A DNA stretch of 49,453 nt from assembly GCA_902596515.1 (NCBI GenBank), contig CACJUF010000008.1, positions 1 to 49,453 on the forward strand, written 5' to 3'. Both the position numbers and the translations under genes were made by a program. Source of the stretch: an uncultured Pelagibacteraceae bacterium. Its GTDB lineage: Bacteria; Pseudomonadota; Alphaproteobacteria; Pelagibacterales; Pelagibacteraceae. Positions 1 through 49,453 of this stretch are shown piece by piece. The first letter of the stretch is position 1; each line of letters begins with the position of its first letter. A model generated the notes under the pieces. The model saw only the letters and a program-made list of their open reading frames with translations. It did not search any database and was not told the DNA's origin.

Positions 1-666
1 ACACTTTATCCAGATATTTTTCCTGGGCCTTTAGGAAAAGGTCTTTACGGAAAAGCAATGTCTAAAAAATTGTGGAGTTTGAATGTGATAAATATTAGAG
101 ATGCAGCTACAGATAAACATAAAACAGTTGATGATACTCCTTACGGTGGTGGAACAGGCATGTTATTAAAACCTGATGTTTTAGCAAATTCTATAGATCA
201 AAACATAAATAAAGGAGATAGGATTTTATATCTTTCACCGAAAGGCAAAGTATTTAATCAAAAACTTGCACAAGATCTATCATCAGAAAAATCCTTCTCA
301 TTAATTTGTGGTCATTTCGAAGGTGTTGACGAGAGAGTATTATCTACAAGAAATATTGAAGAGATTAGTGTAGGAGACTATGTATTGTCAGGCGGAGAAA
401 CTGCTGCGCTAGTTGTGCTTGATAGTGTATTGAGACTTTTACCTGGTGTCTTAGGGAATGATAAATCAGCTTCAGAAGAAACTTTTGAAAATGGTCTTTT
501 GGAGTATCCACAATATACCAAACCCCAGATTTGGGAGGAAAAATCAGTTCCAGATGTGTTATTATCTGGTGATCACGCTAAAATTAAAGACTGGCGTTTA
601 TCTCAATCTGAGGCTATAACACGCGACCGAAGACCAGATTTGTGGCATAAATATAAGAAGAATTAA
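1..666 (+). CDS. trmD: tRNA (guanine37-N1)-methyltransferase TrmD, 5' truncated by window edge
   Basis: TrmD methylates G37 next to the anticodon of tRNAs reading CNN codons, using SAM, and so prevents frameshifting. The frame is open from base 1 ([14 protein letters not shown]...), so the ATG at 58 is internal and the true start lies upstream of the window. Family motifs are clear: [13 protein letters not shown], the SAM-binding trefoil-knot segment [11 protein letters not shown], then [15 protein letters not shown] and [10 protein letters not shown], and the C-terminal [10 protein letters not shown]. It stops 16 nt before rplS, the usual rpsP-rimM-trmD-rplS order, so rimM should lie just outside. 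Nothing unusual apart from the truncation by the edge. Confidence 0.97.
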
Positions 667-682
667 TTTGTTAAATATTAAA

Positions 683-1267
683 ATGAAAACAATAGAAGAA
701 ATAAACCAAAATAACGTTAAAAAAATTCTGTCAGAAAAAAAGATCCCTGATTTCTTTCCTGGTGATGTTGTTAAAGTTGGCGTCAGAATTACAGAGGGAA
801 AAAAAGAGAGAATTCAATATTTCGAAGGTGTTTGTATAGCTAAAAAAAGTAGAGACATAAACTCATCTTTTACTGTTAGAAAAATATCTTTTGGAGAAGG
901 TGTTGAAAGAACTTTCCCATTGTATGGAACTGTTATTGACTCAATCAAAGTAATTCGTTCAGGAAAAGTAAGAAGAGCTAAACTGTATTATTTAAGAGAT
1001 AGAACTGGAAAATCTGCTAGGATCGCTGAAAAAATAAGAAAAAAAATTGGTATTGATATTGACGTCAAGCCTGAGACTGTTACTGAGGAAAATCTAGCGC
1101 CAGCTGAAAAAGAAAGTGCACCAGAATCTCCAAAAGAGGCTAAAGAGGCTACCCCAACTGTAGAGCCTAAAAAAGAAGAAGCCCCAAAAACAGAGATGAA
1201 GAAAGAGGCACCCAAAGCTGAAACTAAAACTGAAAAAAAACTTGAAAATTTACAGGAAAAAAAATAA
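683..1267 (+). CDS. rplS: 50S ribosomal protein L19 with long Lys/Glu/Ala tail
   Basis: L19 sits at the 30S-50S interface. The core (about residues 1-120) has the signatures [44 protein letters not shown] and [19 protein letters not shown] chose the ATG at 683 (194 aa) over an in-frame TTG at 668, which would add only five residues and begin 1 nt after the trmD stop. E. coli L19 is 115 aa. Here residues about 130-194 form a low-complexity tail of K, E, A, P and T, with near-repeats such as KEAKEA and KKEAPK. The tail is in frame with normal codon use, so it is a real extension and not a frameshift. It is likely disordered and its function is unknown. Confidence 0.97.
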
Positions 1268-1275
1268 TTTTTTTC
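1256..1275 (+). other. AT hairpin across the rplS stop codon
   Basis: A perfect 8-bp inverted repeat (GAAAAAAA, ATAA loop, TTTTTTTC) spans the rplS stop and ends 3 nt before the leuC ATG. With a single G-C pair it is a weak RNA hairpin. It could slightly uncouple ribosomal-protein from leucine-gene expression, or be chance in AT-rich DNA. Confidence 0.3.
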
Positions 1276-1278
1276 TCA

Positions 1279-2682
1279 ATGCCCAATACTCTTTACGATA
1301 AAATTTGGAACGAGCATTTAGTTCATCAGCAAGAAGATGGAACAGCATTATTGTTTGTTGACAGACATTTAGTTCATGAAGTCACTAGTCCGCAAGCCTT
1401 TGAGGGATTAAGAAATTCTAAACGTAAAGTAAGACACCCAAAATTGACATTAGCTGTTGCAGATCATAATGTTCCAACAACGGATAGGTCAAAAGGTATT
1501 TCAGACCATGAATCTAAAATTCAAGTTGAAACTTTAGAGGCTAATTGTAAAGAGTTTGGTATTAAACTTTTTGGAATGAGCGATAAGAGACAAGGAATTG
1601 TTCATGTCACAGGGCCTGAACAGGGCTTTACTCAACCTGGTACAGTTATTGTCTGTGGTGATAGTCATACAGCAACACATGGAGCATTTGGTGCATTAGC
1701 TTTTGGTATTGGAACTTCAGAAGTAGAACATGTTTTAGCAACTCAAACATTAGTTCAAAAAAAAGCAAAGAATTTTAGAATAAATGTCAACGGCACACTT
1801 CCATTAGGTGTTACATCAAAAGATGTAATTCTTCAAATAATTGGAAAAATTGGAACTGCGGGAGGAACAGGATGTGTAATAGAATATGCAGGTGATCTAA
1901 TTAAATCGCTTAGTGTTGAGAATAGAATGACAATTTGTAATATGACAATTGAAGGTGGTGCAAGAGCAGGATTAATTGCTCCTGATGAAAAAATATTTAA
2001 ATACTTAGAAGGTAGACCGATGTCTCCTAAGGGAGATGATTGGGATAAAGCACTAGATAATTGGAAAAATTTAAATACCGATGAGGGTGCAAAGTTTGAC
2101 AAAGAGGTAAACCTAACTGCTAATGAAATTTCGCCAATGATAACTTGGGGAACTTCACCTCAGGATGTAATTACGATAGATGAAAGAGTACCAAATCCAA
2201 AAAATGAGAAAGATGAGGATAGAAAAAATTCTTTGGAACGAGCCTTAAATTATATGGGCTTGAAACCAGATATGGCAGCTAAAGATATTAAAATTGATAA
2301 AGTTTTCATTGGGAGCTGTACTAATGGGAGAATTGAAGATTTAAGAGAGGCTGCAAAAATTTTAAAAGATAAAAAAATTGCCTCTCATGTTCATGCAATG
2401 GTTGTTCCTGGATCAGGGCTAGTTAAAGAACAAGCAGAACAAGAAGGATTAGATAAAATTTTTGTAAAGTCAGGATTTGAATGGAGAGAGCCAGGTTGTT
2501 CAATGTGTTTAGCTATGAATGCAGATAAATTAAAACCTGAAGAAAGATGTGCCTCTACATCAAATAGAAATTTTGAAGGTAGGCAAGGTAGAGGTGGAAG
2601 AACCCATTTAGTAAGCCCAGGTATGGCAGCAGCAGCAGCAATATCTGGAAACCTTGATGATGTAAGGAAATATCAAAATTAA
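1279..2682 (+). CDS. leuC: 3-isopropylmalate dehydratase large subunit
   Basis: LeuC with LeuD isomerises 2-isopropylmalate to 3-isopropylmalate in leucine synthesis, using a 4Fe-4S cluster. The three cluster cysteines are visible: Cys347 in IGSCTNGR and Cys407/Cys410 in GCSMC, at the same residue numbers as in E. coli Leu[27 protein letters not shown] and the [18 protein letters not shown] end are typical of bacterial-type LeuC and distinguish it from aconitase. At 467 aa it is full length. The ATG at 1279 has no Shine-Dalgarno match. leuD follows after 1 nt, so the subunits are translationally linked. Confidence 0.98.
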
Positions 2683-2683
2683 C

Positions 2684-3289
2684 ATGCAAAAATTTAACAC
2701 CTTGAAGAGTATACCAGCGTATTTGCCAATAGTTAATATTGATACAGATATGATTATTCCAAAACAATTTTTAAAAACAATTAAAAGAACTGGACTGGGC
2801 AAAAATTTATTTTTTGAGATGAGATATGACGATCAAGGTAAAGAAATAAATGATTTTGTTTTAAACACAGATCCTTACAATAACTCAAAAATTCTAATTG
2901 CTGGAAAAAATTTTGGTTGTGGTTCTTCAAGAGAACACGCTCCATGGGCATTATTAGATTTCGGTATCACGTGTGTGATAAGTTCTAGTTTTGCAGATAT
3001 CTTTTATAACAACTGTTTTAAAAATGGAATTTTACCAATAATTTTAGATGATGATAAAATTAAAGAGTTATCAGAGTATGCAAAAAGAAAAGAAGAAATT
3101 TTTATAGATCTTAAGGAAGAAAAAGTTATTTTTGGAAATAATGAATTAAAATTTAAAGTAGACTCGTTTAAAAAAAAGTGTTTGTTAGAGGGATTAGACG
3201 ATATAGCTCTTTCATTAAAAAAATCTGATAAAATAGAAATTTTTGAAAAAGATTTAAAAGTCAAAAAGCCCTGGGTGTTTAATGATTAA
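2684..3289 (+). CDS. leuD: 3-isopropylmalate dehydratase small subunit
   Basis: LeuD is the swivelling small subunit of isopropylmalate isomerase. Signatures are the N-terminal [14 protein letters not shown], the substrate-recognition loop [21 protein letters not shown], and [19 protein letters not shown]. Its 201 aa equals the usual length. It begins 1 nt after leuC, and its last 8 nt overlap leuB, as expected for a tightly coupled leuCDB operon. leuA is not in this window. Confidence 0.98.
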
Positions 3290-4388
3290 AGTTAAAAAAA
3301 GAAGAGTGTTATTGTTACCAGGTGATGGAATAGGTCCCGAAGTAATTGCAGAGGTTAAAAAAGTAATCAATTGGTTTAATGATAAAAAATCTTTAGATTT
3401 TGAAATTGATGAGGATTTAGTTGGAGGAATTTCTTTTGATAAGCATGGAATACCTCTTACTGATGAAGTTTTCTATAAAGCATTAGAGAGCGCTGTAATA
3501 ATGTTAGGTGCAGTTGGTGGACCAAAATGGGATGGTGTAGAATTTTCAAAAAAACCTGAGAGAGCCCTTTTAAAACTTAGAAAAGAACTAAAACTTTTTG
3601 CTAATTTAAGGCCAGCAATATGCTTTGAACAATTGGTAAATGCTTCAACTTTAAAACCAGAAATTGTATCAGGTTTAGATATTTTAATAGTTAGAGAATT
3701 AACTGGTGGAGTATATTTTGGTGAACCAAGAGGAATTAAACCAATAGAAAATGGAGAAAGAAAAGGAGTAAATACTCATACTTATACTAGTAGTGAAATT
3801 ATTAGAGTTGCTAGAGTTGCTTTTGACTTAGCTAAAAAAAGATCAAATAGAGTCATATCTTGTGAAAAATCTAATGTAATGGAAGCGGGTCAACTTTGGA
3901 AAGAAGAAGTGCAATCATTACATGATAAAGATTATAAGGATGTTGAGTTAAGTCATATGTTAGCTGATAATTGTGCGATGCAATTAGTAAGAAACCCAAA
4001 ACAATTTGATGTAATCTTAACTGATAATTTATTTGGTGACATGTTATCAGATGAGGCTTCTATGTTAACAGGCTCTCTTGGATTACTACCTTCTGCATCA
4101 TTAGGTGCAAAAAATAAGGATGGTGAAATGAGAGCTATGTATGAACCTATTCATGGTTCAGCTCCAGACATTGCTGGAAAAGGAGTTGCAAATCCTATCG
4201 CCTCAATTTTGAGTTTTGCTATGGCACTAAGATATTCTCTAGATTTAGATAAAGAGGCAGAGGCCTTAGAAAAGGCTGTACAAGAGGCTCTTAATGATGG
4301 ATTAAGAACAAAAGATATAATGTCTGATAAAATGAAGGAGGTTTCTACTTCTCAAATGGGTGATGCGATCATTTCAAAATTGCAATAA
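3282..4388 (+). CDS. leuB: 3-isopropylmalate dehydrogenase
   Basis: LeuB oxidises and decarboxylates 3-isopropylmalate with NAD+ to 2-oxoisocaproate in the cytoplasm. The N-terminal [15 protein letters not shown], the substrate-binding [19 protein letters not shown], the YFGEPRG loop, and the metal-binding and catalytic segment [17 protein letters not shown] all match the isopropylmalate rather than isocitrate or tartrate branch. [14 protein letters not shown], near the nucleotide-binding site, is intact. At 368 aa it is normal. It overlaps leuD by 8 nt and is followed after 26 nt by the DMSP operon. Confidence 0.98.
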
Positions 4389-4408
4389 TTAATTAATTAT
4401 CTTAAAGT
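4380..4408 (+). promoter_or_regulatory. weak candidate promoter for the dmd operon
   Basis: TTGCAA (4380-4385), a 17-nt spacer and TAAAGT (4403-4408) lie in the leuB-dmdC junction. Each hexamer matches the sigma70 consensus at four of six positions, which is weak in AT-rich DNA. If real, transcription would start almost on the dmdC ATG at 4415. The operon may instead be read through from leuB. Confidence 0.22.
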
Positions 4409-4414
4409 CATACT

Positions 4415-6178
4415 ATGCCAAGCTATACCGCTCCTGTTGATGATATGATGTTTCTATTCGAGAAACTTAGAAATAATCAAAAATATAATGAGTTAGAAAA
4501 ATATAAAGAGGTAACAACTGATTTAGTAAAAGATATTTTGCAGGAGGCAGCGAAGATTAATCAAAATTTAATTTTACCATTAGCTAAAGCTGGTGACGAA
4601 AATCCCGCAGTTTTAGAAAATGGAGTAGTAAGAACTCCTCCAGGTTATAAAGAAGCTTACAAAAAATATATAGAGGACGGATGGACCTCACTATCTTGTG
4701 ACCCAAAATATGGGGGTCAAGGTATGCCAAAAACTGTAAGTGCATTTTTTGATGAAATGCTTTCCTCAGCAAGTCTGTCTTTTAAATTATACAGTGAACT
4801 AAGTATAGGTGCATATAATTGTATTAATCATCATGCTACAGAGGATATAAAAAATAAATATTTACCTAAAATAGTTGAGGGAAAATGGAGCGGCACTATG
4901 TGTTTAACTGAGCCAGTATGTGGTACCGATTTGGGTTTATTAAGAACAAAAGCTAAGAAACAAACTGACGGAACTTATAAAATAAGTGGTCAAAAAATAT
5001 TTATTACATCTGGTGATCATGATTTAACCGAGAATATTATTCATCTAGTTTTGGCAAGAGCAGATGACTCTCCAGCAGGCACGAAAGGAATAAGTTTATT
5101 TTTAGTCCCAAAATTTGTGGTTAAAGATGATGGAACAATTGGACCTAGAAATGGGATATCTACAGGATCTATAGAGACTAAGATGGGAATAAAGGGATCA
5201 GCGACTTGTGTATTAAATTTTGATGATGCTACTGGGTATATGATAGGTGCTAAAGAAAAAGGATTAAGCGCAATGTTTACTATGATGAATCTTGAAAGAA
5301 TAGTAGTTGGTATACAAGGTTTAGGTATTTCTGAAATTGCTTATCAAAATTCGCTAACTTACGCGAAAGAGAGAAAACAAGGAAAGTCGAATAATTCTAA
5401 TTCAAAAAATGGTGCAGATTTTATAATTGAACATGCTGACATTAGAAGAACCCTACTCAATATGAAATCAATTATTGAAGGTGAAAGAGCTTTATGTTTT
5501 TGGTTATCACAACAAACAGAAGTAAGTTTAAATCATCCAGACGAAAAAACTCGTCAGGAAGCCTCAGATTATGTTTCCCTCATGACTCCTGTGGTAAAAT
5601 CATTATTCACAGATTTAGCAATGGAGATAACAAGTGATGCTATGCAAATCCATGGTGGATATGGATACACTAAAGATCAAGGAATAGAACAATTATATAG
5701 AGATAATAGAATTACACCTATCTATGAAGGTACAAATTCGGTCCAAGCTTCAGATCTAGTTTTCAGAAAATTGTCAAATAAAAATGGTAATATAATTAAT
5801 AAATTTTTAGATCAAGTTAAGTCAGAGTGTAAAACTGACAATGAAAAAATTAAACCATTTTTATCAGAATTTAATAAGAATTTAGACACTCTTAAAAAAT
5901 TTAGTGATTGGATGACAGATAAAGCAAAGACAGAAAAAGATGATGTTAGCGCAGGGGCTAATGACTACCTTAAAACTTTAGGTTATGTATCTATTGCATA
6001 TGCATGGATTAAGGTTCTAGAGGTGAGTTTTAAAGATTATGAGGAAAATAAAAATTTTTATAATGATAAAATAGACACTGCTAGATTTTATTTTGACAAA
6101 GTATTACCTAGAGCTGAACATCACTATAAGTCTGCAATTTCTGGAAGTTCAAATATTATGAATTTCAAGTTCAATTAA
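4415..6178 (+). CDS. dmdC: 3-(methylthio)propanoyl-CoA dehydrogenase DmdC (acyl-CoA dehydrogenase family)
   Basis: DmdC uses FAD to oxidise methylmercaptopropionyl-CoA to methylthioacryloyl-CoA, the third step of DMSP demethylation. At 587 aa it belongs to the long acyl-CoA dehydrogenase branch, with an extra C-terminal helical domain. Visible are CLTEPVCGTDLGLLRTKA and the flavin-binding KISGQKIFITSGDHD, GSATCVLNFDDATGYMIG, MNLERIVVGIQGLG, and the catalytic base Glu438 in TPIYEGTNSVQ. The assignment rests on family plus its place directly before dmdB (0 nt) and dmdA; other long acyl-CoA dehydrogenases share these motifs, so substrate specificity is inferred from context. Confidence 0.92.
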   Translation: MPSYTAPVDDMMFLFEKLRNNQKYNELEKYKEVTTDLVKDILQEAAKINQNLILPLAKAGDENPAVLENGVVRTPPGYKEAYKKYIEDGWTSLSCDPKYGGQGMPKTVSAFFDEMLSSASLSFKLYSELSIGAYNCINHHATEDIKNKYLPKIVEGKWSGTMCLTEPVCGTDLGLLRTKAKKQTDGTYKISGQKIFITSGDHDLTENIIHLVLARADDSPAGTKGISLFLVPKFVVKDDGTIGPRNGISTGSIETKMGIKGSATCVLNFDDATGYMIGAKEKGLSAMFTMMNLERIVVGIQGLGISEIAYQNSLTYAKERKQGKSNNSNSKNGADFIIEHADIRRTLLNMKSIIEGERALCFWLSQQTEVSLNHPDEKTRQEASDYVSLMTPVVKSLFTDLAMEITSDAMQIHGGYGYTKDQGIEQLYRDNRITPIYEGTNSVQASDLVFRKLSNKNGNIINKFLDQVKSECKTDNEKIKPFLSEFNKNLDTLKKFSDWMTDKAKTEKDDVSAGANDYLKTLGYVSIAYAWIKVLEVSFKDYEENKNFYNDKIDTARFYFDKVLPRAEHHYKSAISGSSNIMNFKFN

Positions 6179-7795
6179 ATGAGCCATTACGAAACTAATC
6201 TTAATAAAAATGATGCAAATTATGTTCCATTAACACCTTTGACTTTTTTAAAAAGAGCTTATGAAATTTATCCCAATTATGAAGCAGTTATTTATGAAGA
6301 TAGGAAATATACTTGGAGTCAAGTATATAAACGAACTGTAAAATTTGCTAGCGCGCTTAATAAAATTGGAGTCAGCAAGGGTGATACTGTCTCGTTTTTA
6401 GCTTTTAATACCCCTGAAATTTTTGAAGGACATTATTCAGTTCCAATGACAGGTGCAGTTCTTAATACTATTAATATTAGATTAGATGCTAAGACAATTG
6501 CGTATATTTTAGAACATAGTGAGGCAAAAGTTTTAGTTGTTGATAGGCAACTTCATATTGAGGTTAAAAAGGCCTTAAATACTTTAAAAAGAAAAATCAT
6601 AATAATCGATATCAATGATAAATTTGCAGACCAATCTAAGTGTGAGCAAATTGGAGAATTAGAATATGAGAGTTTTTTAAATACTGGTGATGAAAATTAT
6701 GATTGGAAAATGCCAGAAGATGAATGGCAAGCATTATCACTTAGTTATACTTCAGGAACAACTGGAAACCCTAAAGGTGTAGTTTATCATCATAGAGGAT
6801 CATATTTAATGTCAACTGGAAGTGCAGTTGCATGGAATATGCCAAACAGGTTAAATTTTTTAACAATTGTACCTATGTTTCATTGTAATGGTTGGGGTTA
6901 TCCATGGACTGTCCCTATGTTAAATGGAAGAACTATTTGTTTAAGAAATATTGATATAAAAAAAATATTTGAATTAATTGATAAATATGATGTTACCCAT
7001 TTTGGTGGAGCACCGATTGTATTGAATATGATCACCGGAGCTCCTGCGTCCGACAGAAAAAAGCTAAAACAAAAAGTTTATGTGTTAACTGCTGGTGCGC
7101 CACCACCAAGTATTATATTTAAAAAAATGAAAGAGCTTGGATTTGAGGTAATGCATGTCTATGGATTAACAGAAACCTATGGTCATGTTACTCAATGTGC
7201 TTGGAACGAATCTTGGAATGAATTTGATGAAGAAAAGCAGAATGAGATAAAGGCAAGGCAAGGAGTAAGATACCCTAATACAGAGGGAATTACAGTTATG
7301 GACCCTGAGTCAATGAAAGAAGTACCAAAAGACGGAAAAACGATTGGTGAAATTATGATTAAAGGAAATGTCGTTATGAAGGGCTATTTCAAAGATAAAG
7401 ATGCTACAGATAAAGCTATGGGTGGTGGATGGTTTCATTCTGGAGATTTGGCGGTCATGCATCCAGATGGATATGTTAAAATTCAAGACAGATCCAAAGA
7501 TATCATTATTTCTGGAGGTGAAAATATTTCTTCAATCGAAATAGAAAACACTTTAGCAAAGCATCCATCAGTTTCTATTGCAGCAGTAGTAGCAAAACCA
7601 GATGAAAAATGGGGCGAAGTTCCATGTGCATTTATTGAGATGGTCCAAGATAAACCGGTTACAGAAAAAGAATTAATAAGTTTTTGTAAAGAAACCCTTG
7701 CTGGTTTTAAAGTGCCGAAACAAGTTGTTTTTTGTGAATTACCAAAGACTTCAACAGGTAAAATTCAAAAATTTGAATTAAGAAAAAAATTTTAG
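6179..7795 (+). CDS. dmdB: 3-(methylthio)propionate--CoA ligase DmdB
   Basis: DmdB is an AMP-forming acyl-CoA ligase that activates methylmercaptopropionate made by DmdA. The P-loop SYTSGTTGNPKG (residues 189-200), the hinge and nucleotide residues around Asp423 (FHSGDLAVMHPDGYVKIQDRSKD), GGENISSIEIE and the C-terminal catalytic Lys528 in STGKIQKFELRKKF are complete. MYGLTETYG-type residues are seen as VYGLTETYGHV. Length 538 aa is typical. The ATG directly abuts the dmdC stop, and the hydrolase start follows 8 nt after its own stop. Medium-chain fatty acyl ligases look alike; the operon makes DmdB by far the best reading. Confidence 0.92.
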   Translation: MSHYETNLNKNDANYVPLTPLTFLKRAYEIYPNYEAVIYEDRKYTWSQVYKRTVKFASALNKIGVSKGDTVSFLAFNTPEIFEGHYSVPMTGAVLNTINIRLDAKTIAYILEHSEAKVLVVDRQLHIEVKKALNTLKRKIIIIDINDKFADQSKCEQIGELEYESFLNTGDENYDWKMPEDEWQALSLSYTSGTTGNPKGVVYHHRGSYLMSTGSAVAWNMPNRLNFLTIVPMFHCNGWGYPWTVPMLNGRTICLRNIDIKKIFELIDKYDVTHFGGAPIVLNMITGAPASDRKKLKQKVYVLTAGAPPPSIIFKKMKELGFEVMHVYGLTETYGHVTQCAWNESWNEFDEEKQNEIKARQGVRYPNTEGITVMDPESMKEVPKDGKTIGEIMIKGNVVMKGYFKDKDATDKAMGGGWFHSGDLAVMHPDGYVKIQDRSKDIIISGGENISSIEIENTLAKHPSVSIAAVVAKPDEKWGEVPCAFIEMVQDKPVTEKELISFCKETLAGFKVPKQVVFCELPKTSTGKIQKFELRKKF

Positions 7796-7797
7796 GA
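7794..7797 (+). promoter_or_regulatory. Shine-Dalgarno for the TTG-started hydrolase
   Basis: AGGA, 6 nt before the TTG at 7804, overlaps the dmdB stop codon. It supports the TTG start: the next in-frame ATG (7864) would remove the first beta strand of the fold. Confidence 0.65.
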
Positions 7798-7803
7798 AAA
7801 TAA

Positions 7804-8580
7804 TTGATATTCCAACTAGAAAACAAAAACATTCATGTATCCGACTCTGGTCAGGGTATAGATATGAATAAAGATACGATAGTATTTTTACATGGAAGTG
7901 GTCTCTCACACATTGTTTGGTCGCTAGCTGAACAATTTTTTTCATCAAAAAATTATAATGTATTATCTATAGATTTACCTGGACATGGAAATTCAGATGG
8001 TCCTTGTTTAGATAGTATTGAAAAAATTGCTGATTGGATGGAAAAAGTATTTGATAAATTAAAATTAAAAAACTTAATTTTAGTTGGTCATTCTCAAGGA
8101 TGTTTAGAAATACTCGAATATTCTTCAAGATATAAAGAGAGACTCAAAAAATTAGTTTTTGTTGGAGGTTCAAATAAAATGCCGGTACATCCGGATCTAA
8201 TTGAATTAGCTCAAAGCGGACACTCAGACGCTGTAAAATTAATGATGAAATGGGGATATGAGGGTTCAAAAAAGTTTATTGGTGGTAACCCAGTAGAAAA
8301 AATCATTCAATCGCCTAGAGATATAAGTGAAATTTTGGCTGTTGATTTAAATGCATGTAACAATTATTCAAATGGCTCTGAAGCTGCAAAAGTAATTGAT
8401 CTACCATCGATGCTTATATTTGGAGAATTAGATAAAATGGTTAATTTAGAAGCAGGAAAAAAATTCTCTAATTTGATTAAAAATTCAACTACTCACGTGA
8501 TCAAAGGATGTGGCCATATGATAATGATTGAAAAAGCATTCGAAATGAGAGAAAAGATTTTAGAATTCTTAAATAAATGA
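7804..8580 (+). CDS. alpha/beta hydrolase of unknown substrate inside the DMSP operon
   Basis: A 258-aa single-domain alpha/beta hydrolase with an intact triad: oxyanion-hole segment [12 protein letters not shown], nucleophile Ser97 in GHSQG, an acid in the GELDKMVN loop, and His238 in GCGHMIM. There is no signal peptide or membrane helix, so it is cytoplasmic. It resembles the small-molecule hydrolases of the MenH, lactonase and haloperoxidase-like group. It is placed between dmdB (8 nt) and dmdA (4-nt ATGA overlap), so it is co-translated with the demethylase. No dmdD-type crotonase is in the window. A role as a thioesterase or in handling methylthio-acyl-CoA is inference only; family similarity does not give the substrate. 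The start is TTG with an AGGA site. Confidence 0.9.
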
Positions 8581-9686
8581 AAAGTTATCCAATAGCTAAA
8601 TCAAGAAGAGTGAGAAGCACTCCGTATACTTCAAGAATTGAAAATCAAGGTGTGACTGCCTACACAGTTTATAATCATATGCTGTTACCAGCAGCATTTG
8701 GATCTTTAGAAGAATCCTGTGATCATTTAAAAAAAAATGTTCAAGTATGGGATGTATCAGCAGAAAGACAGGTTGAAATTTCAGGCAATGATGCAGCGAA
8801 ACTTGTTCAACTTATGACCTGTAGAGATTTATCCAATTCCAAAATTGGCAGATGTTATTATTGCCCAATAATTGATGAAAGTGGAAATTTAGTAAATGAT
8901 CCAGTTATTTTAAAGCTAGCTGAAGATAGATGGTGGATCTCAATTGCTGACTCCGATGTTATTTTTTTTGCAAAAGGATTAGCTTCAGGAAATAGATTAA
9001 ATGTAAAAATTTTTGAGCCTAATGTTGATATCTTAGCAATTCAAGGACCCAAATCTTTTGATTTGATGGAAAAAATTTTTGGTAAGGAGATAAAAGAGTT
9101 AAAATTTTTTGGATTTGATTATTATGATTTTGAGGGTGTAAAACATTTAATTGCTAGATCTGGTTGGTCAAAACAAGGAGGTTTTGAGATCTATGTTGAA
9201 AATACTAAATCTGGATTAGATTTATATGATCAACTCTTTGTATTAGGAAAAGAATTTAACGTAAAAGCTGGATGTCCAAATTTAATTGAAAGAATAGAAA
9301 GTGGTTTACTTTCTTATGGAAACGATTTTGACAATAATGATAATCCATTTGAATGTGGTTTTGAAAAGTATGTAAATTTAGATACAGATATTGAATTCTT
9401 AGGTAAGGAAAAATTGAAAAAGATTCAAAAAGACGGGATCAAAAGAAAATTAATGGGTGTTCAGATTGATATTAGCAAAATTAATTTAACTAAATCTCTT
9501 AATATCAAAGATGAAAAAGGAAATTTAATTGGGGATTTAAGATCTGCCTGTTATTCACCTCATTTTAAAAAGTCTATAGGTATTGCAATGATAAATGAGC
9601 CGCATTGCAAAGCATCTGCTACAGGATTATTGGAAATTGATGGAAATTTAATAGCTGTAAAAGTTTGCGATTTACCTTTCATCTAG
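8577..9686 (+). CDS. dmdA: dimethylsulfoniopropionate demethylase DmdA
   Basis: DmdA moves a methyl group from DMSP to tetrahydrofolate, giving methylmercaptopropionate and 5-methyl-THF. It is a 369-aa glycine cleavage T-protein (GcvT) fold enzyme. The sequence carries the features I associate with SAR11 Dmd[16 protein letters not shown] near the N-terminus, [51 protein letters not shown], the folate-site segment [33 protein letters not shown] and the C-terminal LPFI. GcvT, sarcosine and dimethylglycine enzymes differ in these blocks. It is the last gene of the operon and overlaps the hydrolase by 4 nt. It provides C1 units and reduced sulfur for a lineage known to lack assimilatory sulfate reduction. 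Confidence 0.96.
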
Positions 9687-9692
9687 TATAAA
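9665..9692 (+). promoter_or_regulatory. candidate promoter for asd-sdh
   Basis: TTGCGA (9665-9670), a 16-nt spacer and TATAAA (9687-9692). The -35 lies in the dmdA tail and the -10 begins on the base after the dmdA stop. The -10 ends 9 nt before the asd ATG, so initiation would fall 2-3 nt from the start codon. No terminator separates dmdA from asd, so read-through is also possible. Confidence 0.45.
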
Positions 9693-9701
9693 ACCTACAT
9701 A

Positions 9702-10709
9702 ATGAATATAGCAATAGTAGGAGCAACAGGTAATGTTGGAAGAAAAACTCTGGAAGTTTTCGAAAAAAAAGGACTTACTTTAGGAAATCTTTACTTAGTT
9801 GCTTCGTCTAAAAGCGCTGGAAAAAAAATTCATTTTCAAGGTAAAGATATTATAGTGAGTGAATTAGAAAATTTTGATTTTTCCAAAGTTAAAATCGCTT
9901 TTTTTGCAGCAGGTGGTAAAATTTCTGAAAAATTTGCTGAAAAAGCAGCCAAGCATTGTTTAGTAATTGATAATTCTAGTTTTTTCAGAATGGATCCGGA
10001 TGTTCCTTTAATAGTCCCACAGGTAAATTCAGATGCTTTAAACAATATTAAAAAAAATATTATTGCAAATCCTAATTGTTCAACAGCACAATTAGTAATC
10101 GCATTAAAACCATTACATGATTTATTTGTAATTAAAAGAATAGTTGTTTCAACATACCAATCCGTTTCTGGTGCTGGCAAAGCATCAATGGATGAATTGA
10201 TTAAACAAACTAAATTAGCTTTAGATGGTAAAGATATTAAATCTGAAAATTTTACAAAACCAATTGCTTTTAATGCAATCCCACATATCGATGTTTTTTC
10301 AGAAGATGGCTACACGAAAGAAGAGTTAAAAATGAGAAACGAGACTAAAAAAATCTTAGATGACAAAATCGATCTAACAGCAACATGTGTTAGATTACCA
10401 ATATCTGTTTCTCACTCAGAGTCGGTAAATATTCAATTTGAGAAAAGTTTTTCGTTAGAACAAATAAAAAAAGCATTGAATAGTTTCGATGGTTGCAAAG
10501 TAATTGATGAAAGAATTGATGGAGGTTACTCGACACCATTAGAGGCAGAAGGAAAAGATGAAACTTTTATTTCAAGGATTAGAGAAGATAAAACAATAAA
10601 AAATGGATTAAATTTGTGGATTGTATCTGATAATCTTTTAAGAGGTGCTGCATTGAATGCAGTTGAAATAGCTGAAACATTAATTAAAAATAATTTTTAT
10701 GGAAAATAA
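9702..10709 (+). CDS. asd: aspartate-semialdehyde dehydrogenase
   Basis: Asd reduces aspartyl phosphate with NADPH to aspartate semialdehyde, the branch point to lysine/diaminopimelate, threonine and homoserine-methionine. The Rossmann motif IVGATGNVGRKTLEVF, catalytic Cys126 in NPNCSTAQLV, STYQSVSGAGKASMDEL, and the VRLPISVSHSES active-site histidine region are intact. Length 335 aa is standard. It lies 15 nt after dmdA and its last 11 nt overlap sdhC. In context it supplies the homoserine skeleton that MetX, encoded later in the window, acetylates. Confidence 0.97.
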   Translation: MNIAIVGATGNVGRKTLEVFEKKGLTLGNLYLVASSKSAGKKIHFQGKDIIVSELENFDFSKVKIAFFAAGGKISEKFAEKAAKHCLVIDNSSFFRMDPDVPLIVPQVNSDALNNIKKNIIANPNCSTAQLVIALKPLHDLFVIKRIVVSTYQSVSGAGKASMDELIKQTKLALDGKDIKSENFTKPIAFNAIPHIDVFSEDGYTKEELKMRNETKKILDDKIDLTATCVRLPISVSHSESVNIQFEKSFSLEQIKKALNSFDGCKVIDERIDGGYSTPLEAEGKDETFISRIREDKTIKNGLNLWIVSDNLLRGAALNAVEIAETLIKNNFYGK

Positions 10710-11082
10710 AACTCCTTTATCGCCGCATATTCAAATTTATAGATGGCATATTTCTTCTTTGGTTTCTATTACTCACAGAATTACAGGAATAATAAATATT
10801 ATTGGAATTACTTTTATTTGCATTTGGTCTTGCTTACTTCTTCTTGGCGAAAATAATTATGAAGCAATTAATTTATTTTTAAAATCATTATTTGGAAAAT
10901 TTATAATTTTAGGAATCACATGGTCTTTTTCATTTCAAATATTAAGTGAAATCCGACACTTGATAATGGATCTAGGTTATGGTTTTGAACTTAATATAAC
11001 TAGAATTACGGGTTTAATAGTAATATTTGGGTCAATAATTTTGACGATTATTTTTTTTACATTAGGAAAAAATTTTATTTAG
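10699..11082 (+). CDS. sdhC: succinate dehydrogenase cytochrome b556 subunit
   Basis: SdhC anchors succinate dehydrogenase (complex II) and helps form the ubiquinone site. It is 127 aa with three hydrophobic segments (about residues 29-50, 64-84, 103-122). The N-terminal family signature SPHIQIYRWHISSLVSITHRITG contains the quinone-site Ser24 and Arg28 equivalents. His87 in EIRHLIMDLG corresponds to the axial heme ligand of E. coli SdhC. The gene starts inside asd (11-nt overlap), linking the two, and sdhD follows after 1 nt. Confidence 0.94.
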   Translation: MENKTPLSPHIQIYRWHISSLVSITHRITGIINIIGITFICIWSCLLLLGENNYEAINLFLKSLFGKFIILGITWSFSFQILSEIRHLIMDLGYGFELNITRITGLIVIFGSIILTIIFFTLGKNFI

Positions 11083-11083
11083 T

Positions 11084-11407
11084 ATGATTAGCGCGACTAA
11101 AAAATGGATCTTTTTAAAGATAAGTGGAGTTTTGCTAGTGCCATTGATGACATGGTTTATTTTAAATTTCACAATGATTTATGATAAAGAATACTTAAAT
11201 TTAATAGAATTTTTTACAAAGCCTTTATCTAAATTTTTGTTTAGCATTTTTATAATAAATGCTTATTTTTTTTCAGCTTTAAGTATAAGTGAGGTTTTTG
11301 AGGATTATATTAAAAATGATAAAATCAAAAGTGTCGCAAATAAGCTTTTATATGCATCAGCAGTAGTAATTCCTCTAATTACAATTATATTAATCTCTAG
11401 TTTATGA
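11084..11407 (+). CDS. sdhD: succinate dehydrogenase membrane anchor subunit, without histidine
   Basis: The second membrane anchor of complex II, identified by position between sdhC and sdhA, by length (107 aa) and by three hydrophobic segments (about residues 9-30, 50-68, 86-106). The quinone-site Asp-Tyr pair is present as Asp74-Tyr75 in EVFEDYI. In E. coli and Paracoccus SdhD the axial heme histidine lies 12 residues before this Tyr. Here that position is Phe63, and the whole protein contains no histidine. The surrounding codons are in frame, although a T8 run sits there. It overlaps sdhA by 4 nt. Confidence 0.88.
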
Positions 11408-13179
11408 GTTCATATAAAATAGTAGATCATGAATATGACGTTGTAGTCCTAGGTGCTGGTGGTTCCGGCTTAAGAGCAGCTGTTGGTTTAAGTGAAGCAG
11501 GATTAAAAACTGCATGTATTTCAAAAGTATTTCCAACAAGAAGTCATACTTCTGCTGCGCAAGGTGGAATTTCAGCTGCCCTTGGAAACATGGGTGAAGA
11601 CGACTGGCGTTGGCATATGTATGATACTGTAAAAGGAGCAGATTGGTTAGGAGACCAAGATAGCATTGAGTACCTTTGCAAAGAAGCTCCTAAAGCAGTT
11701 ATTGAATTGGAAAAATATGGTGTCCCATTTAGCAGAACAGAGGATGGCAAAATTTATCAAAGACCTTTTGGTGGTATGACCAAAAATTATGGAAATGGAA
11801 TAGTCCAAAGAACATGTGCTGCAGCCGATCGAACAGGACACGCAATTTTGCACACTTTATATGGTCAAGCTTTAAAACATAAGACAGAGTTTTTTATTGA
11901 GTATTTTGCTCTCGATCTTTTAATGAAAGATGGGGAATGTAAAGGATTGATAGCATGGAATTTAAATGATGGAACTATTCATCGATTTAGATCTCATATT
12001 GTTATTATAGCTACAGGCGGTTACGGAAAAGTATACTATTCTGCAACATCTGCTCATACATGTACTGGTGATGGAAATGCAATGGTGTTAAGAGCAGGTC
12101 TGCCGTTACAAGACATGGAGTTTGTACAATTTCATCCAACCGGAATTTATGGACACGGCACCTTAATAACAGAGGGTGCGAGAGGTGAAGGAGGTTATCT
12201 TACAAATTCTAAAGGTGAAAGATTTATGGAAAGATACGCGCCTAAAGCTAAGGATTTAGCATCACGTGATGTTGTAAGTAGGTCAATGTCAATTGAAATT
12301 AATGAAGGAAGAGGAGTTGGAAAAGATCAAGATCATGTTCATTTGAACTTAAGTCATCTAGATAAAGAAATTATAGAAAGTAGATTGCCAGGTATAACAG
12401 ATGCAGCAAGATTATTTGCCAATGTAGATGTTACTAAGGAACCAATTCCGGTTGTACCTACAGTTCATTATAACATGGGTGGTATACCAACTAATTATAA
12501 AGCAGAAGTTTTGACTGTAAATGGTTCTGAAAAAACTGTTCCAGGACTTATGGCTATAGGTGAAGCAGCTTGTGTTTCAGTTCATGGAGCAAATAGATTA
12601 GGGTCTAACTCTTTAATTGATCTCGTTGTTTTTGGAAGAGCAGCTGCAAAAAGAGCTGCTGAATTAATTAAACCTGGTACACCACATGAGGAGATTAGTG
12701 AGTCAGAAACTCAAAAATGTTTAGATCGTTTCGATAAGATTAGAAACTCTGATGGAGATATTGGTACTGCTGAACTAAGACTGTCCATGCAAAAAACAAT
12801 GCAATCAAAATGTGCAGTTTTTAGAACAGAGAAAACACTTAAAGAGGGTGTTGATGAAATACGACAAACATTTGATGGATTGGACTCTTTATCGGTTAAA
12901 GATAAATCATTAATATTTAATACCGACCTAGTAGAAACTTTAGAATTTGATAATTTAATTAGACAAGCTGTTGTGACAGTTGACTCAGCTTATAATAGGA
13001 AAGAAAGTAGAGGAGCTCATGCTAGAGAAGATTATCCAAAAAGAGATGACGAGAAGTTTATGCAACATACATTAGCTTGGTGTGATGGAAAAAAATCAAA
13101 AATAAGTTATAGAGATGTTCATAAGTCTACGTTAACCAATGAAGTACAGTATTTTCCACCTCAGGAGAGAGTATATTAA
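11404..13179 (+). CDS. sdhA: succinate dehydrogenase flavoprotein subunit
   Basis: SdhA carries covalent FAD and oxidises succinate to fumarate on the cytoplasmic face of complex II. The FAD Rossmann motif [13 protein letters not shown], the flavinylated His48 in [10 protein letters not shown], the [22 protein letters not shown] block, [28 protein letters not shown] and the C-terminal [12 protein letters not shown] signature are all intact. At 591 aa it is full length, and the long insert and proton-relay residues match the succinate dehydrogenase rather than the fumarate reductase branch. Coupled to sdhD (4-nt overlap) and sdhB (1-nt TAATG overlap). Confidence 0.98.
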
Positions 13180-13958
13180 TGGTGCAAATCAGTTTACCTG
13201 AGAATTCCAAAACAAAAAAAGGTAAATATTTTAAGGACAAAACCGGCTCAAAAAATTTAAGAAAAGTCAATGTATATAGATGGGATCCATCTTCAGGAGA
13301 AGGTCCAAGAATCGACACTTATGAAGTTGATATGGATAACTGTCCATCCAAAGTATTGGATATTTTAAATAAAATTAAAAATGAAATAGACCCCACCCTT
13401 GCTTACAGACGATCATGTGCTCACGGTGTATGTGGATCGTGTGCAATGAACATGGGTGGCAAAAATGGTCTTGCTTGCACAACTCCTCATGAAAATATTG
13501 ATGGAGATATTGATATTTATCCGTTGCCACACTTAAAAGTTAAAAAAGACCTTATCGGAGATTTAGATGGATTATACAAGCAATATAAATCTATTGAGCC
13601 ATGGTTAAAATCGAGTTCAAAATCTGAGTCAGCTGAGTTAATTCAGTCAAAAGAAGATAGAGCTAAGCTTGATGGTGCTTATGAATGTATTATGTGTGCT
13701 TGTTGTTCTACTTCTTGCCCAAGTTATTGGTGGAATGGAGATAAGTATTTAGGACCAGCAGTTTTATTACAAGCTTATAGATGGATTATCGATAGTAGAG
13801 ATGAGGAAAGACAAGCTAGATTAAAAAAAGTAGCTGATGAACTTAAATTGTATCGTTGTCATACTATTTTGAACTGTACTAGTGCATGCCCTAAAGGTTT
13901 AAACCCTGCAAAGGCAATTGCTGAAATAAAGAAAATGTTAGCAACAGCCAATATTTAA
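13179..13958 (+). CDS. sdhB: succinate dehydrogenase iron-sulfur subunit
   Basis: SdhB passes electrons from FAD to ubiquinone through three Fe-S centres, all visible: 2Fe-2S in [18 protein letters not shown] plus the following LAC, 4Fe-4S in [16 protein letters not shown], and 3Fe-4S in [21 protein letters not shown]. At 259 aa it is the usual alphaproteobacterial length. It begins on the last base of sdhA. After it a 42-nt gap, the widest in the 9.7-24.1 kb run, leads to the aldehyde dehydrogenase; I see no convincing terminator there. Confidence 0.98.
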
Positions 13959-14000
13959 ACAATAGACTAATAAGAATTTTTACTCTAAAAGATCCTATTC

Positions 14001-15494
14001 ATGAAATTAATTGAACATTTTGTAGGTGGAAAAATAATTCCCGGAAGTTCAAATAAAAAAGGAAAAGTTTTTAATCCTGCCACTGGTGAACAGGAAAAGG
14101 AAGTAAGACTTGCCTCCTCTAGTGACTTAGACCAAGCAGTAGTAATTGCAAAAAAAGCTTTTGAGACATGGTCATTAAAACCTTCACTTCAAAGAGCAAG
14201 GATAATGTTTAAATTTAAAGAGTTAATTGAAAAAAATTCTGATGAATTGACACAATTAATTGTTTCTGAACACGGAAAAGTTTATGAGGATGCAAAAGGT
14301 TCATTAACAAGAGGATTAGAAGTTGTAGAATTTGCTTGTGGAATTCCACATTTACTTAAAGGAGAATTTTCAGAAAATGTAGGGACAGATGTTGACAGCT
14401 GGTCAATGCGTCAACCACTAGGTGTTGTTGCTGGAATAACACCATTTAATTTTCCAGCTATGGTTCCAATGTGGATGTTTCCAATTGCTATTGCATGTGG
14501 AAATACATTTATATTAAAGCCATCAGAAAAAGACCCCTCTTGTGCAGTAAGATTAGCAGAATTATTGAAAGAAGCTGGTCTTCCAGACGGTGTATTTAAT
14601 GTGATAAATGGAAACAAAGAAGCAGTAGATGCAATTTTAAATAACAAAGATATTAAAGCAGTTAGTTTTGTTGGTTCAACTCCTATTGCTAAATATATTT
14701 ATGAAAATTCAGCAAAAAATGAAAAAAGAGTTCAGGCATTAGGAGGAGCTAAAAATCATTTAGTAGTAATGCCAGACTGTGATTTAGATGGTGCTGTTAA
14801 TGGCTTAATGGGTGCAGCTTATGGCTCCGCTGGAGAAAGATGTATGGCTCAGTCAGTGGCTGTAGCAGTTGGTGATATTGGAGATGAATTAGTGTCTAGA
14901 TTATCAAAAAAAGCAGAGGCTTTAAAAGTTGGACCAGGAATGGACAAAAACTCAGAAATGGGCCCTTTAGTCACTAAAGAACATTTAGAAAAAGTAAAAA
15001 GTTATGTTGATTTGGGTGTAAAAGAGGGTGCGAAATTAGTTGTCGATGGAAGAAATTTAAAGTTACAAGGATATGAAAATGGCTTTTACATTGGTGGCTG
15101 TTTATTTGATAACGTGAAAAAAGATATGAGGATTTATAAGGAGGAAATATTTGGCCCAGTTCTATCTGTAGTTAGAGTTAAAACTTTTGAGGAAGCTTCA
15201 AAATTAATAAATGATCATGAATACGGAAATGGCGTAAGTATTTATACAAGAGATGGAGACGCTGGAAGAACATTTGCAAGCAAGATTCAAGTTGGAATGG
15301 TTGGTATAAATGTACCAATACCTGTTCCGATGGCTTTTCATAGTTTTGGTGGTTGGAAAAGATCTTTGTTTGGAGATAGTGCAATGCATGGGATGGAAGG
15401 AATAAAATTTTATACTAAATTAAAAACTATAACCTCAAGATGGCCCTCAGGAATTAGATCTAATGCTGAATTTGTGATGCCAACAATGAAGTAA
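14001..15494 (+). CDS. mmsA: CoA-acylating methylmalonate/malonate-semialdehyde dehydrogenase
   Basis: This aldehyde dehydrogenase-family enzyme converts methylmalonate semialdehyde to propionyl-CoA (valine route) or malonate semialdehyde to acetyl-CoA, with NAD+ and CoA. At 497 aa it matches the MmsA/IolA group: GVVAGITPFNFPAMVPMWMFPIA, FILKPSEKDPS, FVGSTPIAKYIY, ALGGAKNHLVVMPD and catalytic Cys281 in GSAGERCMAQS, followed by PVPMAFHSFGGWKRSLFGD. Its site between sdhB and mdh is unusual. DddC, used after DMSP cleavage in some bacteria, belongs to this family, so a DMSP link is possible, but sequence alone cannot separate valine, inositol and 3-hydroxypropionate roles. Confidence 0.92.
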   Translation: MKLIEHFVGGKIIPGSSNKKGKVFNPATGEQEKEVRLASSSDLDQAVVIAKKAFETWSLKPSLQRARIMFKFKELIEKNSDELTQLIVSEHGKVYEDAKGSLTRGLEVVEFACGIPHLLKGEFSENVGTDVDSWSMRQPLGVVAGITPFNFPAMVPMWMFPIAIACGNTFILKPSEKDPSCAVRLAELLKEAGLPDGVFNVINGNKEAVDAILNNKDIKAVSFVGSTPIAKYIYENSAKNEKRVQALGGAKNHLVVMPDCDLDGAVNGLMGAAYGSAGERCMAQSVAVAVGDIGDELVSRLSKKAEALKVGPGMDKNSEMGPLVTKEHLEKVKSYVDLGVKEGAKLVVDGRNLKLQGYENGFYIGGCLFDNVKKDMRIYKEEIFGPVLSVVRVKTFEEASKLINDHEYGNGVSIYTRDGDAGRTFASKIQVGMVGINVPIPVPMAFHSFGGWKRSLFGDSAMHGMEGIKFYTKLKTITSRWPSGIRSNAEFVMPTMK

Positions 15495-15497
15495 TAA

Positions 15498-16462
<965 letters not shown>

Positions 16463-16463
<1 letters not shown>

Positions 16464-17623
16464 TGAATATACACGAGCATCAGGCAAAACAAATTTTAAA
16501 AAAATTTGGAGCAATTGTACCAGAAGGTGTTTTTGGTTTAACGGTTGAGGAACTTTTAAAGAAATGTAAGTCATTAAAAACAGAAAAATATGTTTTAAAA
16601 GCTCAAATTCATGCAGGTGGAAGAGGGAAAGCAGGAGGTGTTAAAATTCTGAATAATCTCGAAGAACTTGAGAAATCAGCTAAAGAGCTTTTAGGAAAAA
16701 AATTAGTAACTCATCAGACAGGACCTGAAGGAAGAGAAGTTAAAAGATTATATGTTGAAGTTTCGTCAGATATTGAGAAAGAATTTTATTTATCATGTTT
16801 GGTAGATAGAGCTTCTTCAAAAATTGCTTTTATCTCTAGTGATCAAGGTGGAATGGACATTGAGGATGTAGCGAGCAAATCACCTGACAAAATTTTGACA
16901 ACTAAAGTAGAATTAAAAGACGAAATTTCAAATGAGGAGTGTGAAAAGATTATTCAAATATTTAAATTAGAGGACAATCCAAAAAACGAGGCAATATCTT
17001 TAATCAAATCAATTTATAAGATGTTTGTTGAAACTGACGCAAATATGGTTGAAATAAACCCTTTAATACTCACAAAAGAAAAGAAAATTATTTGTCTAGA
17101 TGCAAAGGTAAATTTTGATAGTAACGCTTTGTTTAGACATCCTGAAATTTTAGAACTTAGAGATTTGAATGAGGAAGATCCTACTGAAATTACAGCTAGT
17201 AAACATGACCTAGCTTATATCAAATTAGATGGCAGCATTGGATGCATGGTTAACGGAGCTGGTTTAGCAATGGCCACTATGGATATAATAAAATTATATG
17301 GAGAAGAGCCAGCAAATTTTTTAGATGTTGGCGGGGGAGCATCAAAAGAAAAGGTCTCAGCGGCTTTCAAAATAATTTTATCAGATAAAAATGTAAAGGG
17401 TATATTAATCAATATTTTTGGTGGCATAATGCGATGTGATGTTCTAGCTCAAGGTGTTATAGATGCTGCAAAAGAAATGAAAATCAATGTTCCTTTGGTA
17501 GTCAGATTAGCTGGTACAAATTTTAAAGAAGGTAAAGAAATATTAGATAATTCAGGTTTAAAATTAATATCTGCTGAAAATTTGGATGATGCAGCGAAAA
17601 AAATTGTTGAGGCAATTAAGTAA
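16463..17623 (+). CDS. sucC: succinyl-CoA synthetase beta subunit (ADP-forming)
   Basis: SucC is the ATP-grasp subunit that binds nucleotide and succinate in substrate-level phosphorylation. The N-terminal MNIHEHQAKQILKKFGAIVPEG, LKAQIHAGGRGKAGGV, EINPLILT with metal-ligand residues, the DGSIGCMVNGAGLAMATMD block and GGASKEKV, and GILINIFGGIMRCDV are all standard. Its 386 aa is full length. It starts on the last base of mdh, and the sucD ATG abuts its stop with no gap, so the heterodimer is made stoichiometrically. Confidence 0.98.
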
Positions 17624-18499
17624 ATGTCAGTTTTAGTCAATAAAAATACAAGATTAATCTGTCAAGGATTTACAGGTTCCCATGGAACATTTCACTCTGA
17701 GCAAGCAATCAAATATGGAACAAATTTAGTAGGTGGAGTGACACCAAAAAAAGGTGGCCAAAAACATTTGGGCCTTCCAGTTTTTAATACAGTGAAAGAG
17801 GCTAGAGAATCTGAGGGAGCTAATGCAACTATGATATACGTCCCAGCTAAATTTGCAGCCTCAGCAATTATTGAAGCAATAGATGCATCTATAGAACTAA
17901 TTGTATGTATAACTGAAGGGATTCCTATTCAGGACATGTTAAAAGTTAAACAGAGATTGAATAATTCAAAAAGTAGACTGATTGGCCCTAACTGTCCAGG
18001 TGTCATAACTCCTGATGAGTGTAAAATTGGCATAATGCCTGGTAGCATTCATAAAAAAGGAACAGTCGGAATAGTTTCAAGATCAGGAACTTTAACTTAT
18101 GAAGCAGTAGCTCAGACTACAGAAAATGGATTAGGACAATCAACTTGTATCGGAATTGGAGGTGATCCTATCAATGGTACAAATTTTATAGATTGTCTAG
18201 ATCTATTTTTAAACGACGCGGATACTCAATCAATTTTGATGATTGGTGAAATTGGAGGGACAGCTGAGGAAGAGGCTGCAGATTTCATTAAAAATCATAA
18301 AATAAAAAAACCAATCGTTGGATTTATAGCAGGCGTTACTGCCCCACCAGGACGAAGAATGGGTCATGCAGGGGCCATAATCTCAGGTGGTAAAGGTGGC
18401 GCGAAGGAAAAGATTAAAAAAATGGAGGATTGTGGAATAACCATGGCCAACTCTCCATCAAAGATTGGAAAAACATTATTAAATAAATTGTCTAATTGA
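17624..18499 (+). CDS. sucD: succinyl-CoA synthetase alpha subunit
   Basis: SucD binds CoA and carries the phosphohistidine. The CoA-binding N-terminus [39 protein letters not shown] and [14 protein letters not shown] are typical, and the active-site histidine lies in [17 protein letters not shown]. It has 291 aa. It abuts sucC. After it a 35-nt gap holds a good promoter candidate for sucA. Confidence 0.98.
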
Positions 18500-18523
18500 A
18501 AAATTTCTTTCTAGGTCTATATT
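18496..18523 (+). promoter_or_regulatory. candidate promoter for sucA-sucB-lpd
   Basis: TTGAAA (18496-18501, overlapping the sucD stop), a 16-nt spacer and TATATT (18518-18523). Five of six bases match consensus in the -10 and five of six if TTGAAA is scored against TTGACA. The -10 ends 11 nt before the sucA ATG, so the leader would be about 5 nt with no room for a Shine-Dalgarno site. Confidence 0.5.
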
Positions 18524-18534
18524 AACTATTAGCG

Positions 18535-21408
18535 ATGTCATCTTCTAAAAATCTTGAATTTGAAAAGACTGCTTTCTTAAGTAAATCCAATAGTGCTTTT
18601 ATTGAAGAGATGTATCTTAAGTTTGTTAATAATGATCCATCTTTGCCTAATAGTTGGAAAATATATTTTAATCAGATTGGTGATGAGGCAGACATAATTG
18701 TAAATGAAATCAATGGTCCATCCTGGAGTCCATCAAAAAAAGTATCAATCAAAAATTTAGAAAATTTGAATAATAGTAATGAAAATCAAGGTGAATTAGT
18801 TTCAAAACAATCTAATGCAAATTCTATAAAAGCTGTTGCTATGATTAGATCATACAGACAGAGAGGTCATTTGATTGCTAAATTAGATCCTCTTGGTCTT
18901 TTAAAGGCTGACTATTTAGAAGAACTCCATCCTGAGTCATATGGATTTAAGAAGGAGGAGTATAATAATAAAATTTTTTTAGATGGAGTTATTAACAAAC
19001 AATATTCTAGCATTTCTGAAATTTTAAAATTTTTAAGAGAAAAATATTGTGGATCCTTAGGTTTTGAATATATGCATATCTCAAATCCAACTGAAAGGAA
19101 ATGGTTTAGAGACAGAGTTGAAAAAGCAGATGATTTCAAATTCACGCAGAATGGAAAAGAGGCTATTCTTAAAAAATTAATTCAAGCTGAAGGTTTTGAA
19201 AAATTTTTACACACAAAATATGTTGGTACAAAAAGATTTGGTTTAGACGGAGGCGAAAGTTTAATCCCCGCCCTTGAGCAAATAATTAAAATTGGTGGTC
19301 AATCAAAAGTAAAAGAAGTTAAAATAGGAATGTCCCACAGAGGAAGATTGAACGTTTTAGCCAATGTCTTACAAAAATCTTATAAAAGAATTTTCAATGA
19401 ATTTGCAGGAGAGATTAGTTCAAAATCAGAGGACGATACAGGAGATGTTAAATATCATTTAGGGGCTTCATCAAATAGAGAATTTGATGGAAATCAAGTG
19501 CATGTAAGTTTAACAGATAATCCATCCCATCTTGAAGCAGTAAACCCTGTAGTTTTAGGACAGACAAGGGCTAAACAATATTTCCATAAGGATAAAGAGA
19601 GAAATAAAGTTATACCAATTTTAATTCATGGAGATGCGGCCTTTGCAGGTCAAGGAGTTGTAGCAGAATGTTTTGCAATGTCAGGTCTTCCAGGACATAA
19701 TACAGGTGGAACTATCCATATTATAGTGAACAACCAAATAGGATTTACTACAAGTCCAAGATTTGCAAGATCATCACCTTACCCTTCTGATATTGCTAAA
19801 ATGGTTGAAGCGCCAATCATCCATGTTAATGGTGATGATCCTGAGGCAGTTGTTTATGCTGCAAGAATAGCAACTGACTTTAGATTAAAATTTAACAGAG
19901 ATGTTGTTATAGACTTAATTTGTTATCGAAGATTTGGTCATAATGAGGGAGATGAACCGTCTTTTACTCAACCATTAATGTATAAAAAAATCCGTTCACA
20001 CCCTTCACCCATCAAAGTTTATGGTGAAAAATTAATAAATGAAGGATCAATTACTGATGATTATTTTAAAAAATCTATAAAAGAATTTAAGGAATTACTT
20101 GATGATCAATATAAGAATGCAAAGAATTATAAGCCTAAAATTGAATGGTTTGAGGGTACATGGTCAAGATATAAACCTTCGAGAGGAAAAGATAAAAGAG
20201 GCGTTACGGGTTATGATGTTAAAAAATTAAAAGATATTTCTGAAAAAATAAATTCAATACCTAAAGAAATTAACATCCATAAAACTATCGCTAAAGTCTT
20301 AGAAAATAGAAAATCAAAGGTTAATAGTGAGGAAAAAATTGATTGGTCTACAGCTGAAGCTTTGGCGTTTGGATCTTTGTTAGAGGAAGGGTACCCAGTA
20401 AGATTGGTAGGTCAGGACTCAGGAAGAGGTACATTTAGTCAAAGACATTCAGTATTAAGAAATCAAATAGACAATTCTCGATATGTTCCGTTAAACAAAA
20501 TATCTAAAAATCAAAAGAATTTTGAAATTGTAGATAGTTTTTTATCTGAGTTAGCTGTTTTAGGCTTTGAATATGGCTACAGTTTGGTTGAACCTAATAC
20601 ACTTACAATTTGGGAAGCTCAATTTGGTGATTTTGCTAATGGTGCTCAAGTAGTCATAGATCAATTTATTGCTTCAGGTGAAAGAAAATGGTCAAGAGCC
20701 TCTGGATTAGTTATGTTATTACCTCACGGCTATGAAGGTCAAGGTCCTGAGCATTCTTCTGCTAGATTAGAAAGATTTTTACAATTATGTTCAAATGACA
20801 ATATGCAGGTATTGAATTGTACAACACCTGCAAACTACTTTCATGCATTAAGAAGACAAATGCATAGAGATTTCAGAAAACCTTTAATTGTAATGACTCC
20901 CAAATCTTTACTAAGACATAAAAATTGTGTTTCAAGCTTAAGCGATTTTAGTAAAAAAAATACATTTCATAGAGTTTTATGGGATCACGCAATAGATCCA
21001 AAGGTAAAAGGTTTTATCAAATTGAAAAAAAAGGAAAAAATCAAAAAAGTAATTTTATGTTCAGGAAAAATTTATTTTGATTTGCTTGAGGCTAGAGAAA
21101 AATTTAAAAGAGATGATTTGATATTTTATAGAATTGAGCAACTTTATCCTTTTCCAGCTAAGGCACTTGCAAAAGAGCTAAAACCTTATGCCAAAAAAGC
21201 TAAATTTTATTGGTGTCAGGAAGAGCCAAAAAATATGGGAGCTTGGTTTTCTGCTAGAGATTATATCCAATGGACATTAGATAATATAAAGGCTAATAAT
21301 AAAAAGATTTCTTATATTGGAAGAAGTCCAGATGCATCACCAGCCACTGGTTATGCAAAAAGACACATTTCACAACAACAAGAAATTATTGAGAAGGTTT
21401 TTGAATAA
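18535..21408 (+). CDS. sucA: 2-oxoglutarate dehydrogenase E1 component
   Basis: The thiamine-diphosphate decarboxylase of the 2-oxoglutarate dehydrogenase complex. At 957 aa it is full length. It has the N-terminal E2-binding-like segment (FVNNDPSLPNSWKIYF), the helix SYRQRGHLIAKLDPLG, the catalytic core IGMSHRGRLNVLANVL, the ThDP/Mg site ILIHGDAAFAGQGVVAECFAMS with the following VNNQIGFTT, CYRRFGHNEGDEP, and the C-terminal pyrimidine-binding domain with GQDSGRGTFSQRHSV and LPHGYEGQGPEHSSARLERFLQL. It is the first gene of the sucA-sucB-lpd set (6 nt and 1 nt gaps). Confidence 0.98.
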   Translation: MSSSKNLEFEKTAFLSKSNSAFIEEMYLKFVNNDPSLPNSWKIYFNQIGDEADIIVNEINGPSWSPSKKVSIKNLENLNNSNENQGELVSKQSNANSIKAVAMIRSYRQRGHLIAKLDPLGLLKADYLEELHPESYGFKKEEYNNKIFLDGVINKQYSSISEILKFLREKYCGSLGFEYMHISNPTERKWFRDRVEKADDFKFTQNGKEAILKKLIQAEGFEKFLHTKYVGTKRFGLDGGESLIPALEQIIKIGGQSKVKEVKIGMSHRGRLNVLANVLQKSYKRIFNEFAGEISSKSEDDTGDVKYHLGASSNREFDGNQVHVSLTDNPSHLEAVNPVVLGQTRAKQYFHKDKERNKVIPILIHGDAAFAGQGVVAECFAMSGLPGHNTGGTIHIIVNNQIGFTTSPRFARSSPYPSDIAKMVEAPIIHVNGDDPEAVVYAARIATDFRLKFNRDVVIDLICYRRFGHNEGDEPSFTQPLMYKKIRSHPSPIKVYGEKLINEGSITDDYFKKSIKEFKELLDDQYKNAKNYKPKIEWFEGTWSRYKPSRGKDKRGVTGYDVKKLKDISEKINSIPKEINIHKTIAKVLENRKSKVNSEEKIDWSTAEALAFGSLLEEGYPVRLVGQDSGRGTFSQRHSVLRNQIDNSRYVPLNKISKNQKNFEIVDSFLSELAVLGFEYGYSLVEPNTLTIWEAQFGDFANGAQVVIDQFIASGERKWSRASGLVMLLPHGYEGQGPEHSSARLERFLQLCSNDNMQVLNCTTPANYFHALRRQMHRDFRKPLIVMTPKSLLRHKNCVSSLSDFSKKNTFHRVLWDHAIDPKVKGFIKLKKKEKIKKVILCSGKIYFDLLEAREKFKRDDLIFYRIEQLYPFPAKALAKELKPYAKKAKFYWCQEEPKNMGAWFSARDYIQWTLDNIKANNKKISYIGRSPDASPATGYAKRHISQQQEIIEKVFE

Positions 21409-21414
21409 TTTAAA

Positions 21415-22740
21415 ATGAGCGAAAAGATATTAGTCCCAGTTTTAGGTGAAAGTATTACAGAAGCTACAGTATCTAAATGGTTAAAAAATAAAGGTGAAAC
21501 AGTTGATGCAGATGAGCCAATTGTTGAATTAGAGACGGATAAGGTAAATTTGGAGGTACCGTCTCCAGTTACAGGAAAATTAATTGAAATTAACTCTCAA
21601 GATGGGTCAACTGTTAAAGTGGGAGAAATTTTAGGTTTGGTTACTGAAATTGAAGGTGAGGCTAAAAGATCAAATAAAATAGAGAAAATCCAGCCCTCAA
21701 ATTTACAAAAAAAAGAAGAGATTAAAGAAATAGACAATGTAATTAAGTTAGATCCAATTAAAGAACAAGAGGAATTAGATATATTGGAAGAAGAGAATAA
21801 TAGCAACGAGTTAAAAGAGGAACCACTAGTTTTAACAAACGAAATAGAAAACAGTCATAAAAAGGAAAATTCTACTGAGGAAAGCCAAACATTATCTCCA
21901 GCTGTAAGAAAAATGGTAGATGAAAATAATATTGACGTTAAGTCAGTAAAAGGATCTGGGAAAGATGGTCGAATACTAAAAGGTGATTTAATAAGTTTGA
22001 TGGGAGTTAATCCTCCACCTTCAGAAAGAAAAATTAAATATGGTCAAGAAGAGCGTATTAAAATGACTAGGTTAAGGCAAACCATAGCAAAAAGACTTAA
22101 ACAAGCCCAGGAGAATGCAGCTTTACTTACTACTTTTAATGAAGTGGACATGACAAATATAATTAACATGAGAAAAGAAAATCAGGAGGATTTCCAAAGC
22201 CGATATGGTATCAAGCTTGGCTTCATGTCATTTTTTGTTAAGGCTTGTATAGTGGCCTTAAAAAATTTTCCAGCTGTTAATGCTGAAATAGATGGAGACA
22301 CAATTGTTTACAAAAATTATTATAATATAAGTTTTGCAGTTGGAACAGATAAAGGTCTTGTAGTTCCAGTTTTAAAGAACGCGGATGAACTATCTTTTGC
22401 AGATATTGAAAAAAATATTAAAGAAATTTCTGAAAAAGCAAAAGACGGAAAACTTGTAATTGAAGATCTTCAAGGAGGTACTTTTACTATTAGCAATGGT
22501 GGAGTCTATGGGTCAATGCTTTCAACTCCAATTCTAAACTTGCCTCAATCTGGAGTATTAGGAATGCATAATATTGTTGATAGACCTATTGTAGTGGATG
22601 GTGAAATCAAGATAAGACCAGTAATGTATTTAGCTTTATCTTATGATCATAGAATTATTGACGGTAAAGAGTCTGTATCATTTCTTAAAATGATTAAAGA
22701 AAGTCTTGAGGACCCTAGAAGGTTATTTTTGGATATTTAG
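21415..22740 (+). CDS. sucB: dihydrolipoyllysine succinyltransferase E2
   Basis: E2 of 2-oxoglutarate dehydrogenase. One N-terminal lipoyl domain (about 1-77) with the lipoylated Lys43 in [13 protein letters not shown] linker (about 78-160) follows, then a peripheral subunit-binding domain ([32 protein letters not shown] region), and the catalytic domain ending with the active-site [12 protein letters not shown]. The first-step signature [16 protein letters not shown] is present. The linker is rich in Glu, Lys, Asn and Ile/Leu rather than the usual Ala-Pro, probably reflecting AT-biased codons. Length is 441 aa; lpd starts 1 nt after the stop. Confidence 0.97.
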
Positions 22741-22741
22741 A

Positions 22742-24142
22742 ATGTCAGAAAAATTTCAAGCAGTAGTTATAGGAGGTGGCCCAGGAGGTTATGTTTGCGC
22801 AATTAGACTTGCCCAATTAGGTTTAAAAACTGCATGTATAGAGTCCAGGGGATCTCTAGGTGGTACATGCCTGAATATTGGTTGTATCCCTTCAAAAAGC
22901 TTACTTAACTTGTCTGAGGAATTTCACAAAGTTAAAGGTTTGGCAAATAAAGGTATTGAAATAGGAGAAGTAAAACTAAATCTTGATAAAATGATGAAGA
23001 GCAAGGACAAAGCAGTCACTGTTCTTACAAAAGGCGTAGAATTTCTTCTAAAAAAAAACAAAGTTACCTATTTTAAAGGCCATGGAAGTTTTAAATCAAA
23101 AAATGAAATCTTAATAAAAGATGATCAAAAAAAAGAAACAATAATTCAAACTGAAAAAACAGTTATAGCCACAGGTTCTGTACCAGTATCTCTACCAGGT
23201 ATAGAAATAGATGAAAAAATAATAGTTTCGTCAACTGGAGCTTTAAAATTAGAAAAAGTGCCCAATAAAATGGTTGTTGTTGGTGGAGGTTATATCGGCT
23301 TAGAGATGGGATCAGTGTGGTCAAGACTTGGTGCAAAAGTAGAAGTTGTTGAGTTTTTGGATCATATAACACCTGGTATGGATAAAGAAATTTCGTCTGA
23401 GTTTATGAAAATTCTTAAAAAGCAAGGAATGAAGTTTAATATGCAAAATAAAGTTGAAACAATTCAAAAAAATAACTCAGGCGTAGTGGTCTCAACAATA
23501 GATAAAGATGGAAATAAAAATAATTTTGAATGTGATGTAGTTTTAATTTCAGTTGGCAGAAAGCCAAATACAGAGGGTTTAAATTTAAAAAATGCCGGCG
23601 TTAACTTAGATGAAAAAAATAGAATAAAAACTGATAAAAAATTTAAAACAAACATAGAAAATATTTATGCAATAGGTGATGTGATTGTTGGACCCATGCT
23701 TGCACATAAGGCTGAAGATGAGGGTATAGCAGTTGCAGAAAATATTGTAGGTCAATCAGGTCATGTAAACTATGATACAATACCAGGTGTGGTGTATACC
23801 TCACCAGAGGTTGCCTCAATTGGGAAAACAGAGGAGCAATTAAAAGAATTAAATAAAAGTTATAAGGTTGGTAAATTCTCATTCATGGCCAACTCTAGAG
23901 CTAAAGCTATAGATGATGCAGAAGGTTTTGTGAAAATTCTTGCAGATGCTGAGACAGATAAAGTTTTAGGCGCACATATAATTGGCCCTCATGCTGGAGA
24001 ATTAATTGCTGAAATCGGTGTTGCAATGGAATTTGGTGCAAGTGCCGAGGATATAGCAAGAACCTGTCATGCTCACCCAACTTTTTCTGAAGCTGTCAAA
24101 GAGGCTGCGTTATCAGTAGATAAAAGAGCAATACACTCTTAA
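22742..24142 (+). CDS. lpd: dihydrolipoamide dehydrogenase E3
   Basis: E3 reoxidises dihydrolipoamide with NAD+ for the 2-oxo acid dehydrogenases and possibly glycine cleavage. I start it at the ATG at 22742 (466 aa); an in-frame TTG at 22706 would add 12 residues inside sucB that have no family counterpart. FAD motif VVIGGGPGGYVCAIRLAQLG, redox disulfide Cys43/Cys48 in GGTCLNIGCIPSK, NAD motif VVVGGGYIGLEMGSVWSRLG, IYAIGDVIVGPMLAHKAEDEG and the interface His-Glu pair in CHAHPTFSEA are intact. Confidence 0.97.
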   Translation: MSEKFQAVVIGGGPGGYVCAIRLAQLGLKTACIESRGSLGGTCLNIGCIPSKSLLNLSEEFHKVKGLANKGIEIGEVKLNLDKMMKSKDKAVTVLTKGVEFLLKKNKVTYFKGHGSFKSKNEILIKDDQKKETIIQTEKTVIATGSVPVSLPGIEIDEKIIVSSTGALKLEKVPNKMVVVGGGYIGLEMGSVWSRLGAKVEVVEFLDHITPGMDKEISSEFMKILKKQGMKFNMQNKVETIQKNNSGVVVSTIDKDGNKNNFECDVVLISVGRKPNTEGLNLKNAGVNLDEKNRIKTDKKFKTNIENIYAIGDVIVGPMLAHKAEDEGIAVAENIVGQSGHVNYDTIPGVVYTSPEVASIGKTEEQLKELNKSYKVGKFSFMANSRAKAIDDAEGFVKILADAETDKVLGAHIIGPHAGELIAEIGVAMEFGASAEDIARTCHAHPTFSEAVKEAALSVDKRAIHS

Positions 24143-24147
24143 TTTTT

Positions 24148-24170
24148 TTTCATATTATAAAAATATGAAA
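24148..24170 (+). other. inverted repeat enclosing the priA start codon
   Basis: A 9-bp perfect inverted repeat (TTTCATATT, loop ATAAA, AATATGAAA) lies just after the lpd stop. Its right arm contains the priA ATG at 24165. In mRNA it would place the start codon in a stem, though with only one G-C pair. It could also be chance in AT-rich DNA. Confidence 0.4.
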
Positions 24171-26120
24171 TACCCGATTCTACTACCTAATATTTTTAAT
24201 CATCCTTTTACTTATGAAAGTGAAATTAATCTTAAGCTTGGTGAATTTGTTCTAGTCTCTTTTGGAAAATCTAAAATAACAGGTGTGGTATGGGATGAAT
24301 TTGAAAAAAATGATAATAAAAAATTTAAAATAAAAAGTATCCAAAAAAAACTAGACGTAACTCCATTAAAGAAAGACACAATAAATTTTTTAAATTGGTT
24401 TGCTGAGTATAATTTAATACCAAAAGGAATGGCATTAAAGCTAGTTTTATTGAACAGTAATGTGATAGAAAAAATGGAAAAAAAAATTTATGAACCGTAT
24501 AATAATAAAATAAAAAAAAATTCCTTTAAACTATCTATTAATCAAACCAAATCCTTGGAAAAAATGAGTTATTCAAATGAAAAATTTAGAGTTCATGTTT
24601 TACAAGGAACAACAGGATCGGGTAAGACTTTAGTTTATTTTGAGGCGTTAAAATCTTTAATAGAGAAGGGTTTTCAGTCATTAATTCTTTTACCAGAAAT
24701 AGGTTTGACCAGTCAGTTTGAGCAAAAATTTTCAGAATATTTTGGATTTAATCCAGCAATTTGGCACTCTGGTATCTCAAAAAAGAAAAAAGAAATAATT
24801 TGGAGCGGCATTTCCTGTGGTGAAATTAAAGTTGTCATTGGTGCAAGATCTTCTTTATTTTTACCGTTTAAAAAATTAGGAATAATAATTGTCGATGAGG
24901 AACATGATCAATCTTTCAAACAAGATGAAGGTGTTACATATAATGCACGAGATATGGCAATTTCAAGAGCATCATTTGAAAACATTCCTGTCAACTTGAT
25001 CACAGCAGTTCCTTCCATAGAAACGTTTGAAAATATTAAAAAGGGAAAATATGAAGTTTCTAGACTAAGTGAAAGGTATAGAAATGCTGCACTTCCTAAT
25101 TATGAAATCATTAATTTAAATAATACAAAACTTGAGAAGCAATCATGGTTATCAGCGAAAATAATTGAAAAAGTTAATATACATCTTGAAAAAAAAGATC
25201 AAGTTTTGTTTTTTTTGAATAGAAGAGGTTTTTCACCTAACGCATTATGTAACAAATGTTTTTCAAGCTTCACATGCCCAAATTGTACAATAAATTTAGT
25301 TTATCATAAGAATAAAAATAATTTGATATGTCATTATTGTGGTTTCAAATCACAGTTAAAAAGAAATTGTAAGAAAGGTGATAATTGTGAATTTGTCTTT
25401 AGCGGACCAGGTGTTGAAAGAATTTCTGAGGAAGTTAAAAGAAAGTTTCCTGGCAAAAAAATTGATATTTTTTCAAGTGATACGATGAATAAAAAAGACT
25501 CAAAAGAAAAAATTAGAAAAATAATTAATAATGAAATTCAGATTTTAGTAGGAACTCAATTAATATCAAAAGGTTTTCATTTTCCTCACTTGAATTGTAT
25601 TGTTGTTGTAGATATTGATCTTTCATCTCACGGTCACGATCTAAGAGGGGCTGAAAAGAATTTACAACTCTATCATCAGCTTTCAGGAAGAGCTGGTAGA
25701 ACTGGAAAACCAGCGACAGTTTATTTTCAAACCTATGAAAATAATTCTAAAATGATCTCTGAAATAACAAATGAAAATCCAGATATCTTTTTAGAAAGAG
25801 AGTTAGAAATAAGAAAAAAAAATAAACTTCCCCCTTATCAAAGATTTATTTCTTTAATCCTCACTGGAGAAAATGAAAAAAAATTAGAAAAAGAAGCTTT
25901 TAATTTCAAGAATTTTATTGAAAACAAAATTAACGGAAAAATTTTGGGTCCTGTGAATGCACCAATATTTAGAATAAAAAAAAAATTTAGGATAAGACTC
26001 TTGATAAGAGGATCAAAATCTATGAAAATGCAAAATTCTTTAGCTAAAATTATTCCAAAATATAAATTTTTTAAAGGAATAAAACTTTCAGTTGATGTTG
26101 ATCCAATAAACTTCAATTAA
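24165..26120 (+). CDS. priA: primosomal protein N' (replication restart helicase PriA), compact
   Basis: PriA reloads the replisome at stalled forks as a 3'-5' DEXH helicase. The N-terminal 3'-DNA-binding domain (1-100) is recognisable. Then come Walker A GTTGSGKT (148-155), Walker B DEEH (244-247), eight cysteines for two zinc sites between 362 and 408, and helicase C motifs VGTQLISKGFHFPHL and HQLSGRAGRTGKP. At 651 aa it is about 80 residues shorter than E. coli PriA. The last zinc pair is Cys402-x5-Cys408 rather than the usual Cys-x2-Cys. It sits 22 nt after lpd, with no functional link to its neighbours, and a 108-nt gap follows. Confidence 0.95.
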   Translation: MKYPILLPNIFNHPFTYESEINLKLGEFVLVSFGKSKITGVVWDEFEKNDNKKFKIKSIQKKLDVTPLKKDTINFLNWFAEYNLIPKGMALKLVLLNSNVIEKMEKKIYEPYNNKIKKNSFKLSINQTKSLEKMSYSNEKFRVHVLQGTTGSGKTLVYFEALKSLIEKGFQSLILLPEIGLTSQFEQKFSEYFGFNPAIWHSGISKKKKEIIWSGISCGEIKVVIGARSSLFLPFKKLGIIIVDEEHDQSFKQDEGVTYNARDMAISRASFENIPVNLITAVPSIETFENIKKGKYEVSRLSERYRNAALPNYEIINLNNTKLEKQSWLSAKIIEKVNIHLEKKDQVLFFLNRRGFSPNALCNKCFSSFTCPNCTINLVYHKNKNNLICHYCGFKSQLKRNCKKGDNCEFVFSGPGVERISEEVKRKFPGKKIDIFSSDTMNKKDSKEKIRKIINNEIQILVGTQLISKGFHFPHLNCIVVVDIDLSSHGHDLRGAEKNLQLYHQLSGRAGRTGKPATVYFQTYENNSKMISEITNENPDIFLERELEIRKKNKLPPYQRFISLILTGENEKKLEKEAFNFKNFIENKINGKILGPVNAPIFRIKKKFRIRLLIRGSKSMKMQNSLAKIIPKYKFFKGIKLSVDVDPINFN

Positions 26121-26155
26121 CCAATAAAAAGAGGCATTTTTGACATATCAGTCAC

Positions 26156-26184
26156 TTGAAGACACAAGGGTCATATGCTAATTA
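26156..26184 (+). promoter_or_regulatory. candidate promoter of the atpHAGDC operon
   Basis: The 108-nt priA-atpH gap (26121-26228) holds TTGAAG (26156-26161), a 17-nt spacer and TAATTA (26179-26184). A perfect TTGACA at 26140-26145 has no -10 at 16-18 nt, so I prefer the downstream pair. It predicts a leader of nearly 40 nt that includes the AGGAAA site. I see no strong terminator or riboswitch fold in the rest of the gap. Confidence 0.35.
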
Positions 26185-26218
26185 AAGCCTGAATTTTAAA
26201 TAATCTTCAACATTATAT

Positions 26219-26224
26219 AGGAAA
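26219..26224 (+). promoter_or_regulatory. Shine-Dalgarno for TTG-started atpH
   Basis: AGGAAA lies 4 nt before the TTG at 26229 (AGGA core 6 nt before). It supports TTG as the atpH start because no upstream in-frame ATG exists and later starts would cut into the delta N-domain. Confidence 0.6.
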
Positions 26225-26228
26225 CAAG

Positions 26229-26786
26229 TTGAGCAAAGATACAGGATTTTCAATTTCATCAGCTGAAAGGTATTCTCTCGCACTTTTTGAGCTTTCAGAA
26301 GAAAATAATTTATTGAGCCAGATAGAGGAACAATCTTTATCTGTATTAAATCTAATTAATCAAAGTAAAGATTTTTTTAATTTAATTAAAGATCCCACTA
26401 CTAGCCAAGAGGATCTCTCAAAGGTGATAAATAAAATAGCTGCTAGTAATAAATTTGATAATTTATTTAAAAATTTTTTAAATTTCTTAATTCAAAAGAG
26501 ACGTTTCTTTTTTATAGAACGAATTCTTAAAAGTTTTATTAAAATTTGTTCCAAAAAAAGAGGTGAGCTTATAGCTGAATTGAAATCAGCAAAAAAATTA
26601 TCTAGTGATGAAATTAAAAAAATTACAGATGAGTTATCAATGAATTTTAGCTCTAAAATAAAATTAAACTATAAATACGATGAAAGTTTAATAGGAGGTC
26701 TGGTAGTTCAAGTTGGAAGTACTATGGTTGACTCTTCAATTAAAAATAAATTACAGCAAATTGAAAATAGAATGATAGAGGCATAG
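26229..26786 (+). CDS. atpH: ATP synthase F1 subunit delta
   Basis: Delta (OSCP-like) connects F1 to the peripheral stalk. It has 185 aa. The N-terminal helical domain opens with SAERYSLALFELSEE, and the C-terminal signature KLNYKYDESLIGGLVVQVGSTMVDSSIKNKL is characteristic. The start is TTG with AGGAAA upstream. It is the first gene of the F1 cluster, and atpA begins on the base after its stop. F0 genes (atpB, E, F) are absent, as usual in alphaproteobacteria where F0 and F1 form separate operons. Confidence 0.95.
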   Translation: MSKDTGFSISSAERYSLALFELSEENNLLSQIEEQSLSVLNLINQSKDFFNLIKDPTTSQEDLSKVINKIAASNKFDNLFKNFLNFLIQKRRFFFIERILKSFIKICSKKRGELIAELKSAKKLSSDEIKKITDELSMNFSSKIKLNYKYDESLIGGLVVQVGSTMVDSSIKNKLQQIENRMIEA

Positions 26787-28322
26787 ATGGAAATAAATCC
26801 TTCAGAAGTTACAAAAATATTAAAAGAACAAATCAAAAATTTTGGTGAAAAAGCCGAAGTTGCAGAAGTAGGGCAGGTATTATCAGTTGGAGACGGTATC
26901 GCAAGAATTTATGGTTTGGATAATGTACAAGCTGGTGAAATGGTGGAATTTGCAGATGGATCAAAAGGAATGGCTCTTAACTTAGAAAGTGAAAATGTTG
27001 GTGTTGTAATTTTTGGTGACGATAGAAATGTAAAAGAGGGTGATGTAGTAAAACGTACAGGTAACATTGTTGATACTCCTGTTGGAAAGGAATTGTTAGG
27101 AAGAGTTGTAGACGGCTTAGGTAATCCTATTGATGGAAAAGGTCCATTTGATAAAAATATTAAAAAAACTAGAGTAGAAGTAAAAGCACCAGGAATTATT
27201 CCTCGTCAATCAGTCAATGAACCAATGCAAACTGGATTAAAATCAATCGATAGTTTGGTTCCGATTGGAAGAGGTCAAAGGGAATTAATTATTGGTGACA
27301 GACAAACGGGTAAAACTGCAGTTGCTGTGGATGCAATTATTAATCAAAAAAAAATAAATGAATCTGGTGATGAAAAGCAAAAATTATATTGTATTTATGT
27401 TGCAGTTGGACAAAAAAGATCAACGGTAAGACAAATTCAAAAAACTTTAGAAGAAGCAGGTGCAATGGAGTACACAACTATTGTTGCAGCTACAGCATCA
27501 GATTCTGCGCCATTACAATTTTTAGCACCATATACAGGATGTGCTATGGGTGAGTATTTTAGAGATAATGGAATGCATGCACTTATTATCTATGATGATT
27601 TATCTAAACAAGCTGTTGCGTACAGACAAATGTCTCTATTATTGAGAAGACCTCCAGGCCGTGAGGCTTATCCGGGAGATGTATTTTATCTACATAGTAG
27701 ATTACTTGAAAGAGCTGCAAAGTTAAGCGACGAGCACGGTGGTGGTTCATTAACAGCACTTCCAATTATTGAAACACAAGGAGGAGATGTTTCTGCATTT
27801 ATTCCTACTAATGTAATTTCAATTACTGATGGTCAAATATTCTTAGAAACAGAATTATTCAACCAAGGTATAAGACCAGCAATTAACGTTGGGTTATCAG
27901 TATCTAGAGTTGGATCATCAGCTCAAACAAAAGCAATGAAAAAAGTTTCGGGATCGATGAAACTAGAATTAGCACAATACAGAGAAATGGCAGCATTTGC
28001 TCAATTTGGATCTGATTTGGATGCATCTACACAACAACTTTTAAATAGGGGCTCAAAACTAACTGAACTTCTAAAACAAAAACAATACTCACCATTGACT
28101 GTTGCTGAACAAGTAATATCAGTTTTCTGCGGTGTTAAAGGATATCTCGATGATATTGATTTAAAAGATGTATCAGAGTTTGAAAACAAAATTATTAATA
28201 AATGTAAATCAGATAAACCTGAAATAATTGAAGCAATTCAAAGCACTGGAAAACTTGATGAAGATAAAGAAAAGCTATTGGTAGAAGTAATTACTCAGCT
28301 GAAAGGAACCTTTAAATCTTAA
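26787..28322 (+). CDS. atpA: ATP synthase F1 subunit alpha
   Basis: Non-catalytic nucleotide-binding subunit of F1. It has 511 aa with the P-loop GDRQTGKT (170-177), the beta-barrel start [59 protein letters not shown] in the catalytic-interface region, with the arginine-finger region [29 protein letters not shown]. Nothing is missing. A nine-A run at about 27346-27354 lies within a variable Lys-rich insert ([12 protein letters not shown]) and keeps frame. It follows atpH directly. Confidence 0.98.
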
Positions 28323-28328
28323 TGTAAT

Positions 28329-30621
<2,293 letters not shown>

Positions 30622-30622
<1 letters not shown>

Positions 30623-31014
30623 TGAGCGAAGAGTTTAAAATTGAAATTGTAAACCCAGAAAAATCTTTTTTAGTAAAAGAGGATGTTTTAGAGGTTGTTG
30701 TACCTGCATTTGAGGGTGAAATGGGGATTTTAAAAGATCACATATCTATTATTTCTTTTTTAAAACCTGGGATAATTAAAGTATTTTCGAAATCAGGTGA
30801 TGAAAATTATTATGTAGAAGATGGAATTATTGAATTTAAAAATAATAATTTATCTATCTTAACAAGCACAATAATCTCTGTGGCAGATTTAGATAAATCT
30901 AGACAAGGGGATTTACTCAAAAAAGCTGAAACGGAAGCAAGTAAATCTGAGATCAGTGATCAGGCTAAATATTTAGCAGATCAAAAAGTCGAAGTTCTAA
31001 GATCGATTAACTAA
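30622..31014 (+). CDS. atpC: ATP synthase F1 subunit epsilon
   Basis: Epsilon regulates F1 and is part of the rotor. It has 130 aa: the beta-sandwich with VEVVVPAFEGEMGILKDHISIISFLKPG and YYVEDGIIEFKNNNLSILT, then a helical C-terminus. It starts on the last base of atpD (TAATG). Its last 18 nt overlap the convergent rppH gene, so this operon and the opposite one end without space for a separate terminator. Confidence 0.95.
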
Positions 31015-31482
31015 TAATAACTCTAATTTTTTTTTAATTTCTTGATAGACGTGTAATTTAAAATCTACCACAACTTTTGTTAAGGATTCTAATTCAATCC
31101 ATTTCCATTCGAGAAATTCAGGTTTTTTTGTTTTAATATTTATTTCACTATCCTCTCCAGTAAACTTCATTATAAACCATTTCTGTTTTTGTCCCTTATA
31201 CTTACCCTTCCAAATTATACCCAATAAGTGATCTGGTAATTCATATGTTATAAAACCATCTAATTCTTTAATTAGCTCTACTTTTGTAATACTAGTCTCT
31301 TCCTTTAACTCCCTGTATGCGGCGGTAAGAAAATCTTCACCTTCATCAATACCTCCTTGTGGCATTTGCCAGAAGTTTTTTGGGTTGTCTATTCTTCTTG
31401 CAACGAAAATTTTATTTTCTTGATTAAGTACAACAATGCCTACACCACTACGGAGTGGTAGATGTTTATATTGCTCTTTCAT
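30997..31482 (-). CDS. rppH: RNA pyrophosphohydrolase (Nudix family)
   Basis: RppH removes pyrophosphate from the 5' end of mRNA (or hydrolyses dinucleoside polyphosphates), starting decay. The 161-aa protein begins RSGVGIVVLNQENKIFVARR, then NFWQMPQGGIDEGED. The Nudix box spans residues 43-65, with Gly43, Glu49 and REL-x-EE at 57-62; the usual late glycine is Ser64, a tolerated change. It is the last gene of the rplU operon. Its ATG abuts the ctpA stop, and its 3' end overlaps atpC by 18 nt on the other strand. Confidence 0.93.
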   Translation of the reverse strand: MKEQYKHLPLRSGVGIVVLNQENKIFVARRIDNPKNFWQMPQGGIDEGEDFLTAAYRELKEETSITKVELIKELDGFITYELPDHLLGIIWKGKYKGQKQKWFIMKFTGEDSEINIKTKKPEFLEWKWIELESLTKVVVDFKLHVYQEIKKKLELLLVNRS

Positions 31483-32622
31483 TTAGCCGTTTAAAAGTTT
31501 TAATGCGTAACTTAGTTGATTATCGGTGTCTGTCTTAATCCTAAATTCATCCGTATCTTCATCAATCTCAATATCAGGACTTACTCCAACTTCAGAAATT
31601 GATTTACCTGATGGTAGGTAATATTTTGCAACAGTGAGCCTTATTGCTCCTTTATTCTTTAGTGGAATAATTGATTGCACTGAACCTTTTCCATAACTAT
31701 TTTCGCCTAAAATAATCGCTCTTTTATGATCTTGTAGTGCTCCAGCAACTATTTCTGAAGCAGATGCAGAACCGTAATTAATTAATACAACCAAAGTTTT
31801 GCCACCTATCAAATCTCCTTTTTTGGCAAACCATTTTCTATTTTCAGAGGCCTTTCTACTTTTGGTAGATACAATCTCCCCATTATCTAAAAAAAAATCT
31901 GATATCCTTATAGCTTGTGATAATAACCCTCCAGGATTATTTCTTAAATCTAGTATATATGAATTTATATTTCCATTTTTTTCAAATTCTCTAATTTGCT
32001 CTCTTATTTGATCACCACTATTTTCATTGAAAGATGTTAATCTAAGATAACCAACATTATTTTTTAAAAGATCAGCTTTTACTGATTTAATTTGAATTAT
32101 TTCTCTTACGATTTCAAATGTTAAAGCTTTTTTTTGTCCAATTCTTCTTACAGTTAAAATAATTGATGAACCTACAGGTCCTCTCATTAAATCTACAGCT
32201 TCACTTAGAGATTTACCTTGTACCTGAATATCATCTATCTTTATGATGTAGTCACCAGCTTTAATTCCAGCTCTAGACGCTGGAGTATCGTCAATAGGGG
32301 AAATTACTTTTACAACTCCAGACTCCATATTTACCTCTATTCCCAAGCCACCAAATTCACCACTTGTTTCAGTCTGCATTTCGTTGAAAATTTCAGGTGA
32401 CATATATGCTGAGTAAGGATCTAGTGATTGAAGCAAACCATCTATTGCAGCATCCATGCTTTCAGATTGATTTATTTCATCGACATATTCCTTATTAATT
32501 TTTTCTAATACTTCTCCAAATAAATCTATTTTCTTATAAACATCATTTTCAGCTGCAACGACAGGATTAAAAGTTGAAAACTTCAGGAAAAATATACTGA
32601 AAATAAAAAAAATTTTCCTCAT
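31483..32622 (-). CDS. ctpA: carboxy-terminal processing protease (S41 family)
   Basis: A periplasmic serine protease that trims or degrades proteins from their C-terminus. I start it at the ATG at 32622, which overlaps the rsfS stop by 4 nt and gives 379 aa; a GTG 12 codons upstream would bury the signal. The signal peptide is clear: RK then FFIFSIFFLKFSTF and a likely cut after PVVAA. A PDZ domain follows (GGLGIEVN to VRRIGQ, about 85-170), then the S41 core with NNPGGLL, the nucleophile Ser in ASASEI and the general-base Lys 25 residues later in YGKGSVQ. It is compact, with little beyond the core. Confidence 0.94.
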   Translation of the reverse strand: MRKIFFIFSIFFLKFSTFNPVVAAENDVYKKIDLFGEVLEKINKEYVDEINQSESMDAAIDGLLQSLDPYSAYMSPEIFNEMQTETSGEFGGLGIEVNMESGVVKVISPIDDTPASRAGIKAGDYIIKIDDIQVQGKSLSEAVDLMRGPVGSSIILTVRRIGQKKALTFEIVREIIQIKSVKADLLKNNVGYLRLTSFNENSGDQIREQIREFEKNGNINSYILDLRNNPGGLLSQAIRISDFFLDNGEIVSTKSRKASENRKWFAKKGDLIGGKTLVVLINYGSASASEIVAGALQDHKRAIILGENSYGKGSVQSIIPLKNKGAIRLTVAKYYLPSGKSISEVGVSPDIEIDEDTDEFRIKTDTDNQLSYALKLLNG

Positions 32623-32969
32623 ATTATAAGTTTTTCTTTTGGAATAAATTCTGACCACATTTTTTCTAGTTCATAAAATTTTCTTTTTTCTGGATGAAAT
32701 ATGTGGACAATTAGATCTATTCCATCTACCAGTTTCCACTCAGTACTATCTTTTCCCTCGATTTTTGAATCTTTCATTCCATAATCTTTAAATTTTTCTA
32801 AAACTTGCTCAGAAAGTGACTGGATATGTCTAGATGACGTACCACTTGCAATAATCATGTATTCAGCCATTGAACTTTTATCTTTAAGATCGATGCTAAC
32901 AATGTCTAAAGCTTTATTGATATCTAAAGTTTGAATTATGATTTTTTTTAAATCAGAAATTTTGTCCAT
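32619..32969 (-). CDS. rsfS: ribosomal silencing factor RsfS
   Basis: RsfS (formerly Iojap-like) binds L14 and blocks subunit joining in starvation. The 116-aa protein has the family core ALDIVSIDLKDKSSMAEYMIIASGTSSRHIQSLSEQV and the end segment WKLVDGIDLIVHIFHPEKRKFYELEKMW. It lies between nadD (17 nt upstream) and ctpA (4-nt overlap), the same nadD-rsfS linkage seen widely in bacteria. Confidence 0.95.
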   Translation of the reverse strand: MDKISDLKKIIIQTLDINKALDIVSIDLKDKSSMAEYMIIASGTSSRHIQSLSEQVLEKFKDYGMKDSKIEGKDSTEWKLVDGIDLIVHIFHPEKRKFYELEKMWSEFIPKEKLII

Positions 32970-32986
32970 TAATTAACTAAACCATA

Positions 32987-33526
32987 TCAAATTTTTCTCA
33001 ATTGAGAAGAAGAAATATTGACCTTTTCAAATTCAATAAATTTCAAATTTTCTCTACTTAATCTTTTATATGTAGTTGAATTTAATGATTTTTTTTTATA
33101 ACCATGCCTATCAAATACTATTATTTTACATTTCTGTGAAATTAATTTCCATTTATACCATTTGTGAAATTTTATTAAATTATCAGCGCCCATTATAAAA
33201 TAAATTTTGTTTTTTTTGTTCTTTGAAACATGATTTATCAAATCAAAAGTTTTATTCGATTTAATTATGTCCTCATAAAATTTTACTTTAATCAATTTAC
33301 TTGATCCAATAATTTTTTTGCAATGCTTGATTCTATTATCTAAACTTGTATGCGTCTTTTTAAAAGGATTTTTTTTTGTTATTGCCCAAATAAAATTTCG
33401 TAATTTAAATCTTTTAATTGCTTCTTTTGAAATAGTTAAGTGACCTTTGTGTGCAGGATCGAAGGACCCACCTAGGATCCCAATTTTGTTTCTTCTTGTA
33501 ACCAATTTACTTTCTAATTTTACCAT
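32987..33526 (-). CDS. nadD: nicotinate-nucleotide adenylyltransferase, short C-terminus
   Basis: NadD adenylylates nicotinate mononucleotide in NAD synthesis. The nucleotidyltransferase motif GSFDPAHKGHL and FIMGADNLIKFHKWYKW are present, and the second motif ISSSQLR. The protein (179 aa) stops two residues after ISSSQLR, whereas most NadD have about 20-30 more residues; the following bases have no continuation in another frame that I can see. The start is either the ATG at 33526, inside proA (20-nt overlap), or a TTG at 33505, one base after the proA stop, which would remove seven residues; both leave the catalytic fold complete. Confidence 0.9.
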   Translation of the reverse strand: MVKLESKLVTRRNKIGILGGSFDPAHKGHLTISKEAIKRFKLRNFIWAITKKNPFKKTHTSLDNRIKHCKKIIGSSKLIKVKFYEDIIKSNKTFDLINHVSKNKKNKIYFIMGADNLIKFHKWYKWKLISQKCKIIVFDRHGYKKKSLNSTTYKRLSRENLKFIEFEKVNISSSQLRKI

Positions 33527-34756
33527 TACTTGTTACTTGATATTTGTAGGAAATTAGTTGTCCAAGTCCTACAGGGCCTCTTGGTGGAAGAACATTTGTC
33601 GAAATTCCAACCTCACCACCAAATCCAAATTCACCACCATCTGCAAATTGTGTAGATGTATTGTGCATCGCTATTGAACTTTTAACTCCCATTAAAAATT
33701 TTTTAGCAGTTTTTTTGTTTTTAGTAATAATACAATCAGTATGCATAGTTCCATATTTATTAATATGAGAAATAGCCTCTTGTAAGTTTTTGACCGATTT
33801 AACAGAAACGGTAGCAGATAAATATTCTTTTGACCAATCTTTGATTGATGCTTTTTTGATTTTACCTTTGTAAATTTTTCGTATTTTATTATCACCAATA
33901 ATTTGACAACCTTTTTCCTCTAATATCTTTAATATATGAGCTCCAAACTTTTTGATTATACGCTCATTGAGCAAAATTGTTTCAGTTGCTCCACAAATCG
34001 CTGTATTTCTTAATTTTGCATTTACTATTACATTGGTAGCAATTTTGGGATCTGCATCTTTATCTACATATGAATGACAAACACCTTCTAAGTGACCAAT
34101 AGTTGGAATTTTAGAAATGTTTTGTACTTTTTTAACTAAATTTTTACCCCCTCTTGGTATGATTACATCAATCAAATTAGTCATTTTAGTGAGTAAAAAA
34201 TCTACCACTTTTCTATTCTTTATATCGATGAATTGAACAAAGTTTTGATCAACTTTATTAATCTTCAAAGCTTTTCTGAATAAATTTGATAAAATTTTAT
34301 TAGAATAAAAGGCCTCAGAACCACCTTTCAAAATAACTGGATTTCCCGATTTAAAACATAATGATGCTACATCCGAGGTTACATTTGGTCTACTTTCATA
34401 AATTACACCTATTACTCCTATCGGGATTGATATTTTTGAAAATACAAGTCCATTAGGTCTTTTCCATCTTTCAATAACATTGTGAACTGGATCTTTTAAC
34501 TTAATTATTTTTTGGATTGAATTAATAATACCCAAGATTTTTTTCTCATTTAAAATTAGTCGATTTATTAAATTATCTCTTAACTTTATTTTGATAGCCC
34601 GATCTACATCTTTTTTATTTTCCTTAATAATTAAATGTTTATTTTTTCTTATCATTTCAAGATAATCACTTAAAACTTTATCTTTTTTATAAGTATTTAT
34701 TGGTTGGGCAAACGCTTGTTTTGATCTTTCACCAATATTTATTAATATCTTTCTCA

Positions 34757-34757
<1 letters not shown>
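33507..34757 (-). CDS. proA: gamma-glutamyl phosphate reductase
   Basis: ProA reduces glutamyl-5-phosphate to glutamate semialdehyde in proline synthesis, using NADPH. The 416-aa protein has the typical PIGVIGVIYESRPNVTSDVASLCFKSGN, catalytic cysteine in HLEGVCHSYVDKDAD, and the GGEFGFGGEVGISTNVLPPRGPVGL end. It is read together with proB (1-nt overlap) whose unstable product it uses, and it overlaps nadD. Confidence 0.97.
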
Positions 34758-36863
<2,106 letters not shown>

Positions 36864-36865
<2 letters not shown>

Positions 36866-37118
36866 AATTGGGTTTTACTGAAACAAAAGTTCTATCTGAC
36901 TTTGTTTTTTTAAAAACAACTTTACCTTTTATTACTGAAAAAATTGAGTGATCTTTACCCATTCCTACGTTCTCTCCAGGAAATATTTTTGTACCTCTTT
37001 GTCTTACAATAATATTTCCAGGTATAACAGATTGGCCACCGTACTTTTTGACACCAAGTCTTCGCCCAGCACTATCACGTCCATTTCTAGAAGATCCGCC
37101 TGCTTTTTTTGTTGCCAT
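36864..37118 (-). CDS. rpmA: 50S ribosomal protein L27
   Basis: L27 reaches the peptidyl-transferase centre. The 84-aa protein is canonical: [28 protein letters not shown] at the N-terminus, then [27 protein letters not shown]. There is no N-terminal cleavable extension of the Firmicutes type; it starts MATKKAGG directly. It lies 13 nt after rplU. Confidence 0.98.
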
Positions 37119-37131
37119 AATTAATTCCTAG

Positions 37132-37530
37132 TTATTTACTAGCCTCTTTTTTTGTTTCTGTCTTCTTTGTTACCTTTGAAACTTTTTCAGCCTCTGAGAG
37201 AATTTTACCATCTTTTGAAAAAATTTTATTTATTCTAATCATAGAATATTCCTGCCTATGCCCATTTTTTCTTCTTGAGTTATGTCTTCTTCTTTTTTTA
37301 AAAATTAATACAGTCCTATTTTTGCTATTTTTAATTAAGTCAGCTTCAACTTTTGCACCATTTACCATTGGAGCCCCAACCTCAATTTTACTGTCATCTC
37401 CATAAGCTAAAATTTCATTAAATTCTATTTTTGAATTAGCTTTAATATCTGTTAATTTCTCAATTTTCAAAATCTCTCCAGATTTCACTTTGTATTGTTT
37501 ACCACCTGTTTTTATTACTGCGAACGACAT
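37132..37530 (-). CDS. rplU: 50S ribosomal protein L21 with Lys-rich tail
   Basis: L21 binds 23S rRNA domain I. The core (1-103) has FAVIKTGGKQYKVKSGEILKIEKL, VGAPMVNGAKVEADLI and the RNA-binding FKKRRRHNSRRKNGHRQEYSMIRI. E. coli L21 is 103 aa; here the protein is 132 aa with a low-complexity KVSKVTKKTETKKEASK end. It is the first gene of a nine-gene operon and lies about 20 nt downstream of the predicted start site of a good promoter. No Shine-Dalgarno precedes the ATG. Confidence 0.97.
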   Translation of the reverse strand: MSFAVIKTGGKQYKVKSGEILKIEKLTDIKANSKIEFNEILAYGDDSKIEVGAPMVNGAKVEADLIKNSKNRTVLIFKKRRRHNSRRKNGHRQEYSMIRINKIFSKDGKILSEAEKVSKVTKKTETKKEASK

Positions 37531-37556
37531 ATGAATAATCTAAATTTTGTAAAGGC

Positions 37557-37584
37557 AATATAGTCTGAGCAAGCCTATAGTCAA
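37557..37584 (-). promoter_or_regulatory. promoter of the rplU-rpmA-obgE-proBA-nadD-rsfS-ctpA-rppH operon
   Basis: On the minus strand TTGACT (37584-37579), a 16-nt spacer and TATATT (37562-37557) give one of the best sigma70-like matches in the window. It lies in the 64-nt gap between the 3' end of gloB and the start of rplU. The predicted start near 37550 gives a leader of about 20 nt. Confidence 0.7.
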
Positions 37585-37594
37585 GTTTTATAAA

Positions 37595-38314
37595 TCAAAA
37601 ATTGTCCTTTAAATCTCTTAATTTTGAAAAACTTTCAACATCTTTAGCTTTAAGAAATATATTGCATTCTATTTCATCAGATAAAATTGATGGAATGGTG
37701 GGTTGGCCATTTTTTATTTTTTCTTTAATTTCTTTAATTTTACTCTTCAAATTTGAATTATTAGGATCATTAGACTCACAAAATTTTGAATTTTGTAATG
37801 TATATTCATGGCCGCAATATATCTGAGTATCTATTGGAAGTTTTTTTATTTTTTTTAAGGAATTGAACATTTGTTCATAAGTTCCCTCAAAAATTCTACC
37901 ACATCCTAAAGAAAATAAAGTATCCCCAGTAAAAATTATTTTTTCCAAAAAAAAATGAAAGGCAATATGCCCACTTGTATGACCTGGAATGTGATAAATT
38001 TTCGCTTCAAAGTTTTCGCCTTTCCATTTTTGATTATCTTCTACAAGTACATCAATTTCTGGAATCCGATCTTTATCTTCTTTAAATCCAACTATTTTAG
38101 AATTATATCTTTTCTTTAATTCTAAGTTGCCACCTACATGATCATAATGATGATGAGTATTAAGAATATATTTTAACTCAATATTATTACTTTCAACATA
38201 TTTTATAATTGGAGCTGCCTCACCAGGGTCAACAACACATCCAATATTTTTATTGTCATCGATTAACAGGTAACTATAATTGTCTTGTAAACACTTAATT
38301 ATTTCTATTCTCAT
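37595..38314 (-). CDS. gloB: hydroxyacylglutathione hydrolase (glyoxalase II)
   Basis: GloB hydrolyses S-lactoylglutathione to lactate and glutathione in methylglyoxal detoxification. Metallo-beta-lactamase metal ligands are all visible: NTHHHYDHVGG, the HIPGHTSGHIAFHF histidine, FTGDTLFSLGCGRIFEG aspartate and YCGHEYT. I use the ATG at 38314 (239 aa), one base after the metW stop; an upstream TTG would overlap metW and add four residues. It follows metW on the same strand. Glutathione specificity is inferred from the GloB-like CGRIFEGT and CGHEYT segments. Confidence 0.94.
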   Translation of the reverse strand: MRIEIIKCLQDNYSYLLIDDNKNIGCVVDPGEAAPIIKYVESNNIELKYILNTHHHYDHVGGNLELKKRYNSKIVGFKEDKDRIPEIDVLVEDNQKWKGENFEAKIYHIPGHTSGHIAFHFFLEKIIFTGDTLFSLGCGRIFEGTYEQMFNSLKKIKKLPIDTQIYCGHEYTLQNSKFCESNDPNNSNLKSKIKEIKEKIKNGQPTIPSILSDEIECNIFLKAKDVESFSKLRDLKDNF

Positions 38315-38315
38315 C

Positions 38316-38912
38316 TTATTTTTCAATTAAGAATATACCTAATTCTGCAAATAAATTTTTATAAAATAAATTAGAATTAGTAATATTTGATATATTTTTA
38401 TTTGTCAGAGCTAAAGATTTAAAGATTTTAAAGTTTATAATTTTTGAAAATTTAACAAAATCTTTAATCGTACACATATGAATATTTGGAGTGTTATACC
38501 AATCATTTGGTAATGATTCTGTGATTGGCATTGTTCCTTTGATAAGCAAATTTAATCTTACTTTCCAATGGCCAAAATTTGGAATTGTTATGATTGCTTT
38601 TTTTCCAACTCTTAAAAGTTCTTTTATAACAATCTCAGGATTTACGAAAGCTTGTAAAGTTTGACCTAGAACAACATAATCAAAAGAATCATTTGGAAAT
38701 TGTTTTAAATCCAATTCCGCGTTTCCTTCAATTACAGTTAGTCCTTTTGATACACAGATTTGAACTTTATCCTTTGAAATCTCAATTCCTCTCGCATCAA
38801 CATTTTTATCTTTTTTTAATGACTCCATTAATGTTCCATCATCACAACCAACATCTAAAACTCTTGTTTTTTCTTCTATTAAATCGACTATTATTTTATA
38901 TTCTGTCTTCAC
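38316..38912 (-). CDS. metW: methionine biosynthesis protein MetW (class I methyltransferase fold)
   Basis: MetW is a SAM-methyltransferase-fold protein that travels with MetX in proteobacteria and is needed for, or stimulates, homoserine acylation in several of them; its own reaction is unsettled. The 198-aa protein has TRVLDVGCDDGTLMESL (motif I) at residues about 17-33 and FDYVVLGQTLQAF. Then comes KKAIITIPNFGHWKVRLNLL, characteristic of the family. It starts with GTG, 2 nt after the metX stop, and shares its operon with gloB. Confidence 0.94.
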   Translation of the reverse strand: MKTEYKIIVDLIEEKTRVLDVGCDDGTLMESLKKDKNVDARGIEISKDKVQICVSKGLTVIEGNAELDLKQFPNDSFDYVVLGQTLQAFVNPEIVIKELLRVGKKAIITIPNFGHWKVRLNLLIKGTMPITESLPNDWYNTPNIHMCTIKDFVKFSKIINFKIFKSLALTNKNISNITNSNLFYKNLFAELGIFLIEK

Positions 38913-38914
38913 TA

Positions 38915-40033
38915 TTATCTCTCTGAATAAGATTTATCTAAAAAATTTTTAAGGGTTTTCAAAAAGTCTGGAACATCTAATAAAAAAGAGTCATGACCTT
39001 TGTCAGATTTTATTTCAACAAATCCAACATCAGCACCAATTGCATTAAGAGCGATAACTATATCTTTATTTTCTTGGGTCGGATAAAGCCAGTCTGAGGT
39101 AAAAGATATTATAAAAAACTTAGCCTTAGTTTTTTTAAATGCATTAGATAAATTACCATCAAATTGTTTAACTAAATCAAAATAATCCATTGCTCTTGTG
39201 ATATAAAGGTAACTATTAGCATCAAATCGATCTACAAAAACCGATCCTTGATATCTTAGATAACTCTCTATTTGAAAATCTGCATCAAACCCAAATTTAA
39301 GAGCATCTCTTTCTTGAAGTTTTCTTCCGAATTTTTCTTGTAAACCTTTTTTAGACAAATAGGTTATATGAGCAGCCATTCTCGCTACTGATAACCCTTT
39401 ATCAGGAAGAGTATTATTATATAAATATTTTCCGTCTGACCAGTTATGATCTGATGCTATCGCTTGTCTACCCAATTCATTAAAAGCAATATTTTGAGCA
39501 GAATGATTAGAGGTACACGCGATTGGTACTACTGTATTAGCTTTATCTGGATAATTACTAATAAATTGCAAAACTTGCATTCCCCCCATCGATCCACCAA
39601 CAACTGAAAAAAGTTTTTTTATCTCAAAATGATCTAATAAATTTACTTGTGCGTTGACCATGTCATTAATAGTAATTACGGGAAAATCGGTTCCGTAAAT
39701 TTTATTTGTATCAGGATTTTTGTGGCTTGGACCAAATGAGCCCATACAACCACCTATTACATTTGCACAAATAACAAAATATTTATTAGTATCTATTGAT
39801 TTGTTAGGACCCACTGCATAAGACCACCAACCATCTTTTTTTGTAACGGGATTAATACCTGTAACAAATTGATCACCAGTAAGTGCATGAAAAACAAGGA
39901 TTGCATTATCTTTGTTTTTATTAAGCGAACCATAAGTTTCATACGCGAGTGGAAAATTATTAATAGTTTTACCACAGTCAAGTTTCAATGGTTTCTTAAT
40001 AACAAGCGTTTTTATATTCTCTTTAATATTCAT
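38915..40033 (-). CDS. metX: homoserine O-acyltransferase MetX
   Basis: MetX acylates homoserine (acetyl or, in some lines, succinyl), opening methionine synthesis. The alpha/beta-hydrolase fold has nucleophile Ser148 in GGSMGGMQVLQF and a C-terminal His in DKGHDSFLLD. PLAYETYGSLNK, FHALTGDQFV, GGCMGSFGP are typical family motifs. At 372 aa it is full length. Specificity for acetyl-CoA over succinyl-CoA cannot be decided safely from the sequence. It is preceded by a promoter and a SAM-II riboswitch, so SAM is expected to repress metX-metW-gloB. In a DMSP user, acylhomoserine could accept methanethiol or sulfide. Confidence 0.96.
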   Translation of the reverse strand: MNIKENIKTLVIKKPLKLDCGKTINNFPLAYETYGSLNKNKDNAILVFHALTGDQFVTGINPVTKKDGWWSYAVGPNKSIDTNKYFVICANVIGGCMGSFGPSHKNPDTNKIYGTDFPVITINDMVNAQVNLLDHFEIKKLFSVVGGSMGGMQVLQFISNYPDKANTVVPIACTSNHSAQNIAFNELGRQAIASDHNWSDGKYLYNNTLPDKGLSVARMAAHITYLSKKGLQEKFGRKLQERDALKFGFDADFQIESYLRYQGSVFVDRFDANSYLYITRAMDYFDLVKQFDGNLSNAFKKTKAKFFIISFTSDWLYPTQENKDIVIALNAIGADVGFVEIKSDKGHDSFLLDVPDFLKTLKNFLDKSYSER

Positions 40034-40070
40034 AATTATTAATGCTAATTATTGAATTGTGAGAAAAAAA

Positions 40071-40122
40071 ACTTTTTTAGCGGTTTTTTTAAAGCGCTCG
40101 CAATTCAGGTAAATCAGCGCAT
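40071..40122 (-). promoter_or_regulatory. SAM-II riboswitch in the metX leader
   Basis: Reading the minus strand from 40120, GCGCTGATTTA and, after a 12-nt stretch, AGCGC form P1 (GCGCT with AGCGC), followed by an A-rich stretch and the conserved GCTAAAAAAG. Order, spacing and invariant segments match what I recall of the Sargasso Sea metX SAM-II aptamer over about 50 nt without gaps. The aptamer begins almost exactly at the predicted transcription start. It ends about 38 nt before the metX ATG. A run of eight U follows immediately, and there is no Shine-Dalgarno inside or next to it, so the mode of control is open. Confidence 0.93.
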
Positions 40123-40126
40123 AAAT

Positions 40127-40155
40127 TTTGTACAAGATGTTATTTAGTATGTCAA
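40127..40155 (-). promoter_or_regulatory. promoter of metX-metW-gloB
   Basis: On the minus strand, perfect TTGACA (40155-40150), 17-nt spacer, TACAAA (40132-40127). The expected start at about 40120 coincides with the first base pair of the SAM-II aptamer, which supports both calls. Confidence 0.75.
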
Positions 40156-40190
40156 TTTTTAAAATATTTGAACTAATTCTATATGAAAAA

Positions 40191-40220
40191 TTGTTATTTT
40201 ATTTATAAAGAGGCTAAAAT
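40191..40220 (+). promoter_or_regulatory. weak candidate promoter for hisC-tyrA
   Basis: TTGTTA (40191-40196), 18-nt spacer, TAAAAT (40215-40220). The -10 ends 7 nt before the hisC ATG, so transcription would start at or next to the start codon. The -35 is a four of six match in AT-rich DNA. The rest of the 194-nt metX-hisC gap holds only the metX promoter and riboswitch on the other strand. Confidence 0.33.
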
Positions 40221-40227
40221 TTAAAAG

Positions 40228-41313
40228 ATGACAACTATAAAATATAAAAAATTTAATATTGAGGCTTATCAACCTGGCAAATCAACTATTAAGAATTTTA
40301 ATAAAATCATTAAACTTTCAGCAAATGAATCAGCTCTAGGAGTAAGTGCCAAGGCCAAGAAAGCAATATCAAATAAAAAATTAAGTCTTTTCAGATATCC
40401 TGATGGAAAGTCTAAAAAACTACGAAGTCAGATTTCAAAAAAATTTAGTTGTGACAAAGAAAAAATAATTTGTGGAGCTGGTTCAGACGAAGTTATTCAA
40501 ATGTTATGCCAACTTTTTCTTAAACCAAAAGATGAAGTAATTCTTCCTCAGTTTAGTTTTTTAATGTACAGAATATATGCAAAAATAGTTGGTGCAAAAG
40601 TTGTTTTTGCCAAAGAAAAAAATTTTAAAGTTTCTGTCTCAGAAATAATTAAAAAAGTAAGCAATAAAACTAAAATTGTATTTCTTGCTAATCCAAATAA
40701 TCCGACTGGCACTTACTTGAACAGTTTTGAATTAATTGATTTAAGAAAAAGATTAAGAAAAAATATCTTACTTGTTGTAGATGATGCTTATGCAGAGTAC
40801 ATGCAAAATAGAGACTATAAATCTGGTTTAGATTTATTCAAGAATAAGCAGAATGTTTTTATATTAAGGACATTCTCAAAAATCTACGGACTATCATCTC
40901 TAAGAATTGGTTGGGGATATGGTTCAAAAAAAATTATTGATGCTTTGAATGTTATTAAACCTCCATTCAATGTTAATGAAGTAGCTCAAAAAGCAGCTAT
41001 TGAGTCACTTAAGGATAAAAAATTTATTTCACGTTCAGTAAAACATAATCATATTTATGCAACAAAACTGAAAAATTTTTTGAGCAATTATGATATTAGC
41101 TCAAATAAAGTTTCAGCTAACTTTCTATTACTGAATTTTAATAAATGCAAACTAAGAGCTAATAGTTTCCATGAAAAATTAAAAAAAAAGGGAATTATTT
41201 TAAGGTCTACTGAAGAAGGTTATAAAATAAAAAATATGCTAAGATTAACGATTGGGTCAAAAGAGGAAAATATGAAATTTATCAAAGCAACACAAAATAT
41301 ATTTAGAAAATGA
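40228..41313 (+). CDS. hisC: histidinol-phosphate / aromatic aminotransferase
   Basis: A fold-type I PLP aminotransferase of the HisC family, 361 aa: KLSANESALGVS, YPDGKSKKLR, GAGSDEVIQMLCQ, ANPNNPTGT, VDDAYAEY, and PLP lysine in LRTFSKIYGLSSLRIGWG. The family converts imidazole acetol phosphate to histidinol phosphate, and many members also transaminate phenylpyruvate or prephenate. Here it overlaps tyrA by 4 nt and is not with other his genes, which makes an aromatic (Tyr/Phe) role likely; it may serve both if it is the only copy. Confidence 0.9.
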   Translation: MTTIKYKKFNIEAYQPGKSTIKNFNKIIKLSANESALGVSAKAKKAISNKKLSLFRYPDGKSKKLRSQISKKFSCDKEKIICGAGSDEVIQMLCQLFLKPKDEVILPQFSFLMYRIYAKIVGAKVVFAKEKNFKVSVSEIIKKVSNKTKIVFLANPNNPTGTYLNSFELIDLRKRLRKNILLVVDDAYAEYMQNRDYKSGLDLFKNKQNVFILRTFSKIYGLSSLRIGWGYGSKKIIDALNVIKPPFNVNEVAQKAAIESLKDKKFISRSVKHNHIYATKLKNFLSNYDISSNKVSANFLLLNFNKCKLRANSFHEKLKKKGIILRSTEEGYKIKNMLRLTIGSKEENMKFIKATQNIFRK

Positions 41314-42206
41314 GAAATATATTAATTATAGGCTGTGGGTTATTAGGCTCTTCTTTAGTAAGGAGGATTTCAAAAAAAAAATTAGCAAAAAAAATATTTA
41401 TTTATGAAAAATCAAAATCTAATATCGCTAAAATAAAAAGTCTTAGATTACCTGGAACAATTGTTAAGTCTCTTAAAGATGGTTTGGTAAATTCAAACTT
41501 AGTGATTGTTTGTACATCAACGAGTGAATATAAAAAACTTATTATTAAAATTAATAAAACTATTTCGCCAAAGACACTAATTACTGATGTGGGATCTTCA
41601 AAAATAGAGTCATCAAAAATTATTAAAAAATTTTTGAAGCGTGGTGTAAATTGGATAAGGAGTCACCCTATCGCTGGATCAGAGGTGAGTGGACCAGAAT
41701 TTGGAAAAGCTGATATGTTTGAGGGTAAATGGTGTGTATTAATTAAGGATAAAAAAACAAGTCCTAAGAATTTAAAATTTTTAATTTCTTTTTGGAAAAA
41801 GATGGGCTCAAAAACTGTTATTATGAACTCTGAAAAACATGACAAAGTTTTTTCTGTCACAAGTCATTTACCACATTTAATTGCCTATAATTTGGTTAAA
41901 TCGGCTCAAGATTTTGAAAAAATACTCAAATTTGGGCTTATCAAATACAGTGCTGGGGGGTTGAGAGATTTTTCAAGAATAGCTGCTTCAAATGAAATTA
42001 TGTGGAGAGATATTTTCTTTGACAATAAGGTTAATGTTACAAAAGCGATAGACTTATTTATCAAAAACTTAAAATCTTTCAAAAGAGATATAAATTCTAA
42101 AAATAATAAATCAATTTTAAAAAAATTATCTCAGACTAAAAAAGTTAGGTCTAAAATTATTAAATTAAAACAGGATGTAAACAAACCTGACTTTGGTAGA
42201 GATTAA
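41310..42206 (+). CDS. tyrA: prephenate/arogenate dehydrogenase
   Basis: Oxidatively decarboxylates prephenate (or arogenate) for tyrosine synthesis. The 298-aa protein has the Rossmann motif ILIIGCGLLGSSLVRRI, DVGSSK, the active-site region WIRSHPIAGSEVSGPEFG, and VTSHLPHLIAYNLV with the conserved histidines, then GGLRDFSRIAASN. No ACT or chorismate mutase domain. ATGA overlap with hisC. Its last 4 nt overlap the convergent peptidase gene. Prephenate versus arogenate preference is not readable here. Confidence 0.93.
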   Translation: MRNILIIGCGLLGSSLVRRISKKKLAKKIFIYEKSKSNIAKIKSLRLPGTIVKSLKDGLVNSNLVIVCTSTSEYKKLIIKINKTISPKTLITDVGSSKIESSKIIKKFLKRGVNWIRSHPIAGSEVSGPEFGKADMFEGKWCVLIKDKKTSPKNLKFLISFWKKMGSKTVIMNSEKHDKVFSVTSHLPHLIAYNLVKSAQDFEKILKFGLIKYSAGGLRDFSRIAASNEIMWRDIFFDNKVNVTKAIDLFIKNLKSFKRDINSKNNKSILKKLSQTKKVRSKIIKLKQDVNKPDFGRD

Positions 42207-42955
42207 ATATTACTAATATTACTCACTTTTTTAACTTTCAGATTTGCGGTTTTATCAATTAATTTAATTGTTTGTCCTGTTGGCATTATTATCACCTTCT
42301 TTTTTGGTCCATAAGCATGAATAAATCTAGACTTATTTAGACATATACCAACATGTCCTTTCCAAAATATGATATCTCCTTTAAGTCGATTTTTACTTCT
42401 TTTTCTTTTACAAAATCTTATTTGATCTTTTGTATCTCTTGGAAAAAATATTCTGTTGTAATAAAAATAGATTTGAATTAATGCTGAACAATCAATCCCA
42501 TCACAGGTTTTTCCGCCCCATAAGTATTTTGTGCTTAAAAAGAATTTGAATATTTTGATATAATTTTTCTCATGATGATCAATATTTTTGATATCACTTT
42601 TTTTGATCCATTTATTTTTTTCAAATTCTATATACTTTTTATTTTCATTTCGTTTACACACACCAGATCCATAATATAGATAATGGTTTGAGGACAAAAA
42701 TCTTTTATCTCTTTTAAGGAAAATTCTAGATTTAATTTTTGAAATTTTATATAAGGGTTTAAAATTTTCTAAAAACTTATCTTTTTTTATATATCCAATA
42801 TAATTGTCATAATGAGTTTTTATTTTTATATATTTTTTTCTTTTCAATAGAATCTTAAATTTCTCTCCATATAAAATTTGTGAAACTACCTCAGAATTAT
42901 GAGATGGTTTAAAGAAAATGTTAGCTACAGGTTTATTTAAAAAATTATTTTTCAC
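42203..42955 (-). CDS. NlpC/P60 (C40) peptidase with SH3b-like N-terminus, no signal peptide
   Basis: A 250-aa cell-wall peptide hydrolase. Residues about 1-125 look like two SH3b-type modules (e.g. ANIFFKPSHNSEVVSQILYGEKFKIL pattern). The NlpC/P60 domain follows with nucleophile Cys156 in CDGIDCSAL, His201 in KGHVGI and His213 in FIHAYG. There is no signal peptide or hydrophobic N-terminus, so it is predicted cytoplasmic. It starts with GTG inside the end of the AmpG-like permease gene (11-nt overlap). Family precedent (YkfC-like gamma-D-glutamyl-diamino acid endopeptidases) and this coupling suggest cleavage of imported muropeptide stems. It is basic and Lys-rich. Convergent with tyrA. Confidence 0.86.
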   Translation of the reverse strand: MKNNFLNKPVANIFFKPSHNSEVVSQILYGEKFKILLKRKKYIKIKTHYDNYIGYIKKDKFLENFKPLYKISKIKSRIFLKRDKRFLSSNHYLYYGSGVCKRNENKKYIEFEKNKWIKKSDIKNIDHHEKNYIKIFKFFLSTKYLWGGKTCDGIDCSALIQIYFYYNRIFFPRDTKDQIRFCKRKRSKNRLKGDIIFWKGHVGICLNKSRFIHAYGPKKKVIIMPTGQTIKLIDKTANLKVKKVSNISNI

Positions 42956-44321
42956 TTAGTTGTAGTTTATTTTTCATGATCCATAGGATTATTAATGAAG
43001 GAATTACCATTAGCGCAGTCAAAATGAAAAATATTCCCCAATCACCATTTAACCAATCAACAAGGGCACCAGAGGAGGAGGCTAAAGTTGTTCTACCAGC
43101 GGTGCCTATTGAGGCTAAGAGCGCATATTGAGTTGCTGTATAGGCTCTGTCTACGAGCATAGATATAAAGGCTACAAAAGCTACTGTTGCAAATGCAGCA
43201 GCTATATCATCAAAAATAACTGCAATAGCAAATAAAAATTCTGATTTATCGCTCCAGGCCAATACACTGAACAAAAGGTTTGTACTTGCCATCATAACTC
43301 CAGCAAAAAACATTGCTTTTAACACCCCGGATCTTATTACAAAAAGCCCACCTAAAAGAGTAAACGTCACAGTAGTAATCCAACCTAACGTTTTAGAGTA
43401 AATAGCGATATCTGATTTACTAAAACCTATTTCTTTATAAAAAATTATAGACATCCTTCCAAGAAATGCCTCTCCCACTTTAAATAAAAAAACAAATCCT
43501 AAAATTCCTAAAGCAATCGAAAAGCCATTTTTTTTAAAAAAACTAATGATTGGGCCACTTATTGTTCCAGCAACCCAGGTTATCAATTTTGTAAATATAT
43601 TTTGATTTTTAAATTGAGATGATATTAATTTATCATTTTCTTTTTGTTGATCTTGTCTCTCTAAATTTCCAGACTCGTCAATGAACATTAAGCCAATGTT
43701 CATTGAAATTACTAAAATCCCTAAAATTAAGAAAGTTAGTTGCCAATAATTTTCAAAACCAATGTTTTGAAGAATATCTGCTGCAAATAATGATAGTACC
43801 CCACCTAACTTATATCCTGTCCACCAACCGACAACCGCCATTGCGGCTCCAGCAGCCATGGATTTTCCCTCATCCTCACCAATCTGTTCAATTCTTAAAG
43901 CATCAACTGTTATATCTTGAGTTGATGATGCTATAGCAATTATTAAGCCTACTGAAACAACTAAAGCTAAATTTTCAGATGGATCGAGTAAACTCCAAAG
44001 AGCAAGTGAGAGTAAGATGATAATTTGCATCAAAACAATCCATCCTCTTCTGTGACCTATTTTTTTTGTTAAATATGGTATTTGTATTCTATCTATTAAA
44101 GGTGCCCATAAATAATTAAATGCGTAAACTGCAAAAATTAATCCAGCCCATCCAACAGTTGATCTGCTTAGTCCATCTTCTTTTAACCATAAACTCAGAC
44201 TACTTCCAATCAAAACCCATGGAAAACCTGATATTGCACCTAGCAATAAAATTTTGAGCATTCTTTTGTCAAAATAAACCGATAACATTTCAGACAAAGA
44301 GTTTTTTTTAATTTCTATCAA
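42945..44321 (-). CDS. ampG: AmpG-like muropeptide permease (MFS)
   Basis: An inner-membrane transporter of the PAT/AmpG branch of the MFS, which imports anhydro-muropeptides for recycling. Start: TTG at 44321, 2 nt after the trkH stop, with a perfect GGAGGA 7 nt upstream. This gives 458 aa; an ATG 90 nt further up lies wholly inside trkH and adds residues with no family match. AmpG signatures are GFPWVLIGSSLSLWLKEDGLS, YLWAPLIDR, the loop KKIGHRRGWI, and ASSTQDITVDALRIE. I count roughly 12-14 hydrophobic segments. Acyl-CoA permeases of the same family are an alternative. Confidence 0.88.
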   Translation of the reverse strand: MIEIKKNSLSEMLSVYFDKRMLKILLLGAISGFPWVLIGSSLSLWLKEDGLSRSTVGWAGLIFAVYAFNYLWAPLIDRIQIPYLTKKIGHRRGWIVLMQIIILLSLALWSLLDPSENLALVVSVGLIIAIASSTQDITVDALRIEQIGEDEGKSMAAGAAMAVVGWWTGYKLGGVLSLFAADILQNIGFENYWQLTFLILGILVISMNIGLMFIDESGNLERQDQQKENDKLISSQFKNQNIFTKLITWVAGTISGPIISFFKKNGFSIALGILGFVFLFKVGEAFLGRMSIIFYKEIGFSKSDIAIYSKTLGWITTVTFTLLGGLFVIRSGVLKAMFFAGVMMASTNLLFSVLAWSDKSEFLFAIAVIFDDIAAAFATVAFVAFISMLVDRAYTATQYALLASIGTAGRTTLASSSGALVDWLNGDWGIFFILTALMVIPSLIILWIMKNKLQLSEK

Positions 44322-44323
44322 AT

Positions 44324-45763
44324 TTAATTCCTCCAAAAAGATGGTAAAAATAATACAAGAATTGCAAATAATTCTAATCTCCCCAAAATCATACCAAAAC
44401 TTAAAATCCACTTAGAGATATCAGGTAGTGATGAAAAATTTCCGTTTGGCCCAATAGTCGAACCTAGGCCAGGTCCTACATTTGAGATAGATGTTGCAGC
44501 ACCAGAAATTGAAGTAATAAAGTCAAGACCTGTCAAAGATAATAATGCTGTCATCACAAAAAAAATTACCAGGTACATATAAATGAAAGAGATAATTGAT
44601 GCGGTAAATTTATCTTCAACAGGACTTTGGTTATATTTTAGAACGAAAATTCCCTTGGGATAAATAATCTTTTTAAGTTGATTCAAAACAAATGAATAAA
44701 GTATTTGAAATCTAAATATTTTAATACCACAGGTCGTTGAGCCAGCACATCCACCGATAAACATTAAACCTATAAATATAATTAAAGGAAATCCACCCCA
44801 GTTATCAAATTGTGCATTTACATATCCAGTACCTGTCAAAATTGATATTACATTGAATAAAACTGTTCTGAAGTTTAGTTCAGACGATTTATCTAAAAAC
44901 AAATAAATTGATAAGATCAGAATACTTATTAAGATTATTTTCAAAAAAGTTCTAATTTGAATATCTGAAAAAAATATTCTTTTATTACCGTTTAAGAATT
45001 TGATATAAGCGATAAAAGGTAAACTTCCCAATATAATAAAAATCATTGCTGAAATTTCTATTGAAAAACTATTAAAGAAACCAATGGACTCGTTATAGTT
45101 TGAAAAACCCCCAGTTGCTATTGTTGTCATAGAATGGGTTATACTATCAAAAGTATTCATCCCAAGAATTTTATATGATAGTGCGCAAAGAGTAGTGAGA
45201 CCTGAATAAATGTAAATTAATCTCAACGCAATTTCTTTCGATTTAGGAAGAATTTTTTCTGATGAGTCACTGTTAGAAATTTTGAATAATTGCATACCAC
45301 CAACATTCATTATTGGCATCAAAGTGATCGCCATAACAATTATTCCAATACCACCCAACCATTGAAGAATTGCTCTCCAAAGCAAAATTGCTTTGGGCAT
45401 CTCCTCTAAGTTTGGAATGATTGTTGAACCAGTTGTTGTAATGCCTGACATACTCTCAAAAAATGCATTGGTAAACGAAAAATTGACTTCAGAAAATATT
45501 AGAGGAAGTGAACCAAAAATTGCGATACTTAACCAAGATAACGCGGTCAATAAAAAAGCTTGCTGTAAATTTAACTTCTTATCATGATCAAGATTAGATA
45601 AAAAAAATAGCGTACCAAAAATAATTGTAATAATTGAGGCACCAAAAAAAGAGGAGTCAATTTCATTAAAAAAAAATTGAACAAATATTGGGATCAACAT
45701 AAAAATTCCAAGAATTATTTGAAGAATTCCAAGTGTAAAAAAAACAGTTTTATAATTAGACAT
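44324..45763 (-). CDS. trkH: Trk-type potassium uptake protein TrkH
   Basis: A K+ translocating membrane subunit of 479 aa with the four M1-P-M2 repeats. Selectivity-filter segments are SGITTTGST, TIATGGFSNYN, ILTGTGYVNAQF and SISNVGPGLG, each with the key glycine. The hydrophobic gating/loop segment GGCAGSTTCGIKIFR is also typical. The regulatory TrkA partner is not in the window. Its last codons (W-R-N) double as the GGAGGA site for ampG. Transcribed away from lysK across an 88-nt gap. Confidence 0.93.
   Translation of the reverse strand: MSNYKTVFFTLGILQIILGIFMLIPIFVQFFFNEIDSSFFGASIITIIFGTLFFLSNLDHDKKLNLQQAFLLTALSWLSIAIFGSLPLIFSEVNFSFTNAFFESMSGITTTGSTIIPNLEEMPKAILLWRAILQWLGGIGIIVMAITLMPIMNVGGMQLFKISNSDSSEKILPKSKEIALRLIYIYSGLTTLCALSYKILGMNTFDSITHSMTTIATGGFSNYNESIGFFNSFSIEISAMIFIILGSLPFIAYIKFLNGNKRIFFSDIQIRTFLKIILISILILSIYLFLDKSSELNFRTVLFNVISILTGTGYVNAQFDNWGGFPLIIFIGLMFIGGCAGSTTCGIKIFRFQILYSFVLNQLKKIIYPKGIFVLKYNQSPVEDKFTASIISFIYMYLVIFFVMTALLSLTGLDFITSISGAATSISNVGPGLGSTIGPNGNFSSLPDISKWILSFGMILGRLELFAILVLFLPSFWRN
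44329..44334 (-). promoter_or_regulatory. strong Shine-Dalgarno for TTG-started ampG
   Basis: GGAGGA on the minus strand, 7 nt before the TTG at 44321 and inside the last trkH codons. It is the strongest ribosome-binding site I found in the window and fixes the ampG start. Confidence 0.8.
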
Positions 45764-45851
45764 TTTGATAGAACATTATTTTATGGTAAATAAATTTCAA
45801 CTCTATAAGAATAAGTTAAAGCGTTAATTTAAGATTTTATTTGAATTAATC
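45764..45851 (+). other. divergent trkH-lysK intergenic region
   Basis: This 88-nt gap must hold promoters for both divergent transcripts. I see -10-like TATAAG at about 45803 towards lysK and TAAAAT towards trkH, but neither has a good -35. No hairpin or riboswitch-like structure is apparent. Confidence 0.4.
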
Positions 45852-47414
45852 ATGATTAAAAAAGAGAATTTTGATAAAACAAGTGCATGGCCTTTCGTTG
45901 AAGCAAAAAAAATGCTTCGAGAGAGAAAATCTTTTATAGAAAAAAAAGGCAAAATAATTCTCCAAACAGGTTATGGTCCTAGTGGCCTTCCACATATAGG
46001 AACTTTTGGAGAAGTTGCAAGGACATCAATGATTGTAAATGCACTAAAACATTTGACTGATTTACCAACTGAAATCATTACTTTTTCAGATGATATGGAT
46101 GGTCTTAGAAAAGTACCTGACAACGTTCCACAAAAAGAATTATTAGAAAAAAATTTGCACAAACCGCTTACTAATGTGCCTGATCCCTTTCAAAAATTTA
46201 ATAGTTTTGGTGAGCATAATAATGAAATGCTAAAAAAATTTTTAAACAATTTTAAATTTAAATATAATTTTAAAAGTTCAACATCACTTTATAAATCAGG
46301 TTTCTTTAACTCTTCTCTCCAAGTTATTTTAGAGAATTATGATGGTATAATGAATATAATACTTCCTACACTAGGAAAAGAGAGACAAAAAACGTATAGT
46401 CCATTTCTTCCAATTTGTCCGGTTACAGGTCATGTTTTAGAAATACCAGTAAAAAATATTAATAAAGAAAAATCTATTATTGTTTTTGATAATAATGGAA
46501 AAGATTTGGAAACAAGCATTTATGATGGAAATTGTAAATTACAGTGGAAAGTTGATTGGGCTATGAGATGGTATGCACTAGATGTTGATTTTGAAATGTA
46601 TGGAAAAGATCTTATAGAGAGTGCAATACTTTCAACAAAAATTATCAAATTGATTGGAAAAACAAATCCCTCAGGGTTTGCATATGAACTATTTTTGGAT
46701 GAAAAAGGAGAGAAGATTTCAAAATCAAAGGGAAACGGCATTACTATTGATCAATGGCTAGAGTATGCTTCTCCTGAAAGTTTGTCGCTGTATATGTATC
46801 AAAATCCAAAAAGAGCAAAAAAACTTTACAAAGAAATAGTTTCAAAAACTGTCGATGATTATTTGGATCTGATTGAGAAAGCAAAAAATCAAAATGAGTT
46901 GCAGCTACTTATGAATCCTGTGTGGCATGTTCATAATAGTTTGGTGCCTAAAGAAAATATGATTATGTCGTTTTCGATGTTATTAAACTTGGTTGAAACA
47001 AGTAATGCTGACAGCAAAGAACTTCTTTGGAAATTTGTTAAAAAATATAAAAAAGACATTTCTGAGAAAGATAATCCTATCTTTGATAATTTAGTAGGCT
47101 ATGCAATAAAATATTTTAACGACGTAATAAAATTGAAAAAAAAATATAAAAAGCCTAATGGTGAAGAAAAAAAAGCTTTAGAAGCTCTGGTAAAAACTTT
47201 AGATAAATGTGACGACAAAATGAAACCAGAAGATATTCAAACAATGATATATTCGACTGGTAAAGAAAATGGATACACTGAGAACCTTCGAGATTGGTTT
47301 AAATTAATTTATGAAGTAGTTTTTGGAGATGAAAATGGACCAAGGATGGGTTTTTTTATAAGTTTTTTTGGTGTGAAAGAAACAAAAGATCTTATATTAA
47401 ATAAAATTAAATAA
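45852..47414 (+). CDS. lysK: class I lysyl-tRNA synthetase
   Basis: Charges tRNA-Lys. It is the archaeal-type class I enzyme, not the class II LysS: the HIGH motif appears as PHIGT (residues 47-51) after GYGPSGL, and KMSKS as KISKS (288-292) after LFLDEKGE. FSDDMDGLRKVPDN is characteristic of class I LysRS. At 520 aa it matches alphaproteobacterial forms. Class I LysRS is known from archaea, spirochaetes and most alphaproteobacteria, so this is a lineage mark rather than a recent transfer. pyrD starts on its last base. Confidence 0.96.
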   Translation: MIKKENFDKTSAWPFVEAKKMLRERKSFIEKKGKIILQTGYGPSGLPHIGTFGEVARTSMIVNALKHLTDLPTEIITFSDDMDGLRKVPDNVPQKELLEKNLHKPLTNVPDPFQKFNSFGEHNNEMLKKFLNNFKFKYNFKSSTSLYKSGFFNSSLQVILENYDGIMNIILPTLGKERQKTYSPFLPICPVTGHVLEIPVKNINKEKSIIVFDNNGKDLETSIYDGNCKLQWKVDWAMRWYALDVDFEMYGKDLIESAILSTKIIKLIGKTNPSGFAYELFLDEKGEKISKSKGNGITIDQWLEYASPESLSLYMYQNPKRAKKLYKEIVSKTVDDYLDLIEKAKNQNELQLLMNPVWHVHNSLVPKENMIMSFSMLLNLVETSNADSKELLWKFVKKYKKDISEKDNPIFDNLVGYAIKYFNDVIKLKKKYKKPNGEEKKALEALVKTLDKCDDKMKPEDIQTMIYSTGKENGYTENLRDWFKLIYEVVFGDENGPRMGFFISFFGVKETKDLILNKIK

Positions 47415-48466
47415 TGTTTTCAAATTTAAGATCTTTAATTTTTAAATTAGATCCCGAGACGGCTCATAGTTTAGCGATAAAGTCACTAAAATTTAATTTT
47501 ATTCCAAATATTTTAGATGAAGAAAAAAATAATCCTCTTTTTAAGACTAAATTATTTAATAAAGAAATAGAAAATCCAATTGGTATGGCAGCAGGATTTG
47601 ATAAGAATGCCGAGGTATATAATTCATTGTTCAATTTAGGGTTTGGTTTCGTCGAAGTAGGAACTGTTACACCATTAGAACAATACGGAAATCCCAAACC
47701 TAGAGTTTTTAGACTAGTAGAAGATGAGGCCCTGATAAATAGACTTGGTTTCAATAATCTAGGTTCAAAAAATATTGCAGATCGAATTAAAAGAAATAAT
47801 CCAACTGGATTACTTGGAATAAATATTGGACCTAATAAAGACTCAGAGGATAGAACAAATGATTATATACAGTGTTTAAAAATGTTTAATGGGGTCTCTG
47901 ATTATATCACTGTTAATATTTCCTCACCAAACACCGAAGATTTAAGAAACTTTCACGATCAAAAAAAATTAGATGATCTTTTAAAACTAATAGAAAAAGA
48001 GAAGAGAAATCTTAACTCTAAAACACCTATAGCGGTAAAAGTATCACCAGATATTAATGATAAAGAAATTATGAAAATTTCTGAAGTGATTTTAGATAAC
48101 GATATAGAAGCTGTTATAATTTCTAACACATCTGATACAACAAGAGAAAATTTACAAAATACTCAAAGCCATCAAAAAGGAGGATTATCCGGGAAACCTA
48201 TTGAGTTAAAGTCCTCAGAGTTAATCAGAAAATTTTATAAAGTTTTAAAAGGTAGAATTAAAATTATAGGCGTAGGTGGTGTGGACTCTGGCAGATCTGC
48301 TTATCAAAAATTTTTAGCAGGAGCTGATTATTTACAACTTTATACAGGCATGGTTTTTAGAGGTCCAAATATTGTTGGTCTAATTAAAAAAGAACTAAAG
48401 GAAATACTATTAAAAGATGGTGTAAAAAACTTTAATGAAATAGTAGGAAAAAAAGGATTAGAATAA
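47414..48466 (+). CDS. pyrD: dihydroorotate dehydrogenase (class 2, quinone-linked)
   Basis: Oxidises dihydroorotate to orotate with FMN, giving electrons to ubiquinone; membrane-associated. The N-terminal amphipathic helix of class 2 enzymes is present (LRSLIFKLDPETAHSLAIKSL), followed by NPIGMAAGFDKNAEVYN, VEVGTVTPLEQYGNPKPRVFRL, NRLGFNNLG, GINIGPNKD, the catalytic serine block YITVNISSPNTEDLR, and IIGVGGVDSGRSAYQKFLAGADYLQLYTG. Length 350 aa. Coupled to lysK by TAATG. Confidence 0.97.
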   Translation: MFSNLRSLIFKLDPETAHSLAIKSLKFNFIPNILDEEKNNPLFKTKLFNKEIENPIGMAAGFDKNAEVYNSLFNLGFGFVEVGTVTPLEQYGNPKPRVFRLVEDEALINRLGFNNLGSKNIADRIKRNNPTGLLGINIGPNKDSEDRTNDYIQCLKMFNGVSDYITVNISSPNTEDLRNFHDQKKLDDLLKLIEKEKRNLNSKTPIAVKVSPDINDKEIMKISEVILDNDIEAVIISNTSDTTRENLQNTQSHQKGGLSGKPIELKSSELIRKFYKVLKGRIKIIGVGGVDSGRSAYQKFLAGADYLQLYTGMVFRGPNIVGLIKKELKEILLKDGVKNFNEIVGKKGLE

Positions 48467-48476
48467 TGTAATAAAC

Positions 48477-48505
48477 TTGACGCCATCAATATCTCACTTT
48501 ATATA
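48477..48505 (+). promoter_or_regulatory. promoter of rpmB-yhhQ
   Basis: TTGACG (48477-48482), 17-nt spacer, TATATA (48500-48505). A close sigma70 match in the 51-nt pyrD-rpmB gap. The -10 ends 12 nt before the rpmB ATG, leaving a leader of only about 5-6 nt. Confidence 0.65.
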
Positions 48506-48517
48506 GTCGAACAAATT

Positions 48518-48832
48518 ATGACAAAAAAATGTGAATTAACTGGAAAAAATCCAATGAAAGGTCATAACGTTAGTCATGCTAACAATAAGACAAAAAGAAG
48601 ATTCTTACCTAATTTAAAAAAAGTTAAATTTACAAGTGAACTTTTAAAAAGAAGCTTAAAATTAACAGTGAGTAATGCAGGGGTTAGATCAGTAGATAAA
48701 AAAGGTAGTTTTGATGAATTTCTAAAATCTGTAAAAAATAAAAATTTATCTCCTAGATTAAAAAAACTAAAAAAAAGTTTATTAATTAAATCTCCATTTC
48801 AAAAAAAAACTGCACAATCTAAAACAGCTTAA
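48518..48832 (+). CDS. rpmB: 50S ribosomal protein L28
   Basis: Large-subunit protein near the E site. The 104-aa protein has the L28 signature [36 protein letters not shown], and [25 protein letters not shown]. It is longer than the E. coli protein (78 aa) owing to a Lys-rich C-terminus of the kind seen in alphaproteobacteria. It has its own promoter and no Shine-Dalgarno site. The next gene starts on its last base. Confidence 0.97.
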
Positions 48833-49386
48833 TGAGTAAATCATTTTTACTTCTATCATTTTTGATGGGTGTTGTTGTCCTATCCTCAAATTATCTTGTT
48901 CAATTTCCAATTAATTATTATGGTTTAAATGAAATATTAACCTACGGAGCTTTCTCTTATCCGATCGCTTTTTTAATTACAGATTTAGCTAATAGATCTT
49001 ATGGAAAAAGAGTTGCAAGAAAAATTGTATATTTTGGCTTTGTACTAGGAATTGGTTTTACAGTTTTATTTTCTACTGATTTTGCAGATCTTATATCTAT
49101 TCGTATAGCTATTGGGTCTGGAATTGCATTTTTAACTGCACAATTATTAGATGTCCAAATATTTGACAGATTAAGAAAGAAAGAATGGTTTGTTGCACCA
49201 TTAACATCTTCAATGTTTGGCTCAACAATCGATACATTTTTGTTTTTTTCAATATCATTTTATGGGACTGGCGTGCCATGGGTTACACTTTCTCTCGGAG
49301 ATTTGATTGTGAAAGTAATAGTAGCTTTGATAATGTTAATACCATTTAGATTACTCTTAAAAACTTTTAAGCCAATTAAAGCTTAA
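48832..49386 (+). CDS. yhhQ: queuosine precursor transporter (YhhQ/VUT family)
   Basis: A 184-aa membrane protein of the YhhQ/VUT (DUF165) family, whose E. coli member takes up queuosine precursors (preQ0, preQ1) used to modify tRNA. About six hydrophobic segments; family marks are SNYLVQFPI, YGAFSYPIAFLITDLANRSYGKRVARKIVY with the conserved cytoplasmic D-L-x-N segment, LLDVQIFDRLRKK, WFVAPLTSSMFGSTIDTFLFF. Starts on the last base of rpmB. The queuosine salvage role is known for the family; whether this organism uses it needs the presence of tgt. Confidence 0.9.
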   Translation: MSKSFLLLSFLMGVVVLSSNYLVQFPINYYGLNEILTYGAFSYPIAFLITDLANRSYGKRVARKIVYFGFVLGIGFTVLFSTDFADLISIRIAIGSGIAFLTAQLLDVQIFDRLRKKEWFVAPLTSSMFGSTIDTFLFFSISFYGTGVPWVTLSLGDLIVKVIVALIMLIPFRLLLKTFKPIKA

Positions 49387-49453
49387 ATCAAAAATTTATA
49401 AGACAATATTTTATAAGCGAGCTTTGCAACAAGAAAGTTGTATGAATTAAAAC
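49387..49453 (+). other. terminal non-coding tail
   Basis: After yhhQ, 67 nt remain to the window end. A short potential stem (CAAC, 6-nt loop, GTTG at about 49426-49439) is visible, without a T-run after it. No gene start can be supported. Confidence 0.3.

Follow-up and report, generated by a model that had tools for sequence, protein, structure and literature searches.

The gene that stands between dmdB and dmdA in this DNA of an uncultured member of the Pelagibacteraceae encodes a serine alpha/beta-hydrolase (ABH), and it is well supported that this protein belongs to type A, a SAR11 branch of a hydrolase family whose usual partner is an O-acetylhomoserine sulfhydrylase. The reading that we prefer, at a rough probability of 0.38, is a tentative one: ABH may supply the (thio)ester cleavage in a replacement for DmdD that is split over two proteins, acting at the step at which methylthioacryloyl-CoA (MTA-CoA) is resolved and methanethiol is released, and may have been recruited to its operon from a module that carries methanethiol to methionine.

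The window, by which we mean the whole 49,453-nucleotide stretch that was analysed, holds the gene order dmdC-dmdB-ABH-dmdA (Table 1). The dmdB gene begins on the first base past the dmdC stop, dmdB ends at 7795, 8 nt before the start of ABH, and the TGA stop of ABH (8578-8580) overlaps the ATG of dmdA at 8577 in the tetranucleotide ATGA; the earlier note had described the gene order, the 8-nt gap, the overlap and an intact hydrolase with Ser97 and His238, and all of these were confirmed. The 4-nt overlap with dmdA recurs in 45 of the 65 type A loci for which both gene ends were found, and the TTG start occupies the window-equivalent position in 52/67 type A loci (a count in which some genomes appear twice); this shared TTG start may keep translation of the type A hydrolase low. 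Comparison with other type A loci by the NG86 method gave dN/dS values of 0 to 0.20 against the window's gene, or about 0.05-0.10 for pairs with dS above 0.5, and ABH is under purifying selection. Judged from its sequence, the identity of dmdA can be regarded as secure. The names dmdB and dmdC are based on position and on the listing of DmdB and DmdC for P. ubique in an excerpt of PMC5069961: the former gene passes general acyl-CoA synthetase models (PRK08162 at 852.5 against a cut-off of 677, PRK06187 barely at 479.2 against 476) and lies far under the MMPA-CoA ligase equivalog of NCBIfam (348 against 822), and the latter is over the cut-off of no NCBIfam model. A scan of the whole window with Rfam at gathering thresholds gave no match.

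Table 1. Coordinates of the genes and codons discussed, numbered from the first letter of the window
Feature	Position	Strand	Basis
dmdC-type acyl-CoA dehydrogenase, 587 aa	4415..6178	+	PF00441, PF12806
dmdB-type acyl-CoA synthetase, 538 aa	6179..7795	+	PRK08162 over cut-off
ABH type A, serine alpha/beta-hydrolase, 258 aa	7804..8580	+	TTG start; PF00561; genus search
Gln44 codon, type A signature (Arg in MetY2-partnered homologues)	7933..7935	+	alignment
Catalytic Ser97 codon (GHSQG)	8092..8094	+	invariant in 98 aligned rows
Cys185 codon, aligned with AF-Est2 Cys172 beside the CoA thiol	8356..8358	+	alignment; excerpt of PMC4861933
Asp210 codon (DKM), third triad member	8431..8433	+	invariant in 98 rows
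Catalytic His238 codon (CGHM)	8515..8517	+	invariant in 98 rows
dmdA, DMSP demethylase, 369 aa	8577..9686	+	NF009133, 578 bits, cut-off 410
metX-type homoserine O-acetyltransferase	38939..39997	-	TIGR01392, 456.9 bits, E 1.3e-137, under 500-bit cut-off; outside operon

ABH is a member of the alpha/beta-hydrolase superfamily by its PF00561 score (97.3 bits against a Pfam cut-off of 25.8), its G-x-S-x-G elbow, its triad and its fold, and among the NCBIfam models shown none came near its own cut-off. The AlphaFold model (pLDDT 90.2, pTM 0.90) has an ordinary fold, with uncertainty confined to the cap loop around residues 150-170; in fold searches with this model general esterases and lactonases fell within about 1.4 Z of AF-Est2, and no one substrate class stood out. 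By sequence the closest solved relative is this same AF-Est2, a carboxylesterase of Archaeoglobus fulgidus (5FRD; 3.5e-19 in a single-sequence search, 8.5e-34 with a profile), which has the same triad and for which we know of no link to DMSP or to MetY. According to passages of PMC4861933, AF-Est2 is an esterase on pNP esters, and the purified protein carried CoA in a groove that runs to the active site, with the thiol near Cys172, the residue that aligns with Cys185 of ABH. The same passages report no thioesterase activity of AF-Est2 on acetyl- or succinyl-CoA, which, in a relative about 26% identical to ABH, counts against a role of ABH as half of a split DmdD.

Kinship of another kind raises the question of C-C bond cleavage, in which ABH would act in the manner of MhpC and, once methanethiol has departed, convert 3-oxopropionyl-CoA to formate and acetyl-CoA, unlike DmdD with its products acetaldehyde and CO2. 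ABH shares a superfamily and a similar fold with MhpC, HsaD, BphD and PcaD, its sequence is akin to those of meta-cleavage product hydrolases and enol-lactonases, and SAR11 oxidises C1 units (PMC3160333, in part). The HsaD, BphD and PcaD models are nevertheless missed by large margins (the NCBIfam equivalogs for HsaD and BphD at 62.1 of 400 and 55.4 of 462 bits), the authors of the AF-Est2 study expected no C-C activity in their protein (PMC4861933, in excerpt), and we regard such a reaction as very improbable.

The wider family is defined by its neighbour. A search with a profile built from types A and B reached 78 of 289 genomes of the class, each with a single strong homologue, and two of the 78 are type A SAR11 genomes; of the 76 non-SAR11 genomes with a match, the neighbourhood was viewed in 64 (the other 12 being left out), and in 63 of these 64 an O-acetylhomoserine sulfhydrylase gene lies upstream on the same strand, the remaining one being cut by a contig end. 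We call this partner MetY2; it is about 444 aa long and scores 664 bits against NF006004 (cut-off 636). MetY2 stands upstream in 60/60 of the class loci that were fetched (56 within 60 nt), in 3/4 further loci, and in 80/80 loci of a scan of named genomes limited to the best 80 of 479 relatives, 77 of them within 60 nt and one at about 750 nt. The titles among these best 80 of 479 include Pelagibacteraceae, SAR116, Rhodobacteraceae, Planktomarina, Rhodopseudomonas, Azospirillum and Bradyrhizobium, as well as Rhodocyclales, Burkholderiales, Gammaproteobacteria, SAR324 and others. The sole branch without MetY2 among the loci examined is type A, which in other SAR11 genera, too, is found flanked by dmdB and dmdA.

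A quick tree of 98 rows (made without L214 and L196, the frames of which ran far upstream, and with a few over-long rows cut to their last 270-275 residues) joins 20 type A, 20 type B and six marine-type class sequences in one clade with support 99, the type A stem being long at 0.91 changes per site. By the placement in this tree the window's ABH is a member of the MetY2-partnered family, although it departs from the traits of that family in following dmdB rather than MetY2, in having Gln44 and in lacking the Pro-Gly cap motif. Within SAR11 the MetY2-partnered proteins share with type A the triad and about 40% identity, but are encoded with MetY2 and retain two features missing from type A, namely Arg44 and the Pro-Gly cap loop. 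Residue 44 is Gln in 20/20 type A sequences and Arg in 20/20 of type B and in 57 of the 58 others from the class (the 58th has a gap), and in type A the Pro-Gly motif is replaced, with a deletion of about seven residues, the triad being kept. With both features gone from type A, the two types may differ in substrate. The Cys185 position is Cys in 20/20 type A, 20/20 type B and 50/58 other sequences. At the position aligned with Arg117 of AF-Est2, which binds the CoA diphosphate, Lys or Arg is found in 19/20 type A sequences and Ala in 20/20 of type B, a difference that is suggestive only.

Enzymes of the O-acetylhomoserine sulfhydrylase class can add methanethiol or sulfide to O-acetylhomoserine, and since MetY2-ABH occurs in many genomes for which no dmdA is known, the original role of the pair need not involve DMSP or CoA. 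ABH could accordingly belong to the homoserine side of the partnership, hydrolysing an ester or thioester connected with the sulfhydrylase (an O-acylhomoserine, an S-acyl-homocysteine or homocysteine thiolactone), and type A would then have come into the dmd operon as that operon feeds methionine synthesis. The constancy of the MetY2 pairing in the 63 of 64 class genomes and in all of the best 80 of 479 relatives speaks for this, as do a gene that by eye we take for a homocysteine methyltransferase, upstream of the pair in L183 and matched at 31% in L222, and the lactonases among the fold matches. We still hold it to be unlikely, since type A genomes without MetY2 keep ABH in an acyl-CoA operon, the recurrent extra neighbours in marine relatives are genes for acyl-CoA ligase, dehydrogenase and hydratase, and with a MetX-type gene present ABH is not needed as a homoserine acetyltransferase. 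The idea that ABH substitutes for homoserine O-acetyltransferase was itself rejected: a metX-type match was found in 9/9 SAR11-family genomes tested, that of the window included, at E of about 1e-133 or better and under the 500-bit cut-off (the best TIGR01392 matches of all 20 genomes searched lie under it), and MetA in 0/9 of the SAR11-family genomes tested. The metX-type gene of the window is the likely source of O-acetylhomoserine. Passages of PMC4958253 describe O-acetylhomoserine sulfhydrylases of R. rubrum that are raised on methylthioadenosine.

The acyl-CoA neighbours are recurrent. Among the best 80 of 479 relatives the order FadB-dmdB-MetY2-ABH was seen in six named loci, in addition to L181, and MetY2-ABH-FadB in nine (SAR116, Rhodobacteraceae and others), three of which have a dmdC-like gene upstream (L253-L255), FadB being named from an NCBIfam match below cut-off. 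A dmdB-like gene of more than 50% identity lies within 8 kb in 9/60 class regions. In L194 a true dmdA (480.7 bits, cut-off 410) is divergent from MetY2-ABH-FadB, and L426, of the same genus, is alike. Of 27 loci from other families with dmdA or a dmdA-like gene (L410-L436), none had ABH or a crotonase of the type described below within its 1.5-kb flanks; MetY2 is next door only in L422 and L426, both of one genus, and L436 has a MetY-like gene of 49%. That dmdA is seldom beside the ABH module outside SAR11 counts against the split-DmdD reading.

Within the window's genus 151 genomes were sorted by the identity of their homologue to the window's ABH, at least 55% defining type A and about 39-43% type B; 72 carry type A, 44 type B and none both, 12 of the 151 being without a match and 23 having weak matches only. 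The 20 type A loci that were mapped run leuC-leuD-leuB-dmdC-dmdB-ABH-dmdA-asd-sdh as far as their contigs extend (leuC, like the OsmC, Gfo/Idh and homocysteine-methyltransferase types named elsewhere, is our own assignment by eye and from recall), and dmd loci from 20 genomes without type A have the order unchanged but ABH absent (20/20). The earlier note had taken a frequent lack of the gene from the dmd operons of close relatives as grounds for giving up its reading; the lack is there in all 20 of these loci, yet 17 of the 20 genomes hold a MetY2-linked homologue elsewhere (G127, G056 and G027 are without a type B match), so that this yardstick would have misled. Type B lies away from dmd and overlaps the end of MetY2 by 4 nt in 20/20 loci, beside genes that we take to be rplM, rpsI and argC. 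MetY2 at 90% identity or more was found in 45/151 genomes, namely all 44 of type B and G146 (a partial match), and in 0/72 of type A; the genus and named Pelagibacteraceae records share 92-93% identity in MetY2. The window's genome has no MetY2 match of at least 90% and shows MetY1 only, at 42%. In the five type A genomes for which the places of both rplM and MetY1 were given (G000, G012, G046, G082 and G107), rplM lies about 0.2 kb from MetY1 in every case and no MetY2-ABH stands between them.

With a true dmdA defined by about 58% identity or more, and 65% or more within the genus, 118 of the genus genomes have dmdA: 71 of them with type A, 39 with type B and 8 without either. The survey of co-occurrence proposed in the earlier note thus finds the hydrolase, as type A or B, in 110/118 dmdA-positive genomes, the location in the dmd operon being confined to type A. 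The rplM gene is essential, and because it, the neighbour of MetY2, is missing as well from seven of the eight genomes that have dmdA and no ABH, their gaps are most likely gaps of assembly (rplM is present in 9/9 other genomes tested); a real loss of ABH is unlikely for these seven, and the eighth is G146 with its partial MetY2 match. Conversely, no true dmdA match was found in one type A genome (G022, at a contig end) and in 5/44 type B genomes (G010, G063, G067, G083 and G085), G063 being 91% complete. Genomes of this genus that demethylate DMSP appear to need the hydrolase, and ABH of type A in the dmd operon and MetY2-ABH of type B away from dmd look like mutual substitutes.

These figures bear on the view that ABH works off the main path, removing by-products such as S-methyl thioesters or stray methylthio-acyl-CoA and in this way protecting CoA or clearing a toxic ester. 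Such a clean-up would account for both the MetY2 and the dmd settings and for a generic esterase fold, it matches the release valve for trapped CoA suggested in the earlier note, and the relative AF-Est2 binds CoA. An optional valve would however not be expected in as many as 110/118 dmdA-positive genomes of a genus that is streamlined, distributed in an either/or pattern with gaps due mostly to assembly, and we consider the clean-up role improbable.

The history of the two arrangements was followed on a quick tree of LeuB, LeuD and SdhA, which are encoded on the flanks of dmd (39 rows, 36 of them scored, the three rows without a detected ABH being left unscored and one locus dropped for missing data). 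The A/B state needs six changes on this tree, at least five of them on starred branches; the tree was built from genes by the dmd locus and may mirror local recombination. Either the A and B arrangements would therefore have replaced each other repeatedly, or the dmd locus would have recombined often.

What ABH might do in the dmd operon is best considered against DmdD. In R. pomeroyi this enzyme hydrates MTA-CoA with Glu121 and Glu141, methanethiol leaving spontaneously, and Glu141 is needed for hydrolysis of the CoA ester, which the E141A variant loses (PMC3660561, in excerpt). AcuH is an alternative to DmdD (PMC5395565, in part), and in SAR116 DmdD or AcuH has been assigned (passages of PMC12262181). 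The absence of a DmdD orthologue from SAR11, stated in the earlier note, agrees with its reported absence from P. ubique, and alternate enzymes have been hypothesised for the formation of methanethiol from MTA-CoA in SAR11 (both in the available part of PMC5069961). ABH is no DmdD by descent: DmdD, which hydrates and hydrolyses in one protein, has a crotonase fold, an unrelated mechanism and no homology to the alpha/beta-hydrolase, and what the two would share is the proposed pathway step, including hydrolysis of the CoA thioester.

A crotonase is nevertheless encoded in SAR11, and in some genomes next to ABH. The order dmdB-OsmC-crotonase-ABH-dmdA was found in four genomes of two related SAR11 genera (L405-L408), that is, in 3/7 genomes of g224 and the one dmdA-positive genome of g226, a 4-nt overlap joining crotonase to ABH in three of them and about 18 nt separating the two genes in the fourth; in the other g224 genomes (4/7) and in the window's genus the crotonase does not adjoin ABH. 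With the crotonase of the window's genome the operon crotonase shares 48-53% identity and the Gln/Gly type: Gln and Gly stand at the positions of DmdD Glu121 and Glu141 in all 38 distinct SAR11-type crotonase genes (40 rows). Two distant crotonases read alongside differ, with Glu/Glu in L409 and Glu/Ile in G248, which belongs to another genus, is without dmdA and has this as its only crotonase. The SAR11 protein thus matches the crotonase family and lacks the two Glu residues of DmdD; it should not hydrolyse a thioester by the DmdD route, and a hydratase role is uncertain too. A normal enoyl-CoA hydratase, in the presence of which ABH would be superfluous, was considered and set aside for the window's genome, which shows one crotonase, with neither Glu. 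A second, distant crotonase is present in 5/13 genomes of the genus (G357, G086, G453, G471 and G479) and in the g224 operon genomes, where it is possible that it serves as a canonical hydratase.

Across 60 SAR11-family genomes ABH and dmdA occur together in 23, ABH alone in 3, dmdA alone in 2 and neither in 32 (Fisher test 2.8e-11, phylogeny being ignored); for the crotonase type the corresponding figures are 23/6/2/29 (both, crotonase only, dmdA only, neither). Five genera without dmdA (23 genomes) have the crotonase type in none, and in g226 the one dmdA-positive genome of seven is alone in having ABH, crotonase and dmdA together. Among the exceptions, the contig of G461 ends just upstream of dmdA, dmdA of G446 is cut by a contig end, and G490, of a SAR11 genus without dmdA, has a more distant match. 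Two further genomes deserve mention in their own right. In G482 (L343, 66% complete) dmdB-ABH is followed by asd, dmdA being gone, which amounts to a natural deletion of dmdA that retains the hydrolase; in G439 (L367, 95% complete) dmdA lies at another locus, beside genes that resemble holB and tmk, and a search for ABH gave nothing.

In the split-DmdD reading, DmdA, DmdB and DmdC would convert DMSP to MTA-CoA, and the ECHDC3-type crotonase, in place of DmdD, would set up the release of methanethiol. ABH would then hydrolyse the remaining CoA thioester through an acyl-enzyme formed with its Ser-Asp-His triad, the substrate being either MTA-CoA or the 3-oxopropionyl-CoA left once methanethiol departs; CoA would be freed in this step, methanethiol would pass to methionine through MetY, and the two jobs of DmdD would be divided over crotonase and hydrolase. 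The gene, its triad, its coupling in the operon, the switch of partner and the co-occurrence with dmdA are observed; the substrate and reaction of ABH, and the action of the crotonase on MTA-CoA, are what we infer here. Given a crotonase without the Glu pair, and the loss of CoA-ester hydrolysis in the E141A variant of DmdD, a separate hydrolase would be needed, and a Ser-Asp-His hydrolase encoded beside the crotonase in some genomes is a natural candidate for the cleavage of the thioester. The proposal of the earlier note that the hydrolase acts on a methylthio-acyl-CoA thioester and marks a variant end of the pathway fits the coupling to a crotonase in the dmd operon of four genomes, and fits less well a family that is not DMSP-specific and is usually partnered by an O-acetylhomoserine sulfhydrylase. 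Also to be set against the split-DmdD reading are the lack of both catalytic Glu residues, which makes the crotonase's own role doubtful, the position of the crotonase apart from ABH in most of g224 and in the window's genus, and the exceptions represented by the 5/44 type B genomes without dmdA and by G482 and G439.

Several neighbouring genes were noted in passing. A protein that looks like OsmC accompanies the crotonase and dmd-type genes (L350:3081-3530, L405-L408, L241, L242 and L244); in the family f141 (G311) a 48% DmdA-like gene precedes OsmC-crotonase, a 66% copy lying elsewhere, and in f31 the order is OsmC-crotonase-dmdB-like. One SAR11 genome, of g224, has a presumed Gfo/Idh oxidoreductase, so named by eye, between ABH and dmdA (L349:2270-3196). 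Some SAR11 genomes have, downstream of their type B ABH, a gene for a protein of about 370 aa that matches no Pfam or NCBIfam model and appears methyltransferase-like by eye (L063:7857-8978, L340:362-1471 and L278); in L340 it stands between ABH and MetY1. DmdA-like paralogues of about 50% identity (frames of 383-418 aa) are found in many genomes, for example at G077:C6:12528-13646. OsmC is among the sulphur-responsive proteins of P. ubique described in passages of PMC5069961.

The hydrolase beside SAR11 dmdA is itself already in print: an mhpC hydrolase is listed with SAR11 dmdA, fadD and mmgC in a figure legend of 2011 (PMC3160333, in part). Table 2 of PMC5069961 contains a hydrolase, SAR11_0173. 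No description of the MetY2-hydrolase pair, the A/B switch or the SAR11 crotonase-hydrolase pair was found in the open-licence literature. In its broadest form the argument would be that SAR11 ends DMSP demethylation with a Glu-less ECHDC3-type crotonase and a serine hydrolase drawn from a general MetY2-ABH module, that this module and the operon version have displaced one another several times in the evolution of SAR11, and that MetY2-ABH is an undescribed and widespread device that ties the release of methanethiol to its capture; taken as a whole this is rather doubtful. The comparison points in any case to a conserved pair of O-acetylhomoserine sulfhydrylase and serine hydrolase, and for the missing step in the use of DMSP it names two concrete proteins, the crotonase and ABH, together with a split-enzyme hypothesis that can be tested. 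SAR11 is without assimilatory sulphate reduction and depends on reduced organic sulphur (PMC5069961, in excerpt), and through this reliance the step at which methanethiol is released bears on the sulphur cycle of the ocean.
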